A stretch of 60,909 nt of DNA, taken from contig NZ_FNHW01000007.1 of assembly GCF_900103485.1 (NCBI RefSeq), positions 1-60,909 of the forward strand, in the 5' to 3' direction. The position numbers and the translations under genes are program-made. Position 1 is the stretch's first letter, and the number at the start of each line of letters is the position of its first letter. Of this stretch, positions 1 through 60,909 are shown piece after piece. The notes beneath the pieces are model-generated. The model saw nothing but the letters and a program-made list of their open reading frames with translations, ran no database searches and was not told where the DNA came from. Source of the stretch: Fictibacillus solisalsi. GTDB lineage: Bacteria > Bacillota > Bacilli > Bacillales > Fictibacillaceae.

Positions 1-68
1 ATAGGTCTGGTGTGGAAGCGTGGTGACACGTGGAGCTGACAGATACTAATCGGTCGAGGGCTTATCCT
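1..68 (+). rRNA. 23S ribosomal RNA, 3' end (partial)
   Basis: The opening bases match the conserved 3' terminus of Bacillus 23S rRNA (the stretch ending GATACTAATCGGTCGAGGGC and then CTTATCC). The rest of the gene lies outside the window. The exact 3' end is estimated. It is followed by a 5S gene and tRNAs, the usual order of a Bacillus rRNA operon. Confidence 0.9.
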
Positions 69-199
69 TAATTATCAGTACGTTTGGATGAAGTTATCTA
101 GTTTTGAGGGAATATGCCTCAAAAAAAGCTCTTGTCAAAAGAGCAAATACATTGTAAAATGTATCTTGTCCTTGTTATTTAGGACAACCTTGAAAGACA

Positions 200-316
200 G
201 TCTGGTGGCGATAGCGAAGAGGTCACACCCGTTCCCATACCGAACACGGAAGTTAAGCTCTTCAGCGCCGATGGTAGTTGGGGGCTTCCCCCTGTTAGAG
301 TAGGACGCTGCCGGGC
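200..316 (+). rRNA. 5S ribosomal RNA
   Basis: The sequence is close to the Bacillus 5S rRNA, with the conserved GGTCACACCCGTTCCCATAC core and AACACGGAAGTTAAGCTC. The two ends (GTCTGGTGGCG and CGCTGCCGGGC) pair over 11 positions as helix I, which sets the boundaries. Confidence 0.95.
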
Positions 317-363
317 TTTCATTTCAAACCTTTTGGTTTGTGGATTTCTAATTAATTTGTTAT

Positions 364-438
364 TCCACAGTAGCTCAGTGGTAGAGCTATCGGCTGTTAA
401 CCGATCGGTCGTAGGTTCGAGTCCTACCTGTGGAGCCA
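364..438 (+). tRNA. tRNA-Asn(GTT)
   Basis: Cloverleaf with a CTGTTAA anticodon loop and encoded CCA. A second identical copy starts the array at 59650. Confidence 0.97.
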
Positions 439-439
439 T

Positions 440-515
440 GCTTCCATAGCTCAGTAGGTAGAGTGCTTCCATGGTAAGGAAGAGGTCACCGGTTCGAGCC
501 CGGTTGGAAGCTCCA
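440..515 (+). tRNA. tRNA-Thr(GGT)
   Basis: Acceptor GCTTCCA pairs with TGGAAGC. The anticodon loop is ATGGTAA and CCA is encoded. It lies 1 nt after tRNA-Asn, so both are processed from one transcript. Confidence 0.95.
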
Positions 516-518
516 GTC

Positions 519-593
519 GGCCCGTTGGTCAAGCGGTTAAGACACCGCCCTTTCACGGCGGTAACACGGGTTCGAATCCCGTACGGGTCACCA
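519..593 (+). tRNA. tRNA-Glu(TTC)
   Basis: Matches the Bacillus tRNA-Glu; anticodon loop CTTTCAC, CCA encoded. An identical copy lies at 59827. Both are followed by a spacer beginning AAGT and rich in A/T. Confidence 0.97.
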
Positions 594-645
594 AGTTCTT
601 TTTGAAAAAAAGAACCAATTTTTCGAAGAAAATAATATTCTATTT

Positions 646-721
646 GGAGGATTAGCTCAGCTGGGAGAGCACCTGCCTTACAAGCAGGGGGTCGGCGGTT
701 CGAACCCGTCATCCTCCACCA
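646..721 (+). tRNA. tRNA-Val(TAC)
   Basis: Acceptor GGAGGAT pairs with ATCCTCC; anticodon loop CTTACAA; CCA encoded. Confidence 0.97.
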
Positions 722-744
722 TTTTTATCACCATTGTTTACAAC

Positions 745-820
<76 letters not shown>

Positions 821-855
821 TTTTAATAAGAAATACCGGAATCCTTTTTTTATGT

Positions 856-939
856 GGAGGGGTAGCGAAGTGGCTAAACGCGGCGGACTGTAAATCCGCT
901 CCTTTGGGTTCGGCGGTTCGAATCCGTCCCCCTCCACCA
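856..939 (+). tRNA. tRNA-Tyr(GTA)
   Basis: 84-nt class II tRNA with a long variable arm; anticodon loop CTGTAAA; CCA encoded. Confidence 0.97.
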
Positions 940-950
940 CTTTTATTAAT

Positions 951-1026
951 GAGCCATTAGCTCAGTCGGTAGAGCATCTGACTTTTAATCAGAGGGTCGA
1001 AGGTTCGAGTCCTTCATGGCTCACCA
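951..1026 (+). tRNA. tRNA-Lys(TTT)
   Basis: Acceptor GAGCCAT pairs with ATGGCTC; anticodon loop CTTTTAA; CCA encoded. An identical copy is at 60251. Confidence 0.97.
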
Positions 1027-1079
1027 CTTTCTGAATAAAAGACAGAAAGCATGGGCATAACGTATAATAAGGTTAATAT

Positions 1080-1153
1080 GCGGGTGTAGTTTAGTGGTAA
1101 AACAAGAGCCTTCCAAGCTCTGGTCGTGAGTTCGATTCTCATCACCCGCTCCA
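1080..1153 (+). tRNA. tRNA-Gly(TCC)
   Basis: Acceptor GCGGGTG pairs with CACCCGC; anticodon loop CTTCCAA; CCA encoded. An identical copy is at 60757. Confidence 0.97.
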
Positions 1154-1162
1154 TTTTATTTT

Positions 1163-1238
1163 GGGGCCTTAGCTCAGCTGGGAGAGCGCCTGCCTTGCAC
1201 GCAGGAGGTCAGCGGTTCGATCCCGCTAGGCTCCACCA
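1163..1238 (+). tRNA. tRNA-Ala(TGC)
   Basis: Anticodon loop CTTGCAC; CCA encoded. It is the last gene of the rRNA-linked array; an intrinsic terminator starts 18 nt later. Confidence 0.97.
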
Positions 1239-1255
1239 TACATAATAAACGTACA

Positions 1256-1288
1256 GTCTTTGGACAAAAGTCCAGAGGCTTTTTTTTA
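1256..1288 (+). terminator. Terminator of the rRNA/tRNA operon
   Basis: GTCTTTGGAC and GTCCAGAGGC form a 10-bp stem around an AAAA loop, followed by eight or nine T. Confidence 0.9.
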
Positions 1289-1363
1289 TTACCGAATGGC
1301 AGACTCTTATTCCTCGTTTGATCCACATGCCTGTCTAACCTAATAATTATCCACTTCATTTAT

Positions 1364-1377
1364 AGAAAGCGCTTACT
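1364..1377 (+). promoter_or_regulatory. Candidate CcpA cre site upstream of rocF
   Basis: AGAAAGCGCTTACT matches 12 of 14 positions of the cre consensus TGWAANCGNTNWCA. Its place upstream of the putative rocF promoter suggests carbon-source control of arginase. This is inferred from the motif alone. Confidence 0.45.
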
Positions 1378-1408
1378 ATAGGGTATATCTATGCAAATTT
1401 CTGTCCAG

Positions 1409-1438
1409 TTGAACCACCTGTAAGGGACAGGCTAAAAT
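1409..1438 (+). promoter_or_regulatory. Candidate SigA promoter of rocF
   Basis: TTGAAC and TAAAAT are separated by 18 nt, about 45 nt before the rocF start codon. I saw no SigL-type -12/-24 element here, although in B. subtilis rocF belongs to a SigL-dependent operon. Confidence 0.45.
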
Positions 1439-1481
1439 TAATTGATAGAATATTGAAACGCAGCTTAGGGGAGGTCTACAA

Positions 1482-2384
1482 ATGAAGAAGAATATTACAC
1501 TTATCGGGGTACCAATGGATTTAGGGCAAACGCGGCGGGGAGTCGATATGGGTCCGAGCGCCATTCGATATGCAGGTATTGTGGAACGCTTGAAGGATAT
1601 TGAATACAACGTTCTCGACTTTGGGGATATTGAGATTGCCCGGCCGGGAACGATCGAGGAAACCATTGAAACCAACCTGAAGAATCTGGAGGAGGTGGCG
1701 TCAGCCAGTGAGAACCTGGCTCAGGCGGTTTCGGATGTTATTCAGGAGGAGCGTTTTCCGCTTGTTCTGGGAGGGGACCACAGTATCGCGATCGGATCAC
1801 TTGCAGGCATCTCCAAGCACTATGAGAACCTTGGGGTCATCTGGTATGATGCCCATGGTGACTTAAACACAGCAGATACCTCACCAAGTGGAAACATTCA
1901 TGGTATGCCTCTTGCCGCAAGCTTGGGCATTGGCCATGAAACGTTAACTCGCATAGGGGGCTATGAACAAAAAGTTAAACCGGAAAATATCGTCATTATC
2001 GGGGCGCGTTCCCTTGATGAGGGAGAAAAGACATTGATCAAAGAACGTGGGATCAAGGTGTATACCATGCATGAGATTGACCGGATCGGAATGACGAAGG
2101 TGATGGAGGAAACGATTGAGTACCTGTCTGGAAAAACAGACGGAGTTCATCTCAGTCTTGACCTTGACGGACTCGATCCTCAGGATGCTCCGGGAGTGGG
2201 GACACCGGTTCTCGGCGGTATCAGCTACAGAGAAAGCCATTTGGCGATGGAAATGCTGGCTGAATCACAACTCATTACTTCCGCAGAATTTGTGGAGGTC
2301 AACCCGATTTTGGATGAAAGAAATAAAACAGCGACGGTAGCGGTCGCCTTGATGGGCTCACTTTTTGGCGAAAAACTTCTATAA
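1482..2384 (+). CDS. rocF: Arginase
   Basis: This 300-residue protein hydrolyses L-arginine to ornithine and urea in the cytoplasm, the first step of the arginase route of arginine breakdown. The binuclear manganese site motifs are all visible: GGDHS near residue 100, DAHGD near 126 and SLDLDGLDP near 225. Length and motifs are those of Bacillus arginase. The start ATG follows the strong site GGGGAGG. The gene stands alone between the tRNA array and sigW, as in several Bacillus species, rather than inside a rocDEF operon. A cre-like site and a SigA-like promoter lie upstream. The downstream terminator is shared with the opposing Spo0E-like gene. Confidence 0.95.
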   Translation: MKKNITLIGVPMDLGQTRRGVDMGPSAIRYAGIVERLKDIEYNVLDFGDIEIARPGTIEETIETNLKNLEEVASASENLAQAVSDVIQEERFPLVLGGDHSIAIGSLAGISKHYENLGVIWYDAHGDLNTADTSPSGNIHGMPLAASLGIGHETLTRIGGYEQKVKPENIVIIGARSLDEGEKTLIKERGIKVYTMHEIDRIGMTKVMEETIEYLSGKTDGVHLSLDLDGLDPQDAPGVGTPVLGGISYRESHLAMEMLAESQLITSAEFVEVNPILDERNKTATVAVALMGSLFGEKLL

Positions 2385-2394
2385 TATACAAAAT

Positions 2395-2432
2395 AAAAAC
2401 AGCTGCTCTATTTTAAGAGTAGCTGTTTTTTA
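2395..2432. terminator. Bidirectional terminator between rocF and the Spo0E-like gene
   Basis: AAACAGCTGCTCT and AGAGTAGCTGTTT form a long stem flanked by A-rich and T-rich runs, so it can end transcription from both sides. It lies partly over the 3' end of the minus-strand gene. Confidence 0.8.
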
Positions 2433-2580
2433 CGTTCGCTTTTTGGAATTCATTTAAGAGGGCATCTATATGTTGGCTGATTTCAACGATTTCATCAGCA
2501 ATTAGTGGCATAAATTTAGACATTTCATTCATTTTTTTTCGAGATACTTCAATTTCTCTAAGCAGGATATTGCGTTCCAT
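2413..2580 (-). CDS. Spo0E-family aspartyl-phosphate phosphatase
   Basis: This 55-residue protein has the Spo0E family pattern: a helix with IEVSRKKM, then the signature SQHIDALL (family form SQxLDxLI). Family members remove phosphate from Spo0A~P and so delay sporulation; that role is inferred. The start was placed at the inner ATG because AAGGAGCG lies at good spacing before it; extending the frame upstream would add 38 residues unlike the family. The gene is monocistronic, convergent with rocF and divergent from sigW. Confidence 0.8.
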   Translation of the reverse strand: MERNILLREIEVSRKKMNEMSKFMPLIADEIVEISQHIDALLNEFQKANVKNSYS

Positions 2581-2729
2581 GGGTACACGCTCCTTATAGA
2601 TTATCTTAATTTCCAGTATTCCCGCAATTATCCATTGTGAAACTTTATTTGTAAAAAATGTATAAAAATATTTTCGATAGTCCTGCCTTTTCATGCTAAA
2701 ATTAAAACTGCTTTATTTTTTTAAGAACT

Positions 2730-2755
2730 TGAAACTTTTTTGTATTCGATACGTA
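2730..2755 (+). promoter_or_regulatory. SigW autoregulatory promoter
   Basis: TGAAAC and CGTA are separated by exactly 16 nt, the SigW consensus, 37 nt before sigW. Positive autoregulation of sigW-rsiW is expected, as in B. subtilis. Confidence 0.9.
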
Positions 2756-2792
2756 GAAAAATACGAACCATAACTGGTGGTGGACAATTGAA

Positions 2793-3368
2793 ATGGAATC
2801 GTTAATAAACAGCCTGGTTACTCAGGTTAAATCGGGTAACCGGGAGGCTTTTGAAGGCCTGGTGGAAATCTATAAAGATAAGATCTACCGGCTGTGCTAT
2901 AGAATGGTCGGCGACAGGCATGAAGCAGAAGATCTGGCACAGGAGGCCTTTGTACGGGCTTTTGTGAACATCGATAAATACAGTGGAAGCTATAAGTTTT
3001 CAACGTGGCTGTACCGGATTGCCACAAATTTATGCATTGACCGGCTCAGGAAAAGAAAACCGGATTACTCCATGGATGCAGAAATTCCTGGGACGGAAGG
3101 TGCCACATTGTACAGCCAGGTAGCAGATGCGGATCCGCTGCCGGAAGAAGAAGTGGAAGAAAGAGAAAAACGTGACCATCTGCAGCAGGAAATCATGAAG
3201 CTTCCTGAAAAGTACAGAACAGCCATTTTGCTGAAATACATTGAGGACATGTCTCTCGAGGAGATCAGTTCTGTGATGGATCTGCCGGTTCCTACCGTGA
3301 AAACCAGAATCCATCGGGGAAGAGAAGCGTTGAAAAAGGCATACAAAAAGGTTGCGAAATCGAGGTGA
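2793..3368 (+). CDS. sigW: ECF RNA polymerase sigma factor SigW
   Basis: This 191-residue ECF sigma factor directs the response to cell-envelope stress and antimicrobial peptides. Region 2 (DLAQEAFVRAFVNIDKY to FSTWLYRIATN) and region 4 (LPEKYRTAILLKY, then the helix-turn-helix MSLEEISSVMDLPVPTVKTR) are both present, joined by an acidic linker. It overlaps or abuts the anti-sigma gene rsiW and carries its own TGAAAC-N16-CGTA promoter. The order sigW-rsiW-cdaA-cdaR-glmM-glmS is that of B. subtilis, which makes the identification firm. Confidence 0.95.
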   Translation: MESLINSLVTQVKSGNREAFEGLVEIYKDKIYRLCYRMVGDRHEAEDLAQEAFVRAFVNIDKYSGSYKFSTWLYRIATNLCIDRLRKRKPDYSMDAEIPGTEGATLYSQVADADPLPEEEVEEREKRDHLQQEIMKLPEKYRTAILLKYIEDMSLEEISSVMDLPVPTVKTRIHRGREALKKAYKKVAKSR

Positions 3369-3373
3369 ACATA

Positions 3374-3991
3374 ATGTCATGTGAATCGGAAGAATATATG
3401 GATCTCATTGATAAAGCCCTTGATGGGGAAATTACAGCAGAGGAACAGGCAGAACTGGATCGTCACATGGAAAGCTGTGAGAACTGCAGAGAGCATTATC
3501 ATGCACTAAAGGAAATTATTTTCGAAATGAAAGAAGCATCCCCTGTGGTAGCGCCTGCACATTTTACAGAAAATGTGATGAAAATGCTGCCGGAAGTGAA
3601 AAAGAGGAGCATGCCGGCACAATGGATCAGGCGTTATCCCGTCTTAACCGCCGCGGCTGTTTTCTTAATCTTAATGTTTGGTTCCGTGATGGCAGGCTGG
3701 AATACGGAGAATGATTTTGCGGTACATTCAGCAGCCAGTAATATAAAGGTAAATTCTGCTGCCCATACAGTAACCGTACCAAAAGGTGAAACAGTCAAAG
3801 GAGACCTTGTTGTTGAAAATGGAGACATTAAAGTCGAAGGCAAGGTCGAGGGCAATGTGGTAGTTATAAAAGGAGAAAAATATATGGCTTCTGCCGGACA
3901 AATCACCGGTGACAGCCAGGAAATCCATGAAGTAGTAGAATGGGTTTGGTATAAACTAAAAACGTTCTTTACTGGACAGGAACAAAAATAG
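3374..3991 (+). CDS. rsiW: Anti-sigma factor RsiW
   Basis: This 205-residue membrane protein holds SigW inactive until it is cut by regulated intramembrane proteolysis. The N-terminus has a zinc anti-sigma motif (RHMESCENC, His-x3-Cys-x2-Cys); one membrane segment follows at about residues 91-107 (PVLTAAAVFLILMFGSV). The extracellular part contains TVTVPKGETVKGDLVVENG and GEKYMASAGQITG, close to B. subtilis RsiW. The ATG at 3374 was chosen over a GTG at 3365 because it follows GAGGTG and gives the family N-terminus MSC. It is translationally coupled to sigW. Confidence 0.93.
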   Translation: MSCESEEYMDLIDKALDGEITAEEQAELDRHMESCENCREHYHALKEIIFEMKEASPVVAPAHFTENVMKMLPEVKKRSMPAQWIRRYPVLTAAAVFLILMFGSVMAGWNTENDFAVHSAASNIKVNSAAHTVTVPKGETVKGDLVVENGDIKVEGKVEGNVVVIKGEKYMASAGQITGDSQEIHEVVEWVWYKLKTFFTGQEQK

Positions 3992-4025
3992 GATTGCACA
4001 TCGAATGTTTATATAGTAGTTGATT

Positions 4026-4058
4026 AGCCGCCTGAAGCGAAGGCTGGCTTTTTCTTTT
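4026..4058 (+). terminator. Probable terminator after rsiW
   Basis: AGCCGCCT can pair with AGGCTGGCT (one bulge) ahead of a T-rich run. It separates sigW-rsiW from the cdaA operon. Confidence 0.55.
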
Positions 4059-4117
4059 ATTTCCCCATATTAAACCGTTTCAAATGGCGTTGAATTTTTA
4101 AAGGAAAGGTCTGGATA

Positions 4118-4126
4118 TGCTATAAT
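4118..4126 (+). promoter_or_regulatory. Extended -10 element before cdaA
   Basis: TGCTATAAT is a perfect extended -10 (TGnTATAAT), 75 nt before cdaA. No good -35 lies at standard spacing, which an extended -10 can tolerate. Confidence 0.5.
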
Positions 4127-4200
4127 AAGGGATGTTGTATATTATGATCATTGTTGCACTACATTAACAGAAAGGGTAGTTCCCGAAGTGGAGTGATGTC

Positions 4201-5034
4201 ATGTTACCTGTTGGAAGTTTTAGCTTAGGTAACTATATTAGCCAGATTGTTGATATTTTACTGGTTACCTATGTTTTTTATAAATTGATCATGCTGATCC
4301 GTGGAACAAAAGCGGTGCAGCTGTTAAAAGGAATTGTTATAATCGTTGCCGTTTGGCTCGCCAGCAGCTTCTTTGAACTGAGGACCATGAGCTGGCTCAT
4401 GGATAAAGCCATTACATATGGACTGCTTGCGATTATCATTATTTTTCAACCTGAACTGAGACGTGCGCTGGAACAGCTTGGCCGCGGTAAACTGTTTTCA
4501 AGAGCCGGTGGGGCTGAGGAAGAGGAAATGGAAAAATCCATTGCTGCCATTGTGAAAGCTACCGGCTATATGGCCAAACGCCGTATTGGAGCGATCATGT
4601 CTTTTGAACGGGAGACGGGGCTGACGGATTATGTGGAAACCGGAATTCCGATCCATTCTAAACTCACCTCCGAGCTCTTAACCAATATTTTTGTACCCAA
4701 TACTCCATTGCATGATGGAGCCGTTATTCTGCGGCCGAACGAAATTATAGCAGCAGGCTGCTATTTGCCGCTTACGGAAAGCCCATTCGTATCCAAGGAA
4801 CTTGGTACAAGGCACAGAGCTGCTATCGGAGTCAGCGAAGTGACCGATGCGATAACCGTGGTTGTTTCTGAGGAAACAGGTGGAGTTTCCATTACAAAGA
4901 ACGGGGAAATTCACCGGAACCTGGATGAGGAATCTTTAAAAAATTTACTGACTGCCGAACTCATGGGTTCGGGCCGCTCGGCTTCCTCATCACGCTGGAA
5001 TTGGAGGGGGAAGAAAAATGGACAAACTCCTTAG
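4201..5034 (+). CDS. cdaA: Diadenylate cyclase CdaA
   Basis: This 277-residue membrane enzyme makes c-di-AMP from two ATP, a signal that controls potassium balance and cell-wall metabolism. Three hydrophobic segments fill residues 1-85; the DAC domain follows with the catalytic Asp-Gly-Ala at 172-174 (PLHDGAVILR) and Arg-His-Arg at 204-206 (GTRHRAAIG). It heads the conserved cdaA-cdaR-glmM unit and overlaps cdaR by 17 nt, so the two are probably translationally coupled. The C-terminal tail after about residue 255 is Ser/Arg-rich and looks unstructured. Confidence 0.96.
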   Translation: MLPVGSFSLGNYISQIVDILLVTYVFYKLIMLIRGTKAVQLLKGIVIIVAVWLASSFFELRTMSWLMDKAITYGLLAIIIIFQPELRRALEQLGRGKLFSRAGGAEEEEMEKSIAAIVKATGYMAKRRIGAIMSFERETGLTDYVETGIPIHSKLTSELLTNIFVPNTPLHDGAVILRPNEIIAAGCYLPLTESPFVSKELGTRHRAAIGVSEVTDAITVVVSEETGGVSITKNGEIHRNLDEESLKNLLTAELMGSGRSASSSRWNWRGKKNGQTP

Positions 5035-6430
5035 AAGCAATTGGTTCGTAAAGATCATCGCTTTTCTTCTGGCTCTCATGCTATACACCGTGTTATCGAT
5101 GGAAGACCAGCAGCAAACCAGCAGGAATGCTCTTTTCACATCGGTTTCCAAAAACACGCAAACCGTCAATGGAGTAGAAATTGTCCCGTACTTTGATGAA
5201 AATAAATATGTGCTTACAGACATGCCCCGATCCGTGGATGTCAAACTTACAGGCGAGTCCAACCTGTTGACCAAGGCTTTGAAGGTCGACCGGAGAATAG
5301 AAGTTTATATTGATCTGACCAAGTTAGGTCCAGGAACGCATACTGTTCCGGTCAAATTAAAAAATGTACCGGATGAACTTGAAGCCGTGCCTTCCCCTAA
5401 ACAAGTGAAGGTAACGCTTCACCAAAAACGAACCAGGCAGATTCCGATAAGTTTGGATCTTAAAAACAAAGCGAAGCTGCCGGAAGGATATGAAACCGGC
5501 AAGGTCGATTTCTCACCGAAATCTGTTTACGTGACCGGACCGGATGCTTACATCAGCAACATTGAAAGCGTACGGGCATCGGTCGATGTTTCAAATGCAA
5601 AGGACACAGTGGAAACAAGAGTGCCTTTAAGAGCTTATGACAGTCAGGGGAACCTGGTGGATGTGCTGATTGATCCGAAATCAGTCAATGTGACCGTGCC
5701 GATCTCCAAACCGGAAAAGACCGTTCCGCTGAGCATTAATAAAAAGGGGGATCTTCCGGAAGGTTTGACTCTTGCAGGGATCACATTTGATCCAAAAGAG
5801 GTTACACTGTCAGGGCCATCTTCCGCTCTGGATAAAATTAATGAAATCAGCGATGTGGATGTGGATTTATCAAAAATAAAAGAAGATTCAACGGTTAATG
5901 TGGATGTGCCTCTTCCGGACGGAGCAGAATTGGTCAACCCAAAGCAAGTGAAGGTGAACGTTGACGTGGAGGAAGATACGGGAACAAAAACATTAAAAAA
6001 CGTTCCCATCGAAATCCGCGGAGAAGACAGTGAGCAGCCGGCTTCCTTCGTATCGCCTTCTGATGGGAAAATGGATGTGACCATTTCCGGAAGCAAGAAA
6101 ATTATTGATGGACTGAATGCTTCTGACATTTCGGCCTATGTCGATGTCAGCAACCTGGAACCCGGAGAGCATACGGTAACCATCCATGCCTCCAATTCCA
6201 AGAACCTGAAGATAGAGACTGAGGTTTCTGAAGCGACCATTTCCATTGAAAAACCTGCTTCCGAGACAACTAACAGCACAGACGAGCAGAACAACGATAC
6301 GTCTACCAAGCCTGACGAGAACAGCACCACCAATAAAGACGATGGGGAAAAAGAGAACCCAGCCGTAGCAAAATCAAAATCAGAGGAAAAATCGGATGCT
6401 ACCGAATCACAGACTGAAGGAGAGAATTAA
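5018..6430 (+). CDS. cdaR: CdaA regulatory protein CdaR (YbbR-domain protein)
   Basis: This 470-residue membrane-anchored extracytoplasmic protein binds CdaA and modulates c-di-AMP synthesis. One membrane helix lies at about residues 9-26; four YbbR repeats follow, recognisable by recurring segments such as VKLTGESNLL, VYVTGPDAYI, VTLSGPSSAL and VTISGSKKII. The last 70 residues are a Ser/Thr/Glu/Asn-rich, probably disordered tail. The gene sits between cdaA and glmM, 3 nt before glmM. Confidence 0.93.
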   Translation: MDKLLRSNWFVKIIAFLLALMLYTVLSMEDQQQTSRNALFTSVSKNTQTVNGVEIVPYFDENKYVLTDMPRSVDVKLTGESNLLTKALKVDRRIEVYIDLTKLGPGTHTVPVKLKNVPDELEAVPSPKQVKVTLHQKRTRQIPISLDLKNKAKLPEGYETGKVDFSPKSVYVTGPDAYISNIESVRASVDVSNAKDTVETRVPLRAYDSQGNLVDVLIDPKSVNVTVPISKPEKTVPLSINKKGDLPEGLTLAGITFDPKEVTLSGPSSALDKINEISDVDVDLSKIKEDSTVNVDVPLPDGAELVNPKQVKVNVDVEEDTGTKTLKNVPIEIRGEDSEQPASFVSPSDGKMDVTISGSKKIIDGLNASDISAYVDVSNLEPGEHTVTIHASNSKNLKIETEVSEATISIEKPASETTNSTDEQNNDTSTKPDENSTTNKDDGEKENPAVAKSKSEEKSDATESQTEGEN

Positions 6431-6433
6431 ATC

Positions 6434-7774
6434 ATGGGAAAATACTTTGGAACAGACGGGGTAAGAGGCGTTGCCAATACTGAACTTACGCCGGAACTAG
6501 CTTTTAAACTGGGCCGTTTTGGGGGATATGTATTAACAAAGGAAACCCAAAAGCCAAAAGTTCTGATTGGCCGGGATACACGAATTTCCGGACATATGCT
6601 TGAAGGAGCATTGGTTGCGGGCCTATTATCCACCGGAGCTGAAGTATTGCGGTTGGGCGTTGTCTCTACACCATGCGTTGCCTATTTGACAAAGGCGCTC
6701 GGCGCTCAGGCAGGGGTCATGATCTCCGCTTCTCACAATCCGGTAGAAGACAACGGAATCAAATTTTTCGGGTCAGACGGTTTCAAGCTTCTTGATGAAC
6801 AGGAAGCTGAAATTGAGGCACTGCTCGATCAGGATGAAGATCAACTTCCGCGTCCGTCAGGCGGAGATATCGGATCGGTAGGGGATTACTTTGAAGGCGG
6901 GCAGAAGTACCTCCAGTATCTTAAACAGACGGTTGAGGGAGACTTCTCCGGACTTCACATTGCGCTCGACTGCGCCCACGGAGCGACCTCTTCTCTTGCG
7001 CCGCATCTATTCGCGGACCTGGAAGCTGATATTTCGACCATGGGAACCAATCCGAACGGCCTGAACATTAATGACGGAGTAGGCTCGACTCATCCGGAAA
7101 AACTGGCTGAACTGGTGAAGGAAAAAGGAGCGAACATGGGTCTTGCCTTTGATGGGGACGGAGACCGTCTGATTGCCATTGATGAGAACGGAGAGATTGT
7201 AGACGGCGACCAGATCATGTTCATTTGCGCCACATACTTGAAAGAACAGGGCGGACTTAAAAATGACACAATCGTTTCTACTGTCATGAGCAACCTTGGC
7301 TTTTATAAAGGACTCGAAGAAAAAGAGGTAAAATCGGTTCAAACAGCAGTTGGCGACAGATATGTAATGGAAGAAATGAGAAAGAACGGCTATAACCTTG
7401 GAGGAGAACAGTCCGGACATATCATTTTCCTTGACCATACAACGACAGGTGACGGCATGCTGTCCGCGATTCAACTCGCAAGCATCGTGAAGCAATCCAA
7501 ACGTCCGTTATCTGAGCTTGCCAATGAAATGAAAAAATTCCCTCAGCTTTTGATCAATGTAAAAGTCGCAGATAAAACAAAACTGCAGGGTAACGATACT
7601 GTAAAGGCAGCCATCGATAAGGTGGAAGCAGAAATGAACGGAAACGGCCGTGTTCTTGTCCGCCCATCAGGAACAGAACCGCTCGTCCGCGTTATGGTTG
7701 AAGCACCGACAAAAGAGCAGTGCCAAGCCTACGCTGAGGAGATTGCCGAAGTGGTAAAAGCGGAGCTTGTTTAA
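6434..7774 (+). CDS. glmM: Phosphoglucosamine mutase
   Basis: This 446-residue enzyme converts glucosamine-6-phosphate to glucosamine-1-phosphate for peptidoglycan precursor synthesis. The phosphoserine loop is MISASHNP (active serine S100), the metal loop DGDGDR is near residue 240, and the sugar-phosphate loop [10 protein letters not shown] is near the C-terminus. GlmM is known to bind and inhibit CdaA in related bacteria, which fits the shared operon. A strong terminator separates it from glmS. Confidence 0.97.
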
Positions 7775-7812
7775 CAAAAGGCACCCTCATTCGGCCAAAT
7801 AGACACGAAAAG

Positions 7813-7857
7813 TATGCATAAGCGAATCACCGACCGATTCGCTTATGCATATTTTAT
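7813..7857 (+). terminator. Terminator of cdaA-cdaR-glmM
   Basis: A perfect 16-bp stem (TATGCATAAGCGAATC at 7813-7828 with its complement at 7836-7851), loop ACCGACC, then TTTTATT. Confidence 0.9.
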
Positions 7858-7887
7858 TAAATATTTATTAAGCTACTTGGCAACCAA

Positions 7888-7916
7888 TTGACGCTTGATA
7901 AAAAACAGGCTATCAT
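7888..7916 (+). promoter_or_regulatory. SigA promoter of glmS
   Basis: TTGACG and TATCAT are separated by 17 nt. Transcription would start near 7923, about 50 nt before the ribozyme cleavage site. Confidence 0.75.
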
Positions 7917-7974
7917 TAAGTTTATCTTGACTTGGAAACGGGAAGGAGGATAGAGTGGTCAATTAAATACCAAA

Positions 7975-8125
7975 GCGCCTGAACTATTTTCGGACGAAAT
8001 GAAAATAGTTGACGAGGAAGAGGTTCATCGATCATTCGGCGGATGCCTCTCGGAATCAGTCACTTTCGTTAGCTTTTATCTAAAACAGGCAAGGCGACTT
8101 CCTGTACAAAAATAAAAGCAGTGGC
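7975..8125 (+). ncRNA. glmS ribozyme (glucosamine-6-phosphate riboswitch)
   Basis: The conserved core of the self-cleaving glmS ribozyme is present: GCGCCTGAACT just after the cleavage site, GTTGACGAGGA, GAGGTTCATCGAT and CGGCGGATGCCTC. Cleavage is expected between A7974 and G7975. The peripheral P4 region pairs AGCTTTTAT with ATAAAAGC and contains an ACAGG/CCTGT hairpin. Binding of GlcN6P triggers cleavage and decay of the glmS message, giving end-product control. The 3' boundary is approximate. Confidence 0.95.
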
Positions 8126-8152
8126 CAATTTATTATAAAAAAAGACATAGGT

Positions 8153-8222
8153 GGGGCTGTGAGCCCCGCTCACAGTCCCCCTGTCGCGGCGGGTCCAGCA
8201 TCAGATAAAGAGCTGATCCGAC
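8153..8222 (+). other. Two hairpins between the glmS ribozyme and the glmS start
   Basis: GGGGCTGTGAGC (8153-8164) pairs with GCTCACAGTCCCC over 12-13 bp with a three-base loop; no T run follows, so it is not a standard terminator. Directly after it, GGTC...ATCAG pairs imperfectly with CTGAT...GACC (about 8191-8222), ending just before the ribosome binding site AAGGGAGG. Their role is unknown; mRNA stabilisation after ribozyme cleavage is one possibility. Confidence 0.65.
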
Positions 8223-8241
8223 CAAAGGGAGGATAATTTAA

Positions 8242-10044
8242 ATGTGCGGAATTGTAGGTTATGTAGGTAATAAGGATGCGAAGGAAATCTTGCTTCAAGG
8301 ACTTGAAAAGCTGGAATATCGCGGTTATGACTCTGCAGGGATTGCAGTTGTCGATCAGGACAGCGTGCAGGTTTTCAAGGAAAAAGGAAGAATTGCTGTG
8401 TTGCGCGACATCGTTGATCCGGCCGTTGAATCAACAATGGGGATCGGACATACCCGCTGGGCAACTCATGGCGCACCAAGCAAAGTGAACTCTCATCCAC
8501 ACCAAAGTTCTGCAGAACGTTTCACACTTGTTCATAACGGTGTAATCGAGAACTACGGAAAAGTGAAAAAAGAATACTTACAGGATGTAACATTCGTAAG
8601 TGATACAGATACAGAAGTTGTTGTGCAGCTCATTGAGAAATTCGTGAACGAAGGCGAAAGCGTAGAAGAAGCTTTCCGCCATGCCCTTTCTGTCATCAAA
8701 GGTTCTTACGCAATTGCATTGGTTGATAACCAAGATCCAGACACCATCTATGTTGGAAAGAACAAAAGCCCGCTTTTGGTTGGGGTTGGGGAAGGCTTTA
8801 ACGTTGTAGCAAGTGATGCTATGGCGATGATTTCCCAAACCGACAAATATGTGGAGCTTATGGACGAAGAAATCGTCATCGTAACGCGTGACTCATATAC
8901 CATCAAAACGCTCGACGGCCAGGAGGTTTCTCGCGAGCCTTACACTGCAGAGCTTGATGCAAGCGATATTGAAAAGGGTACTTACCCTCACTATATGCTC
9001 AAAGAAATTGATGAGCAGCCATTCGTTATGCGTAACATCATCAAGCATTACCAGAACGAAGACGGCAACCTGAAGCTGGACGATGATATTCGCCAGGCCA
9101 TGAAAGAAACAGACCGCATTTACATCGTAGCTTGCGGTACCAGCTATAACGCCGGTCTTGTTGGTAAGCAATTGATCGAGAACATCGCAAAAGTACCGGT
9201 CGAAGTACACATTGCGAGTGAATTTGTCTACAATATGCCGCTTCTTTCCGAGAAGCCACTGTTCATCTTTATCTCCCAATCCGGAGAAACAGCTGACAGC
9301 CGTGCGGTGCTTGTAGCGGTTAAAAAGCTTGGACACAAGGCACTAACCATTACAAACGTTCCAGGATCCACGCTTTCAAGGGAAGCGAACTATACGCTTA
9401 ACCTTTATGCAGGTCCTGAAATTGCAGTAGCTTCAACCAAGGCGTATACTGCGCAAATCGCTGTTCTTGCGATTTTAGCGGTTGATGCGGCCCGTGCGCA
9501 GGGAATTGAACTTGATTTCAACCCGCTTCAAGAGCTGGCAATCGTCGCCAATGCGATTGAAACATTAACCGACCAAAAAGAAACCATGGAGCGTGTTGCT
9601 CAGGAATACCTTTCCGAAACACGCAATGCGTTCTTTATCGGCCGAGCGGTTGACTACTTTGTCTGCCTAGAAGGCTCTCTGAAGCTTAAAGAGATCTCTT
9701 ACATCCAGGCTGAAGGCTTTGCCGGAGGAGAACTTAAGCATGGTACGATCGCATTGATCGAAGACGGCACACCGGTTATCGCCCTTTCCACCCAGGAACA
9801 CGTGGACCTAAGCATCCGCGGTAACGTGAAGGAAGTAGCAGCACGTGGAGCCAACACATGCGTGATCAGTACAGAAGCAACAAAGGACGAAGGAGACCGT
9901 ATCGTACTTCCAGAAGTACACGAATACCTTACTCCGCTCGTATCTGTTGTACCGCTTCAATTGATTGCATACTACGCAGCCCTTCACCGTGATTGTGACG
10001 TAGATAAGCCGCGTAACCTTGCAAAAAGTGTAACGGTTGAATAA
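8242..10044 (+). CDS. glmS: Glutamine--fructose-6-phosphate aminotransferase (isomerizing)
   Basis: This 600-residue cytoplasmic enzyme makes glucosamine-6-phosphate from fructose-6-phosphate and glutamine, the entry step of amino-sugar synthesis. The N-terminal glutaminase domain starts MCGIVGYVG with the nucleophilic Cys exposed after Met removal; two SIS isomerase domains follow (ACGTSYNAG near 298, SQSGETADS near 347, and a second from about 455). It ends [13 protein letters not shown], the usual GlmS C-terminus. The start follows AAGGGAGG. Expression is controlled by the upstream ribozyme. Confidence 0.98.
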
Positions 10045-10057
10045 TAAATAATTAAAG

Positions 10058-10092
10058 AAAGACCCAATTCCTTAAGGGAGCTGGGTCTTTTA
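10058..10092. terminator. Terminator between glmS and the opposing VOC gene
   Basis: AAAGACCCA and TGGGTCTTT pair around a 16-nt loop that can extend the stem imperfectly. A-rich and T-rich flanks let it act in both directions. Confidence 0.8.
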
Positions 10093-10099
10093 TTTATAA

Positions 10100-10543
10100 T
10101 TAAAAATCGTGCCGTGTGACAGTCAGCTGAATCACAATCCCGAACGGATCTCTGACACGTGCGTAGCCAGGACTGAATGAGTTTTTTTCAAAAGGTGTCA
10201 GGACATGAACTTTTTCATGCTGAGTGAGTTTCTCATAAAGTGCCTCAATGGCGGGAAAGTCCTTGGACTGGATACATAGGGAAAAGCTGTTGCCGAGCTG
10301 CCAGGATCGAGCTGGATCCATCTCCTCTTCTGCAATCATTATTTTATTGCATCCAATCTGTAATACAGAATGAGTAATGTAATTCTCCTCGCCTTGTTCA
10401 TACGTAAAACGAGGGTCCATCTCTGTCATTTCTTTATACGTTTTTTTGAACAACACTTCAGCGCCTAAATACGATTTATAAAACGTGATGGCTTCAGCAC
10501 CTCTGCCGTTCAATGATAAAAAAGGGATCACTTCCAGTTTCAT
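10100..10543 (-). CDS. VOC-family protein, PhnB/YjdN-like
   Basis: This 147-residue protein has the fold signature of the PhnB-like branch of the vicinal-oxygen-chelate superfamily: FLSLNGRGAEAITFYKSYLGAEVLF at the start and a terminal RVRDPFGIVIQLT. The function of this branch is unknown. AAGGAGG precedes the ATG. It is divergent from a WYL regulator across 85 nt holding two inverted repeats, so that regulator may control it (inference). Confidence 0.75.
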   Translation of the reverse strand: MKLEVIPFLSLNGRGAEAITFYKSYLGAEVLFKKTYKEMTEMDPRFTYEQGEENYITHSVLQIGCNKIMIAEEEMDPARSWQLGNSFSLCIQSKDFPAIEALYEKLTQHEKVHVLTPFEKNSFSPGYARVRDPFGIVIQLTVTRHDF

Positions 10544-10570
10544 GGGGTTGCCTCCTTGGATTTTGTTTTT

Positions 10571-10585
10571 TACACTTTAAGTGTA
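10571..10585. promoter_or_regulatory. Palindromic operator candidate, VOC/WYL intergenic region
   Basis: TACACTTTAAGTGTA is a perfect 7+1+7 inverted repeat in the divergent promoter region. It suits binding by the neighbouring dimeric HTH/WYL regulator. Confidence 0.5.
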
Positions 10586-10593
10586 TAGAAATA

Positions 10594-10613
10594 AGGTGAC
10601 AGATCATGTCACC
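10594..10613 (+). promoter_or_regulatory. Second inverted repeat, just before the WYL gene
   Basis: AGGTGACA and TGTCACCT form a perfect 8-bp inverted repeat around GATCA, ending 6 nt before the ribosome binding site AAGGAGAGG. It could be a second operator or a hairpin in the leader mRNA. Confidence 0.45.
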
Positions 10614-10628
10614 TATAAGGAGAGGAAA

Positions 10629-11570
10629 ATGAAAAAAGCAGAACGGATCAATCAGATGTTGCGTTATATCAACCAAAAACAACGGTTCACGTTAACGGAC
10701 TTGATAAACAAATTCGATATTTCAAAGAGGACGGCGCTCCGTGACATTGAAGCGCTGGAGGAGATGGGTGTGCCGCTTTATGCTGAATACGGGCGTTATG
10801 GAGGCTACCGATTGGTGCGAACGATGAATTTGCCGCCGATTACATTTACCAGCCATGAGGTTTTTGCGCTTTATTTTGCGATGCAGGCGATCAAAAGCCT
10901 TGCCCGTTCCCCGTTCCAGGTCACTTTTCAATCCATCTCTGAAAAATTCCTGGAAAGTGTCTCTCCAAAACAGAGGGAACAAATCGACAACATGCTGAAC
11001 CGACTCTCGTTTTTTCATGGGAATCAGCCGCACGAAGGGCATTTCTTGGAAGTGATCCTGATGGCGGCGATAGAACAAAAGGTAATCCGAATCGAATATG
11101 CCGGGGCAAAGGGACCAACAGACCGCTCCATCCAGCCCATTGCACTCTATGCGAGGAAAGGGTATTGGTATTGCCAGGCGTATGATGTGGAGAAAACAGC
11201 ATACCGGGTGTTTCGGTGTGATCGTGTCCTCTCTCTAAAAGATGCAAATGAAGAACACGGATTGGATTTAAAAGAGATAACCATTCACAATGCGCATAGC
11301 TTATGGAAGCCGACCGATCAAGCCATATCCTTCAGCTGCCGGATCACCGCCGAAGGTGCGGAGAAATTTAAGCAGGAGAATTACCCTTCCATGAAAATCA
11401 CGGAAAAGGAAGAAGAGCTTTATCTTACCGGAACCTATGAACCTGCAGAGATTAATTTTATCGTCAATTATCTGGCTGGATTCGGCAAGAGTCTTTCTGG
11501 CATTGAGCCGTCAAGTTTAAAAGAAGAATTAAGGCAGTATTATACAGATCTTATCCGTTCTTTGTCCTGA
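10629..11570 (+). CDS. HTH/WYL-domain transcriptional regulator (YobV-like)
   Basis: This 313-residue protein begins with a DeoR-type helix-turn-helix (residues about 1-60, FDISKRTALRDIEALEEMGVPL) and continues with a WYL domain (about 130-310; IRIEYAGAKG..QPIALYARKGYWYCQAYD). WYL proteins sense small ligands or nucleic acids and act as local regulators. The ATG at 10629 was chosen because AAGGAGAGG precedes it; an upstream ATG in frame lacks a binding site. It diverges from a VOC gene, its likely target. Confidence 0.85.
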   Translation: MKKAERINQMLRYINQKQRFTLTDLINKFDISKRTALRDIEALEEMGVPLYAEYGRYGGYRLVRTMNLPPITFTSHEVFALYFAMQAIKSLARSPFQVTFQSISEKFLESVSPKQREQIDNMLNRLSFFHGNQPHEGHFLEVILMAAIEQKVIRIEYAGAKGPTDRSIQPIALYARKGYWYCQAYDVEKTAYRVFRCDRVLSLKDANEEHGLDLKEITIHNAHSLWKPTDQAISFSCRITAEGAEKFKQENYPSMKITEKEEELYLTGTYEPAEINFIVNYLAGFGKSLSGIEPSSLKEELRQYYTDLIRSLS

Positions 11571-11590
11571 AGTTTAAATTTTATGAGTTA

Positions 11591-11610
11591 TTGCCACAGT
11601 TCAGGGGAAT
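11591..11610 (+). promoter_or_regulatory. Possible MtlR-binding half-site upstream of mtlA
   Basis: TTGCCACA matches one arm of the published MtlR operator pattern TTGNCACA-N4-TGTGNCAA; the second arm is poor. It lies about 48 nt upstream of the mtlA -35, the normal place for MtlR. Confidence 0.35.
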
Positions 11611-11657
11611 TAAAGAAATGACAACAAGTATCGTGACAAAAACCCGTTTTCTTTCCA

Positions 11658-11686
11658 TTGAGAAAGAGCTGTAACCGCTTTACAAT
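11658..11686 (+). promoter_or_regulatory. SigA promoter of mtlA
   Basis: TTGAGA and TACAAT are separated by 17 nt. A cre-like palindrome overlaps the spacer and the -10 element. Confidence 0.65.
11670..11684 (+). promoter_or_regulatory. Candidate CcpA cre site over the mtlA promoter
   Basis: TGTAACCGCTTTACA resembles a cre site, with one extra base in the right half compared with the 14-mer. Its overlap with the -10 would give direct repression when glucose is present. Confidence 0.45.
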
Positions 11687-11748
11687 TAATACATAAGTCC
11701 TATTAACTACTTGATTTAAAGCGATACATGAAGGGAGTTTCGATAGAT

Positions 11749-13554
11749 ATGGCTAATTCTGAAGAGAAAAAGTCAGGTGCCAAAGTAAAGATTCAGCGCT
11801 TTGGCAGTCATTTAAGCGGTATGATCATGCCGAACATCGGGGCGTTCATTGCCTGGGGTATTATCACCGCATTATTTATTCCAACTGGATGGATTCCGAA
11901 TGAAGACATGGCGAAGCTGGTCACACCGATGATCACCTACCTGCTTCCGCTTCTGATCGGATTTTCCGGCGGGCGCATCGTCTACGATTTGCGAGGCGGT
12001 GTGGTCGGTGCAACGGCAACCATGGGGGTTATCGTTGGTGCTGACATTCCAATGCTTTTAGGTGCCATGATTATGGGTCCTCTTGGCGGATGGGCCATCA
12101 AGAAGTTCGACAAGATGATCGATGGCAAAGTTCGATCCGGTTTTGAAATGCTTGTCAATAACTTTTCTGCAGGTATCATTGCTGGTATTCTTACCCTGAT
12201 TGCCTATAAACTTATCGGACCTGTTGTATTAACACTGAACAAAACCCTGGCAGCAGGCGTTCAGGCGATTGTTGACGCTCACCTGTTGCCGCTGGCCAGT
12301 ATTTTCATTGAACCGGCAAAAGTGTTGTTCCTGAACAACGCGATCAACCACGGTATTTTGAGTCCGCTAGGCATTGAGCAGGCGGCCAAAGCCGGTAAAT
12401 CCGTACTTTTCTTGCTGGAGTCCAACCCTGGACCTGGGTTTGGTGTACTTCTGGCTTACATTCTTTTTGGAAGAGGAATGGCGAAACAATCCGCACCAGG
12501 AGCAGCCATCATTCACTTCCTGGGCGGAATTCATGAGATTTACTTCCCGTACATCTTGATGAAGCCAATGCTTCTTTTGTCCGTTATTGCAGGTGGTGCA
12601 TCCGGTGTATTCACATTCTTGCTTTTTGATGCAGGTCTTGTAGCTGCTCCATCACCAGGAAGCATTTTCGCACTGATTGCCATGACACCCAGAGGACATT
12701 ATCTTGGTGTGATTGCAGGGGTGCTTGTAGCAACAGCAGTATCCTTCTTGATCTCGTCCGTTATATTGAAATCTTCCAAGAAAACAGATGACGATGATGA
12801 TGAATTAACAAAAGCAGCAGAAAAAACATCTGCGTTAAAAGGTAAAGAAAGCCGTGCTTCTTCTCTAATCAACAAACCTGAAGAAGTGAAAAAAGAAGAG
12901 CCGGTACCTGCGAAAAAACGCAGTGATGTGAACAAAATTATTTTCGCATGTGATGCAGGAATGGGCTCCAGTGCCATGGGTGCTTCCATCCTGAAAAATA
13001 AAGTTCAAAAAGCCGGACTGGATATTGCGGTATCCAATACGTCCATCAATAACCTTCCGTCCGATGCAGATATCGTCATCACACACAAGGATTTGACCGA
13101 CCGTGCGAAGGCGAAGCTTCCGGATGCCGAGCATATTTCAGTGGAGAATTTCCTGAACAGCCCGAAATATGACGAGTTGATGAATGAGCTGAAAGATGGT
13201 CAGGTTGCTGTACCGGCTGAAGCGGCAGCAGAACCGGTCGCTGAGCCAGCGGAAAATAATGAGTACGCCGATGTTTCCAAGATCATTTTTGCGTGTGACG
13301 CAGGGATGGGCTCCAGTGCGATGGGTGCCTCCATCCTGAAAAACAAGGTGAAGAAAGCCGGATTGGATGTTGCCGTGTCCAACACGTCCATTTCCAACCT
13401 GCCTGACGATGCGGATGTGGTTATTACGCATAAAGATTTGACCGATCGTGCCAAGACTAAGCTTCCTGGTGCGAAACACATCTCAGTGGAAAACTTCTTG
13501 AACTCACCCAAATATGATGAACTGATGAGCAAATTGGAATCAGCCAAAAAATAA
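11749..13554 (+). CDS. mtlA: PTS mannitol transporter EIICB with a duplicated EIIB domain (IICBB)
   Basis: This 601-residue protein imports and phosphorylates mannitol. The membrane EIIC domain covers about residues 15-350 (MIMPNIGAFIAWG; GGIHEIYFPYILMKP). Two EIIB domains follow: IIFACDAGMGSSAMG with phosphocysteine C401 and a second copy with C516, about 85% identical over 89 residues and joined by an Ala/Glu/Pro-rich linker. B. subtilis MtlA has only one EIIB and is about 478 residues. The start at 11749 follows AAGGGAG at a longish 11-nt spacing; the ATG at 11728 has no binding site. EIIA is encoded separately as mtlF. Confidence 0.93.
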   Translation: MANSEEKKSGAKVKIQRFGSHLSGMIMPNIGAFIAWGIITALFIPTGWIPNEDMAKLVTPMITYLLPLLIGFSGGRIVYDLRGGVVGATATMGVIVGADIPMLLGAMIMGPLGGWAIKKFDKMIDGKVRSGFEMLVNNFSAGIIAGILTLIAYKLIGPVVLTLNKTLAAGVQAIVDAHLLPLASIFIEPAKVLFLNNAINHGILSPLGIEQAAKAGKSVLFLLESNPGPGFGVLLAYILFGRGMAKQSAPGAAIIHFLGGIHEIYFPYILMKPMLLLSVIAGGASGVFTFLLFDAGLVAAPSPGSIFALIAMTPRGHYLGVIAGVLVATAVSFLISSVILKSSKKTDDDDDELTKAAEKTSALKGKESRASSLINKPEEVKKEEPVPAKKRSDVNKIIFACDAGMGSSAMGASILKNKVQKAGLDIAVSNTSINNLPSDADIVITHKDLTDRAKAKLPDAEHISVENFLNSPKYDELMNELKDGQVAVPAEAAAEPVAEPAENNEYADVSKIIFACDAGMGSSAMGASILKNKVKKAGLDVAVSNTSISNLPDDADVVITHKDLTDRAKTKLPGAKHISVENFLNSPKYDELMSKLESAKK

Positions 13555-13562
13555 GCGAAGGC

Positions 13563-13588
13563 AAGCCGGACACTGAGTCCGGCTTTTT
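13563..13588 (+). terminator. Terminator after mtlA
   Basis: AAGCCGGAC and GTCCGGCTT pair around ACTGA, followed by TTTTT. mtlR downstream therefore probably has its own promoter. Confidence 0.85.
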
Positions 13589-13759
13589 CGCTTAGTATTT
13601 AAATGTTGGCAACAATCCAAATGACGAAAATGCTTTTTCAATTTGTTGTTTCAAGGGTTTTTGAAGATTTATTATTAAATTAGGGTATACAACTTAAAAG
13701 TTGTCATCAATCTAAGAAAAGAGTCACCAAACCTGTACCTGCTTATGGGAGTGAGGAAC

Positions 13760-15877
13760 ATGTATATATCGGCAAGAGAACGGCTGATATTCGAGATCTT
13801 ATTATCCAAAAAGGAAGAGATGACAGTCAAAGATCTTGCGGATGCCATTGATGTCAGTACCCGTACCATTCACCGTGATTTAAAAGAATTAGAAAATACG
13901 CTGAAAAGCTATAATTTAGAGCTCGTTAAAAAGTCAGGGGTCGGCATTCAAATTGTCGGGTCCGAGGAAAACATGGAAGAGCTGAGGATGGCACTCTTTC
14001 AACTGTCGTATAACGAATACACGCCGGATGAACGGCAGACGATCATCGTTTGCACGCTGCTCGAAGCGAGGGAACCGGTTAAGCTTGTTTCCATGGCCCA
14101 CGACCTCAATGTCACCATTGCCACCATCAGCAATGACCTGACGAAAGTCGAAGGGCGGCTGAATGAATTTCATCTGACTGTTGTGAGAAAACGGGGCTAT
14201 GGAGTGGAAATCACCGGAGATGAGAGTGCGAAACGGAGAGCGATGAGCCAAATCATCGCGCAGAACCTGAACGAAACCGACTTTTTGGCTCTTGTGAAGG
14301 AAAATATCCAGAAGCGTTCCCTGAAAACGACCGATTCGATTTCCGAAAGGCTGCTGGGCCTGGTGGAGAAGAACCGGCTGATTACGGTGGAGCACGCCAT
14401 CGAGGAAGTGAACGAAGAGCTCCCCTATCCGATAGCCGACAGCGCATATATCGGGCTTGTTGTTCATTTATCCCTGGCGATTGAGCGGATTCTTCAGGGC
14501 GAAAACATCAATATGGATGATGCGTTTCTAAAAAGGCTAAAGCTCGAGCCGGAGTACAAAGCAGCAGAGAAGATCATCAACAAGCTCAAGAAGGTATTCA
14601 ACACCGATATCCCTGAAGCAGAAATTGGCTACATTACGATGCATCTGCAGGGGGCCAAGCTTCGGAGGGACAAAGAGTACCTGCTAGAGGAGTCAAGTTT
14701 TCAAACGGCGGTTAAAGCCAAGAGCCTGATTACCTTTATCGCTGACAAAACGGGCACCGACCTGCTGCAGAATACATCGCTTTTTCAGGGACTGGTTACC
14801 CACTTAAAGCCGGCCCTCTACCGCATAAAGCAAGAGATGGGCATAACTAACCCGCTTCTGCCGAAGATTAAGACCGATTATAACGATCTGTTTGACTTGG
14901 TGAGGGAAGCGGTATCCGTGATCTTTCCGGAACTGGATGTTCCGGATGAGGAAATCGCCTATCTGGTCATGCATTTTGGATCGGCACTGATGACCGGCCG
15001 CGAGTCCAATGACCTGAAGGCGCTCGTCATTTGTTCCACAGGCATTGGAACATCCAAAATGCTGGCCACCGTGCTCAAGCGGGAAATTCCGGAGATTACC
15101 GAATTAAAGAACGCCTCCATCTTTGAGTTGAACCATATGGATACCTCTTCATATGATCTTGTCATCTCCACGGTTAACCTGCCGGATTATCATCTGCCGC
15201 ATATTGTCGTCAGCCCGATTCCCGATCAGGAAGAGCTAAAGAAGGTCAGACAATGGGTTGCCGAAACGAAGAGCAGGCAGCAAAAAACAGAACGTATTCC
15301 CTCAGAAACTGTGAAACAGAGACGGGATCCCCTGCATGTACTGGCCGAAATGGAAAACATCAAGCATTATACGGATGCCGTTACCGATGTGCTTCGCGGA
15401 TTTCAGCTCTTTCGTGCAGTGAGCGGGCAAGCTTTGGAAGGTGTGTTGCGGGAGGCTTGTGAAACTTTGGAGGCTCAAGAGGTTTTACAGGATAGCGATG
15501 GCGTCTTTGACGCGTTGATTGAGCGCGAAAAGTTAGGCGGATTGGGTATCCCGAATACGTCACTGGCCCTTTACCATGCGCGAAGCCCTCACATCGGAAA
15601 ACCCTCTTTCACAATTTATGAGCTCGAATCAGCAGTGACGGTTTCTGCCATGGATCAATCGGCTATTGAAATTAACCGCATTTTATTGCTGCTTGCTCCA
15701 GAGGCGTTTACCAGCCAGGGGTTGGAGGTACTGAGTACTATCAGCTCTCTTATTATTGAAGATCAGAAGAGCATTACGCGGTTTGAGTCAGAGGAAGAAC
15801 AACACATATTGTCTTATCTTACAGAAAAGCTTTATCAGTTTTATGACGAAAAACTACAGGAAATAAGGAGAGATTAA
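13760..15877 (+). CDS. mtlR: Mannitol operon activator MtlR (PRD-containing)
   Basis: This 705-residue activator of the mannitol genes contains, in order, an N-terminal HTH (MTVKDLADAIDVSTRTIHRDL), a second HTH-like region, two PTS regulation domains (about 185-400), an EIIB-Gat-like domain (ALVICSTGIGTSKMLATVLK, Cys about 425) and a C-terminal EIIA-like domain from about residue 540. Phosphorylation by HPr and MtlF sets its activity in relatives. The ATG at 13760 was preferred because it gives the family start MYISAREx and follows GAGTGAGG. It lies 1 nt before mtlF, forming mtlR-mtlF-mtlD. Confidence 0.93.
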   Translation: MYISARERLIFEILLSKKEEMTVKDLADAIDVSTRTIHRDLKELENTLKSYNLELVKKSGVGIQIVGSEENMEELRMALFQLSYNEYTPDERQTIIVCTLLEAREPVKLVSMAHDLNVTIATISNDLTKVEGRLNEFHLTVVRKRGYGVEITGDESAKRRAMSQIIAQNLNETDFLALVKENIQKRSLKTTDSISERLLGLVEKNRLITVEHAIEEVNEELPYPIADSAYIGLVVHLSLAIERILQGENINMDDAFLKRLKLEPEYKAAEKIINKLKKVFNTDIPEAEIGYITMHLQGAKLRRDKEYLLEESSFQTAVKAKSLITFIADKTGTDLLQNTSLFQGLVTHLKPALYRIKQEMGITNPLLPKIKTDYNDLFDLVREAVSVIFPELDVPDEEIAYLVMHFGSALMTGRESNDLKALVICSTGIGTSKMLATVLKREIPEITELKNASIFELNHMDTSSYDLVISTVNLPDYHLPHIVVSPIPDQEELKKVRQWVAETKSRQQKTERIPSETVKQRRDPLHVLAEMENIKHYTDAVTDVLRGFQLFRAVSGQALEGVLREACETLEAQEVLQDSDGVFDALIEREKLGGLGIPNTSLALYHARSPHIGKPSFTIYELESAVTVSAMDQSAIEINRILLLLAPEAFTSQGLEVLSTISSLIIEDQKSITRFESEEEQHILSYLTEKLYQFYDEKLQEIRRD

Positions 15878-15878
15878 C

Positions 15879-16313
15879 ATGTCAACGATTCTAAACGATC
15901 AAAACATTGTACTAAAAGCAGAAGTGAACAACAAGGAAGAGGCCATTCGCCTGACAGGGAAATTGCTTGTGGAAAATGGCTATGTTGAACCGGACTATGT
16001 TGAAAAAATGCTCGAGCGAGAGGAATTGACCTCTACGTACATGGGGAACTTTGTAGCCATTCCTCATGGAACGGAAGATGCCAAGAAATCCGTAAAAGAA
16101 TCTGGAATTGTGATCATCCAAGTGCCTGGCGGTGTGGAATTTGCACCAGGAAGCGAAGTTAAACTATTGATTGGTATTGCAGGAAAGGGCGATGAGCACC
16201 TCGAGCTTCTTTCTAAAATTGCAATTGTCTGTTCCGCGGAAGAAAACGTCATGGGTATTGTGAATGCTTCTTCTAAGGAAGAAATTATGGCATTCTTTGA
16301 GGATGTTGAGTAA
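15879..16313 (+). CDS. mtlF: PTS mannitol-specific EIIA component
   Basis: This 144-residue cytoplasmic protein passes phosphate from HPr to the EIIB domains of MtlA. The phospho-histidine lies in the motif NFVAIPHGTEDAKK (His about 64). AAGGAGAG precedes the ATG. It is placed between mtlR and mtlD with 1-nt gaps on either side, so the three are translated from one message. Confidence 0.95.
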   Translation: MSTILNDQNIVLKAEVNNKEEAIRLTGKLLVENGYVEPDYVEKMLEREELTSTYMGNFVAIPHGTEDAKKSVKESGIVIIQVPGGVEFAPGSEVKLLIGIAGKGDEHLELLSKIAIVCSAEENVMGIVNASSKEEIMAFFEDVE

Positions 16314-16314
16314 C

Positions 16315-17466
16315 ATGCTGGCAGTACATTTTGGAGCAGGCAACATCGGCAGAGGATTTATTGGCAACTTATTGTACCAATCAGGCTATGAAACAGTATT
16401 CGTGGATGTAAATGAGGAACTTGTCTCACTTTTAAATGAAAGAAAACAATATACAGTTGTTCTTGCAGATGAAAGCCAGCAGGAGCAAATCATCAAAAAC
16501 GTTAGTGCCGTAAACAGCAGTACTGATGCTGAAAAAGCAGTGGAAATGGTCGCAAAGGCCGATCTTGTAACAGCAGCTGTCGGGCCAAACATTCTTCCTT
16601 TTATCGCCGGGACGATTGCAGAAGGATTGCGAAAACGGGCTGCAGCAAGTGATTCACCGCTGAACATCATTGCTTGTGAAAACATGATTGGCGGAAGCAC
16701 TCTTCTAAAGGAAAAGGTGTTTGAAAAGTTTAACGAAGAAGAAAAACAACAGTTTGAATCTCGTTTTGGATTTCCGGATGCAGCGGTCGACCGCATTGTG
16801 CCAAACCAATCCAATGAAGACAAACTAATGGTCAAGGTTGAGCCTTTCTATGAATGGGCTGTGGATCAAACCAAAATTGTCGGGACCAAACCGGATGTGG
16901 AAGGCATTACGTATGTGGATGACTTAAAGCCATACATTGAACGGAAGTTGTTCACTGTGAATACCGGGCATGCGGCAGCGGCCTATCTCGGTTATCACGC
17001 TGGTGTGCCAACGATTGATGGGGCCATGAACAACCCGGAAATCAAAGAAGTGATCGAGGGTGCAGTCAAGGAAACCGGAGACATGCTCATCAGCAAATAC
17101 GGCTTCGAGCGTGCAGCGCATGAAGCTTATGCTGCCAAAATTGTAAACCGGTTCACGAACCCATATATTTCGGATGAGGTGACCCGTGTGGGCCGTTCTC
17201 CGATCCGTAAGCTTGGACCGAACGACCGACTTGTCAGCCCGGCGAAGCAGTATCATGAATTGACAGGCGACATTCCGGCTTCTTTAACCAAAGTCATTGC
17301 AGCCGCTCTGTTATATGACTACAAAGAAGATCCGGAGGCGGTAACCGTTCAGGAGACCATTGCTTCCAAAGGACTGGAACAGGCGATTGAAGCGTTCACA
17401 GAAATTCCTGCAGCGTCTGAGCTATCCAAGGCCATCGTAAGCCAATATGAGAATATGAAAAAATAA
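16315..17466 (+). CDS. mtlD: Mannitol-1-phosphate 5-dehydrogenase
   Basis: This 383-residue enzyme oxidises mannitol-1-phosphate to fructose-6-phosphate with NAD+. The dinucleotide-binding motif FGAGNIGRGFIG is at the N-terminus, and the catalytic region KLFTVNTGHAAAAYLG is near residue 200. The ATG at 16315 is one base after the mtlF stop and gives the family N-terminus MLAVHFGAG. It completes the mannitol uptake and catabolism locus. Confidence 0.96.
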   Translation: MLAVHFGAGNIGRGFIGNLLYQSGYETVFVDVNEELVSLLNERKQYTVVLADESQQEQIIKNVSAVNSSTDAEKAVEMVAKADLVTAAVGPNILPFIAGTIAEGLRKRAAASDSPLNIIACENMIGGSTLLKEKVFEKFNEEEKQQFESRFGFPDAAVDRIVPNQSNEDKLMVKVEPFYEWAVDQTKIVGTKPDVEGITYVDDLKPYIERKLFTVNTGHAAAAYLGYHAGVPTIDGAMNNPEIKEVIEGAVKETGDMLISKYGFERAAHEAYAAKIVNRFTNPYISDEVTRVGRSPIRKLGPNDRLVSPAKQYHELTGDIPASLTKVIAAALLYDYKEDPEAVTVQETIASKGLEQAIEAFTEIPAASELSKAIVSQYENMKK

Positions 17467-17470
17467 AAAA

Positions 17471-17507
17471 AGCAGGGAGGCTTCTTAAATAGCCTTCCTG
17501 CTTTTTT
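17471..17507. terminator. Terminator between mtlD and the FUSC gene
   Basis: AGCAGGGAGGCT pairs with AGCCTTCCTGCT, flanked by A and T runs, serving both converging genes. Confidence 0.88.
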
Positions 17508-17508
17508 G

Positions 17509-18675
17509 TTAGAAAACCCGGCCGGTGCTGATGACCGTCTGGCCGCCTGTTTCTTTCAGGATGCGGTTCAAGTCAGTGAGGACCGCCCCCACATCCCGCA
17601 AAATGGTCAGTGATTCATACCGTTTCAGAATCACCAGGCAGTGGGATTGAGTCTCTTGTGCTTCTTTCAAACTGGAGATCAAAATCAGCAAATTTTCCGC
17701 CGATGGATTAATGACCGTTTCTCCATAATGAGCAACACAAATGGCAGTTTGCTCGATTGCCCGGTTTAAATCTTTAATCTCCTCAGAGTCGGTGTTTGTA
17801 TCAATAATCGATGATAAGTCCCGGATGCCGCGAGCAATTCCCCGTATTTGCAGCGTAATATGATTGAGATGCTTCATGCCCGTTTCAAGATGGGTGAGCC
17901 GGATTCTTCGTTTCGTGAAAAACGGGGTGAAGCGAAGATTTTCACGTGCGAGAACGACGGCCTCGATGCCTTTCTCGTTCCGTTCTGTGAGTTCCTTGAC
18001 TTCCTGCTGAATCTCCCGGCGGTGAGCTAAATCCCTGTCCCACAGGACGACCAGATCCTTTAATGTCATGGAAGCCTGATTGGATAGTTTCAGGAGAAGC
18101 TCTTCAGCGGCCGGAATGGCATTCGGAGGAACAAGCAGAGCATTGGTCAGAACAGCGATCGCGGAACCAATGATCGTTTCAATGATTCGGCTGAACGCGT
18201 AACCCTGTCCAAAGGCGAGAACGAGGATTGAGCTGACGCACACCTGTGACGTCACCCCGGCCGGCATCTTGAAAGCCGTCGTTACCGCCATGCCGATCAG
18301 AACAACAAGCATAATGGAGCCAGCATTTACTTTAAGAAAATAGCCGATCAGCATGCTGATAATGACGCCACCTATAACACCGCTCACCCGGTAAAACCCT
18401 TTTTGAAGGGAGCCGGCGATGGTGACCTGCATGGTCAAAACAGCGGCCAGCGGGGCGAAAAAGGGGTAGTCATTTTGAGAAAGATGGGAAGATACGGTCC
18501 AGGAAAGCGCGGCTGCGATGGCTGTTTTTAACACTTGGAGAGTAATTCCTAGTCGGAGTAAGACTTCCAGTCCTTTTTTCAATGGCGTTTTCCTTTCTAT
18601 AAAAGTTTCTATCATTGGTCTTTTTCCACAAGGAAAGAGGATGAAACCTGCTTGAGTGTTCTTTTCTATACTCAT
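17509..18675 (-). CDS. FUSC / aromatic acid exporter family membrane protein
   Basis: This 388-residue protein has about six N-terminal membrane segments (about residues 40-180, including DYPFFAPLAAVLTMQ and the FGQGYAFSRIIETIIGSAIAV helix) and a long helical cytoplasmic part, the layout of ArAE/FUSC proteins. The family exports aromatic acids or acts in envelope homeostasis; the substrate here is unknown. The start at 18675 was chosen because AAGGA lies 5 nt before it; an ATG at 18615 (MIETFIERK) is the alternative. It is monocistronic. Confidence 0.75.
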   Translation of the reverse strand: MSIEKNTQAGFILFPCGKRPMIETFIERKTPLKKGLEVLLRLGITLQVLKTAIAAALSWTVSSHLSQNDYPFFAPLAAVLTMQVTIAGSLQKGFYRVSGVIGGVIISMLIGYFLKVNAGSIMLVVLIGMAVTTAFKMPAGVTSQVCVSSILVLAFGQGYAFSRIIETIIGSAIAVLTNALLVPPNAIPAAEELLLKLSNQASMTLKDLVVLWDRDLAHRREIQQEVKELTERNEKGIEAVVLARENLRFTPFFTKRRIRLTHLETGMKHLNHITLQIRGIARGIRDLSSIIDTNTDSEEIKDLNRAIEQTAICVAHYGETVINPSAENLLILISSLKEAQETQSHCLVILKRYESLTILRDVGAVLTDLNRILKETGGQTVISTGRVF

Positions 18676-18876
18676 TATTTCCTTATATGCAGGTATTTTA
18701 ACAGATTTCAGGTGCCGAGGAGGAGATCGCAGGCTTTGTCTTGGCGGCACAGTTTACATAACAGGGATTTGGCGCGTAAATGATGGAAACCGGCAGGTAA
18801 ATATCCGAATTTGCACGGTAAATTAAACGGGAAAACAAACCATACTCACTCAAGGCCTCTCTAAACGTTCAAATGT

Positions 18877-18902
18877 GTTTGTTCTCCATCACAAAAGGGT
18901 AA
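18877..18902 (+). promoter_or_regulatory. Possible orphan SigB-type promoter in the 18676-19043 gap
   Basis: GTTTGT and GGGTAA are separated by 14 nt (SigB consensus GTTTAA-N13-15-GGGTAT). No open frame starts close downstream; the next gene begins 142 nt later. Apart from this and the SigA promoter at 18992, I see nothing in the 368-nt gap. Confidence 0.35.
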
Positions 18903-18991
18903 GTATAATTAACCTATTTTGATTTTGCTTCTAAAAGCAGGGAAACAAAAATACACTGGTTGAAAGATTAAATTATATTTACCGAAAAATT

Positions 18992-19020
18992 TTGACTACT
19001 TCGGCAGCAAGCGTTATAAT
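18992..19020 (+). promoter_or_regulatory. Strong SigA promoter of the small membrane protein gene
   Basis: TTGACT and TATAAT with a 17-nt spacer, 24 nt before the start codon; close to the SigA consensus. Confidence 0.8.
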
Positions 19021-19043
19021 AAGCCAAAAGGAAGTGAGAATAA

Positions 19044-19190
19044 ATGAATATGCTAAAAAAGATTGTTATTCGAGGGATCGGATCTAATCTTCTTGTGCTG
19101 TTTGCCATTTTGCTTCTTCCGGTGTTCCTGTTGACGGACAATGTCAACGTCTTTCAAGAGCTGGTTGATTATATTTTCAAGCCTGATTAA
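19044..19190 (+). CDS. Small single-span membrane protein, 48 aa
   Basis: The open frame encodes 48 residues: a short basic N-terminus (MNMLKKIVIRG), one hydrophobic segment (about residues 13-30, NLLVLFAILLLPVFLLT) and an acidic tail ending FKPD. A ribosome binding site (GGAAGTGAG), a near-consensus SigA promoter and an intrinsic terminator 5 nt after the stop mark it as a real, self-contained gene. I do not recognise the family. Confidence 0.65.
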   Translation: MNMLKKIVIRGIGSNLLVLFAILLLPVFLLTDNVNVFQELVDYIFKPD

Positions 19191-19195
19191 TCGAT

Positions 19196-19223
19196 AAACA
19201 CCACGTAATGTGTGGTGTTTTTT
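19196..19223 (+). terminator. Terminator of the 48-aa gene
   Basis: AACACCAC and GTGGTGTT form the stem, followed by TTTTT. Confidence 0.8.
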
Positions 19224-19271
19224 ATGTGGGAAAAGAGCAGGCAGCATGATAAAAGTGAGGAGAGAACATCC

Positions 19272-19715
19272 ATGGGAAAAATCATAATGCTCGTGATTGT
19301 TTTGCTTGCCGGCATGGGACAAGGCATGCAGGCCGCTGTAAATGGATCGCTCGGAAAAAAGATCGGCTCCATTGAAGGGGCATTTGTTTCCTTTTTTACA
19401 GGAACGGTCATGCTTTTAGTGATTATGCTGATCTGGGGAAACGGAAGTCTGAGCACTGTATGGCAGGTGCCGAAATGGAACCTGATCGGAGGCATACTGG
19501 GAGCCATCTATGTGTTTATCGTCATTCTTGCCGTGCCGAAAATTGGAGTGACGAGCGCCATTACCGCTGTTATTATCGGCCAGCTCATGATGAGTGTAAT
19601 CATTGACCACAACGGCTGGTTTGGCAATGAAGCGATTCATTTTACATATAAAAAGATGATTGGATTGGTATTGTTATTGGCCGGTTTGTACTTTGTATTT
19701 TCGGACAAGCATTGA
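19272..19715 (+). CDS. DMT-family membrane transporter, YdcZ-like (DUF606)
   Basis: This 147-residue protein has four to five membrane helices and the YdcZ family pattern GMGQGMQAAVNGSLGKKIGSIEGAFVSFFTGT. The family belongs to the drug/metabolite transporter superfamily; its substrate is unknown. The start at 19272 follows GAGGAGAG; the upstream in-frame ATG lies in the preceding terminator. Confidence 0.8.
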   Translation: MGKIIMLVIVLLAGMGQGMQAAVNGSLGKKIGSIEGAFVSFFTGTVMLLVIMLIWGNGSLSTVWQVPKWNLIGGILGAIYVFIVILAVPKIGVTSAITAVIIGQLMMSVIIDHNGWFGNEAIHFTYKKMIGLVLLLAGLYFVFSDKH

Positions 19716-19827
19716 GCATGTTTTTTGGTGAATTACAAGCATTGTTTAAACGAAAGGCCTGTGATAATTTAAAAAAGAGCTGTGTTTCAGAGCCAGCAGG
19801 TGGAGGCTGCTGAAGGACAGGGGTTAA

Positions 19828-19866
19828 TCCGCCGGTAACGTGAAAGCGTTATCAGCAGAGGGCGGA
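19828..19866 (+). other. Hairpin in the putP leader
   Basis: TCCGCC (19828-19833) pairs with GGCGGA (19861-19866) and encloses a second helix, GGTAACG with CGTTATC, with a TGAAAG loop and a 7-nt 3' bulge. A further CAGCAG/CTGCTG hairpin lies just upstream (19794-19812). The outer stem ends 6 nt before the ribosome binding site. It may be a regulatory leader; I could not match it to a known riboswitch. Confidence 0.4.
19841..19854 (+). promoter_or_regulatory. CcpA cre site upstream of putP
   Basis: TGAAAGCGTTATCA matches all defined positions of the cre consensus TGWAANCGNTNWCA. Being 33 nt before the start codon and downstream of any plausible promoter, it would act by roadblock when CcpA is active. 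It lies inside the leader hairpin. Confidence 0.7.
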
Positions 19867-19886
19867 CAGAAAGAGGGGGAGAGACA

Positions 19887-21347
19887 ATGGAATACGGAGT
19901 AATGATCTCCATTGCCATTTATATGGCGGGGATGCTTTTGATCGGTTATTTTGCCTATCGCCGGACAGCCAACTTATCGGATTATATGCTGGGAGGCAGA
20001 GATTTGGGGCCGGCAGTTACAGCACTCAGTGCCGGAGCATCCGATATGAGCGGCTGGCTGTTGATGGGTCTTCCCGGGGCGATGTATGTTTCGGGATTAA
20101 GCGCAGGCTGGATTGTAGTCGGATTAACGTTAGGAGCTTATTTGAACTGGCTGTTTGTTGCTCCACGGCTGCGTACCTATACTGAAATCGCGAACAATTC
20201 CATTACCATTCCGGATTATTTTGAAAACCGGTTTAAGGATACTTCACGGATTTTGCGCATAACATCAGCAATTGTTATTTTAATCTTTTTTACATTTTAT
20301 GCTTCATCCGGCATGGTAGCTGGGGGCGAACTTTTCAAATCAGCATTCAATCTCGATTATTCCATTGGCATCTGGCTAACCGCCAGTGTGGTGGTGCTGT
20401 ATACATTGTTTGGCGGTTTTCTTGCCGTCAGCTGGACCGATTTTGTTCAAGGCACCATTATGTTTATCGCATTGATCCTAGTCCCGGTCGTCACGATTTT
20501 CAATCTTGGCGGAACAGGGACTACCTTTTCTGAGATTCACTCCATTAATCCTGAATTGCTTGATGCCTTCAAAGGAACAAGCATCATTGGCATTATTTCT
20601 CTTTTAGCCTGGGGGCTCGGATATTTCGGGCAACCGCACATTATTGTCCGGTTTATGGCCATTAACTCTGTAAAACAAATGAAAAGTGCCCGAAGAATTG
20701 GCATGGGCTGGATGATCTTTTCCATTGTAGGCGCCATGTTTACCGGGCTTGTGGGAATTGCCTATTTTCACCTGAACGGCGGTAAGCTTGAGAAGCCGGA
20801 AACGGTGTTCATCGTATTGTCAGATGTATTATTTCATCCATTAATCACCGGGTTTCTGCTGGCAGCCATTTTGGCCGCGGTCATGAGTACGATTTCTTCT
20901 CAGCTGCTCGTGACATCCAGCGCGGTAACCGAGGATTTTTATAAAGCCTTTTTCAGAAGATCCGCTTCGGACAAAGAGCTGGTTTTGGTTGGCCGATTGG
21001 CGGTTCTGGGTATATCTCTGATTGCGCTTCTTCTGGCATTTCATCCAAACAAAACGATTCTCAACCTTGTGGGTTATGCATGGGCGGGTTTTGGAGCGGC
21101 TTTCGGACCCGTTGTTCTTCTCAGCCTGTACTGGAAACGCATGACGAAATGGGGAGCGTTCTTCGGAATGATTTCCGGTACCCTGACCGTTATTATTTGG
21201 GAACAAATCAAAGCGTTTGAAGCTGTATACGAGATTATTCCGGGATTCATCGTATGTGGAATTGTCATTATCGCCGTCAGCCTTCTGACAGCAAAGCCAT
21301 CAGCTGAAATTGAAAAAGAATTTGAAGAAGCGCAACAGATTGCATAG
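19887..21347 (+). CDS. putP: Sodium/proline symporter (PutP/OpuE type)
   Basis: This 486-residue membrane protein has the sodium:solute symporter fold of about 13 helices. Diagnostic proline-carrier segments are LGGRDLGPAVTALSAGASDMSGWLLMG near residue 32, SSGMVAGGELF, WGLGYFGQPHIIVRFMAI and SSQLLVTSSAVTEDFY. PutP supplies proline as a nutrient and OpuE as an osmoprotectant; the sequence does not settle which. A cre site in the leader favours a catabolic role. GGGGGAGAG precedes the ATG; the gene is monocistronic. Confidence 0.9.
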   Translation: MEYGVMISIAIYMAGMLLIGYFAYRRTANLSDYMLGGRDLGPAVTALSAGASDMSGWLLMGLPGAMYVSGLSAGWIVVGLTLGAYLNWLFVAPRLRTYTEIANNSITIPDYFENRFKDTSRILRITSAIVILIFFTFYASSGMVAGGELFKSAFNLDYSIGIWLTASVVVLYTLFGGFLAVSWTDFVQGTIMFIALILVPVVTIFNLGGTGTTFSEIHSINPELLDAFKGTSIIGIISLLAWGLGYFGQPHIIVRFMAINSVKQMKSARRIGMGWMIFSIVGAMFTGLVGIAYFHLNGGKLEKPETVFIVLSDVLFHPLITGFLLAAILAAVMSTISSQLLVTSSAVTEDFYKAFFRRSASDKELVLVGRLAVLGISLIALLLAFHPNKTILNLVGYAWAGFGAAFGPVVLLSLYWKRMTKWGAFFGMISGTLTVIIWEQIKAFEAVYEIIPGFIVCGIVIIAVSLLTAKPSAEIEKEFEEAQQIA

Positions 21348-21359
21348 GGAAACCATTAG

Positions 21360-21389
21360 AACCGTCCTTTTTAAAAGGACGGTTTTTTT
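21360..21389 (+). terminator. Terminator after putP
   Basis: ACCGTCCTTTT and AAAAGGACGGT form a nearly loop-less stem followed by seven or more T. Confidence 0.88.
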
Positions 21390-21431
21390 GTTGGATTTAG
21401 ACTTGTCACCAAATTGTCATATTGTTCTTTT

Positions 21432-21454
21432 GTTGAACAGTTCAACTCTTGAAC
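21432..21454 (+). promoter_or_regulatory. Overlapping inverted repeats, likely MarR operator
   Basis: GTTGAAC-A-GTTCAAC and the overlapping GTTCAA-CTC-TTGAAC form two nested palindromes 36-58 nt before the marR start. They overlap a plausible promoter (TTCAAC-N17-TCTAAT), as expected for autorepression of the marR-MMPL operon. Confidence 0.6.
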
Positions 21455-21489
21455 TAATTATGGTCTAATAAAAAACAGAGGTGAATAGA

Positions 21490-21930
21490 ATGGATGTTGG
21501 TAAATGGAAAAGCATTTTCGGCCGGTATGAAGCGGCTTCCTTTACGGTGAACAAGCGGTTTGGTTCGATGATCAAAGAACAGCTTCAGGATGTGCTGACC
21601 GTTGAGCAGCAAATGACACTGAGTTATATCAAACGGTTTGGCTCTTGTACGACTACAGAGCTGGCAGAAGCCTTTTGTGTGCAAAAAAGTGCGATTACCG
21701 CCATTGTCACGAGGCTGGCGGAAAAGGGATACATTCACCGGATCAGAGATGAAAAGGACCGGAGAATCGTTTATCTAAAATTGACAGAGGAAGGGTCTAA
21801 CGTTTTTCAGTGGGGAGAAGAAAAAGTGTTTGAAGTGGTTTCTCCTTATTTAAAAATGTTCAGTGATGAAGAGATAGAAACTTTCTTAACTCTGTATGAA
21901 AAGCTGGCATCCCAGGTGAATGAAGAATAG
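21490..21930 (+). CDS. MarR-family transcriptional regulator
   Basis: This 146-residue protein has the winged-helix MarR fold: LTVEQQMTLSYIKRFGSCTTTELAEAFCVQKSAITAIV as the recognition region and RDEKDRRIVYLKLTEEG as the wing. GAGGTG lies 6 nt before the ATG at 21490. It is 15 nt before an MMPL transporter gene and preceded by palindromes, the same arrangement as the B. subtilis ydgG-ydgH pair, so it probably represses the transporter and itself. Confidence 0.85.
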   Translation: MDVGKWKSIFGRYEAASFTVNKRFGSMIKEQLQDVLTVEQQMTLSYIKRFGSCTTTELAEAFCVQKSAITAIVTRLAEKGYIHRIRDEKDRRIVYLKLTEEGSNVFQWGEEKVFEVVSPYLKMFSDEEIETFLTLYEKLASQVNEE

Positions 21931-21945
21931 GAGAGGGGAAACAGA

Positions 21946-24900
21946 ATGAAAGCTGTGCTAAAAGCAAAGTGGGCTATTGCCGTTGTCTGGATTGCTCTGG
22001 TTGCGGCCCTGGTGCTGCTGGCACCCAATATGGCGGATCTGGTTCGTGAAAAAGGGCAGATCAACGTTCCTGACGGGTATTCTTCCAGCTACGCTCAGAA
22101 GCTTCTTGATGATGTAGACAAGAAAGAGAAATCAGCGGATGAATCACAGGTGGCGCTTGTGTTTCATAAGGATCAAAAACTGAGCAGTAATGACCTCAAA
22201 GAAATAAAAACCGCCATGCATCAATTGAGACAAGATAAAAAAAATGCGGGGATTACGGAGGTTCTCACCCATTTTGAAAATAAGGAGCTGAAGGATCAGC
22301 TTGCGTCAAAGGATGGGAGAACCGTTCTTTCCCTTGTGACGGTCAATACGGCGAACAAGGAAGCGGCCGAGATTTCCGATTCCCTCTATAGTGAGTTAAA
22401 GGATGTTAACGTTCCTCACTACTTTACGAGCAGCTGGATGATCGATGAGGATGTGGTGGCAAGTTCACAGGAAGGATTAAAGAAAACGGAATACATAACC
22501 GTCATTTTCATTCTGGCCGTTCTGTTTGTCGTTTTCCGTTCCTTTGTTGCACCGCTCATTCCGCTTGTAACCGTCGGAATCTCGTATATTGCGGCACAGT
22601 CCATTGTAGCCTTTTTGGTGGACCGCTGGAATTTCCCGCTCTCCACGTTCACGCAAATTTTCCTGGTTGCGGTTCTTTTCGGAATCGGGACCGATTACTG
22701 CATCCTTTTGCTCAGCCGGTTTAAGGAAGAAATGGGCAGGCATGAAAGCTTGCCGGAGGCTGTTCTGGCCACGTATAAAACGGCAGGCAGAACCGTATTT
22801 TTCAGTGGCCTTGCCGTGATGATCGGCTTTGCAGCGATTGGTTTTTCCACTTTTAAACTCTACCAATCTGCTTCGGCTGTAGCGATCGGTGTAGCTGTGC
22901 TGCTGCTTGCTCTATTAACACTGGTGCCGTTTTTTATGATGGTTCTCGGCAGCAAGCTGTTCTGGCCATCGAAAGCGGCAATGGAGCACAAGCAAAGCAA
23001 AATTTGGGGAGCGGCCGGTTCATTTTCATTTAAGCGCCCGCTCTTGACCCTCATTATTGTTGCTGCAATCGTCACTCCTTTTCTGGCAACCTATGACGGC
23101 GATCTATCATTCAATTCGTTGGATGAAATCGGAGATAAGTATAATTCTGTTAAAGCCTTTAATGTGATTTCAGAAAGCTTTGGACCGGGAGAGTCTCTTC
23201 CTGCCAAAATTGTACTGAAAAACGACGAACCCATGGACAGCTCAGAGTATATGGCGACGATTGAAAAGATCAGCCGGGAAGTCGAGCAGGTGAACGGTGT
23301 TGACCGGGTGCGGAGTGCCACCCGTCCAATTGGTGAGCAATTAAAAGAATTGCAGGTTACCAAGCAGGCAGAGTCACTGGATGACGGACTGGCCAAAGGG
23401 AATGACGGACTGAAGAAAATCAGCGGGGGTCTTTCCAAAGCAAGCTCAAGCTTAAATGATTCCCAGCCAAAAATGAAACAAACGACCGATGGAATCGGTG
23501 AACTTGTAAATGGTACTAACAAACTGAAGTCGGGAATCGGTGACTTGTCCGGTGCGCTTTCCCAAATTGAAAAAGGGATGCGTGACGGTTCCCAAGGTGC
23601 AGGAGATTTGAAGGCCGGCGTAGAGAAGGCGAAATCGAGTGCGCATCTGCTGGCCAACAGCAGTCAACAGCTTCTTTCCGGCTATCAGGCAATGGAGAAC
23701 GGACTCGGAAAGCTGCAAGGCGGTTACGCTCAAGTGGGTCAGCAGCTGAAGACTACAGCTAACGGCCTTTCCCAGCTGCAAGGCAGTTTTGCTCATCTTG
23801 AATCCAAATACAGCAGTGAGGATCCAAACCAGGATATTAACAGAGACCCGCAATATCAGGCCATTAAAGGCACCTTCACCCAATTGCAGGAAGGACTCGG
23901 CAAGATGGCCGGCGGGCTCGAGCAGCTGAACGGAAACTTGAATACCGTTAAGGCCAATATGGGTAAGGCAAACGATGGTCTCGGCAAGGTGGTTTCTGGT
24001 CAAAAGCAACTGGCTGACGGTCTTGGTTCGATTTCGGCAGGTCTTGGCGAGCTTGAGTCAGGAATCAATAAAGCAGCAGCCGGCCAGCAGCAGGTAATTG
24101 CAAAATTGCCTGAAGTGCAGGGGGGGCTAGCGAAGATAGCCGGAGGGCAGGAACAGCTGAAAAGCGGCCTCGGGCAAATGGATTCCCAGCTGGCAGAGCT
24201 GTCTGACGGGCTAAATTCCAGCGCCAAAGGCATAAAGAAGGTATCTGGCGGAATTGACTCGGCCAATGATTACCTTCAGTCGCTGTCTTCAGCAAAAGAT
24301 CCCGAGATGGCAGGCTGGTTCTTGCCTGAGGATGTTCTAAAAGATAAAGAGTTTCAGCAGGTGTTTGACGAGTACATGCCGGGTGACCGGAAATTGACCA
24401 CACTGGACGTGATTTTTAAGGAAAATCCGTATTCACAGGATGCACTGGGCCAGGTGGATGAAATCAAGAAAGCCGTGAAGCGGGCAAGTACCGACACCAA
24501 CCTTGAAAATGCGAAGTTTGGGATCAGCGGCGTCACAAGTATCTATTCTGATCTGAACGATATATCTGCTTCCGACTATTCCAGAACCGTCGTATTGATG
24601 CTAGTGGGAATTGCGATTATTCTCATCATTATGCTGCGTTCCTTTATCATGCCGCTGTACATTATCGCTTCATTGATTTTGACATACTATACAGCCATGG
24701 CGTTTACCGAATCGATTTTTGTGAACCTGCTCGGGTATTCGGGCATTAACTGGGCAGTGCCGTTTTTTGCCTTTGTCATTCTGGTGGCTCTTGGCGTAGA
24801 CTACAGCATCTTCCTGATGGACCGGTTTAACGAATACAAGTCGCTTTCTGTTAAAGAAGCTATGCTGTTATCCATGAAAAATATGGGGACGGTTATTATT

Positions 24901-25098
24901 TCAGCGGTTGTCATACTGGGAGGAACATTTGCTGCGATGTATCCTTCAGGAGTTCTCTCGCTTCTCCAGATTGCAACCATTATTTTAAGCGGGCTGCTGC
25001 TTTATGCGTTTGTAATTTTGCCGTTGTTTGTGCCCGTTATGGTCAAAACCTTTGGAAAAGCAAACTGGTGGCCTTTCATGGAAACCAAAAAAGAATAG
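21946..25098 (+). CDS. MMPL-family (RND-type) membrane transporter
   Basis: This 1050-residue protein has the duplicated MMPL layout: one helix plus extracellular part plus five helices (about 1-380), then again (about 760-1040). FGIGTDYCILLLSRFKEE and LGVDYSIFLMDRFNEY carry the conserved Asp-Tyr pairs of the two membrane domains. The extracellular loop at about 455-785 is a long array of Gly-Leu heptad-like segments resembling YhgE/Pip proteins. Family members export lipids, lipopeptides or toxic compounds; the substrate is unknown. It is controlled by the upstream MarR gene. Confidence 0.85.
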   Translation: MKAVLKAKWAIAVVWIALVAALVLLAPNMADLVREKGQINVPDGYSSSYAQKLLDDVDKKEKSADESQVALVFHKDQKLSSNDLKEIKTAMHQLRQDKKNAGITEVLTHFENKELKDQLASKDGRTVLSLVTVNTANKEAAEISDSLYSELKDVNVPHYFTSSWMIDEDVVASSQEGLKKTEYITVIFILAVLFVVFRSFVAPLIPLVTVGISYIAAQSIVAFLVDRWNFPLSTFTQIFLVAVLFGIGTDYCILLLSRFKEEMGRHESLPEAVLATYKTAGRTVFFSGLAVMIGFAAIGFSTFKLYQSASAVAIGVAVLLLALLTLVPFFMMVLGSKLFWPSKAAMEHKQSKIWGAAGSFSFKRPLLTLIIVAAIVTPFLATYDGDLSFNSLDEIGDKYNSVKAFNVISESFGPGESLPAKIVLKNDEPMDSSEYMATIEKISREVEQVNGVDRVRSATRPIGEQLKELQVTKQAESLDDGLAKGNDGLKKISGGLSKASSSLNDSQPKMKQTTDGIGELVNGTNKLKSGIGDLSGALSQIEKGMRDGSQGAGDLKAGVEKAKSSAHLLANSSQQLLSGYQAMENGLGKLQGGYAQVGQQLKTTANGLSQLQGSFAHLESKYSSEDPNQDINRDPQYQAIKGTFTQLQEGLGKMAGGLEQLNGNLNTVKANMGKANDGLGKVVSGQKQLADGLGSISAGLGELESGINKAAAGQQQVIAKLPEVQGGLAKIAGGQEQLKSGLGQMDSQLAELSDGLNSSAKGIKKVSGGIDSANDYLQSLSSAKDPEMAGWFLPEDVLKDKEFQQVFDEYMPGDRKLTTLDVIFKENPYSQDALGQVDEIKKAVKRASTDTNLENAKFGISGVTSIYSDLNDISASDYSRTVVLMLVGIAIILIIMLRSFIMPLYIIASLILTYYTAMAFTESIFVNLLGYSGINWAVPFFAFVILVALGVDYSIFLMDRFNEYKSLSVKEAMLLSMKNMGTVIISAVVILGGTFAAMYPSGVLSLLQIATIILSGLLLYAFVILPLFVPVMVKTFGKANWWPFMETKKE

Positions 25099-25106
25099 TG
25101 TCAATC

Positions 25107-25137
25107 AAACAGTGTGCGGAGAGCACACTGTTTTTTT
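25107..25137 (+). terminator. Terminator after the MMPL gene
   Basis: AAACAGTGTGC and GCACACTGTTT pair around GGAGA, followed by a T run. Confidence 0.88.
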
Positions 25138-25147
25138 GCAAGAAAAC

Positions 25148-25179
25148 AAAAAAAGAGACAAGATATAAAATCTTGTCTC
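25148..25179 (-). terminator. Terminator of the YjcZ-like gene
   Basis: GAGACAAGAT and ATCTTGTCTC form a hairpin; on the minus strand it is followed by seven T. Confidence 0.8.
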
Positions 25180-25189
25180 CATGGGTGGA

Positions 25190-25480
25190 TTAGCAGCCGC
25201 CTTTTCCGCAACCGCTGATGAAGCCACCATCATCATGGCCGCCTCCGCACCACGAACAGCCGATGATAATCAACAGAATGAACAGAACGACGATGATCGC
25301 AAAGCCGCGGCCAAAACCACAGCCACCAAAGCCCGGATATCCATACCCATAGCCAAATCCGCCAACACCGCCGAATCCTACGCCGCCAACCCCAGCGCCT
25401 CCGAATCCACCAGCGAATCCTGGGCCGCCATAGCCGTATCCGTATCCAAATCCTTGACGATTATTTCTGTAACCAGACAA
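25190..25480 (-). CDS. Glycine/tyrosine-rich YjcZ-like sporulation protein
   Basis: This 96-residue protein has a low-complexity Gly-Phe-Tyr region (about residues 9-55, repeated GFGGVGG and [10 protein letters not shown]) followed by the hydrophobic segment [15 protein letters not shown], the hallmark of YjcZ-type small sporulation proteins. It continues with an unusual Cys/Gly/His tail ([12 protein letters not shown], ending SGCGKGGC). The TTG start was chosen because AAGGAG lies 9 nt before it; no ATG is available near the repeat region. A mother-cell-type -10 lies upstream. Role inferred from family only. Confidence 0.65.
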
Positions 25481-25530
25481 TGTGTAGATCTCCTTTCTTC
25501 CAGCATTTTTATAAAAAGTTACTTGCCATA

Positions 25531-25539
25531 TAGAATATG
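25531..25539 (-). promoter_or_regulatory. Possible mother-cell sigma -10 element
   Basis: On the minus strand CATATTCTA fits the SigK -10 pattern CATANNNTA, about 50 nt before the YjcZ-like gene. The -35 region (CAAA) is weak. Confidence 0.3.
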
Positions 25540-25658
25540 AAAAATGGCTGGAAGGGTTTGGACATCTACTGGGACAATGGTGGAATTTGCCGGGTTTTAA
25601 GAAGGCGAAATTTAGCGAATTTCTCCGGAAATACTTCAATGGGCTTTGGAAAACAGAG

Positions 25659-26006
25659 TTAAAATGATCTCTTTTTCAATTCATGCTCAAGTCTTCCGGT
25701 GAGTGTGAAGAAAAACATTTTAAAATCGGCGCGCAAAGACCAGAGAGGATGGCCAAAAGTGGCCGGTTTGTTTCCTTCGATAAAAAAATGGCTGTACCAG
25801 GCCAGACCATACGCTGTAATTGGAGCAGCCAGCAAAAACCATGCGTTTATCGTGGCACCGAGTGCGAGAAAGATAAAGACAAGGGATGTACCTGTAAAAT
25901 GCCAGGCCCTTGTGCTTTTCTTGGAATGCTGCGCTAAATAAAAGACCCAAAATTCATCAAAGGTCTTAATTTCCGGTTTCTCTGCCCGGTGATCAACATG
26001 ATGCAT
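25659..26006 (-). CDS. DUF962 (Mpo1-like) membrane protein
   Basis: This 115-residue protein starts with a short soluble part ([26 protein letters not shown]) and then has two to three hydrophobic segments with [24 protein letters not shown], the DUF962/Mpo1 signature. Yeast Mpo1 is a dioxygenase of fatty-acid alpha-oxidation; the bacterial role is not known. AAGGAGG precedes the ATG. It is monocistronic. Confidence 0.8.
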
Positions 26007-26174
26007 AGCAGTTTTCCTCCTTCAAAGCTTGTGTATATTCATTTCGATGCCCATCTCTTTTTTCCTTTAATAGGTAGATGTTGCCCTCGTCACCATGCAA
26101 AAAAAGATTAGCTTTTTGACATAAGGGTAAATTAACGGAGACAAGTGCTACAGGAAAAAAAGGAAGGTGCCAAT

Positions 26175-26465
26175 ATGCTAAAACCACAAACAAAAGAACG
26201 CCTTAATGTGCTGTATTCTCTTTTGGGGCAACAGCTTCAAAATGAAGACTTTAATGAAGACCGACTCCAGAAAATCACTGAGATCAGCCAGCTTCTAAAG
26301 GAAGATGTGGAAGTAGGAGAACAGACGACAGAAGTCTTTAATGACATTGTTTCCGTAGGCCAGGACGCCATGGAAACCAAGCAGGATAAAAAAGAATTCC
26401 TTGCCTCCAAATCCAGAGAGCTGAATGAGTATTATGAACACCTGAAAAAGTTGATGGAAGAATAA
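26175..26465 (+). CDS. Hypothetical small helical protein, 96 aa
   Basis: I do not recognise this family. The protein is charged and predicted helical throughout, with no signal peptide, cysteine or membrane segment; it ends in a Glu-rich helix (YEHLKKLMEE). The ATG at 26175 follows AAGGAAGG. It lies 69 nt before a SigB-type stress gene that has its own promoter. Confidence 0.65.
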   Translation: MLKPQTKERLNVLYSLLGQQLQNEDFNEDRLQKITEISQLLKEDVEVGEQTTEVFNDIVSVGQDAMETKQDKKEFLASKSRELNEYYEHLKKLMEE

Positions 26466-26468
26466 ATA

Positions 26469-26493
26469 GTTTGAAATTAAACGTTCCGGGGAA
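26469..26493 (+). promoter_or_regulatory. SigB promoter of the YflT-like gene
   Basis: GTTTGA and GGGGAA separated by 13 nt fit the SigB consensus (GTTTAA-N13-15-GGGWAW), 42 nt before the start codon of a general stress gene. Confidence 0.65.
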
Positions 26494-26534
26494 CACAAAC
26501 AAATGAAAAGAGTCTAAATTTGGAGGGATTACAA

Positions 26535-27074
26535 ATGGATGAGAAAAAAATAGTTGGTGTTTTTTCAACAGAAGAAGAAGCGGTGTCTGCGATCAATTCG
26601 TTGAGAGAACGAGGCTATGCGGAAGGTGACATCTCTGTAATCGCCCGGGATAAAGAAGAAAGGCGCCATATTGAGGATGAAACGGGAACCAAAGCTGGAG
26701 AAGGCGCTGCTGCAGGTGCGGCGACAGGCGGTGTTCTTGGAGGTGTGAGCGGTCTTCTTGCTGGACTTGGAGCCCTTGCGATTCCGGGAATCGGACCAAT
26801 TGTAGCAGCAGGTCCAATCGCGGCTACTTTAGGTGGAGCAGCCATTGGAGCTGGAGCTGGCGGTCTGGTCGGGGCATTGGTTGGTATGGGCATTCCTGAA
26901 GATGAGGCTGAGGAATATAACAATTATGTGGAAAGCGGAAAAATTCTTGTTCTTGTGGACGCAGATAAGGAACGCCGGGAACACGTTTACGATACCTTCC
27001 GAACCAACAACACGCTGAACTCCCGTTATTACGACAGAGATCTGCCGGGAGAAGACAGCGGCAAAATCTATTAA
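26535..27074 (+). CDS. General stress protein, YflT/heat-induced stress protein domain
   Basis: This 179-residue protein opens with the YflT-type domain (IVGVFSTEEEAVSAINSLRERGYAEGDISVIARD), continues with a Gly/Ala-rich hydrophobic hairpin (about residues 55-122, with repeated GGVLGGVSGLLAGLGALAIPG-type motifs) and ends with a short domain KILVLVDADKERREHVYDTF. Relatives (GsP17M/YflT group) belong to the SigB regulon, consistent with the SigB promoter here. The glycine-rich part may insert into membranes; function unknown. Confidence 0.75.
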   Translation: MDEKKIVGVFSTEEEAVSAINSLRERGYAEGDISVIARDKEERRHIEDETGTKAGEGAAAGAATGGVLGGVSGLLAGLGALAIPGIGPIVAAGPIAATLGGAAIGAGAGGLVGALVGMGIPEDEAEEYNNYVESGKILVLVDADKERREHVYDTFRTNNTLNSRYYDRDLPGEDSGKIY

Positions 27075-27093
27075 TAAGCTAAAAAACCTGAAG

Positions 27094-27131
27094 AAAGCTA
27101 AAGCAGCGTAAACAGTTGCTTTAGCTTTTTA
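27094..27131 (+). terminator. Terminator after the YflT-like gene
   Basis: AAAGCTAAAGCA and TGCTTTAGCTTT form a perfect 12-bp stem followed by TT. Confidence 0.85.
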
Positions 27132-27228
27132 TATTGCGCCTTTTGTCGATGAAATGTTGTTGATTAGAAGAGGGAGTTGGTGTAAAAATAAAATAAAACG
27201 ACTAGTCATTTTATTGGAGGGGATTGGA

Positions 27229-28101
27229 TTGTTGACATTCAAAAAGTTCAGCACATTGAGTTTTGAAGAAGCGGTTCATCTGTTCAATGAGGGGTTTAAG
27301 TATTATTTTACAGATATTCATCTTACGGTGGATGCTCTATTAAAAAAGATGGCCAATGAGGAGTTGTCACCGGAGCGTTCCCTGGTCGTCTATGATCAAG
27401 ATAAACCGGTAGGATTTGTTCTGAATGGTTTCAGAACCATCAATGGCCAGCAGGTTTCCTGGAACGGAGGAACAGGGATTGTTCCCGGCTACAGGGGAAA
27501 GGGGACTGGCAAAGAACTGATGAAAGCCTGCATGGAGCTATATAAGCAGGAAGGGGTCAACTACCTTATGCTTGAAGCGATCTCCGAAAATACAAAGGCC
27601 ATTAAACTGTATGAGAAAATGGGGTATAAAAAAAACGATGACCTGATTTTCTATGTTTCTAACGAAAGTCTGTCCACGGATGCCTTCTCTTACAACGGAA
27701 ACTATAATGTGGTTCATGCTCTTCCGCAAGAGGTAGGAGTTCTTGATTTTTATAATCATTTTTCGCCATGGCAGACACAAGCCCAAGGTCTGGCAAGTGC
27801 TGAGGCAGTGGTAGTAAAATCAGGTGATGAACCAGTGGGATATGCGCTGTACCGATGCGTCAGAAACAGTGAAGGCAAGATTGAGAGCATCGTCCTTTAT
27901 CAGTGCGAAGGAAAACCGGATATTAATGAGAAGGAAGATGTGATCTTGTGCTTGCTGCATTCTGTATTTCAACCCGCCCTTACGGATTGCAAGCGCATGA
28001 CCTTCAATTTTCCCAAAAGCAACGAACCTGCATGCCGGGCGTTACAGAATGAAGGTTTCTCGACCACCATTGAACAGGTGCATATGTCAAAAACAATTTA
28101 A
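27229..28101 (+). CDS. Tandem GNAT N-acetyltransferase
   Basis: This 290-residue protein has an N-terminal GNAT domain with the acetyl-CoA loop VPGYRGKGTGKELMKAC (about residues 88-105) and the typical ENTKAIKLYEKMGY motif; the C-terminal half looks like a second, degenerate GNAT domain. The substrate is unknown. The TTG start at 27229 lies 8 nt after GGAGG; upstream ATG codons have no binding site. Confidence 0.75.
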   Translation: MLTFKKFSTLSFEEAVHLFNEGFKYYFTDIHLTVDALLKKMANEELSPERSLVVYDQDKPVGFVLNGFRTINGQQVSWNGGTGIVPGYRGKGTGKELMKACMELYKQEGVNYLMLEAISENTKAIKLYEKMGYKKNDDLIFYVSNESLSTDAFSYNGNYNVVHALPQEVGVLDFYNHFSPWQTQAQGLASAEAVVVKSGDEPVGYALYRCVRNSEGKIESIVLYQCEGKPDINEKEDVILCLLHSVFQPALTDCKRMTFNFPKSNEPACRALQNEGFSTTIEQVHMSKTI

Positions 28102-28196
28102 CACCCCGGATTTTCAGAAAATTAAAAGGGTTTTGGACGTTCGCACAGAAAAGGGTGTGCATACAACCATGAGATCAGTACATTGGGGGAAAAAGC

Positions 28197-28817
28197 ATGC
28201 CAAAGGTTTCAGAGCAGTATAAAGAGGAAAAGAAAAACTTAATTTTGCAGGGAGCGCTCCGCTGTTTTGGTGAAAAAGGATATGAGGCGACCACGATCGA
28301 CGATATTGTGAGAGTGTCCAATTTAAGCAAAGGAGCTATCTATAACTACTTTACCAGCAAGGAAGAAATCTATTTGCAGCTTCTTCAGGGAGAAACAAAG
28401 GACTTTTTCCTGGAGGTTCAAAGCGAATACCATACCTTAAAGACGGCCACTGAAAAATTGCGGTTTTTATTTCAGCGGTTTCAGAAACAGCTGCTTACAG
28501 ATGAGAGGCGAAAATCCTTCAGGCTCTACACAGAGTTTTGGCTGTACAGTGCCCGTCAGGAGGATTTAATGAAGCTGATGGAGGAACGGTATAGGGAGTT
28601 CACTGGATTTATCCAGGAAATTATAGAAGAGGGGCAGGAATCAGGCGAATTCAAACCCATGGATGCCGAATTCATTGCTCAAATTTTTTGGGCCATCCGT
28701 GACGGAAATGCACTTCATTCTTCACTGCTTGGTGAAGAAAAAAAATATAAAAAAACATGGGAAATGATTGAGGAGTTTTTTATTAGCGGCATTTCTTCAT
28801 CAACCAGTCGGGAGTAA
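28197..28817 (+). CDS. TetR-family transcriptional regulator
   Basis: This 206-residue protein has the TetR helix-turn-helix near the N-terminus (GALRCFGEKGYEATTIDDIVRVSNLSKGAIYNYFTSKEEIYLQLL) and a variable helical ligand domain. TGGGGGAA precedes the ATG. It is monocistronic with its own terminator, so the target is not evident from context. Confidence 0.85.
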   Translation: MPKVSEQYKEEKKNLILQGALRCFGEKGYEATTIDDIVRVSNLSKGAIYNYFTSKEEIYLQLLQGETKDFFLEVQSEYHTLKTATEKLRFLFQRFQKQLLTDERRKSFRLYTEFWLYSARQEDLMKLMEERYREFTGFIQEIIEEGQESGEFKPMDAEFIAQIFWAIRDGNALHSSLLGEEKKYKKTWEMIEEFFISGISSSTSRE

Positions 28818-28838
28818 GCCATGTCTCCCGATTTTTTT
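28808..28838 (+). terminator. Terminator overlapping the tetR stop
   Basis: TCGGGAG and CTCCCGA form the stem, followed by seven T. The stop codon lies inside the hairpin. Confidence 0.85.
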
Positions 28839-29002
28839 ATGCCATAAAGACGAATAATTTCCCGGGTTATAAATGATTGTGTCGAAATAACGCCACGTTT
28901 TCCTCGTTACAAACGGTTGTCTGTCAATTAGGCTCGTATTTTATCAACTGGTTATACATTGCCATTTACAGGAAATGAAGTAAACTTAAATTTGGGTTTT
29001 TT

Positions 29003-29029
29003 TGCAACCTTTTGATCAGGTGTATCGAC
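29003..29029 (+). promoter_or_regulatory. SigX autoregulatory promoter
   Basis: TGCAAC and CGAC separated by 17 nt fit the SigX consensus TGtAAC-N17-CGaC, 30 nt before sigX. Confidence 0.8.
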
Positions 29030-29059
29030 TAATGAGTAGATAGACAGGGGGGCAACGCA

Positions 29060-29605
29060 GTGAATGACTCGTTTGACCGGTTGTATGGTGACTATCATCA
29101 ATCTCTGTTTCAGTTTATTTTTTATATGGTCAGGGACAGGGAGGCAGCGGAAGATATTGTTCAGGAAGTTTATATCAAGGTGTTAAAAGCATACCAAACG
29201 TTTCAGGGAAAAAGCTCTGAAAAAACGTGGCTGTACTCGATTGCCAGGCATGTCACGATAGACTGGATCCGCAAGCAAAACCGGCGGAAGAAAAAACTCC
29301 TTTTTTTCAACCTGTCGCAGAAGGAAAATCAGCTTGCGGATCTTCAACCGCTTCCGGATGAGTTCATCACACAACAAGAATCGGTCAAGGAACTGTACCG
29401 CGCATTAGCCAGCTGTACGATCCAGCAGCAGCAGGTACTGGTTCTGCGTTATATCCAATCGCTTTCCATTTCAGAAACAGCCGCAATTCTTGGCTGGACG
29501 GAGAGTAAGGTAAAAACTACACAGCATCGGGGCCTTAAGAAACTTAAAGGGCTGCTCGACCAGAGGCCTGGTTTGGAGGAGGAATGGAAAGATGGAATCG
29601 TCTAA
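29060..29605 (+). CDS. sigX: ECF RNA polymerase sigma factor SigX
   Basis: This 181-residue ECF sigma factor closely resembles B. subtilis SigX: YHQSLFQFIFYMVRDREAAEDIVQEVYIKVLKAYQTF in region 2, SSEKTWLYSIARHVTIDWIRKQ, and region 4 ISETAAILGWTESKVKTTQHRGLKKL. SigX controls surface charge and envelope genes. The start is GTG, after AGGGGGGC. It overlaps the anti-sigma gene by 14 nt and has its own SigX-type promoter. Confidence 0.9.
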   Translation: MNDSFDRLYGDYHQSLFQFIFYMVRDREAAEDIVQEVYIKVLKAYQTFQGKSSEKTWLYSIARHVTIDWIRKQNRRKKKLLFFNLSQKENQLADLQPLPDEFITQQESVKELYRALASCTIQQQQVLVLRYIQSLSISETAAILGWTESKVKTTQHRGLKKLKGLLDQRPGLEEEWKDGIV

Positions 29606-30941
29606 ATGGACAGAAGAAGAGATTCAGAAACAACTGGAGAAAATGCCCTCTGTTAAAGATAAACGTTCAAAAGAATTCATCTTCCATGAAATTGAAGGAA
29701 AACTGACAGCGTCGTCCTTACATAAAAGAACGGCCAAAAAAACGTGGATGATGCCGGGTCTGGCCATGGCGTGTTTGCTGGCGATTGTCTTCATTCTCAT
29801 GCCCTTTCCTTTTTTCAAAAAGGAAGCTTCGGCACCAGGCCCGCCGGACCGCACACTGCCAGGCAGAAACCAGGTGAAGCCGGATGTGGTAGCTAGGGAT
29901 CCTGAGCCGCCTGCAGGAAGAGTGGATGCAAGCGAACATGAAAATAATGCTCCCATAAAGGAGAAAGAAAAGGACCGGCCGAATCCGAAAATTAAAAAGC
30001 CGCAGAACAAAAATCAAGGCAGCACTGCCCCATCAACGCAAAAAGAGATCCCGGCGGATAATAAAACCAGCGGAGATGAGGAAGCACCTCCTGTGACAGT
30101 CAAGGCATCAAGTGATGAGAACTACCACTCTCCTCTTATGAAGGATGAACTGAATAAGCAGCTAAAAGAAGGAAAATCACTGGTGACCGTTGCCTATAGC
30201 GATGATCAGGCAGAGTTGGTGGTCCCGCTCTCCTTTCTTGTAAAGGGAGGAGGAACGTATGCGGATAAGGTGGAGGATGTGCTTGGTTCGTTCCACCCGG
30301 AAAAGGTCGGTCTTCAGCCTACACTTCTGAACCAGGCAAAGCTGTCTGAAAAGGCGGGAGCGGTTGTTGTTAATCTTCCGGCAGGATCTGTCTCATCTTC
30401 TGAAGAAGCATTGCTTCCAAAAGTGTTGGGCTATACGTTTGGTTATAGTGAAGGCTATTCCAAGGTGAAGTTGGAAACGGATGGGAAACCAGGCTATGAA
30501 TTTTCCAATCTGGGTCCAAAGGAAGAATTGGATGTTGACGGAGTAAGAGGAGGCCCCGCCTTTTCTTATATGACCTCAACGGGGGATGAATTTCTTGTAG
30601 ACAGCAACGCAACCACCTTTGCGAAGCCGGCTGAAAACCTTGAGAAAGCCATGGATCAGATGAAAGAAGGCTATAAAGACAAAAAGCTTGTGCCGGCTGT
30701 ACCAGAGGATACAACCCTCCATGCTGACCGTTCAGGAGCGAAAGCAACAGTTACTGTAAAAGTAAAGGGCAAAACGGACGATGAAGAAACTCGCAAAATG
30801 ATAGATGCGGCCCTTGTGACCGCAAAAAACTATGGAAGCGATACGGTAGCCTTTGATAATGGAGCCGGCACCGAACAAGAGGCAGACGAACAGAAGACAG
30901 AACAGGTTGGTGCCGTCAATTTTATGGAAACCAAAGAATAG
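29592..30941 (+). CDS. rsiX: Anti-sigma factor RsiX
   Basis: This 449-residue membrane protein starts like RsiX (KWTEEEIQKQLEKMPSVKDKRS), has one membrane segment at about residues 51-68, a Pro/Lys/Glu-rich extracellular stalk (about 75-175), and an extracellular domain from about 185 reminiscent of GerMN-type repeats (VTVAYSDDQAELVVPLSF; AGAVVVNLPAGS). It should hold SigX at the membrane. It is longer than B. subtilis RsiX (about 368 residues), mainly through the stalk. It is coupled to sigX by overlap. Confidence 0.85.
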   Translation: MESSKWTEEEIQKQLEKMPSVKDKRSKEFIFHEIEGKLTASSLHKRTAKKTWMMPGLAMACLLAIVFILMPFPFFKKEASAPGPPDRTLPGRNQVKPDVVARDPEPPAGRVDASEHENNAPIKEKEKDRPNPKIKKPQNKNQGSTAPSTQKEIPADNKTSGDEEAPPVTVKASSDENYHSPLMKDELNKQLKEGKSLVTVAYSDDQAELVVPLSFLVKGGGTYADKVEDVLGSFHPEKVGLQPTLLNQAKLSEKAGAVVVNLPAGSVSSSEEALLPKVLGYTFGYSEGYSKVKLETDGKPGYEFSNLGPKEELDVDGVRGGPAFSYMTSTGDEFLVDSNATTFAKPAENLEKAMDQMKEGYKDKKLVPAVPEDTTLHADRSGAKATVTVKVKGKTDDEETRKMIDAALVTAKNYGSDTVAFDNGAGTEQEADEQKTEQVGAVNFMETKE

Positions 30942-30950
30942 TAGCCGTTA

Positions 30951-30983
30951 ACAACCAGGTGGATGGTCACCTGGTTGTTTTTT
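30951..30983 (+). terminator. Terminator after sigX-rsiX
   Basis: ACAACCAGGTG and CACCTGGTTGT pair around GATGGT, followed by TTTTTT. Confidence 0.9.
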
Positions 30984-30993
30984 ATTTAGTACC

Positions 30994-31022
30994 TTGCATT
31001 ATACAGTAGTGAATGTTATTAT
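30994..31022 (+). promoter_or_regulatory. Candidate SigA promoter of the padR operon
   Basis: TTGCAT and TATTAT separated by 17 nt, about 130 nt before the padR start. Confidence 0.5.
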
Positions 31023-31071
31023 ATAGCTGTAAAGTAAGAATATGGTATTTTTAAGATATTTTTATCAACTT

Positions 31072-31090
31072 GTATTTTTTCAAAAAATAC
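31072..31090 (+). promoter_or_regulatory. Perfect palindrome in the padR leader
   Basis: GTATTTTTTCAAAAAATAC is a 9+1+9 palindrome between the candidate promoter and the padR start. It may be the operator for autorepression by the PadR protein. Confidence 0.45.
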
Positions 31091-31152
31091 TTGGTATTCC
31101 CCATCGAAATACTCATTTAGAGCCCGTAAGCGGGAAGAAGGCGGCGGTCACA

Positions 31153-31482
31153 GTGAATGCCCAGTTTAAAAAAGGAATTTTGGAGCTATGTGTGCTGGTA
31201 CTCACAGCGAAAGGTGATAAATATGGCTATGAATTGGTGCAAATGATCTCGGAAAAGTTTTTCATTGCGGAGGGAACAGTTTACCCGCTATTACGAAGGC
31301 TGACAAAGGAAGGGTACTTCTCGACGTATCTGAAAGAATCGACCGGCGGTCCCCCGCGTAAGTATTATACGCTGACAGAGGAAGGAAGAGCCTACATGGA
31401 ATCGCTGGTATGTGAATGGAACACTTTTTATGAGGGCGTCAACTTGATCGTTAAGGAGGGATTAGGGGATCATGCAGAATAA
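31153..31482 (+). CDS. PadR-family transcriptional regulator
   Basis: This 109-residue protein is a minimal PadR winged helix: [28 protein letters not shown], then [18 protein letters not shown] and [21 protein letters not shown] start at 31153 gives the usual family N-terminus; its binding site is only moderate (GAAGG). It overlaps the DUF1700 gene and heads the three-gene module PadR-DUF1700-DUF4097, which is common in Firmicutes and probably autoregulated. Confidence 0.85.
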
Positions 31483-32020
31483 ATTCATGTCCGAGCTGAA
31501 AGAACAATTACAGGATCTGCCGAAAGCTGAGCAGCAGGATATTTTATATGATTATGAGGAGCACTTCCGGTCAGGGCTTGAGGAAGGAAAAACAGAAGAA
31601 GAAATCGCAGTTTCTCTTGGTCAGCCCCAGGCGATTGCGCGGGAAGTAAAATCGGAGTTTCGTGTGAAGGAGGCAAAGCCGGTCCCGTCCGCTGATTCGG
31701 TTGGCAAGGCGATCCTTGTAACCGTGGCACTCGTTTTCTTTAACCTGATCTTTATTATCGGCCCGTTTTTTGCGATTGCAGGTACACTTCTCGGTCTGTT
31801 TGCATCATCCCTGGCATTGCTGCTGTTTCCGTTTGGCTTATTATTCAGCTGGCATCAGCTCAGCGGTGCACCCGATTGGCTCATGGGGGTGTTTGCCATG
31901 CTTACTTCGCTGGGAGCAGGCGTATTGATGGTAGTGGGTTCCATTGTCCTTACGCGCTGGTTTTACCGATTAACCATCAAATATCTTCAATTCAATGTCA
32001 TGATGATTAAGGGGAGTTAG
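31472..32020 (+). CDS. DUF1700 / HAAS-domain membrane protein
   Basis: This 182-residue protein has an N-terminal helical HAAS signature ([46 protein letters not shown]) and then four membrane segments (about 75-175). Its function is unknown, but it regularly travels with a PadR regulator and a DUF4097 protein, here on both sides with an 11-nt overlap and a 2-nt gap. Confidence 0.85.
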
Positions 32021-32022
32021 GG

Positions 32023-32946
32023 ATGAATTCAATATTGAAAAAGCTGGCAGTCATTGCGGCGTTTTGCCTGGGAGTCGGGCTGATTGGGATGTGGAGTGTT
32101 TATGCTGCATCAGAACCTTCTGTTTTTTCCTTTGAAAAAAGCAAAACACGAGATTTATATGATGAGAAAACACTTCCTGCAGATGCGGTCAAATCTATAA
32201 CGATAAAATCCAATACCGCAGATCTACTGGTTAAAGAATCAGACACGGAAGATGCGAAGGTTGTGCTCGAAGGTCAAAGAGGGAATGAGGACGACTACAC
32301 CCTGAAAGCTGAACAGAATGGCGGAGAGCTGGATATTCAGGTCGTTGAAGAAAATCGTCTTTTTATGTTTGGTTTTCATAGAAGTCCGAAACTTACAGTC
32401 TATCTTCCTGCTAAATCGTATCATCAGTTCAAGGTATCTACTGACACGGGAGACGTCAGCTTTCCCAGCGTAACAGCGGACCAGGCAGAGATTGAAACAG
32501 ATACGGGTGACATTCAAGCTACAGGGGTGTTTAAGGTAAACAGACTGAAGGCAGAAAGTGATACAGGGGATCTCTCCTTCAATGAATATAAGGGCTCCAG
32601 CATCGATTTAAAAACCGATACCGGTGATATAAAAGGCGGGGGAATATCAAAACATGCGAAGGTAGCCATAAAAACGGCTACGGGAGATATAGAAGAACTG
32701 ACCATGGAAAGCGCCTTAAGGAATGTCCATATTGAGACCGACACCGGGGATGTGGGTCTCACCATGGAACAGCCTCCTGCCTCCATGGAACTTGAAGCTT
32801 CTTCCTCTACCGGTGATATTACCGTCTCCCCGGAATGGAAAGTCTCTTATTTAGAGAAAAGCGACCATAGAGCGGAAGGAAAAGCGGGAAAAGGCGGTCC
32901 GGAAATCAGGATTAAAACCGATACCGGTGATATTGATCTGAATTAA
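32023..32946 (+). CDS. DUF4097-domain secreted/anchored beta-solenoid protein
   Basis: This 307-residue protein has one N-terminal hydrophobic segment (LAVIAAFCLGVGLIGMWSVYA), probably a signal anchor, and a repetitive body with eight Thr-Gly-Asp-(Val/Ile/Leu) turns spaced roughly 18-24 residues apart (TDTGDVSF, TDTGDIQA, SDTGDLSF, TDTGDIKG, TATGDIEE, TDTGDVGL, SSTGDITV, TDTGDIDL). That periodicity indicates a right-handed beta-solenoid outside the cell. Relatives are linked to envelope stress; no enzymatic role is evident. It ends the padR operon. Confidence 0.8.
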   Translation: MNSILKKLAVIAAFCLGVGLIGMWSVYAASEPSVFSFEKSKTRDLYDEKTLPADAVKSITIKSNTADLLVKESDTEDAKVVLEGQRGNEDDYTLKAEQNGGELDIQVVEENRLFMFGFHRSPKLTVYLPAKSYHQFKVSTDTGDVSFPSVTADQAEIETDTGDIQATGVFKVNRLKAESDTGDLSFNEYKGSSIDLKTDTGDIKGGGISKHAKVAIKTATGDIEELTMESALRNVHIETDTGDVGLTMEQPPASMELEASSSTGDITVSPEWKVSYLEKSDHRAEGKAGKGGPEIRIKTDTGDIDLN

Positions 32947-32958
32947 ATACAAAACGAA

Positions 32959-32988
32959 AACTGCCTGGATTCCAGGCAGTTTTTTTTA
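32959..32988. terminator. Terminator between DUF4097 and EamA genes
   Basis: AACTGCCTGG and CCAGGCAGTT pair around ATT, flanked by A and T runs for both directions. Confidence 0.88.
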
Positions 32989-33918
32989 CATAGCTTTATT
33001 GATATTGACGGATTTCGCCGGTGGGCCTGTGCTTTTCTGGCGGGCCAGTCCGAGGTAAATGCCTGCCACAATGAGCAAAAGGGCGAGCGTATGATACCAG
33101 TGGATCTTTTCACTCAGGAAAAGCGCGGCGAAGAACAAGGAACTGATGGGCATGACGTTTAAAAATAAGGTGGTTTTGCTTGGACCAATCTCTGAGATCG
33201 CCATGTTCCACCAGGACGTGCAAAGAGCGGTTGCAATACAGCCGGAGAATGCCATCACTTCAAAAGCAAAAAAGTTTGCATGATAAACCGACGGCTCCAC
33301 GGGAAACAGGAACCACATGATCAGTAAAAGCAATGCGCCAAACATGTGGCTGAAGGTCGTTACCTGAAAGACGGATGCCTGTTTTACCGCTTGTTTGATC
33401 AACAGGCCGCCAGCTACATAAGCAAGCATGGAGAGAAATACAATCAGGTTCCCTTTTGCAGGATCTGTTCCGGCTGAACCGGGATGGCCGACGACAATAA
33501 GGACGCCTGTAAAGCCGAGTCCGATGCCGATAAAGCGTTTAAGGTTGAACTGATCACCAAGTAACAGCATGGCCAAAAGAGAAGTGGTCAGCGGGTTTAG
33601 CCCAAGGATGAGTGAACCGGCTGAGCCTGACGTAAACCGCAGTCCCTGTGAGATCAAAAGCTGATGCAGGAAGATCGAGGTAAAGCCGACCAGAAAGATG
33701 AGTCCCCAGGCAGACAACGGCAGCTTTTTGATTCCTGGTTTCCATTTGGAATAGGTAAAAATAAGCAAGCATAGCGCGGCCATTGAAATTCTCCAGGCAG
33801 ACAGCTGCACAACAGGGAAAATTCCTGAAAGGTATTTAATCATAATGACATTGAGGCCCCAGATAATCGTTACGATACTTAATGAGATTAATATAAGGTA
33901 AAACTTCCTTTTTTCCAT
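32986..33918 (-). CDS. EamA/DMT-family transporter
   Basis: This 310-residue protein has ten hydrophobic segments as two EamA repeats, with SAWRISMAALCLLIF in the first and LALLLIVAGIYLGLAR at the end. Family members export amino acids or metabolites; the substrate is not predictable. The start at 33918 follows AGAGGG at 8 nt. The frame is open for 146 more codons upstream, but that stretch runs antisense over uvsE and is unlike the family. Confidence 0.82.
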   Translation of the reverse strand: MEKRKFYLILISLSIVTIIWGLNVIMIKYLSGIFPVVQLSAWRISMAALCLLIFTYSKWKPGIKKLPLSAWGLIFLVGFTSIFLHQLLISQGLRFTSGSAGSLILGLNPLTTSLLAMLLLGDQFNLKRFIGIGLGFTGVLIVVGHPGSAGTDPAKGNLIVFLSMLAYVAGGLLIKQAVKQASVFQVTTFSHMFGALLLLIMWFLFPVEPSVYHANFFAFEVMAFSGCIATALCTSWWNMAISEIGPSKTTLFLNVMPISSLFFAALFLSEKIHWYHTLALLLIVAGIYLGLARQKSTGPPAKSVNINKAM

Positions 33919-34046
33919 CCTGTTATCCCTCTGTCTTTTATTGTTCTGCCATCGAATATATACCTGTTTCAAGAATTTGTCTATAACACGTCTGATAAAA
34001 GAAATACTTTTTTGGGACATACTGTTAGTAGAAATGAGGTGACAGC

Positions 34047-35012
34047 ATGACAAAAGTCCGACTTGGCTATGTAGCGATGAGCATGGAGCTGCAGAATGCC
34101 TCTCCATCCCAAACGATGACCTATGCCCGTTTTTCCCAGATTGAGGACCGCGGGGCAGCACTAAGAAAACTGGAACGGATCGCAAAATCCAACCTGGAGA
34201 ACACGCTTCGTCTGTTAAGGCACAATGCCGCCAATGACATCCATTTTTATAGAATGACATCCCGGCTGATTCCGCTGGCCAACCATAAGGAATTGCTCGA
34301 CTGGAAATACATGCTGCCATTAAAAGAGTCACTTCGGGAAGTTGGAGATTTCGCAAAAAAGCATGAGATGAGGCTTGATTTCCATCCGGATCATTTTGTG
34401 CTGATTAATTCCCCGAAGGATGAAATTTTAAAGAATTCAATACAAACGCTTAACCTTCATTATAAAATCCTGCAGGGCATGAACATTGATCCGGTCCACC
34501 GCTGTGTCATGCATGTTGGCGGAAACTACAAGGAAACGGATGTGGCACTTGAGCGTTTTATTCATAACTGGATGTATGTACCCCACCGGCTTCAGGAGAT
34601 GATCATGCTTGAAAATGACGACTCCTCGTTTACGCTTGAAGACACTCTGTATCTTTGTGAAAAACTGGGGATTCCTCTGGTCTTTGATTATCATCATCAT
34701 CTCGCCCACCATAATAATGAAAATTGGCAGGAGAACTGGGAGAGGGTAGTCCATACATGGTCTCATTCCCCTCTGCCGCTAAAAATTCATATTTCCAGCC
34801 CGAAGAGTGAAAAGGAATTCCGGCACCATGCGGACTTTGTTGATCCGGATATGCTTTTTCGTTTCCTGGACGGAATAAAGGGAAGTGTTCAGCAAGTCGA
34901 CTGCATGATAGAAGCGAAAAGCAAGGATAAAGCACTGTTTCAGCTAATGGAGGACATTAAAGAGAGAAAAGAGGCAGAAGTGATTGATGGAGCTTCTTTC
35001 TATTTAAAATAA
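34047..35012 (+). CDS. uvsE: UV DNA damage endonuclease UvsE
   Basis: This 321-residue TIM-barrel nuclease nicks DNA 5' to UV photoproducts, an alternative to UvrABC. The conserved UVDE segments are visible: RLGYVAMSMELQNASPSQTMT at the start, RLDFHPDHFVLINSP, CVMHVGGNYKE, MLENDDSSFTLEDTLYLCEKLGIPLVFDYHHH, and KIHISSPKSEKEFRHHADFVD, with the expected metal-binding His/Glu/Asp residues. GAGGTG precedes the ATG. In B. subtilis the gene belongs to late sporulation; no clear SigG promoter was found here. Confidence 0.93.
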   Translation: MTKVRLGYVAMSMELQNASPSQTMTYARFSQIEDRGAALRKLERIAKSNLENTLRLLRHNAANDIHFYRMTSRLIPLANHKELLDWKYMLPLKESLREVGDFAKKHEMRLDFHPDHFVLINSPKDEILKNSIQTLNLHYKILQGMNIDPVHRCVMHVGGNYKETDVALERFIHNWMYVPHRLQEMIMLENDDSSFTLEDTLYLCEKLGIPLVFDYHHHLAHHNNENWQENWERVVHTWSHSPLPLKIHISSPKSEKEFRHHADFVDPDMLFRFLDGIKGSVQQVDCMIEAKSKDKALFQLMEDIKERKEAEVIDGASFYLK

Positions 35013-35019
35013 GCACGTG

Positions 35020-35047
35020 AAAACCCTTGAGAGATAAGGGTTTTTTT
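35020..35047 (+). terminator. Terminator after uvsE
   Basis: AAACCCTT and AAGGGTTT form the stem, followed by a T run. Confidence 0.82.
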
Positions 35048-35161
35048 CTTTTGTCGGAAAAAGCGAAATAAAAAAGGTTGACGTTAGAAATTTCAAACAA
35101 TTATAATTAAGATACTTATTAAACAAAAATGTATAAAAAGTATAAAAAGGAGGTAACAACG

Positions 35162-35884
35162 ATGAAAAAAGTAGTAATGATTACTGGAGCTTCACAGGGG
35201 TTAGGAAAGGCGCTTGCTCTTTATTTTGCAAAGGAAGGAAACGACCTGGCGATTTGCGCAAGAAGACAAGGTCCACTGCAGGAAGTGAAAAAGGAGGCAG
35301 AGGCGTACGGAGCAGATGTTCTTGCGGTGACCGCTGACGTTTCGGAATCCAAGGACGTGGAACGGTTTGTGGCACTGACAGAGGAGCATTTCGGGCACAT
35401 TGATGTATTGATTAACAACGCTTCCATGCTCGGACCGAGCCCGATGCCTTATCTCTTGGACTATCCGGAAGAAGATTTTGCTGAAGTTATCCGTGTTAAT
35501 TCTCTCGGGCCGTTTCTTGTGACAAGGCGTGTGCTTCCTGCCATGCTAAAGCGGAACAGCGGCAGTATCATTAACGTTACATCCGAAGCGGGGCATACCG
35601 GGTTTGCAGGCTGGGGGGCGTATGGCATTTCCAAGTTTGCGCTGGAAGGGTTGACTGAAACTTGGGCAGACGAGGTAGGCGAGACCGGAGTGAGAGTCAA
35701 CATGGTTGACCCGGGGGAAATGGATACAGAAATGCACGCCATGGCCGTCCCGGACTGTGATTACGAACTGGCAAATCCTCATGACCTTGTCCATGTGTTC
35801 GGATACCTGGCATCTGACGCATCCAAAGAAAACGGAAAACGATTCAGTGCCCAGGAATTCACTCTAGAAGGAAGTGGGCAGTGA
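35162..35884 (+). CDS. Short-chain dehydrogenase/reductase (SDR)
   Basis: This 240-residue oxidoreductase has the classical SDR pattern: cofactor motif TGASQGLGKAL (about residues 8-18), NNASML, the catalytic Ser in INVTSEAG and Tyr-x3-Lys in YGISKFALEG. The substrate is unknown. AAGGAGG precedes the ATG. It overlaps the next gene (QueA-like) by one base, and a small VOC gene follows, suggesting a three-step pathway or shared regulation. Confidence 0.85.
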   Translation: MKKVVMITGASQGLGKALALYFAKEGNDLAICARRQGPLQEVKKEAEAYGADVLAVTADVSESKDVERFVALTEEHFGHIDVLINNASMLGPSPMPYLLDYPEEDFAEVIRVNSLGPFLVTRRVLPAMLKRNSGSIINVTSEAGHTGFAGWGAYGISKFALEGLTETWADEVGETGVRVNMVDPGEMDTEMHAMAVPDCDYELANPHDLVHVFGYLASDASKENGKRFSAQEFTLEGSGQ

Positions 35885-36906
35885 TGAGCGCAGCTCTTTC
35901 TTTTGTTCTTCCCGACGAATTAAATGCCAGCATGCCGCCTGAGCGGCGGGGCATCCGCCGGGATTATGTAAAAATGATGGTGATTGATAAAAAAGAGGGA
36001 ACCACCACTCATTCGCATTTCTACAAACTGGATCATTATTTACAGGCGGGAGATGTTCTTGTGCTGAATGCGAGCCGAACCATACCGGCAGTCCTAAAAG
36101 GAAATTTAGCGGATGGCACAGTGGCCGAGGTACGGCTGGCGCACAAAAAGAGTGATCAAAACTGGGAAGCTCTCATACTTGCTGACGAGGTGAAATCAGG
36201 TGACACCATTCACTTTTCTCCTGTATTGACCGCAACGGTTGTAACAGCAGCAACCGACAGACCCTTCTCCCTACTGGCATTTAACCTGTGCTGCACCGCT
36301 CTTTATGATCAGATCTACCAAATCGGACAGCCAGTACGTTATGAATACATCGAAACACCGTGGGACCTGGATTATTACCAAACGGTATTTGCAACGTCTC
36401 CAGGTTCGGTGGAAATGCCCTCAGCCGGACGTGCATTCAGCTGGGAGCTCCTTTTTCGCCTTCAGAAAAAAGGGGTAAGAATTGAGTATGTTGAACTGCA
36501 TACCGGTTTGAGTTATTTAATGGACGATAAATGGCATCTGGAACCAAGGGAAAACCTGGAGGAGTACAGCATTCCGGAAAAAACGGCGGCAGCAATTCGG
36601 AAGGCCAAAAGAAATGGCCATAAAGTGATCGCAGTGGGAACCACCGTTGTCCGTGCTTTGGAATCAGCTGTTGATACCAAAGGCCATTTAAAAGCAGCCA
36701 GAGGCTGGACCAACTTATATATTACAGGGGCGACGAAGCTTCAAGTGGCAGACGGACTGATTACCGGACTGCATGAACCAGAAGCGAGCCATCTCGACCT
36801 TCTTTCTGCTTTTGTCTCTCCCCAGCACCTTCATGTCTCCTATAAGGAAGCCATCGGTCAAAAATATTTCTGGCATGAGTTCGGCGACATGAATTTGATC
36901 ATTTAG
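35884..36906 (+). CDS. QueA-like protein (SAM:tRNA ribosyltransferase-isomerase homologue)
   Basis: This 340-residue protein aligns along its length with QueA, which transfers the ribose of S-adenosylmethionine to preQ1-modified tRNA. LPDEL, AGDVLVLNASRTIPAVLKG, YQTVFATSPGSVEMPSAGRAF, VELHTGLSYL and GHKVIAVGTTVVRALES correspond to QueA blocks, but the nearly invariant (P)TAGLHFT and LHVGLGTF are changed to PSAGRAFS and LHTGLSYL. It lies away from tgt/ruvB and beside SDR and VOC genes. It may be a paralogue with another substrate. The ATG at 35884 overlaps the SDR stop; a GTG at 35881 is possible. Confidence 0.7.
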   Translation: MSAALSFVLPDELNASMPPERRGIRRDYVKMMVIDKKEGTTTHSHFYKLDHYLQAGDVLVLNASRTIPAVLKGNLADGTVAEVRLAHKKSDQNWEALILADEVKSGDTIHFSPVLTATVVTAATDRPFSLLAFNLCCTALYDQIYQIGQPVRYEYIETPWDLDYYQTVFATSPGSVEMPSAGRAFSWELLFRLQKKGVRIEYVELHTGLSYLMDDKWHLEPRENLEEYSIPEKTAAAIRKAKRNGHKVIAVGTTVVRALESAVDTKGHLKAARGWTNLYITGATKLQVADGLITGLHEPEASHLDLLSAFVSPQHLHVSYKEAIGQKYFWHEFGDMNLII

Positions 36907-36907
36907 A

Positions 36908-37261
36908 ATGAAAACGGCCGGAGTTCATCATTACGGAATTGTCGTCCGAAACCTGGGGGAAGCTGCAGATTTTTATCTAAAGGCATTCAATATGAAGGTT
37001 ATCATTGAAACGGAGTGGGAGGGGGAGACCCTTCTGTTTGTCGGAAATGATGAACAAAAGATTGAACTGATTCAGCAGAAAAAAAATCAGGATGACGGTG
37101 CCCATACCGCTTTTCAAATTGACTGCATAGAGGACATGATTCACCGGTTACAGAACGAGGGTTTTCTCCCTTTGGAGGGGCCGTTTCTTTTAAACAATGG
37201 CTGGAAGACGGTTTTTTATGAACTTCCGGAGGGCGGCTGGGTTGAATTCATTGAAGAATAA
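36908..37261 (+). CDS. VOC-family (glyoxalase-like) protein
   Basis: This 117-residue single-domain protein has the glyoxalase/VOC signature: VHHYGIVVRNLGEAADFYLKAFNMKV at the start and FYELPEGGWVEFIEE at the end, with candidate metal ligands His and two Glu. It begins one base after the QueA-like stop with no clear ribosome binding site, so translation is probably coupled. Substrate unknown. Confidence 0.78.
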   Translation: MKTAGVHHYGIVVRNLGEAADFYLKAFNMKVIIETEWEGETLLFVGNDEQKIELIQQKKNQDDGAHTAFQIDCIEDMIHRLQNEGFLPLEGPFLLNNGWKTVFYELPEGGWVEFIEE

Positions 37262-37268
37262 TAGGAAG

Positions 37269-37296
37269 ACCGGAAGAGGACTTCTTCCGGTTTTTT
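37269..37296 (+). terminator. Terminator after the SDR-QueA-like-VOC operon
   Basis: ACCGGAAGA and TCTTCCGGT form the stem, followed by TTTTTT. Confidence 0.88.
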
Positions 37297-37530
37297 AGAT
37301 GGGAATCACTTTATATTACTTAGTAATACCTAGAATAAATTTGTAAAATCTTTCAAAAGTGATTGCGTCTGCTCCCTTTTTGTTACAATAAGGGATAGGT
37401 ATCCATACCGGCCATAACGCAGTGGGAGTTGGACATAAAGTGCGTGACCATTTTATAAACTATACGGTACAATAAGAAGATAAACCGTTGGAAATTTGTT
37501 TCAATCTTAATGAAGAAAGGTGTGAACCGT

Positions 37531-38079
37531 ATGGAGCAAAAAGAGAAAAAAGGGAATGAACTCTTCAGCTGGATTAAGTCCATTGTCTTTGCTCTTGTTC
37601 TTGTTTATATTATTAAAACTTTTTTCTTCGCGCCTTATATGGTTGAGGGAGCTTCTATGTCTCCAACATTGCATAATCACGATAAACTCTATGTCAACAA
37701 AATCATCTACTCTGTAACCGAGCCGAAAGTCGGTGACATCGTTATCATCAAAGGCGAGGACAAACGCTATGTAAAGCGTGTGATCGGAGTGGAAGGCGAT
37801 ACCATCCAGGTAAAGAAAGATAAGCTTTTGGTCAATGGAAAGCCCGTGAAAGAACCGTATTTGAACCAGAATAAAAAACAGGCAAGAACCCTCGGTGTTT
37901 ATTTAACAGAAGACTTTGGCCCAATTAAAATTCCCAAAGGAAAATGTTTTGTTATGGGGGATAACCGGCTGAACAGTATGGATTCCCGAAACGGCCTTGG
38001 TCTGATTAATATCGATTCCATTGAGGGCAAATCCGAAGTGGTCATTTATCCATTCAAAGACATCCGAAAAACAGATTAA
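37531..38079 (+). CDS. Signal peptidase I
   Basis: This 182-residue membrane serine protease removes signal peptides from secreted proteins. One membrane segment (about residues 15-35) is followed by the catalytic serine S42 (VEGASMSPTL), the lysine K82 (RYVKRVIG) and the GDNRLNSMDSR box. Size and single anchor are those of SipS-type Bacillus enzymes. The ATG at 37531 follows AAAGGTG; one 21 nt upstream lacks a binding site. It may process the propeptide encoded 1 kb downstream, but this is only conjecture. Confidence 0.92.
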   Translation: MEQKEKKGNELFSWIKSIVFALVLVYIIKTFFFAPYMVEGASMSPTLHNHDKLYVNKIIYSVTEPKVGDIVIIKGEDKRYVKRVIGVEGDTIQVKKDKLLVNGKPVKEPYLNQNKKQARTLGVYLTEDFGPIKIPKGKCFVMGDNRLNSMDSRNGLGLINIDSIEGKSEVVIYPFKDIRKTD

Positions 38080-38084
38080 CACGA

Positions 38085-38117
38085 AAAACCTGACCTGACC
38101 GGCCAGGTTTTGTTTTA
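38085..38117 (+). terminator. Probable terminator after the signal peptidase gene
   Basis: AAAACCTG and CAGGTTTT pair around a 11-nt loop, followed by GTTTTAT. Confidence 0.65.
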
Positions 38118-38134
38118 TACAGGAGGAACGGCTA

Positions 38135-38644
38135 ATGGAGAACAAGGTAAGATGTAAATGGAGCACGGAGAGCGAGATGCTTTCCACGTATCATGATAAA
38201 GAATGGGGAGTATCTGTAACAGACGATAACAAATTATTTGAGTGCCTCACACTTGAAATGTTCCAAGCGGGGCTGAGCTGGAGGACAATCCTACATAAAC
38301 GTGAAAATTTCAGAAAAGCCTTTGCCCAATTTGATATTCAGCACGTCAAGGCAATGGCGGAAGACGACATAGCGAGCTTGATGAATAACGAAGGAATTGT
38401 GAGACACAGAAGAAAAATTGAAGCGACGATTGAAAACGCCAGGCGGTGCGATGAACTGATCAAGAAGTATGGCGGATTGGATGCCTTCTTTCAACAATTG
38501 CCGGAGGATACGGCTGAGAAGCAGAAAATCCTTAAACGAACGTTTAAACATTTCGGCTTAACCACAGCGGAAAGCTTTCTGATGGCGACCGGAATGATGC
38601 CCGCGCAGCATGAGGAAAGCTGTTACCTTCACCAAAAAGCCTAA
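38135..38644 (+). CDS. tag: DNA-3-methyladenine glycosylase I
   Basis: This 169-residue base-excision repair enzyme removes 3-methyladenine from alkylated DNA. The Tag pattern is clear: RCKWS near the start, YHDKEWGV, FECLTLEMFQAGLSWRTILHKRENFRKAF and a C-terminal His-x4-Cys-x2-His group (HEESCYLH) that with the N-terminal Cys can bind zinc. It is slightly shorter than the usual 180-190 residues. AGGAGG precedes the ATG. Confidence 0.9.
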   Translation: MENKVRCKWSTESEMLSTYHDKEWGVSVTDDNKLFECLTLEMFQAGLSWRTILHKRENFRKAFAQFDIQHVKAMAEDDIASLMNNEGIVRHRRKIEATIENARRCDELIKKYGGLDAFFQQLPEDTAEKQKILKRTFKHFGLTTAESFLMATGMMPAQHEESCYLHQKA

Positions 38645-38664
38645 AGCTTGCGGCGATACAAACA

Positions 38665-38705
38665 GAACCACTTCCACTGACATACTGTAACAGTGGAGGT
38701 GGTTC
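38665..38705 (+). promoter_or_regulatory. Long inverted repeat covering the ribosome binding site of the L,D-transpeptidase gene
   Basis: GAACCACTTCCACTG pairs with CAGTGGAGGTGGTTC over 15 positions (one G-U) around an 11-nt loop. The 3' arm contains GGAGGTGG, the ribosome binding site. The loop holds CATACTGTA, a perfect fit to the SigK -10 pattern CATANNNTA. It could be a translational switch, an operator, or a chance overlap with a sporulation promoter. Confidence 0.55.
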
Positions 38706-38707
38706 AA

Positions 38708-39043
38708 TTGGCGTATCAAATCTTTATTTCTGTAGGTAAAAAAAGAATGGCAGTTACGCAAAACGGCAGAACCATTAGGCGATATCCTATTGCAGTGGGG
38801 AAGATGCTTACTCCTACGCCTGTGGGAACGTATACAATAATTAATAAGCAGCCTAATCCCGGTGGTCCGTTTGGTGTCATGTGGATGGGGCTTTCCGCCC
38901 CGCACTATGGCATCCATGGCACCAATAACCCATCGTCCATTGGGAAATTCGTCTCAAAAGGATGCATTCGAATGTTCAATAAAGACGTACTCGAACTGTC
39001 CAGAATGGTTCCGCTTGGAACGAGGGTTTATATTGGGAGATAA
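38708..39043 (+). CDS. L,D-transpeptidase (YkuD domain)
   Basis: This 111-residue protein is a bare YkuD domain: TPVGTYTI, then the active-site block [23 protein letters not shown] with H70 and nucleophile C86. These enzymes cross-link peptidoglycan through meso-DAP. There is no signal peptide or LysM domain, unlike most family members, so how it reaches its substrate is unclear. The TTG start at 38708 follows GGAGGTGG; a GTG at 38693 is the alternative. It ends 5 nt before the end of the opposing propeptide gene. Confidence 0.82.
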
Positions 39044-39048
39044 TTAGA

Positions 39049-39303
39049 TCAAGCGTTTGTACTTAAACCAGGAAGTTCATCCATAGCTGCATTAGATCTT
39101 AGTCCAGGAAGTTCGTCCCTAGCTACGCCGCGTGAACTTAAACCAGGAAGTTCATCCATAACAGCAGCAATACTAAGACCAGGAAGTTCATCTCTTGCTA
39201 CTAATCTTGGATTTGGAAGTTCATCTCTCGCAGTATCTTGAGAAAAGCTAAATATTCCCAGAAGGCCTCCCGCGATAAATAAACCAGCTAATATTTTTTT
39301 CAT
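39049..39303 (-). CDS. Secreted signalling propeptide with five DELP repeats (NprX/Phr/PapR-like)
   Basis: This 84-residue protein has an export signal (MKKILAGLFIAGGLLGIFSF, residues 1-20) and then five repeats, each with the core Asp-Glu-Leu-Pro at residues 27, 38, 50, 63 and 75. Four of them read DELPGL, alternately preceded by ARD or MD; the first reads DELPNP. It begins 21 nt after the stop of an NprR/PlcR-type regulator on the same strand, with AAGGTGG as binding site, the standard place for an RRNPP peptide gene. Export, proteolytic release and Opp-dependent re-import of DELPGL-containing peptides are inferred. Most known precursors carry only one or a few copies. Confidence 0.75.
   Translation of the reverse strand: MKKILAGLFIAGGLLGIFSFSQDTARDELPNPRLVARDELPGLSIAAVMDELPGLSSRGVARDELPGLRSNAAMDELPGLSTNA
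39052..39231 (-). repeat. Five degenerate tandem repeats encoding DELP units
   Basis: The plus strand shows GGAAGTTCATC (one copy GGAAGTTCGTC) five times at intervals of 36, 39, 36 and 33 nt. The units differ in length (11-13 codons) and in their flanks, while the DELP(G/N) core is kept, which points to selection on the peptide and not to recent slippage. Confidence 0.85.
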
Positions 39304-39324
39304 TTTAATCCACCTTTTCAATTT

Positions 39325-40578
39325 TTATAGGATATTTTTCCTTGCATTATTAGAAACTCTATAATATAAGCTAGCTTTTTTATATTGTGAATGTTCAAAG
39401 TATAAATCAGCAAGTAATTCTGAATAGGTTGCATAACTTTCAAGTAGATGCTGTTTATCAAAATAAGGAACAGCCTCTTTGGCTAAGTATGATATAAGTT
39501 CATCATGATCTTTTTTAATTTTGAGCATTAAAATTTTGTAATGATATTCATACTCATGATGTGGATATTTATTAAGTATTTTCTGCCCCTGTGTCAACCA
39601 TTTTTCAGAAGAATTATAATCCTCTAACTCATAATATTCACTTGCCATTAAAAAAATCGTAGCGATTTTCGTAACATCTGAAAGGTCTTTTTTGAACAAG
39701 AGGCTCTTTTCCAAGAATTGGATACTTTTTTGGTGTTCATTTCTGCAAGAAGCCAGATATCCTAAGTTATGAAAAATGACACCGGAGGTAAAGTCATCTT
39801 TAAATGTTTTTGAATACTTTAAGGCTTGATTCAAATGGTATTCAGCTTGAACATAATTTCTGACTCTCCTATTACTAATAGCCAAAAGAATTTGACAATC
39901 AGCACTCCTGCTATAATTATATTCTTTATCGAATATATTAATAGCTTTATATGCATAATAATTTACAGAACTAATTCTGAAAATTTGGCCATAACATAAA
40001 GCTAGTTGATAAAAAACTACAGCCCGCTCCATATCTTCGATGTTAATGACAGACATTAACTTTTCTGCTTCCTGGAGGTGGGACAACGCATTTTTATAGT
40101 CCGTTTTAAAGTAATAAAACATTGATAAAATCTGGTTATAATAAAATTTTAACTCTTGAGTTAGTTGCTCCTGTAATTCCTTGATTTTTGATAAAATTAT
40201 GTCTGGATGCGATAAATCCGGCTCATTACTTACTATATATTTTCGTGCTAAAAATAGTTCGTATCTAAGGATGAGTTCGGGCTCAGAAACGTGTTGCATT
40301 TTCTCCTGAACCGTTTCATAGAACTCTTCCGCCTCATCAAAACGGCGGTTCACCATCATCATATTCCACTCATTGAGCATCTCCAGGATCTCGTTGCTGT
40401 CCACTTCCTCGGACGAAATACCCAGCTTGTCACAAAGGAGATTAATAACCTCTTCGCTGGACTTTGCATCCCCTTTCTCAATCTTGCTCAAGTAGGACAC
40501 TGAACAGATTCCCTGAGCCAGTTCTTCCTGGGTTAGGCCTTTGGTTTTTCTATAATATCTTATTCTTTGACCGACCAT
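39325..40578 (-). CDS. RRNPP-family peptide-responsive regulator (HTH + TPR, NprR/PlcR-like)
   Basis: This 417-residue protein has an N-terminal XRE helix-turn-helix (MVGQRIRYYRKTKGLTQEELAQGICSVSYLSKIEKG, residues about 5-60) followed by some eight tetratricopeptide-type helical hairpins (for example ALSHLQEAEKLM, AEYHLNQALKYS, SIQFLEKSLLFKK, ASLYYRVSNNARK). Layout, length and the motif ISVSYLSKIEKG are closest to NprR. Such regulators bind a re-imported peptide in the TPR groove. AAAGGGGG precedes the ATG. The next gene encodes a repeat propeptide, very likely its ligand source. The TPR-coding part is about 30% GC against about 46% for the HTH part. Confidence 0.88.
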   Translation of the reverse strand: MVGQRIRYYRKTKGLTQEELAQGICSVSYLSKIEKGDAKSSEEVINLLCDKLGISSEEVDSNEILEMLNEWNMMMVNRRFDEAEEFYETVQEKMQHVSEPELILRYELFLARKYIVSNEPDLSHPDIILSKIKELQEQLTQELKFYYNQILSMFYYFKTDYKNALSHLQEAEKLMSVINIEDMERAVVFYQLALCYGQIFRISSVNYYAYKAINIFDKEYNYSRSADCQILLAISNRRVRNYVQAEYHLNQALKYSKTFKDDFTSGVIFHNLGYLASCRNEHQKSIQFLEKSLLFKKDLSDVTKIATIFLMASEYYELEDYNSSEKWLTQGQKILNKYPHHEYEYHYKILMLKIKKDHDELISYLAKEAVPYFDKQHLLESYATYSELLADLYFEHSQYKKASLYYRVSNNARKNIL

Positions 40579-40597
40579 ATAATCCCCCTTTCCGAAC

Positions 40598-40658
40598 TTG
40601 GGAAAATTGTCATGCAAACCCCCCATTAATCAAGTACCAATACTACTACTTTTCCCAA
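40598..40658. promoter_or_regulatory. Widely spaced inverted repeat in the regulator promoter region
   Basis: TTGGGAAAA (40598-40606) and TTTTCCCAA (40650-40658) are perfect complements 43 nt apart, flanking a possible minus-strand promoter (TTGATT-N16-GACAAT). They may be two half-sites for a looping regulator such as the adjacent TPR protein. Confidence 0.4.
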
Positions 40659-40802
40659 TACATACCCACAGAAATGTCTGGTAAGATAAATATAACAGAT
40701 AATAATTGCTTTTTGCTAGATTTACCAATTAAAAATAAATTAACAGACTTGTCCGGATGGTAAGAAAGTTATACCGGCCATTTAGAAATGGAGGAGAACA
40801 TA

Positions 40803-41690
40803 ATGGCAAAAATGTTTTCATTATCAGCAAAAAAATCAGACATCAAGGAACTGCTATATGTCTCGAATGATCCAGATACAGCCGGGAACCCTTCGACTCT
40901 GCAATGGAATGATCCACAAACATATATCGATGTTTATAAAGACAACCATAAAAATTACTGGGTGAGCCAGGTTGAAGGAACAAAATCAAGACGCCATACC
41001 ATCTATACTCATAACCATGAAACGAAGAAGCGCCTCTGTCACCCAGTGAACGGACGTCCGAACTTTTATGAATTTGAGGATAGCGTGGTGGTGGCCTGCG
41101 AAGGAGATGGGTCCAAAGGCTCTATCCTGATCTTCTCCAAGGATGATCCCGAGCTTTTGAAGGAGTGGAAAGTGAACGGTTATCTGTGGGAAGTGGAAAA
41201 GAACAACGGTACGCTATATGTTTCCTGTTACATCGTAGAGGAAGATCAGGCTGTCCTCTACGTTATCAAAGGCGACAAGAAAAAAAGGGTAAACCTTGGA
41301 AAAAATATAGCACCGACTGATATTCTCTGTATCGGTGAAGAAGTTTATATCTCTGCTGCGCCCATTTTGAATGGGGATCCAAAGAAAATCATCGTGCTGA
41401 ACAATAAGGAAAAGGTGATCAGGGAGTATCCGCTTAGCATTTCTCCCCGAGCCCTATACCATGTGGAGAACGAAATCATGGTGTATGAACTTGATCTTGC
41501 GACAGGAAAATCGGAAAAGATCGTTTACGTGGATCTTAACACCGGACAGCAAATCACACATACCATACCGAATTCTCAAGTGGTGGAATGCACGAGTTCT
41601 TCACTCTCCCTCTTGCAGCAGGACAGCAAAACCCTGTTCACCTGGGATCACTGCAACCGAAAAATCGTGTGCAGTAAAAAAATATCATAA
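40803..41690 (+). CDS. Hypothetical protein, 295 aa, divergent from the peptide regulator
   Basis: I do not recognise this family. The sequence is beta-rich with repeating short blocks (YWVSQVEGTKSRRHTIY, GSILIFSKDDPELLKEW, TLYVSCYIVEEDQAVLYVIKGD, KIVYVDLNTGQQI, KTLFTWDHCNRKIV) that suggest a beta-propeller-like fold. There is no signal peptide or membrane segment. GGAGGAG precedes the ATG. It diverges from the TPR regulator across a 224-nt region with a long-range inverted repeat, so it may be a target of that peptide system (inference). Confidence 0.7.
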   Translation: MAKMFSLSAKKSDIKELLYVSNDPDTAGNPSTLQWNDPQTYIDVYKDNHKNYWVSQVEGTKSRRHTIYTHNHETKKRLCHPVNGRPNFYEFEDSVVVACEGDGSKGSILIFSKDDPELLKEWKVNGYLWEVEKNNGTLYVSCYIVEEDQAVLYVIKGDKKKRVNLGKNIAPTDILCIGEEVYISAAPILNGDPKKIIVLNNKEKVIREYPLSISPRALYHVENEIMVYELDLATGKSEKIVYVDLNTGQQITHTIPNSQVVECTSSSLSLLQQDSKTLFTWDHCNRKIVCSKKIS

Positions 41691-41704
41691 TAATAGTGAA
41701 CGAC

Positions 41705-41736
41705 AATCCTGCTGGTACCTCCAGCAGGATTTTTTC
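41705..41736 (+). terminator. Terminator after the 295-aa gene
   Basis: AATCCTGCTGG and CCAGCAGGATT pair around TACCT, followed by TTTT. Confidence 0.9.
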
Positions 41737-41882
41737 ATAAGCGGACGAACACATTATTATATAGAAGAAACACAACATATCAGGCAGAGTTTCAGGAAGG
41801 GCTTCATAGGGGAAATTTGTGAGTAAACGTAAATAAGGAGATTTTTCGCATAGAAAAGAAAACCTGTTATTGGAGGAAAACG

Positions 41883-42224
41883 ATGAGCCAATCCATTCGT
41901 AAAGGAACAACTGGCGATTTTCAAAATATGAAAGAACTCGTGGGAAACACGGAGAAAATCATGGATGAATGGTCCCGGGAGCAATGGAGTTCTTCGCTGC
42001 AGCGTGAGGATGTGGAGGTGTTTGTGGCGGAGGAAGAGGGAGCGATACACGGTTATGCGGTTGTGAGACTGACCAAAAAAGACCCGGCTTCAATAACGGA
42101 AAGGCCCACCGCGGCCATTACGCATTTGTGTGCACCTTCATGTGAAAGCCAGCTCCGGCAGCAATTGGTTCAGAAATGCCTGAGCTGGGCAAAACAAAAG
42201 GGAGCAACAGACTTTTCGCTGTAG
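41883..42224 (+). CDS. Short GNAT-like protein
   Basis: This 113-residue protein resembles the first part of a GNAT acetyltransferase (SIRKGTTGDFQNMKELV, VEVFVAEEEGAIHGYAVVRL, ITHLCAPSCESQLRQQLVQKCLSWAKQKGATDFSL) but the acetyl-CoA loop lacks the usual RGxG and the C-terminal motif is missing. It may be a degenerate or truncated member. GGAGG precedes the ATG; it lies 27 nt before corA. Confidence 0.6.
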   Translation: MSQSIRKGTTGDFQNMKELVGNTEKIMDEWSREQWSSSLQREDVEVFVAEEEGAIHGYAVVRLTKKDPASITERPTAAITHLCAPSCESQLRQQLVQKCLSWAKQKGATDFSL

Positions 42225-42251
42225 GTTCACGTTTAGAAAGGAAGAGATCAG

Positions 42252-43190
42252 ATGAACCATCGTTTCTTGGAAAACTGGAAATGGTATGAAATAGAATCCA
42301 TGGATCATAAAGCAGAACGCATCAAAGAGATGGTTCATAAACTGCCGGATTGTACGCAGTGGCTGGAAAATGTAGAGGAACAAAATACGAATTATCTTCG
42401 AATTGAAAATCATGGAAATGAAGCGGTTCTCCATGGCTGCCTGATTTATGAAAAAGAAGAAGAGGAATTTGATCATGACCACTTTCATTTTTATATCACC
42501 CGGTCGTATTTTGTGACGGTGGGATTGGAGATTGTCCGGCTGGACCGGACCAACAAAAAAGACATGATCCGGCAGATGCATCAATGCAAAACGGCGATTG
42601 AAGGTTTTTTTATCCTGCTGGGGGAAGTGCTCAACAATTATTTGGATGGAATTGATCATTTCGAGTACAAGCTGAATGAATTGCAATACGAATTAAAGCA
42701 AAACAATAGCCATAATCTCATGGACCGCATTTATAATCTGCGACAAGAACTGTTGATTTGGACAGATTTAACGATACCGGTTGAAGAAATCAAGCTTGCG
42801 GCAGAGGAAGCCTTTCTTGATGAAATTACCGAAACGTCCGAGTACAGGAGGACAAGCGTCAGAATTGAACGTACGCTAAATCTCATCAACCACTATCAGC
42901 ACGATATTGACACGATGCTGAAGCTCGAGGAGGTGCTTTCTTCACATCGGGGAAATGAAATCATGAAAACACTGACCGTTATGACCGTCATTTTCACACC
43001 AGGGATGATGCTTGGCTCCATCTGGGGAATGAACTTTCGAAACATGCCAGAACTCGATTGGAAAGCAGGATACGCGATTGCCCTGGGTCTCATCGGTCTT
43101 TCGATCGCGAGCATTTATATCTGGCTTAGAATGAAGGGATGGACCGGCGACTTGCTAAAGAGCCGCAGCCGAAAGAGCCGCTTTAAATAG
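42252..43190 (+). CDS. CorA-family divalent cation transporter
   Basis: This 312-residue protein has a long helical cytoplasmic part and two C-terminal membrane helices. The pore signature is SIWGMNFRNMPELDW (Gly-Met-Asn), and the C-terminus is basic. CorA proteins form pentameric magnesium or cobalt channels. GAAAGGAAGAG precedes the ATG. Confidence 0.88.
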   Translation: MNHRFLENWKWYEIESMDHKAERIKEMVHKLPDCTQWLENVEEQNTNYLRIENHGNEAVLHGCLIYEKEEEEFDHDHFHFYITRSYFVTVGLEIVRLDRTNKKDMIRQMHQCKTAIEGFFILLGEVLNNYLDGIDHFEYKLNELQYELKQNNSHNLMDRIYNLRQELLIWTDLTIPVEEIKLAAEEAFLDEITETSEYRRTSVRIERTLNLINHYQHDIDTMLKLEEVLSSHRGNEIMKTLTVMTVIFTPGMMLGSIWGMNFRNMPELDWKAGYAIALGLIGLSIASIYIWLRMKGWTGDLLKSRSRKSRFK

Positions 43191-43372
43191 ACCACTGAAA
43201 AATTTGCCGCTAATTTTTTGCAAAAAAAGAAGAGTTTTGCCGTCTTTTGTCGAATGTTAACATGTTATGAAAAAATAACACGAAAACTGTTCGCCTGACC
43301 ATTATTAGTGTAAGGTTTAGTTCGAACACTTTAGAAAGGTAGTAGTTTGAAGACGGGAGTTGTTAGCGGCAA

Positions 43373-44599
43373 ATGAAGAAATTTTTCCACACCATTGTTT
43401 CCCTCTGCTTTCTTTCAGGACTGCTGGCGCCAGCTGCGCCAGTGTTTGCTGAACAAGAAAAAGCACCCCACATTAAGAGCCAAAGCGCGATTTTAATTGA
43501 CCAAAAAACAGGAAATGTCCTTTATAATAAAAAGGATAATAAAAAAATGTATCCAGCAAGCATTACCAAAATCGTTACAGCCATCCTTGCCATCGATTCC
43601 GGAGAAATGGATGAAACCGTGACGGTCAGCAAAAATGCAACATTGGCAGAAGGGACCCGCGTCTATTTAAACGAGGGTGAACAGATGCCATTGCGAAAAC
43701 TTGTTGAAGGAATGATGGTTAATTCTGGTAATGATGCAGCGGTTGCTATTGCAGAATATCTTGCTGGAGATGTACCTTCATTTGCCGACAAAATGAATGA
43801 ATTTGCCAAAAAGGCCGGGGCCAGGCATACCCATTTTGTGACGCCGAACGGACTGTATAATCCGGATCACTACACCACGGCCGAAGACATGGCAAAGATC
43901 ACACAATACGCCATGAAAAACAGTGAATTTCGAAGGATTGTAAAGATCAAGAACCTTCCCTGGCATGTGAAGGGATGGGATACTACACTCGTGAACCACC
44001 ACCGCCTGCTTTGGGATTATCCAGGAACGACCGGGGTGAAAAACGGATATGTGGACAAGTCTAAGCATACACTGGTAACCTCGGTATCCAGGGATGGCAT
44101 GGACTTTATTGCAGTTGTTTTAAAAGCGCGTACCTCCAGGGAGGCGTACAGCGATACAACTTCATTATTTGATTACGGTTTCAGCCATTTCCAAAGGCAG
44201 AAGCTTTCCAAAGGCACACTGATTGAAGATCCGGCCGGCAAGAAACACGCGTTAAAAGAGGACCTTGAAGTAACCCTGCCGATTGGGGAGAAAGTGCTTA
44301 AAAATGTATCGGCTTCGGGAGAATTAACTCTAAAAAACAGTGTGGGTGACTCACTGGCTGCTGTCCAGCTGTTCCAGCCGAGCCCGAAAAAGGAAGCCAG
44401 TCAAGTGGCTGCCCATTCTTCAGGAGAAGCGACCGGCAGCAAGCTTGCCCTTCAGTTAACAACAAGAACAGCCCTTTTCTTTTACAGCGGGTTTCTTATG
44501 CTTACTGCTTTGATGGTGATGATACGGATGAGAAACAAAAGACGGAGAGCCTTGCAGCGGATGAGAAGATACGAAAAGAACTATACCTTTATCAAATAG
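43373..44599 (+). CDS. D-alanyl-D-alanine carboxypeptidase (S11, DacF-like)
   Basis: This 408-residue penicillin-binding protein trims peptidoglycan pentapeptides. A signal peptide covers about residues 1-26. The active-site motifs are S63-x2-K66 (YPASITKIV), S118-G-N120 (MVNSGNDAA) and, in place of the usual KTG, K223-N-G (GVKNGYVDKSKH). A C-terminal hydrophobic helix (about 363-385) followed by a basic tail anchors it to the membrane. It is not next to a spoIIA operon, unlike dacF. The binding site (GGGAG) is distant from the ATG. Confidence 0.88.
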   Translation: MKKFFHTIVSLCFLSGLLAPAAPVFAEQEKAPHIKSQSAILIDQKTGNVLYNKKDNKKMYPASITKIVTAILAIDSGEMDETVTVSKNATLAEGTRVYLNEGEQMPLRKLVEGMMVNSGNDAAVAIAEYLAGDVPSFADKMNEFAKKAGARHTHFVTPNGLYNPDHYTTAEDMAKITQYAMKNSEFRRIVKIKNLPWHVKGWDTTLVNHHRLLWDYPGTTGVKNGYVDKSKHTLVTSVSRDGMDFIAVVLKARTSREAYSDTTSLFDYGFSHFQRQKLSKGTLIEDPAGKKHALKEDLEVTLPIGEKVLKNVSASGELTLKNSVGDSLAAVQLFQPSPKKEASQVAAHSSGEATGSKLALQLTTRTALFFYSGFLMLTALMVMIRMRNKRRRALQRMRRYEKNYTFIK

Positions 44600-44617
44600 G
44601 GCAGATTGGGGATTTTT

Positions 44618-44701
44618 ATGGATATTAACACGAAAGTAAGAATACTGGTGGTCACGCTTTTCATCTTACTGATGATGACGGCCATTTTATCATTGGTATA
44701 A
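44618..44701 (+). CDS. Possible 27-aa small membrane protein
   Basis: A 27-codon open frame reads as a short polar start (MDINTKVRI) and one hydrophobic helix (LVVTLFILLMMTAILSLV). It follows the carboxypeptidase by 18 nt, has GGGG as a weak binding site and is followed at once by a terminator, so it would be the last gene of that transcript. No family recognised. Confidence 0.45.
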   Translation: MDINTKVRILVVTLFILLMMTAILSLV

Positions 44702-44726
44702 CTGAAAACAAAGGGAAGTGTGGAAG

Positions 44727-44753
44727 AAGAGAGGTTAAGCCCTCTCTTTTTTT
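44727..44753 (+). terminator. Terminator after the carboxypeptidase and 27-aa genes
   Basis: AAGAGAGG and CCTCTCTT pair around TTAAGC, followed by a T run. Confidence 0.8.
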
Positions 44754-44862
44754 GCGGTCCCTCCCTCTCAAATTTTCCCTGGTTTGTTCAACTGGTGGAA
44801 AAGCCTGGCGGGTATTCCCTGTTTTTGTTAGACTTGGGCGAATGTTATAGGGAAAGAAGCTG

Positions 44863-44887
44863 GTTTTCTATAAACTGGGAAGGGATA
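44863..44887 (+). promoter_or_regulatory. Possible SigB promoter of the B12/STAS operon
   Basis: GTTTTC and GGGATA separated by 13 nt resemble the SigB pattern (the -10 fits GGGWAW, the -35 matches in four of six positions). A SigA-like alternative, TTGAAC-N16-TAACTA, lies at 44902-44929. The 44702-44949 gap holds nothing else I can support. Confidence 0.35.
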
Positions 44888-44949
44888 ACAAGTATCCTGG
44901 TTGAACTTTATAGAACGAATGATAACTAACTCATGAAATGGGGTATAGC

Positions 44950-45255
44950 ATGTATATTGTCCACTCAACCTTCGATGTACCAGAACAAAAAGCGGAAGAA
45001 GTCATTAACATATACAGAAATCGATCCCGTCTTGTCGATGATGCAGAGGGCTTTCAGGATTTCCTGCTGCTTCAGAATGAAAAAAAGCCGGGGGAAATTA
45101 CCGTTCAATTGACCTTTGATACGAAGGAGCATTATTTGGAATGGGTGAGAAGCCAGCAGTTCAAGGACATTCATGACATGGAAAAGAAATACCCTGATCA
45201 GGAGCTGGCCGCTATTATTCCTGCGGTTAAACAATACAAGGTGGTAGCCACATGA
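44950..45255 (+). CDS. Antibiotic biosynthesis monooxygenase (ABM/HmoB-like) domain protein
   Basis: This 101-residue protein has the dimeric alpha-beta barrel signature of ABM-type proteins (MYIVHSTFDVPEQKAEEVINIYRNRSRLVDDAEGFQDFLLLQ, then EHYLEWVRSQQFKDIH), a group that includes heme-degrading monooxygenases. Catalytic residues could not be assigned. The start at 44950 was preferred over 44938. It overlaps the next gene by four bases (ATGA) and so is the first gene of the B12/STAS operon. Confidence 0.7.
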   Translation: MYIVHSTFDVPEQKAEEVINIYRNRSRLVDDAEGFQDFLLLQNEKKPGEITVQLTFDTKEHYLEWVRSQQFKDIHDMEKKYPDQELAAIIPAVKQYKVVAT

Positions 45256-45608
45256 CACAAATCCCAGTAGATGATATTGTTAATAAGGTAGTCACAAAGA
45301 TGTACAAAGATTATCCCGACCTTCAGGACCGATACGGAGATAAGGGAAAGAAAAAAGCCATTGAAGATAATCATCACCATATGAAGCATTTAGAGACAGC
45401 CTACGAACTGAAGAACCCGGTCTTTTTTTCGGACTATGCGTGCTGGCTGAATGGAATACTTGAAAAGTTCGGCATGACAGCCGATCTTTTAATTTATAAC
45501 TTTGATGAAATTGACAAGATTTTGGCCGATATGCCTGATGATGACAGGATTTCAGCTTATCGCTCTTATCTTGAAGTAGGAATAAAGGTATTAAAAGAAA
45601 AGGCATAA
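45252..45608 (+). CDS. Hypothetical helical protein, 118 aa, in the B12/STAS operon
   Basis: I do not recognise a named family. The protein is predicted all-helical, rich in His and Tyr in its middle (EDNHHHMKHLETAYELKNPVFFSDYACWLNGILEKFGM), a pattern resembling a helical-bundle sensor or partner domain. It overlaps the ABM gene and precedes the B12-binding gene by 13 nt, so it is likely a component of the same sensory unit. Confidence 0.65.
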   Translation: MTQIPVDDIVNKVVTKMYKDYPDLQDRYGDKGKKKAIEDNHHHMKHLETAYELKNPVFFSDYACWLNGILEKFGMTADLLIYNFDEIDKILADMPDDDRISAYRSYLEVGIKVLKEKA

Positions 45609-45621
45609 AGGGGGGATTGCC

Positions 45622-46293
45622 GTGCTACAACATTCACCGCAGCAATTCGCAGAGTTTCTTTTAAATGGAGATCAGCAGCGTGCGATCGAACTTTTGCGCC
45701 AGATTGCTCAGCACTCCCCAAGATATAAACTGTATAATGAGCTGCTGACACCGGCCATGCGCTATATTGGCGAATTATGGGAAAGGAATGAAATTACAGT
45801 GGCAGAAGAACATCTGGCTACTGCCGTTTGTGATTTTGTTCTGGCCCAATATCATTACAGTCCCGGCCAAAGGAGTGCAATGGACCGTCACAGTGTAAAC
45901 CATAAAGCGATGTTTTCATGCCTGGAAGGGGAGCAGCATGCTCTTGGTCTTAAAATGGTTTCCGGATTATTTGAAGCGGAAGGCTGGCATTCCCGTTTCA
46001 TGGGTGCGGACCTGCCGCTCGAATATACGGTGGATACGGCAAAAAAGTGGACGCCGGACGTGATCGGGCTTTCAGTTTCCATTGCCTATAACCTGCCTAA
46101 TCTGAAAACCTATGTGGAAGCATTGGAGGATTTGAATTATGGTCCTACTGTCCTGGTTGGTGGCCGTTTGGCAGAAAAGTATGATCTCAGGCCTTACTGT
46201 TCCAACAAAACAGTGATTATAAAAGATGTGGAGGAGCTTCACAGCTGGCTTAGTGTATATAGTACAGGAGAGAAGCAAAATGCCCGTTACTGA
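45622..46293 (+). CDS. Stand-alone cobalamin-binding protein with CarH-type photoreceptor motifs
   Basis: This 223-residue protein has a helical bundle (about residues 1-85) and a Rossmann-type B12 domain (about 92-215). The bundle carries the exact W-x9-E-H motif (W53, E63, H64) that caps adenosylcobalamin in CarH/LitR photoreceptors. The B12 domain shows E104-x-H106-x2-G (lower-ligand His), GLSVSI and LVGGR. CarH has an added MerR DNA-binding domain; this protein has none and so must signal through a partner. GTG start after AAAGGGGGG. It overlaps the STAS gene by 14 nt. Confidence 0.85.
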   Translation: MLQHSPQQFAEFLLNGDQQRAIELLRQIAQHSPRYKLYNELLTPAMRYIGELWERNEITVAEEHLATAVCDFVLAQYHYSPGQRSAMDRHSVNHKAMFSCLEGEQHALGLKMVSGLFEAEGWHSRFMGADLPLEYTVDTAKKWTPDVIGLSVSIAYNLPNLKTYVEALEDLNYGPTVLVGGRLAEKYDLRPYCSNKTVIIKDVEELHSWLSVYSTGEKQNARY

Positions 46294-47035
46294 TTATGTA
46301 TTACCGGTTCCCTATTTTAAAATTAATACCGAATTCCACATCCTTAATTTTTCAAAACAGGCGGAAGCCCTTTTTATGATTACTGAAAACATTACCTCGA
46401 TTGTGGACGAGGAAGGTGTGGCAAAGCTGAAAAATTTTCTTCAAACCTCTTCTGGGACACAACCCATGGAGATCAGTATGAAAACAAAGAACTACGCGTT
46501 GGAGCTTTTTGATCTCTATATCTCTTGGGATCATTACTTGAATGGCCACTTGATCTGTATCAAAAAAAACGAGCAAAACAAAAACCTTGAAAATATGGTT
46601 TATCGATTGCAGAGCAGGTTGTCCAGTACGGACTTTGAATTGTTTGAAAAAAAGGAAGAGCTTGAACAGGCGATAGACGAGATTGACAGGCTGTCAGGTC
46701 CTTTTATTTCGCTGTCGGATGAGGTGGCTCTGATTCCCATGTTTGGGGACATTACCTCCCGCAAAATCAATTCGATCAGAGAGAATACGCTGAAAAATGC
46801 GTATCGCGAAGATCTTGATACCATACTTTTTGATTTTACCGGTGTGGGTTCTATCACCCTTGAAGGGTTGGAGCAAATGGAGAGTCTGTTCAGGGCCCTT
46901 TCCTATATGGGCGGCATCGAATCCGTGATTGTCGGTGTAAAACCTGAGCATGCAAGGCAAATGCATGAGCTAAATTCAGAAGTGGAGTTTTCTTTCTTGT
47001 CCACCCTTCAGGAAGCAATGAAAAAATATCTATAA
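46280..47035 (+). CDS. PAS-like/STAS protein (RsbR-type paralogue)
   Basis: This 251-residue protein has a PAS-like N-terminus (about 10-95, PYFKINTEFHILNFSKQAEALF), a coiled-coil linker (about 98-138) and a C-terminal STAS domain (about 143-251) resembling that of RsbRA (VALIPMFGDITSRK aligned with VMPLIGTIDTERAK; TILFDFTGVGSITLEGL with VVLIDITGVPVVDTMVA). The first RsbR phosphothreonine may correspond to T159; the second is shifted by one residue. It probably joins or mimics the stressosome, taking its signal from the overlapping B12 gene. AGGAGAG precedes the ATG. Confidence 0.78.
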   Translation: MPVTDYVLPVPYFKINTEFHILNFSKQAEALFMITENITSIVDEEGVAKLKNFLQTSSGTQPMEISMKTKNYALELFDLYISWDHYLNGHLICIKKNEQNKNLENMVYRLQSRLSSTDFELFEKKEELEQAIDEIDRLSGPFISLSDEVALIPMFGDITSRKINSIRENTLKNAYREDLDTILFDFTGVGSITLEGLEQMESLFRALSYMGGIESVIVGVKPEHARQMHELNSEVEFSFLSTLQEAMKKYL

Positions 47036-47039
47036 TAAA

Positions 47040-47074
47040 AGACACCGAAGCATGATGGCTTGGTGTCTTTTTTG
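47040..47074. terminator. Terminator between the STAS and rhomboid genes
   Basis: AGACACC and GGTGTCT anchor a long stem extended by imperfect pairing (GAAGC with GCTTG), flanked by A and T runs for both converging genes. Confidence 0.85.
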
Positions 47075-47077
47075 TTA

Positions 47078-47674
47078 TTATCTCCGTCGTGGAACAAACG
47101 CCATTAACATTGGGGCAAGGGCCGCGCCTGCAATGAGTCCAAACAAATGGCCAAGGATGTTGATGCCGGGCGTTGTGAAGGTGGTAATCAGGCTGAAAAC
47201 CAAAACAACGATGAGAATCTGTTTATTTGCACGCCCTAAATATTCTTTTCGGGCATACAGGATATACAGGTAAATGCCGAACAATCCGAAGATGGCACCG
47301 GACGCTCCGATGTGGGCATAGTTTAAGGGAAGAAGAAAATAGGTAGCGATATCGGCAATAATGCCTGCGCCCAAATAGCCAATGATAAATTTCACTTTTC
47401 CCAGTATACGTTCCAAAGCGGGACCGAAAATCACTAGAGAAAACGTGTTGAACAGCACATGGCTAAGACTGACGTGAGTAATAATCGGCGTGAACAGCCG
47501 CCAGTATTCTCCCTGTGAAATAAAGTAATTGGACCCGGTAAAGTAATAATAAATAAAATCCGCCTGCGGTCCGAGGTTTGCCAGCAGGAAAACGATTAAA
47601 TGAATGCCTGTTATGGCCGATATGATTGGATAAAGCCTGAGGAACGTTTTGAAATTCTCCTCTCTTACAAACAA
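47078..47674 (-). CDS. Rhomboid-family intramembrane serine protease
   Basis: This 198-residue protein has six membrane helices and the rhomboid catalytic pair: S125 in HIGASGAIFG and H176 in ILGHLFGL. WRLFTPIITHVSLSHVLFNTFSL is the conserved L1/TM2 region. Substrates are unknown. The start is TTG, with AGGTGGTG as the binding site. It diverges from acpS. Confidence 0.88.
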   Translation of the reverse strand: MFVREENFKTFLRLYPIISAITGIHLIVFLLANLGPQADFIYYYFTGSNYFISQGEYWRLFTPIITHVSLSHVLFNTFSLVIFGPALERILGKVKFIIGYLGAGIIADIATYFLLPLNYAHIGASGAIFGLFGIYLYILYARKEYLGRANKQILIVVLVFSLITTFTTPGINILGHLFGLIAGAALAPMLMAFVPRRR

Positions 47675-47760
47675 CCAGCATCACCACCTGAATGTAGTAT
47701 ATTAATCTTAGCATAATGGTAATACAAATAAGAAATATCATGCCGGAAAGGAAACAACTG

Positions 47761-48117
47761 ATGATTATAGGAACAGGGATTGATATTGTTGAAATCACAA
47801 GAATCCAGGAAGTGTGCCGGAAGCAGCACCGCTTTCCCGAACGGATCCTTACGGAAAGGGAACTTGCTGTGTTTGAAAAGCTGAACGGCAGACGACAGGC
47901 GGAATTTATGGCCGGCCGTTTTGCCGCTAAAGAAGCCTATGCCAAAGCACTCGGCACAGGAATCGGCAAGCACCTGTCATGGCAGGATATCGAAATCACC
48001 AAAAATGATAATGGAAAGCCGGTCATTGTGGCAGGTCCGGATGCGCTTGTTCATCTTTCCATCTCCCATTCCAAGGAATTTGCGGTGGCCCAGGTTATTA
48101 TGGAAACCGCCTTGTAA
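47761..48117 (+). CDS. acpS: Holo-[acyl-carrier-protein] synthase
   Basis: This 118-residue enzyme transfers 4'-phosphopantetheine from CoA to acyl carrier protein. The magnesium-binding residues lie in GTGIDIVEI (D8) and [14 protein letters not shown] (E58), and [15 protein letters not shown] follows at the end. The ATG at 47761 gives the family start MIIGTGID and follows GGAAAGGA. acpS before ydcC-alr-ndoA is the B. subtilis order. Confidence 0.95.
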
Positions 48118-48142
48118 GTTTACTTGCTTGTCAAGCTAGTCT

Positions 48143-48171
48143 GCATAATGTCCTTTTTGTCCACATATAGT
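48143..48171 (+). promoter_or_regulatory. SigE promoter of ydcC
   Basis: GCATAAT and CATATAGT separated by 14 nt fit the SigE consensus, 87 nt before ydcC. ydcC is a SigE-dependent mother-cell gene in B. subtilis. Confidence 0.65.
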
Positions 48172-48257
48172 GTAATGCGGTGGGGAGGGACATCCTGGTG
48201 GCGTCGGACACAGCGGTGATCCTCCTTTGTAAAATAAAGGGCAAAGGGGATAAGAAA

Positions 48258-49292
48258 ATGAAGAAGACACTGTCATTATCCTTGATGGCGCTTCTGTTCA
48301 TATTCGGATTGGCAGGCTGCGGAGCAAAAAGCCAGGAAGATGTTGTAGCGTCACTGGATAAGAAAATGGAAGAAATGACGGGCTATAAAGCAGATGCCGT
48401 CATGACGCTGAATACCGGCGAAAAACCGCTGCAGTATAATCTTGAAGTGTGGCACAAGAAGCCTAACTTTTACCGGGTGAACCTGAAAAACGCCAAAAAG
48501 GACCAGAGCCAGATGATCTTGAGAAACAAAGAAGGTGTATTTGTATTAACGCCTGCGCTGAATAAAAGTTTCAGGTTTCAGAGCGATTGGCCGGAAAATA
48601 ATAGTCAGGTTTACTTGTTTGAGTCGCTCGCTGCCGATATATTAAATGATACGGACCGCGGGTTTAAGGCAAAGGAAAACTCGTATGTTTTCCATACCAA
48701 AACCAACTATCAAAACAAAAACCTGTATCAGCAGGAAATTATTTTAAATAAGGACCTGGATCCGAGCTCGGTCCGGGTGATGGATAAGGATGCTAAGGAA
48801 CTGGTCAAGCTGGAGTTCAAAAACGTCAAGTTCAACGCCAAGTTTGATAAAGGTGCTTTCGATATGGAAACGAACATGACAGGCGCCCAGCTGGAGCTGC
48901 CGGCAATGAGCCAGGCCGGTGAGCCAAAAAAAGAAATGGAAGTGCTGTACCCGCAATATATGGGTCCTGGGAATATTGAATTAACGAATGAGAAAGAAAT
49001 CATGGCCGACGGGGAAAAACAAGTGGTCCTCAGCTATACAGATGAAAAGAAAAACTCGTTTACATTAATTGAACGAAAAAATGTAGCGGTAGAAACAGCT
49101 GCTGCCAAGAGAGAACGATTGACAATGCCGGGCGGAGAACCGGTGGATCTTGGCTTCACAGTGGGGGCGATGAATGATAAATCAATCTCCTGGACGTATA
49201 AAGGCACCGAATTCTTTTTAGCCTCCAACTCTCTGGATCAGGAAGAACTAATGGCCATCGCCCGTTCTGTTTCCGCGCAAGGATCAAAATAA
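48258..49292 (+). CDS. ydcC: Sporulation lipoprotein YdcC (LolA-like fold)
   Basis: This 344-residue lipoprotein has a signal peptide with the lipobox LAGC (Cys about 21) and a body typical of LolA/LppX-type beta proteins (GYKADAVMTLNTGEKPLQYNLEVWHKKPNFYRVNL). The ATG at 48258 follows AAAGGGG; the frame upstream would spoil the signal peptide. Position between acpS and alr and a SigE-type promoter support the identity. Its molecular function is not established. Confidence 0.88.
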   Translation: MKKTLSLSLMALLFIFGLAGCGAKSQEDVVASLDKKMEEMTGYKADAVMTLNTGEKPLQYNLEVWHKKPNFYRVNLKNAKKDQSQMILRNKEGVFVLTPALNKSFRFQSDWPENNSQVYLFESLAADILNDTDRGFKAKENSYVFHTKTNYQNKNLYQQEIILNKDLDPSSVRVMDKDAKELVKLEFKNVKFNAKFDKGAFDMETNMTGAQLELPAMSQAGEPKKEMEVLYPQYMGPGNIELTNEKEIMADGEKQVVLSYTDEKKNSFTLIERKNVAVETAAAKRERLTMPGGEPVDLGFTVGAMNDKSISWTYKGTEFFLASNSLDQEELMAIARSVSAQGSK

Positions 49293-49306
49293 TAAAAGAA
49301 GAGGCC

Positions 49307-49339
49307 GGCTGATTCCTTTATGGTGAATCAGCCTTTTTT
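49307..49339 (+). terminator. Terminator after ydcC
   Basis: GGCTGATTC and GAATCAGCC form the stem, followed by five or more T. Confidence 0.88.
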
Positions 49340-49436
49340 ATTCTATTTACTCTTACACAATTGCCGAGGATGTTGTAGAATAACGAATAGATCAATAATT
49401 AGAATGAAATGATACAGATAGATGGGACGGATAGGT

Positions 49437-50609
49437 TTGAATACTGGAGAGTTTTATAGAGATACCTGGGCGGAGATTGATTTGTCCTGCATCGAAGAAA
49501 ATATCCGCTCGTTCCGGCACCTGCTGCCGGACACCACCGAGATTATGGCGGTTGTCAAAGCCAATGGCTATGGACATGGAGCTGTGCCGGTTGCGAAAAC
49601 CGCACTGGAAGCAGGTGCGACATATCTTGCCGTGGCGCTTTTGGATGAAGCCGTGTCCCTCAGACAACAAGGAATTAAGGCACCCATTCTTGTTTTGGGC
49701 AGAACACGGCCGGAAGATGCGGTTCTTGCTGCCGAGTATCATATTGCGCTCACTGTGTTTCAGGCGTCCTGGGCGAGGGAAGCCTCGGACCACCTGCAGG
49801 ATGGCCAGCGGGTAGCACTGCACCTGAAAGTGGATACCGGTATGGGCCGGATTGGAACAAGAGATAAAGAGGAAACACAGGAACTTGTTTTAACGATAGA
49901 AAAGTCTCCTTTCCTCCAATTGGAAGGAGTATTTACGCACTTTGCCACAGCGGATGAACTGGAATCTCCTCTGGTGAAAAAGCAATTCGAACGGTTCTCC
50001 GAGAGCCTGGACTGGCTGAAGGAATGGGGAACTGTGCCACGGTACATCCATTGCGGGAACAGTGCGGCGAGTCTCCGCTTTCCAAAGCAAATCTTTAATA
50101 TTGCAAGAATCGGAATCTCGATGTACGGACTGGCGCCTTCGGGCGAACTTAAGAATGTATTGCCGATTCCGCTGAAAGAGGCGTTTACGTTAAATACACG
50201 GCTGGTCCATGTGAAAAAGGTGAAGCCGGGAGATACGATTAGCTATGGTGCCACCTATACGGCCAAAGAGGAAGAGTGGATTGGCACCCTTCCGATTGGG
50301 TACGCCGACGGCTGGCAAAGGCGCTACGCGAATCATGGCCATGCGATTGCGGGTGGAATCAAGGTTCCGTTTGCGGGCAGAATCTGCATGGATCAATGCA
50401 TGGTGCGCCTGCCGTTTGAAATGAAGGTCGGTGACCTTGTCACCCTCATTGGGGAACAGGGAAGCGAAAAGATCTCCATGGATGATGTAGCACTTCAAAA
50501 TGATACGATAAACTACGAAATCCCATGTTTAATTACATCACGTGTACCCCGAATTTATAAGAAACAGGGTCGAATTTTAGAAAAAGTGAATGTAATTTTA
50601 AATTTTTAG
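49437..50609 (+). CDS. alr: Alanine racemase
   Basis: This 390-residue PLP enzyme makes D-alanine for peptidoglycan. The PLP lysine is K41 (VVKANGYGHG); the catalytic tyrosine lies in ISYGATYTA; KVDTGMGRIG and GRICMDQCMV are further family motifs. The TTG at 49437 was chosen because it gives the N-terminus LNTGEFYRDTWAEIDL, matching B. subtilis Alr in length; the ATG at 49422 has no ribosome binding site. It precedes the ndoAI-ndoA pair as in other Bacillus. Confidence 0.94.
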   Translation: MNTGEFYRDTWAEIDLSCIEENIRSFRHLLPDTTEIMAVVKANGYGHGAVPVAKTALEAGATYLAVALLDEAVSLRQQGIKAPILVLGRTRPEDAVLAAEYHIALTVFQASWAREASDHLQDGQRVALHLKVDTGMGRIGTRDKEETQELVLTIEKSPFLQLEGVFTHFATADELESPLVKKQFERFSESLDWLKEWGTVPRYIHCGNSAASLRFPKQIFNIARIGISMYGLAPSGELKNVLPIPLKEAFTLNTRLVHVKKVKPGDTISYGATYTAKEEEWIGTLPIGYADGWQRRYANHGHAIAGGIKVPFAGRICMDQCMVRLPFEMKVGDLVTLIGEQGSEKISMDDVALQNDTINYEIPCLITSRVPRIYKKQGRILEKVNVILNF

Positions 50610-50665
50610 CAGAATATTAGCAGGACTATTAAAAAACATGAAGAATATTTTACTCTGAAATCGTT

Positions 50666-50694
50666 TTGCAAACCAATTGGTGAAATGATAAGAT
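50666..50694 (+). promoter_or_regulatory. SigA promoter of ndoAI-ndoA
   Basis: TTGCAA and TAAGAT separated by 17 nt, 60 nt before the antitoxin start. Confidence 0.6.
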
Positions 50695-50753
50695 TATATT
50701 TGGTTAAGAATGATCGTAGCAAATCGCAGAAGCTTTGCTCTGGAGGTGTAGGT

Positions 50754-51035
50754 GTGTCCGAATTGGCGAACACAAAGAGGATCGTTATCAGTCTTCCTCA
50801 ACAGATTATTAATGAAATTGACCGGATGATTAAGAATGAGAATTTGGACCGTAGCGAATTTATCCATCAGGCAACCAAGATGTATATTCGCGAAAAGAAG
50901 AAACGTCACATTCGTGAATCTATGAGACAAGGTTATATGGAAATGGCGAAAATTAATCTGAACATTGCATCAGAAGCCTTTCTTTTAGAGGAGGAAGCTG
51001 AAATTACCGTAGACCGCTTAGTTAGCGGGGTGTAG
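50754..51035 (+). CDS. ndoAI: Antitoxin EndoAI (MazE-type)
   Basis: This 93-residue ribbon-helix-helix protein neutralises the EndoA toxin and probably represses the operon. It closely matches B. subtilis Endo[29 protein letters not shown] and the conserved C-terminus [13 protein letters not shown]-type segment (here [18 protein letters not shown]) ending [12 protein letters not shown] start at 50754 after GGAGGTG. It is 4 nt before ndoA. Confidence 0.94.
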
Positions 51036-51039
51036 GCCC

Positions 51040-51390
51040 TTGATCGTAAAACGCGGAGACGTTTACTTTGCAGACCTTTCCCCGGTTGTTGGATCAGAAC
51101 AAGGGGGAATCAGACCTGTTCTAATTATTCAAAATGATATCGGTAACCGATTTAGTCCTACAGTTATTGTTGCAGCCATCACAGCACAAATCCAAAAGGC
51201 AAAGCTGCCGACGCATGTAGAGATCAATGCGAAAAAGTACGGATTTGAACGGGATTCCGTTATCTTGCTGGAGCAAATTCGAACAATTGATAAACAAAGG
51301 CTAACTGACAAAATTACGCATCTGGACGATGAAATGATGCGTCGCGTTGATGAAGCGTTACAAATCAGTCTTGGTCTTATTGACTTTTAA
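51040..51390 (+). CDS. ndoA: mRNA endonuclease EndoA (MazF-type toxin)
   Basis: This 116-residue ribonuclease cleaves mRNA at UACAU in B. subtilis. The MazF fold motifs are [29 protein letters not shown] and [12 protein letters not shown]; the conserved Arg and Thr of the active site are retained. TTG start at 51040 after GGGGTGTAGG. It lies directly upstream of the sigB operon, as in B. subtilis. Confidence 0.96.
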
Positions 51391-51428
51391 AAACTGCCGT
51401 TTTCTTCTGTGAAAGTGGCGGTTTTTTT
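51389..51428 (+). terminator. Probable terminator after ndoA
   Basis: AAACTGCC pairs with GGCGGTTT (one G-U) around an 18-nt loop, followed by a T run. Confidence 0.65.
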
Positions 51429-51497
51429 AATGGAAACAACTTACAGAGAAAGTTGGAACAGGAAATCCGGTTTATCAGCGAACTATATAGCAAAAGA

Positions 51498-51526
51498 TTG
51501 CAAGAATGAATGATAAGTGGAATAAT
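51498..51526 (+). promoter_or_regulatory. SigA promoter of the sigB operon
   Basis: TTGCAA and AATAAT separated by 17 nt, 35 nt before rsbRA. Confidence 0.6.
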
Positions 51527-51561
51527 GAAAGTAGTGTACCGACGTAAGGGGGGTATAGAAT

Positions 51562-52377
51562 TTGAATGCGGCCATCATCGATATGATCCTAAATAAACGC
51601 ACAGAAATAGATGAGTTGTGGTCTGAGGAAATTGCGGATTACAAAACCACAACAAGCACTATCACACCCTACATGCGTGAACAGCTGAACAAGGAGTTTT
51701 TATCGCTCCTGTTTAACCATATCAGCCAGGGGGATATTTCTGCCGACGGGACATTGGAACGCTTTTTTGATAAAGTTTTGCGTGCGAATATGCCGCTTGA
51801 ATATTTAACACAAGGGCTGCAATGCTTTCGCCGTATAGTTTTGGAGATCATCACTGAAGAAGATATTCAAAAAAATGCGGCGTTTGAAATATATAGGGAA
51901 GTGGACCGCTGGATGGATCCCATTCTAAATTCAGTGGTTGAAAATTCTTCCCGGCTTTGGGAGCGTACCGTTTCCATTCAAAAGTCCGCGTTGCTGGAAT
52001 TATCGGCACCGCTTATTCCGGTCTTTCAGCATATTAGCGTGATGCCATTGATCGGGACCATTGATACGGAACGTGCGAAATTAATAATGGAGAACCTTCT
52101 GGAAGGTGTTATTCAATACCGTTCACAGGTGGTTCTTATAGATATAACCGGTGTGCCCGTTGTCGATACAATGGTAGCCCACCACATCATTCAGGCGGCG
52201 GATGCCGTGAGGCTTTTGGGATCTACCTGCATTTTGGTCGGGATACGGCCGGAAATTGCGCAAACGATTGTAAGCCTTGGGATTGACCTCAGCCTGTTCC
52301 CTACCAAAAGCACGCTGCAAAAAGGGATGGCAAAAGCTCTGGAAGTTACAAACCAACAAATTGTTAATGAAAAATAG
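51562..52377 (+). CDS. rsbRA: Stressosome protein RsbRA
   Basis: This 271-residue co-antagonist forms the stressosome with RsbS and releases RsbT upon stress. An N-terminal non-heme globin domain (about 1-135) senses the signal, and a C-terminal STAS domain (about 150-271) carries the RsbT phosphorylation sites T169 (GTIDT) and T203 (PVVDTM), the equivalents of T171 and T205. The start is TTG after GGGGGG. First gene of the eight-gene rsb-sigB operon. Confidence 0.95.
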   Translation: MNAAIIDMILNKRTEIDELWSEEIADYKTTTSTITPYMREQLNKEFLSLLFNHISQGDISADGTLERFFDKVLRANMPLEYLTQGLQCFRRIVLEIITEEDIQKNAAFEIYREVDRWMDPILNSVVENSSRLWERTVSIQKSALLELSAPLIPVFQHISVMPLIGTIDTERAKLIMENLLEGVIQYRSQVVLIDITGVPVVDTMVAHHIIQAADAVRLLGSTCILVGIRPEIAQTIVSLGIDLSLFPTKSTLQKGMAKALEVTNQQIVNEK

Positions 52378-52389
52378 GGAGTGGGGAAA

Positions 52390-52746
52390 ATGAGAATTCC
52401 TATTTTGAAGCTGCATGAGTATCTTCTTATTACCATTCAGGTAGAGCTCGATGATCAGACTGCTCTGCAGTTTCAAGAAGACCTGTTAAACAAAATACAT
52501 GACACCGGTGCTAAGGGTGTGGTAATTGACCTGACCTCTGTAGACATGATTGACTCCTTCATTGCGAAAGTACTTGGAGATGTTGTGCGCATGTCAAAAC
52601 TGATGGGAGCGCAAGTGGTATTGACCGGTATACAGCCCGCAGTAGCAATTACTTTGATCGACCTGGGGATTTCAATGAGAGAGGTTCCGACGGCTCTTGA
52701 CCTGGAACAAGGGCTTGATAAATTGCAACTGGAACTGGAGGGATGA
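52390..52746 (+). CDS. rsbS: Stressosome protein RsbS
   Basis: This 118-residue single STAS-domain protein holds RsbT in the stressosome. The RsbT-phosphorylated serine is S56 in [11 protein letters not shown] (S59 in B. subtilis). The ATG at 52390 follows GGGAGTGGGG and gives the family start MRIPILKL. It overlaps the rsbT region. Confidence 0.95.
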
Positions 52747-52748
52747 GC

Positions 52749-53150
52749 ATGGACATCCAATCCTGTGTAGAAGTTTGCAATGAATGGGATATCGTAAGCG
52801 CAAGGCAATTAGGAAGAAATATGGCAAAAGAACTCGGATTTGGCAACGTAGACCAGGCTCGTATCACTACTGCCATTTCAGAGTTAGCGCGTAATATCTA
52901 TTTATATGCAGGAAGCGGAAAGATCTGCCTTGAGCCGGTTGAGCAAATGGGAAGAAAAGGCCTCCGCATTATTGCTGTGGATAACGGCCCGGGAATCAGG
53001 GATATTCGTAAGGTAATGGAAGACGGATATACAACTTCCGGGGGACTTGGAGCCGGACTGCCAGGTGTAAAGCGTTTAATGGACGAGTTTACCATTGATT
53101 CCACGATTGACTCCGGAACTGAAATCCTTGCGACGAAGTGGCTTCGTTAG
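52749..53150 (+). CDS. rsbT: Serine/threonine kinase RsbT (switch protein)
   Basis: This 133-residue GHKL-type kinase phosphorylates RsbR and RsbS and then activates the phosphatase RsbU. The ATP-binding boxes are ISELARNIYLYA, DNGPGI and GLGAGLPGVKRL. The ATG at 52749 lies 6 nt after GGAGGG and gives the usual length; an ATG at 52743 is too close to the binding site. Confidence 0.95.
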   Translation: MDIQSCVEVCNEWDIVSARQLGRNMAKELGFGNVDQARITTAISELARNIYLYAGSGKICLEPVEQMGRKGLRIIAVDNGPGIRDIRKVMEDGYTTSGGLGAGLPGVKRLMDEFTIDSTIDSGTEILATKWLR

Positions 53151-53160
53151 GAGGTATTAA

Positions 53161-54168
53161 ATGAACGACCGAGATTTCATCATAGATCGATATAAAGACT
53201 TGCTGACAACGTATCTTAATGGGAAAAACGAGACAGCTCTATACAAAGGGCAGCAGTTCAGCCGAAAGCTGATTGAACAGCAGATCTCGCCTGAGGATGT
53301 GGTCAGCCATCATATAAATGTACTAAATGATTTGTTTCCCGACATGACCGAAGAAATGAAGGACGCGTTTGATTTTCTTTTGGAGGTCATGATCGGGTAC
53401 GGTTTTGCGTATCGCGAACATCAGAGCCTGAGAACCCGCCAGCGCCAGCTGGAATCAGAAATCGAAGTAGCGGCAAGCATGCAGCAGACACTTTTAATCA
53501 GTGATGTTCCGACGGTGGATTCTCTGGACATTGGTGTCAAAAGTGTTCCCGCCAAGAAAATGAACGGGGACTATTTTAATTTTGTAAAGGATGACAAATC
53601 CATCAGCGTGGCTGTAGCGGATATTATCGGGAAGGGGATTCCTGCCGCGCTGTGCATGTCGATGATTAAATACGCGATGGACAGTCTTCCCGAGCAAAGG
53701 ATGCAGCCTAACCTTCTTCTTGAAAATCTGAATAGAGTCGTTGAACAGAACGTGCACCCGAATATGTTTATAACCATGCTATATGGGCTTTATGACACTG
53801 ATGTCCATAAATTCTACTATGCCGGGGCCGGACATGAGCCCGGCTTTTTTTATAAAGCAGCAACCGATGAGTTTGAGGACATGTTTGCCAAAGGCCTTGT
53901 GCTGGGTGTATCAAGAACGACGAAATACAAAGAATATGAAAAGCAGCTCGGTCCGGGAGATATGATTATTCTTCTTTCGGACGGGGTAACCGAATGCAGG
54001 ACCAGCAAAGGGTTCATTGAACGGGAAGAGATTGTTGCGCTCATCCGTGAGAACATGCACAAACCGGCTCAGGAAATCGTGGATTCGGTGTTCCATGAGC
54101 TTGAACGGCTTCAGGAATTTGAGTTGAGGGATGACTTTACCCTAATCATTCTAAAAAGAATGGTTTAG
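53161..54168 (+). CDS. rsbU: PP2C phosphatase RsbU
   Basis: This 335-residue phosphatase dephosphorylates RsbV in the energy-independent stress branch. The N-terminal four-helix domain (about 1-110) binds RsbT; the PP2C domain follows with MNGDYFN, VADIIGKGIPAALCMSMIK, GAGHEPGF and LLSDGVTE. AGGAGG precedes the ATG. A SigB promoter overlaps its stop codon and serves rsbV onward. Confidence 0.95.
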   Translation: MNDRDFIIDRYKDLLTTYLNGKNETALYKGQQFSRKLIEQQISPEDVVSHHINVLNDLFPDMTEEMKDAFDFLLEVMIGYGFAYREHQSLRTRQRQLESEIEVAASMQQTLLISDVPTVDSLDIGVKSVPAKKMNGDYFNFVKDDKSISVAVADIIGKGIPAALCMSMIKYAMDSLPEQRMQPNLLLENLNRVVEQNVHPNMFITMLYGLYDTDVHKFYYAGAGHEPGFFYKAATDEFEDMFAKGLVLGVSRTTKYKEYEKQLGPGDMIILLSDGVTECRTSKGFIEREEIVALIRENMHKPAQEIVDSVFHELERLQEFELRDDFTLIILKRMV

Positions 54169-54188
54169 TCTTTTTCAAGAACGGGTAA
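54163..54188 (+). promoter_or_regulatory. Internal SigB promoter before rsbV
   Basis: GTTTAG and GGGTAA separated by 14 nt, overlapping the rsbU stop. This is the conserved location of the SigB-dependent promoter that makes rsbV-rsbW-sigB-rsbX autocatalytic. Confidence 0.88.
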
Positions 54189-54229
54189 TTAGTGTTATGG
54201 GTTTATGATACTATCCTGGGGGGAAAAAA

Positions 54230-54562
54230 ATGAATTTGCAAATTAGTCACGAAGAAACGAATGGAGTTCATTATTTAACACTAGCTGGAGAAGTAGACGC
54301 GTACACCGCACCAAAATTAAAGGAGATGTTGGTTCCTCTGACTGAAGAAAAAAATGCTCAGATTGTGATTGATCTGGCTAACATTGATTATATGGATAGT
54401 ACAGGGCTCGGCATTTTTGTGGGAGCATTAAAGTCCACGAAGAAAAACGACGGGACGTTAAAGCTGCGCGGAATGACCGAGAGGGTTAAGCGTTTATTTG
54501 AAATCACCGGCCTTACTGAGGTAATGGACATAGACAATGAGGTAAAGGGGGAGGCCAGATGA
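54230..54562 (+). CDS. rsbV: Anti-anti-sigma factor RsbV
   Basis: This 110-residue STAS protein captures RsbW when unphosphorylated and so frees SigB. The regulated serine is S56 or its neighbour in IDYMDSTGLGIF. GGGGGG precedes the ATG; it overlaps rsbW by four bases. Confidence 0.96.
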   Translation: MNLQISHEETNGVHYLTLAGEVDAYTAPKLKEMLVPLTEEKNAQIVIDLANIDYMDSTGLGIFVGALKSTKKNDGTLKLRGMTERVKRLFEITGLTEVMDIDNEVKGEAR

Positions 54563-55044
54563 GTAACAAAGCCTCTGATTTTATCGAAATGACGGTACCT
54601 GCCAAAACCGACTATGTCGGTGTGGTGCGTCTGACGATTTCTGGTATTGCGAACAGGATGGGATTTGCGTTTGACGAAATTGAAGATATCAAAATTGCTG
54701 TCTCAGAGGCCTGTACCAATGTTGTGAATCATGCGTATACCGATTCAGAAAAAGGACAAATCCGCATTGGATGCGGGGTGTATGAAAACCGGCTGGAAAT
54801 CATGGTCGTGGACCACGGCAAGAGCTTTGATTATGATGATGTAAATAAATCACTGGGACCTGTAGAAGGGAAATCAGTAGAACAATTGAATGAAGGAGGT
54901 CTGGGCCTCTTCCTAATTGAGTCATTGATGGACAAAGTGGAAATCAGCGGTGAAGCGGGTGTGATCGTAATGATGACGAAGTATCTTCACAGAGATGAGG
55001 TGGAGGAAAATGTCGACAGGACCTCACCAGCACCTACACAATAA
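54559..55044 (+). CDS. rsbW: Anti-sigma factor and kinase RsbW
   Basis: This 161-residue GHKL kinase binds SigB or phosphorylates RsbV. The ATP-binding boxes are VSEACTNVVNHAY, VVDHGKSFD and EGGLGLFLIESLMD. It overlaps rsbV by 4 nt and sigB by 35 nt, so partner and sigma factor are made together. Confidence 0.96.
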   Translation: MSNKASDFIEMTVPAKTDYVGVVRLTISGIANRMGFAFDEIEDIKIAVSEACTNVVNHAYTDSEKGQIRIGCGVYENRLEIMVVDHGKSFDYDDVNKSLGPVEGKSVEQLNEGGLGLFLIESLMDKVEISGEAGVIVMMTKYLHRDEVEENVDRTSPAPTQ

Positions 55045-55801
55045 AGAAGAAGTATATAAATGGATTCACGAGCTTCAGAACGATCCGCAAAATGAAATAT
55101 TGCAAACGAAACTCGTACATCAATATGAGGATCTCGTTCACTCACTAGCGCGAAAATTTTCCAAGGGGAAAAGCATTCATGACGATTTGGTTCAAGTGGG
55201 AATGATCGGCCTGCTCGCTGCATTGAGAAGGTACGATGCCGATTTTGGACGTTCGTTTGAATCGTTTGCGGTTCCTACCATCATAGGTGAAATTAAACGG
55301 TTTATCCGTGATAAAACGTGGAGCGTTCATGTGCCAAGACGTATCAAGGAACTTGGACCCCGCATAAAAAAAGCTGTAGAAGATCTGACGAATGACCTTC
55401 AGCGTTCCCCGAAAATCCAGGAAATTGCTGATTACCTGGAGGTTACGGAGGAAGAAGTTCTGGAAACGATGGAGATGGGCAAGAGTTACCAGGCTCTTTC
55501 CGTAGACAGTTCCATTGAAGCGGATCAGGAAGGCAGCACAGTAACCCTGCTGGATCTCGTGGGAACACAGGATGCCGGCTATGATCAAATTGACAAGAGA
55601 ATGCTCCTGCAGAAAGCATTTGCCGTTCTTTCTGAAAGAGAGCAGGAAATCCTTAAATGCACGTATTTTGAGAATTTAAGCCAGAAAGAAACTGGGGAGC
55701 GCCTGAATATCTCTCAAATGCATGTCTCACGGCTGCAGAGGAGAGCACTTGAAAAGCTTCGTGAAGCGATTCGGGTAGAACCATCGGAGGCCTTAAAATG
55801 A
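55010..55801 (+). CDS. sigB: RNA polymerase sigma factor SigB
   Basis: This 263-residue sigma factor directs the general stress regulon. Region 2 (DLVQVGMIGLLAALRRYDADFGRSFESFAVPTIIGEIKRFIRD), region 3 (PKIQEIADYLEVTEEEV) and region 4 (LSEREQEILKCTYFENLSQKETGERLNISQMHVSRLQRRALEKL) are all present. The ATG at 55010 follows GGTGGAGG. It overlaps rsbW and rsbX. Likely targets in this window include rsbV onward and the YflT-like gene at 26535. Confidence 0.97.
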   Translation: MSTGPHQHLHNKEEVYKWIHELQNDPQNEILQTKLVHQYEDLVHSLARKFSKGKSIHDDLVQVGMIGLLAALRRYDADFGRSFESFAVPTIIGEIKRFIRDKTWSVHVPRRIKELGPRIKKAVEDLTNDLQRSPKIQEIADYLEVTEEEVLETMEMGKSYQALSVDSSIEADQEGSTVTLLDLVGTQDAGYDQIDKRMLLQKAFAVLSEREQEILKCTYFENLSQKETGERLNISQMHVSRLQRRALEKLREAIRVEPSEALK

Positions 55802-56406
55802 TCCAGGATTTTTCCTATGACAAAATCGCCGTCTCTTCTTTCCAAAAGCCCAAAAACGGTAATGAATTATGTGGAGACAGTTTTTATGTCACGGAAACCC
55901 GTGATTATTTTATTTGTGCGGTAGCTGATGGGCTGGGGAGCGGCGGTTTAGCCAGGAAAGCCTCCCAGGCGGCAGTTATCGCTGTGGAAAAGAATCATCA
56001 ATTAGAAGTTGAGGAAATCATGCAGGTATGCAATGAAGAGCTAAAAGGAACCAGGGGAGCGGTGCTTTCCATTTTTAAAATTGACTTTAACCAGCGCATC
56101 GTCCGCTATGCGGGAGTGGGAAATATCCGCTTTATGATGGCTGGGGAAGACCGTAAATTAATTTACCCTCTTCCTACGGTTGGTTTTCTTTCCGGAAAGC
56201 CGCAGAAGTTCCGTGTACAGCAATTTCCGTTTGATGATCAGACCGCATTTATCATTTATTCAGATGGAATGGAAATTCATACGCAAAGCCGTTCCATTCT
56301 CACCAATATGATATCGCCCCGGGAATCGGCTGCTTACCTCGGTAATCTTTCTCAAAAATTAATTGATGACGCTACCTGCCTCGTCGGAAAAGTGTCTCAT
56401 GCATAA
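55798..56406 (+). CDS. rsbX: PP2C phosphatase RsbX
   Basis: This 202-residue phosphatase resets the stressosome by dephosphorylating RsbS and RsbR. PP2C motifs are GDSFYV, CAVADGLGSGGLARKAS, GVGNIRFMM, and IYSDGME. It overlaps sigB by four bases and ends the operon before two tandem terminators. Confidence 0.94.
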   Translation: MIQDFSYDKIAVSSFQKPKNGNELCGDSFYVTETRDYFICAVADGLGSGGLARKASQAAVIAVEKNHQLEVEEIMQVCNEELKGTRGAVLSIFKIDFNQRIVRYAGVGNIRFMMAGEDRKLIYPLPTVGFLSGKPQKFRVQQFPFDDQTAFIIYSDGMEIHTQSRSILTNMISPRESAAYLGNLSQKLIDDATCLVGKVSHA

Positions 56407-56435
56407 GCACGTTGGAGGTCTTTATGGATCTCTCT

Positions 56436-56459
56436 GCCGAGTTGCCTCGGCTTTTTTTT
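56436..56459 (+). terminator. Terminator 1 after rsbX
   Basis: GCCGAG and CTCGGC pair around TTGC, followed by eight T. Confidence 0.88.
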
Positions 56460-56478
56460 ATGCTTTTACATTCGATCA

Positions 56479-56503
56479 AGCGCCCTTTCCGGGGTGCTTT
56501 TTT
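56479..56503 (+). terminator. Terminator 2 after rsbX
   Basis: AGCGCCC and GGGTGCT (one G-U) form a second stem, followed by TTTTTT. Two tandem terminators insulate tex from the sigB operon. Confidence 0.8.
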
Positions 56504-56602
56504 ATATGGGATTTATGGATCAATTTTCGTTAAAACATCGGGAAAGTGTTAAACTAAAAGGGTATACCCGTAATTTTTACGGATTCGAAAGGGGTACTTC
56601 TA

Positions 56603-58780
56603 TTGGAAAAAACAATAGAGATGGATCAAGGATTTACTGAAATTGCGAAACAATTGGGTATTAAACAAAAACAAGTGGCAAATGTTATTGAGTTATTGAA
56701 GGACGGCAACACGGTGCCTTTCATTGCCAGGTATCGTAAAGAGCTGACAGGCGGCCTGGATGAAGTTCAAATTAAAGATATTATGGACAGCTGGCAATAC
56801 GCAGAAAATTTAAAGGAACGTAAAGAAGAAGTTCTTCGCCTAATTGGCGAGCAGGGGAAACTGAACGATGAACTGGCAACCGCCATATCGAATGCCAAAA
56901 AACTGCAGGAAATTGAAGACCTTTATCGCCCATACAAACAAAAGCGGAGAACACGTGCGACGGTGGCTAAGGAAAAAGGGCTTGAGCCACTGGCCGACTG
57001 GCTCATGAGCCAACCGTGGCAAGGTGATGTCCTGGGGAAAGCCGGTGAGTTCCTGTCCGAGGAAAAAGAGGTACATACGCCTGAAGAGGCACTTGCAGGT
57101 GCGCAGGATATTCTAGCTGAGCAGATTTCAGACGATGCGGCAATTCGAACATGGATCCGGGACCTTACGTTTAAGGAAGGGCAGCTGCAAACGTCCCTAA
57201 AGAAAAACGGAGAGGACGAAAAAAAGGTCTACGAAATGTATTATGAGTACAGTGAACCGGTTGGAAAAATCGTGCCTCACCGTATTCTTGCCATCAACCG
57301 CGGCGAAAGAGAAGACGTACTTAAGGTGGAAGTGGAGGCACCTGCTGAAAAAATTATTCAGCGGCTGAACCGGACGGTTATCAAGAAATCGGAATCTCCA
57401 GCTGCACCATATTTACAAGAGGCGATTGAGGACAGCTATCGAAGGCTGATTGCTTCTTCCATCGAACGAGACATCCGGAACGAACTGACCGACAAAGGTG
57501 AGGAACAGGCCATTCACATTTTTTCTGAAAACCTGAGAAATCTGCTACTTCAATCCCCGTTAAAGGGGCGGATGGTTTTAGGCGTGGATCCCGCATACCG
57601 TACAGGCTGTAAGCTTGGTGTAGTGGATGAAACGGGGAAAATGCTTCATATTCAGACCATTTACCCAACACCGCCAAGGTCAGAAGTACAAAAGTCCGAA
57701 ACGGTAGTGAAGGGCTTGATTGACAAATACGGTATCAATGTAATTGCCATTGGAAATGGAACAGCTTCCAGGGAAACAGAGCAATTCATCGTCAATACCA
57801 TTAAAGGGGTAAAGGAGCCGGTTTCCTATATTATTGTCAATGAAGCAGGGGCTAGTGTGTATTCCGCTTCAGGGATCGCCAGGGAAGAGTTTCCGGACCT
57901 TCAGGTAGAAGAGCGGAGTGCAATTTCCATTGCGCGAAGGCTGCAGGATCCACTGGCTGAACTGGTGAAAATTGATCCGAAATCGGTAGGAGTTGGACAA
58001 TATCAGCATGATGTTTCGCAAAAGCGATTAAACGAATCTCTGACCTTTGTGGTGGAAACCGCCGTAAACCAGGTAGGCGTGAACGTAAATACAGCATCTT
58101 CTTCCTTGCTTCAGTATGTAGCCGGCTTGTCCAAGACCGTCGCGCAAAATATTGTGAAAGTGAGAGAAGAAAAAGGGAAGTTTGAAAAACGAGAGGAACT
58201 GAAGAAGATTCCGCGTCTCGGTGCGAAAACGTACGAGCAGTGTATCGGATTCCTAAGAATTCCGGATGGGAAAAATCCGCTCGACCAAACGGCAATTCAC
58301 CCGGAAAGCTATAAAGAAACGCTGTTGCTTTTAAAAGAAATGAACAGTGAAGTAGCAGAAATCGGCACAGACAGCCTGAAAGACAAGCTGAAATCGATCG
58401 ATGTGGAGGCAATGGCAAATCACCTCAATATCGGGGTGCCCACTCTTCATGACATCGTGGACGGACTGCTTCGCCCAAACCGGGATGTGCGGGAAGAGCT
58501 TTCAAAGCCCCTGTTGAAAACCGATGTCCTTAAGCTCGAAGACCTTAAACAAGGAATGGAGCTGGAAGGAACCGTGCGAAATGTCGTTGATTTCGGCGCT
58601 TTCGTGGATATTGGCGTGAAACAGGACGGCCTTGTTCATATCTCCAAGCTGGCCAAACGCTTTGTTAAGCACCCCATGGATGTGGTTAGCGTTGGGCAGG
58701 TTGTTACCGTTTGGGTGGATAGCGTGGATCTTAATAAAGGAAGAGTGGCTCTCACCATGCTGCCTCCGGAGGCGCAGTGA
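56603..58780 (+). CDS. tex: Tex-family RNA-binding transcription accessory protein
   Basis: This 725-residue protein has the Tex domain order: N-terminal helical domain (GNTVPFIARYRKELTGGLDE), YqgF-like RNase H fold (MVLGVDPAYRTGCKLGVVD), helix-hairpin-helix region (NTASSSLLQYVAGLS..RLGAKTYEQCIGFLRI) and a C-terminal S1 domain (about 645-720, GMELEGTVRNVVDFGAFVDIGVKQDGLVHIS). It binds nucleic acid and aids transcription-associated processes. TTG start at 56603, 8 nt after AAAGGGG; an ATG lies 18 nt later. It corresponds to B. subtilis ydcI. Confidence 0.93.
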   Translation: MEKTIEMDQGFTEIAKQLGIKQKQVANVIELLKDGNTVPFIARYRKELTGGLDEVQIKDIMDSWQYAENLKERKEEVLRLIGEQGKLNDELATAISNAKKLQEIEDLYRPYKQKRRTRATVAKEKGLEPLADWLMSQPWQGDVLGKAGEFLSEEKEVHTPEEALAGAQDILAEQISDDAAIRTWIRDLTFKEGQLQTSLKKNGEDEKKVYEMYYEYSEPVGKIVPHRILAINRGEREDVLKVEVEAPAEKIIQRLNRTVIKKSESPAAPYLQEAIEDSYRRLIASSIERDIRNELTDKGEEQAIHIFSENLRNLLLQSPLKGRMVLGVDPAYRTGCKLGVVDETGKMLHIQTIYPTPPRSEVQKSETVVKGLIDKYGINVIAIGNGTASRETEQFIVNTIKGVKEPVSYIIVNEAGASVYSASGIAREEFPDLQVEERSAISIARRLQDPLAELVKIDPKSVGVGQYQHDVSQKRLNESLTFVVETAVNQVGVNVNTASSSLLQYVAGLSKTVAQNIVKVREEKGKFEKREELKKIPRLGAKTYEQCIGFLRIPDGKNPLDQTAIHPESYKETLLLLKEMNSEVAEIGTDSLKDKLKSIDVEAMANHLNIGVPTLHDIVDGLLRPNRDVREELSKPLLKTDVLKLEDLKQGMELEGTVRNVVDFGAFVDIGVKQDGLVHISKLAKRFVKHPMDVVSVGQVVTVWVDSVDLNKGRVALTMLPPEAQ

Positions 58781-58808
58781 TTTTTTCATTCAAACATTAC
58801 TCTGTATG

Positions 58809-58943
58809 TCAGGGGAAACTTTTGCTTTCGGAATTTTTATTTTTTTGATTATAAAAAAACCAGCATTGATTTAACAAACGGATTTGATAACGGTCTTTTT
58901 GAAAATAAGCTTTTCTGAGTTGTTTCTTAAACCATGTGGGCAT
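58809..58943 (-). CDS. cmpA: Cortex morphogenetic protein CmpA
   Basis: A short minus-strand frame between tex and sprT encodes 44 residues starting MPTWFKKQLRKAYFQKDRYQ and containing LLNQCWFFY, a close match to B. subtilis CmpA (37 residues), including its placement. CmpA couples spore coat assembly to cortex synthesis through SpoIVA degradation. GGAGG precedes the ATG at good spacing. It is 7 residues longer at the C-terminus than the B. subtilis protein. Confidence 0.88.
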   Translation of the reverse strand: MPTWFKKQLRKAYFQKDRYQIRLLNQCWFFYNQKNKNSESKSFP

Positions 58944-58975
58944 AGACAAAACCTCCACGTATTCAAGCGTGATTT

Positions 58976-59004
58976 AGTCTATGTCTCATGGCTTGTTGAT
59001 GTGA
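58976..59004 (-). promoter_or_regulatory. Candidate SigE promoter of cmpA
   Basis: On the minus strand TCACATC and CATAGACT are separated by 14 nt; the -10 matches the SigE consensus in seven of eight positions, the -35 in five of seven. cmpA is SigE-dependent in B. subtilis. Confidence 0.5.
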
Positions 59005-59046
59005 CCAACTTTTTGTTCTATAGAAGGAGAAAGGATAGGAAAGGAA

Positions 59047-59517
59047 ATGAACCAAAGGGAACTACAATTGCTCGTGGAGCAGATATCAAATGATTATTTT
59101 CACAAACCCTTCCAGCATATCGCCCGCTTTAACGGCCGTTTGCGGACAACCGGCGGCCGGTATTTACTCAGGTCCCATGATATAGAGATCAATCCGAAGC
59201 AGTTGACTCAGTTCGGGATGCAGGCACTAGTGGGTATCATTAAGCATGAACTGTGCCATTACCATTTGCATATCGAAGGAAGAGGATATCAGCACAAAGA
59301 CCTTGAATTTAAACAGCTGCTGAAGAAAGTGGGCGGCCTGAGATATTGCGAAACCCTGCCTGGCACGCGAACGACTCATGCTTATAAATACCTATATCTA
59401 TGCATAGACTGTAATCAGCAATACAAGCGGAAGCGAAGGGTCGACACAAGAAAACACGTGTGCGGAAAATGCCGGGGAAAATTGTTTTTAAAAAGTGATG
59501 AGAAAAGTGTTGACTAG
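59047..59517 (+). CDS. SprT-like metalloprotease family protein
   Basis: This 156-residue protein has the SprT zinc-protease motif IKHELCHYH (HELCH) and a C-terminal zinc ribbon (CIDC..CGKC). It corresponds to B. subtilis ydcK, which lies in the same place after cmpA. The family includes proteases acting on DNA-protein crosslinks (eukaryotic Spartan); the bacterial role is not established. AGGAAAGGA precedes the ATG. Confidence 0.88.
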   Translation: MNQRELQLLVEQISNDYFHKPFQHIARFNGRLRTTGGRYLLRSHDIEINPKQLTQFGMQALVGIIKHELCHYHLHIEGRGYQHKDLEFKQLLKKVGGLRYCETLPGTRTTHAYKYLYLCIDCNQQYKRKRRVDTRKHVCGKCRGKLFLKSDEKSVD

Positions 59518-59649
59518 ATGTTTGAATCTGTGTTAGATTAATAAAGTCGCTGAAAGACATCTTGCTCTTTACATAAACAAAATAAATGAAAAAAACAGTT
59601 GACTTTTTGAGAAAAAACAAGTATGATATTAAATGTCTCAAAAACACAT

Positions 59650-59724
59650 TCCACAGTAGCTCAGTGGTAGAGCTATCGGCTGTTAACCGATCGGTCGTAG
59701 GTTCGAGTCCTACCTGTGGAGCCA
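59650..59724 (+). tRNA. tRNA-Asn(GTT)
   Basis: Identical to the copy at 364; anticodon loop CTGTTAA. First gene of the second tRNA array. Confidence 0.97.
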
Positions 59725-59727
59725 TAC

Positions 59728-59818
59728 AGAGAAGTACCCAAGTGGCTCAAGGGGCTCCCCTGCTAAGGGAGTAGGTCGCTAACGCGGCGCGAGGGTTCGA
59801 ATCCCTTCTTCTCTGCCA
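59728..59818 (+). tRNA. tRNA-Ser(GCT)
   Basis: 91-nt class II tRNA with a long variable arm; acceptor AGAGAAG pairs with CTTCTCT; anticodon loop CTGCTAA; CCA encoded. Confidence 0.95.
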
Positions 59819-59826
59819 GTTTTATC

Positions 59827-59901
59827 GGCCCGTTGGTCAAGCGGTTAAGACACCGCCCTTTCACGGCGGTAACACGGGTTCGAATCCCGTACGGGTCACC
59901 A
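59827..59901 (+). tRNA. tRNA-Glu(TTC)
   Basis: Identical to the copy at 519; anticodon loop CTTTCAC. Its 3' flank seeds a small repeat array. Confidence 0.97.
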
Positions 59902-60004
59902 AGTAATTTTTTTAAAAGAAAAATACCAAGTATTTTATCACAAGAAAAATACCAAGTATTTTTTCGTGGTAAAAATACCAAGTGTTTTTCAAAAAACACC
60001 AAGT
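59898..60004 (+). repeat. Five ACCAAGT-centred repeats after tRNA-Glu
   Basis: ACCAAGT followed by a T-rich stretch occurs at 59898, 59925, 59951, 59977 and 59998 (spacing 27, 26, 26 and 21 nt). The inner copies share AAAATACCAAGT. The first copy is the CCA end of tRNA-Glu plus its flank. See findings. Confidence 0.8.
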
Positions 60005-60046
60005 TGTTTTTCGGAAGAAAAGCGGACAAGCTGTTTATATTAAAAT

Positions 60047-60122
60047 GGGCTCGTGGTGTAGCGGTTAACATGCCTGCCTGTCACGCAGGAGATCGCCGGT
60101 TCGATCCCGGTCGGGCCCGCCA
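60047..60122 (+). tRNA. tRNA-Asp(GTC)
   Basis: Acceptor GGGCTCG pairs with CGGGCCC; anticodon loop CTGTCAC; CCA encoded. Confidence 0.95.
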
Positions 60123-60168
60123 TTTTACTTAAAACCAACATTTAAATTAAGAAATGCATCATGATTAT

Positions 60169-60243
60169 TGGGCTATAGCCAAGTGGTAAGGCAACGGACT
60201 TTGACTCCGTCACTCGTAGGTTCGAATCCTGCTAGCCCAGCCA
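60169..60243 (+). tRNA. tRNA-Gln(TTG)
   Basis: Acceptor TGGGCTA pairs with TAGCCCA; anticodon loop CTTTGAC; CCA encoded. Confidence 0.97.
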
Positions 60244-60250
60244 TCTTCAT

Positions 60251-60326
60251 GAGCCATTAGCTCAGTCGGTAGAGCATCTGACTTTTAATCAGAGGGTCGA
60301 AGGTTCGAGTCCTTCATGGCTCACCA
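60251..60326 (+). tRNA. tRNA-Lys(TTT)
   Basis: Identical to the copy at 951; anticodon loop CTTTTAA. Confidence 0.97.
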
Positions 60327-60338
60327 TTTACACATCAT

Positions 60339-60423
60339 GCGGGTGTGGCGGAATTGGCAGACGCGCTAGACTTAGGATCTAGTGTCTTATGACGTGGGGG
60401 TTCGAGTCCCTTCACCCGCACCA
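60339..60423 (+). tRNA. tRNA-Leu(TAG)
   Basis: 85-nt class II tRNA; acceptor GCGGGTG pairs with CACCCGC; anticodon loop CTTAGGA; CCA encoded. Confidence 0.96.
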
Positions 60424-60461
60424 TTTTTTTCAAAAAATGAACTTATAACTTTAATTGCTTT

Positions 60462-60547
<86 letters not shown>

Positions 60548-60589
60548 ATAGCTTCTCGATATATAACATAAATACATCAAAGATAATAT

Positions 60590-60666
60590 GCGCCCTTAGC
60601 TCAGCTGGATAGAGTGTTTGACTACGAATCAAAAGGTCGGGAGTTCGAATCTCTCAGGGCGCGCCA
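60590..60666 (+). tRNA. tRNA-Arg(ACG)
   Basis: Acceptor GCGCCCT pairs with AGGGCGC; anticodon loop CTACGAA (A34 normally edited to inosine); CCA encoded. Confidence 0.97.
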
Positions 60667-60669
60667 TAA

Positions 60670-60746
60670 CGGGAAGTGGCTCAGCTTGGTAGAGCACCTG
60701 GTTTGGGACCAGGGGGTCGCAGGTTCAAATCCTGTCTTCCCGACCA
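60670..60746 (+). tRNA. tRNA-Pro(TGG)
   Basis: Acceptor CGGGAAG pairs with CTTCCCG; anticodon loop TTTGGGA; CCA encoded. Confidence 0.97.
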
Positions 60747-60756
60747 TCTTTTTAAT

Positions 60757-60830
60757 GCGGGTGTAGTTTAGTGGTAAAACAAGAGCCTTCCAAGCTCTGG
60801 TCGTGAGTTCGATTCTCATCACCCGCTCCA
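60757..60830 (+). tRNA. tRNA-Gly(TCC)
   Basis: Identical to the copy at 1080; anticodon loop CTTCCAA. Confidence 0.97.
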
Positions 60831-60840
60831 TTTTATTTTT

Positions 60841-60909
<69 letters not shown>

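Follow-up and report, generated by a model that had tools for sequence, protein, structure and literature searches.

Among the described systems, the NprR-NprX pair of the Bacillus cereus group comes closest to the locus reported here: it has a receptor composed of an HTH domain and nine TPRs, a secreted precursor encoded downstream and an extracellular protease regulon, with two DNA sites proposed per NprR tetramer (PMC4970707). The same arrangement is found in the window, i.e. the whole 60,909-nucleotide stretch of Fictibacillus solisalsi DNA that was analysed (contig NZ_FNHW01000007.1), the protease regulon being predicted here, and the tetramer residues of NprR are kept. The differences are the multi-copy arrays with D-x-x-P cores (the NprX core is SSKPDIVG), peptide-contact residues that are not kept, a TPR domain and precursor that appear to be swapped under a constant HTH domain and, in addition, a predicted 61-bp operator.

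Multi-copy precursors have been published for Rap, NprR, PlcR and AimR systems (PMC9765709, PMC11343458, PMC5199041). Atypically large NprR precursors were repeated in 17 of 17 cases, with up to six identical copies (PMC9765709), Phr with up to eight copies is mentioned (PMC11343458), and NprX repeats were shown earlier (text and S11 legend of PMC5199041; table 3 of PMC9765709). The repeat alone is thus not new. An earlier note on this DNA, made from the sequence alone, knew of no described system with such a repeat; this holds for the letters of the repeat in the literature searched but not for multi-copy precursors as such.

Pherotype loci such as ComQXPA and agr have a constant output module and constant flanks with a variable sensor and signal, which are exchanged between lineages. 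The present locus differs from them in its cytoplasmic one-protein receptor, in HTH and TPR domains of different histories and in the multi-copy precursor. With AimR-AimP (arbitrium) it shares an HTH+TPR receptor and a long palindromic operator, that of AimR being 31 bp (PMC6536502). No description of a domain-level exchange of TPR and precursor under a constant HTH, or of this operator, was found in the papers listed by the literature searches or in the available parts of PMC9765709, PMC11343458, PMC4970707, PMC5199041, PMC10075063, PMC12700828 and PMC6536502, and the main text of the listed papers does not mention Fictibacillus. Pairing, arrays, exchange and a common operator-like element are apparent from sequence comparison. 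The locus is probably an NprR-type quorum-sensing pair controlling secreted proteases, in which the dialect is swapped and the regulon stays.

Regulator and precursor in the window

39049..39303, minus strand: precursor gene, 84 aa (ATG at 39303, stop ending at 39049; ORF reading)
39061..39084, minus strand: unit 5, MDELPGLS
39097..39120, minus strand: unit 4, RDELPGLR
39136..39159, minus strand: unit 3, MDELPGLS
39172..39195, minus strand: unit 2, RDELPGLS
39205..39228, minus strand: unit 1, RDELPNPR
39238..39303, minus strand: signal-peptide-like segment, precursor residues 1-22 (sequence judged by eye)
39325..40578, minus strand: regulator gene, 417 aa (ATG at 40578, stop ending at 39325; ORF reading)
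39328..40392, minus strand: TPR receptor domain, regulator residues 63-417, hypervariable, NprR-like (TPR_12)
40393..40578, minus strand: HTH DNA-binding domain, regulator residues 1-62, hardly varying within the family (Pfam HTH_3, 2.8e-12)

Sequence, fold and tetramer residues all mark the regulator as NprR-like. A search with the family profile gives NprR (4gpk, E 4.5e-40) as its closest solved relative by sequence, and the predicted structure model has 18 helices from residue 61 onward. The HTH and nine-TPR layout at about 420 aa is that of the NprR subfamily of RRNPPA, as is the exported-type precursor gene directly downstream (export was judged by eye). PlcR is a short five-TPR receptor of about 285 aa, and this type is ruled out by the 417 aa of the regulator and the 18 helices in its TPR region. 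The Rap type is ruled out by the HTH_3 match (2.8e-12), Rap having no HTH. Of the "NprR/PlcR-type" assignment made in the earlier note, the first half is retained and the second is abandoned in view of the profile match to 4gpk, the length and the helix count.

Residues of NprR were mapped by hand from the profile alignment onto the 33 family loci. The tetramer residue Y223 corresponds to Y220 in all 33, and F225 to position 222, which is tyrosine in 24 loci (the window included) and phenylalanine in 9. The NprX-contact residues R126, H201, Y165, D309 and R343 are not kept (N118, Q198, T159, A306 and P339 in the window) and their positions vary across the family; because these residues set specificity, they were not counted as defining NprR membership. 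As for the Spo0F-binding residues, D107 falls on position 99 (D or E in 28/33), Y118 is replaced by leucine in 19 of the 33 loci and kept in 3, E188 corresponds to E184 or D182 depending on gap placement, and Y223 is again the invariant Y220 (33/33).

The precursor starts 21 nt behind the regulator stop on the same, minus, strand, in agreement with the pair as it was first reported. Its residues 1-23 match NCBIfam Phr_nterm weakly, below the cut-off of that model (E 0.19). The five DELP units begin at residues 27, 38, 50, 63 and 75 and were recovered exactly as described before, four of them reading DELPGL and unit 1 DELPNP. The core is followed by NPR, GLS, GLS, GLR and GLS, the same three tails that had been listed. 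The ARD and MD prefixes are both present; their alternation, which had been claimed too, is loose, the order being ARD, ARD, MD, ARD, MD. When the 62-residue mature part was shuffled 200,000 times, two DELP occurred in 6 shuffles and more in none, against the five observed. The proposed faint likeness to PapR (ADLPFEF) is limited to LP and an acid in front of it.

Precursor arrays in the family

A regulator-like match (E 1e-5) is present in 55 of 60 genomes, own included, many of the matches being paralogues. The window's family is represented by 34 genomes (own included), and 33 of them have a full-length orthologue; the 32 orthologues outside the own genome are 43-61% identical to the window regulator. 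The remaining genome, G027, has residues 1-157 only, and its named counterpart L046 ends there at a contig end. A small ORF lies at the regulator end in 33/33 loci; its chosen start lies 3-24 nt past the regulator stop in 31 of them and overlaps the last base of the regulator in two (L003 and L004). With the unit defined as x-[DE]-x-x-P, by which D/E and P are constant by definition, 30 of the 33 loci carry 3-9 units; the exceptions are L009 with one unit, L024 with none and L025 with a single match that looks spurious. The 30 array loci have 26 different 7-residue majority cores, for example RDELPGL, HDDNPRA, SDNSPGI, FDHTPGP, IDNGPNP and YDENPPM. The NprX, Phr, PapR and AimP repeat precursors share the several predicted pheromone copies per precursor; what differs here is that so many arrays and cores, alike within each gene, occur in one bacterial family. 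Homologues lacking DELP, named in the earlier note as counting against the pair, do exist, but most of them keep the arrangement and have D-x-x-P cores of other letters, so the pair is not refuted by them. The search of related genomes and the alignment of repeats that it proposed gave orthologous loci with the arrangement kept and the letters changed. The unit is preceded by alanine in 71% of cases (weighted per locus), and this residue is a plausible cutting place as far as can be judged from the sequence.

When 164 units were compared over seven positions, identity averaged 0.94 for the 402 pairs from the same gene and 0.40 for the 12,964 pairs from different genes, so the copies of one array appear to do one job. 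It had been suggested that one molecule may yield ligands of two kinds, and in this reading the RDELP and MDELP units with their GLS, GLR and NPR tails would be ligands of different affinity, like the two pheromones of differing affinity that Phr3T yields (PMC11343458). Some arrays are indeed mixed outside the core, among them that of the window, whose units vary in the residue at position 0 (R or M) as well as behind the core. Further mixed arrays occur in L010 (EDNPQP/ELNPRP), L021-L023 (NNPG/NNPS), L002 (three tails) and L049 (EP/DP). Such combinatorial signalling is nevertheless unlikely given the 94% and 40% identities. Of the four longest arrays, moreover, L008 (nine units), L015 (eight) and L016 (nine) show no variation over the eight listed residues, and L049 (nine) varies in one position of the core and in the last letter of the tail.

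More distant regulators have a single related HPDP- or HPPP-like end (L053, L056, L058, L063), an array (six HESHPDP in L054, three DELYPDP in L082) or no clear precursor. The search for regulator relatives also covered G096 and five members of f30 and f45 with large genomes; 4 of the 6 gave matches, and f45 gave none. The four f30 matches adjoin long ORFs and have no 61-bp operator, and an extension to the B. cereus NprR is therefore unsupported. In G096 (family f21) the orthologue L156 has a precursor with three HEKFPES units and a 62-bp element with inverted arms. Two further arrangements were seen. At L072 (G010:C7:897647-902217) the precursor behind a Rap-like gene has 143 aa and nine HDGIIKDS units, and in eight of these two tails alternate, PAKL and VDLL. 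At L062 (G028:C1:528000-536500) there are four tandem HTH-TPR regulators, none with a clear precursor behind it; these are possibly candidate listeners.

A predicted bipartite operator

40598..40658, no strand assigned: predicted 61-bp bipartite operator, TTGGGAAAA ... TTTTCCCAA (aligned promoters, 33/33 family loci)
40788..41690, plus strand: divergent 300-aa gene, predicted regulon member

The putative operator is situated between the regulator and the divergent gene, 19 nt upstream of the regulator ATG. The pattern TTGGGAAA-N45-TTTCCCAA (8-bp arms) is present in all 33 family regulator promoters; the longer arms are kept in 32, L025 (site G001:C5:60912) differing at the ninth base of one arm, and in 32/33 loci the element ends 18-20 nt before the regulator start. 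Counted with arms of 8 bp and gaps of any length from 34 to 62, paralogue-type variants included, the pattern occurs 197 times in the 34 family genomes (2-9 per genome) and the reversed control 4 times. In six genomes the site length is 59-62 bp in 39 of 40 cases (self sites included, 50-78 allowed). The site is present in 113 of 397 genomes of the order; most genomes with more than two sites belong to f21, f4, f11 or the window's family, and elsewhere the counts are mostly near the control. With two mismatches allowed the own genome has 11 sites against 2 for the control, and only its four exact sites were used. A published NprR box was found neither in the available parts of PMC4970707, PMC3325205, PMC5641580 and PMC7756075 nor among the openly licensed papers listed by the searches. 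A promoter and terminator scan of the region was uninformative (10 promoter-like sites, 7.2 expected).

A paralogous HTH-TPR regulator (L059, L114) has a 59-bp variant of the operator upstream, with C after the arm (TTGGGAAAC...GTTTCCCAA). It can be asked whether a different regulator, such as a paralogous HTH-TPR protein, binds the 61-bp element, which would place the proteases outside the present regulon. HTH-TPR paralogues do occur in the genome, and one family paralogue has the related 59-bp site; moreover, f4 and f11, with regulators only 32-33% identical, have 2-6 sites each, mostly of 60 bp. Against this, the site stands at the same distance in 33/33 regulator promoters and recurs 2-9 times in all 34 family genomes and likewise in the f21 genomes, which have close orthologues where examined (G053, G096), whereas most other genomes of the order have none or one, near the control. 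Binding by another regulator is accordingly improbable, and control of these sites by the NprR-like regulator is the preferred reading.

One of the four exact sites of the own genome is the regulator promoter. The others lie 72 nt before the start of an M4 thermolysin-like protease gene, 58 nt before a Rap-like gene (with a 241-aa gene on the opposite side) and at a DJ-1/PfpI gene next to a solute-binding protein gene (92 and 132 nt). Among 46 non-self sites from 11 family genomes, a part of the 197 and many of them mutually orthologous, 15 adjoin peptidase genes (M4, S8, M10, M12, C92), 10 Rap-like, 7 DJ-1/PfpI and 3 PhoX genes, and 11 are other or unclear; identities come from Pfam or from BLAST to a Pfam-tested protein. 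G053, which belongs to another family, has seven sites; four of them, away from the regulator, adjoin genes for one M4 and two S8 proteases and for a homologue of the divergent gene product. This homologue is 33% identical and has its own site 100 nt upstream, elsewhere in that genome. In the window's family the divergent gene adjoins the regulator in 33/33 loci, and its protein has no match among Pfam families. OppA-like genes number seven. A type I signal peptidase gene (37510-38079) lies about 1 kb from the precursor; its synteny is conserved in 14 of the 15 named loci (L031-L045) that have flanks of 3 kb.

Probable exchange of the TPR domain and precursor

In the comparison set, which has one genome per species, eight of nine flanking proteins of the window are 91-99% identical to those of F. 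enclensis L042 and the ninth 85%. The HTH is 98% identical to that of the F. enclensis orthologue (L002) and 97% to that of the F. fluitans one (L006), whereas the identity to both drops to 25-32% in regulator segments 121-180 and 301-360 (30% and 25%, respectively, for F. enclensis). At the DNA level the identity to F. enclensis is 87-97% over 36501 to 39050, falls to 50-59% over 39051 to 40250 save for one 74% bin, is 81% in the bin at 40251 and reaches 97-100% over 40401 to 40850.

Sixteen locus pairs were compared segment by segment at the DNA level. Ten of them are near sisters that differ in type (L001/L002, L001/L006, L002/L006, L016/L018, L007/L016, L007/L018, L022/L018, L007/L022, L016/L023 and L026/L028); their identity is 88-100% in the divergent gene, the promoter, the HTH and the downstream segment, 58-63% in the TPR and 49-58% in the precursor. 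In each of the remaining six pairs both loci belong to one TPR clade. Two of these are nearer in the TPR than in the flanks (L018/L019, 83% against 78% and 74%; L022/L021, 81% against 77% and 75%), two are not (L007/L012, 77% against 81% and 78%; L002/L003, 74% throughout), and L022/L023 and L018/L020 are alike over all segments. The TPR data reject 4 of 4 flank-defined groups tested (two of them nested), and the flank data reject 6 of 6 TPR-defined ones, both on quick trees; the p-values are inflated, as the groups were picked after the family trees had been inspected.

It is conceivable that the TPR domain and precursor diverged by fast evolution in place, through an arms race or drift. Fast evolution is common for TPR receptors, the window TPR has no close relative in the set that could point to a donor, and in L007/L012 and L002/L003 the TPR identity does not exceed that of the flanks. 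Evolution in place is nonetheless quite unlikely, given the reciprocal conflict of TPR and flank data, the L018/L019 pair, and L018/L016, which is 92-100% identical outside the cassette and 60% in the TPR. Judged by these alignments, the TPR domain and precursor behave as if they were an exchangeable cassette under constant HTH, promoter and flanks.

The core distance follows the TPR distance (r 0.63, and 0.58 given flanks, in the full set; 0.76 and 0.73 for the 22 loci nearest the window). Given the TPR, the flanks contribute nothing in the full set (-0.17) and little in the 22-locus subset (0.27, p 0.005). A scan for specificity residues, uncontrolled for ancestry, gave two leads only: asparagine at residue 148, the best of 355 columns, is found in 5/5 LP-core loci (four lineages) and in 2/25 others, and one mutual-information value (1.42) is just above the 95% null maximum (1.35). 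The peptide-signalling pair with a multi-copy precursor proposed at the outset is supported by the covariation of core and TPR and by the at least two units in 30/33 loci. A secreted structural or antimicrobial repeat protein, beside a regulator that senses something else, would be the other reading. Small secreted repeat proteins exist, cleavage and peptide binding are predictions, and three loci have no array. Such a protein is most improbable here in view of the close or overlapping gene starts, the covariation of core and TPR domain beyond the flanks, the joint divergence of precursor and TPR and the NprR precedent.

Proposed mechanism

In the signalling pair the precursor would be exported, as its N-terminus suggests, and extracellular proteases would cut between the D-x-x-P units to release a single short pheromone, about 7-8 residues long, in several copies. 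The latter may return via the oligopeptide permease (Opp) and bind the TPR domain, and the regulator would then form a tetramer occupying two half-sites about 52 bp apart, by analogy with NprR-NprX. The regulator is predicted to control secreted proteases, Rap-like and DJ-1/PfpI proteins and PhoX, as well as the divergent 300-aa gene and its own promoter. The array copies, kept alike, would raise the pheromone yield. It is possible that the controlled M4 protease itself cuts the precursor and closes a loop; NprB has such a protease role in PapR maturation.

From lineage to lineage the TPR domain would be replaced together with the precursor, as one unit, with HTH, operator and regulon staying in place, so that relatives run the same programme in different dialects. 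We consider it reasonably probable that the locus is a modular dialect switch, in which the TPR half and the multi-copy pheromone gene pass from species to species as a single block through recombination within one reading frame, the HTH half, the 61-bp two-site operator and the protease/Rap regulon remain fixed, and a public-goods programme is private to dialect groups.

A DNA-site prediction is now available for an NprR-type regulator. On one backbone, about 26 variants of the pheromone and the receptors that belong to them form a natural set with a predicted operator and readout, and by swapping TPR domains on one HTH the specificity, the co-evolution of receptor and signal and the purpose of multi-copy precursors become testable. 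If the proposed switch is true, relatives change their dialect yet keep a common message.
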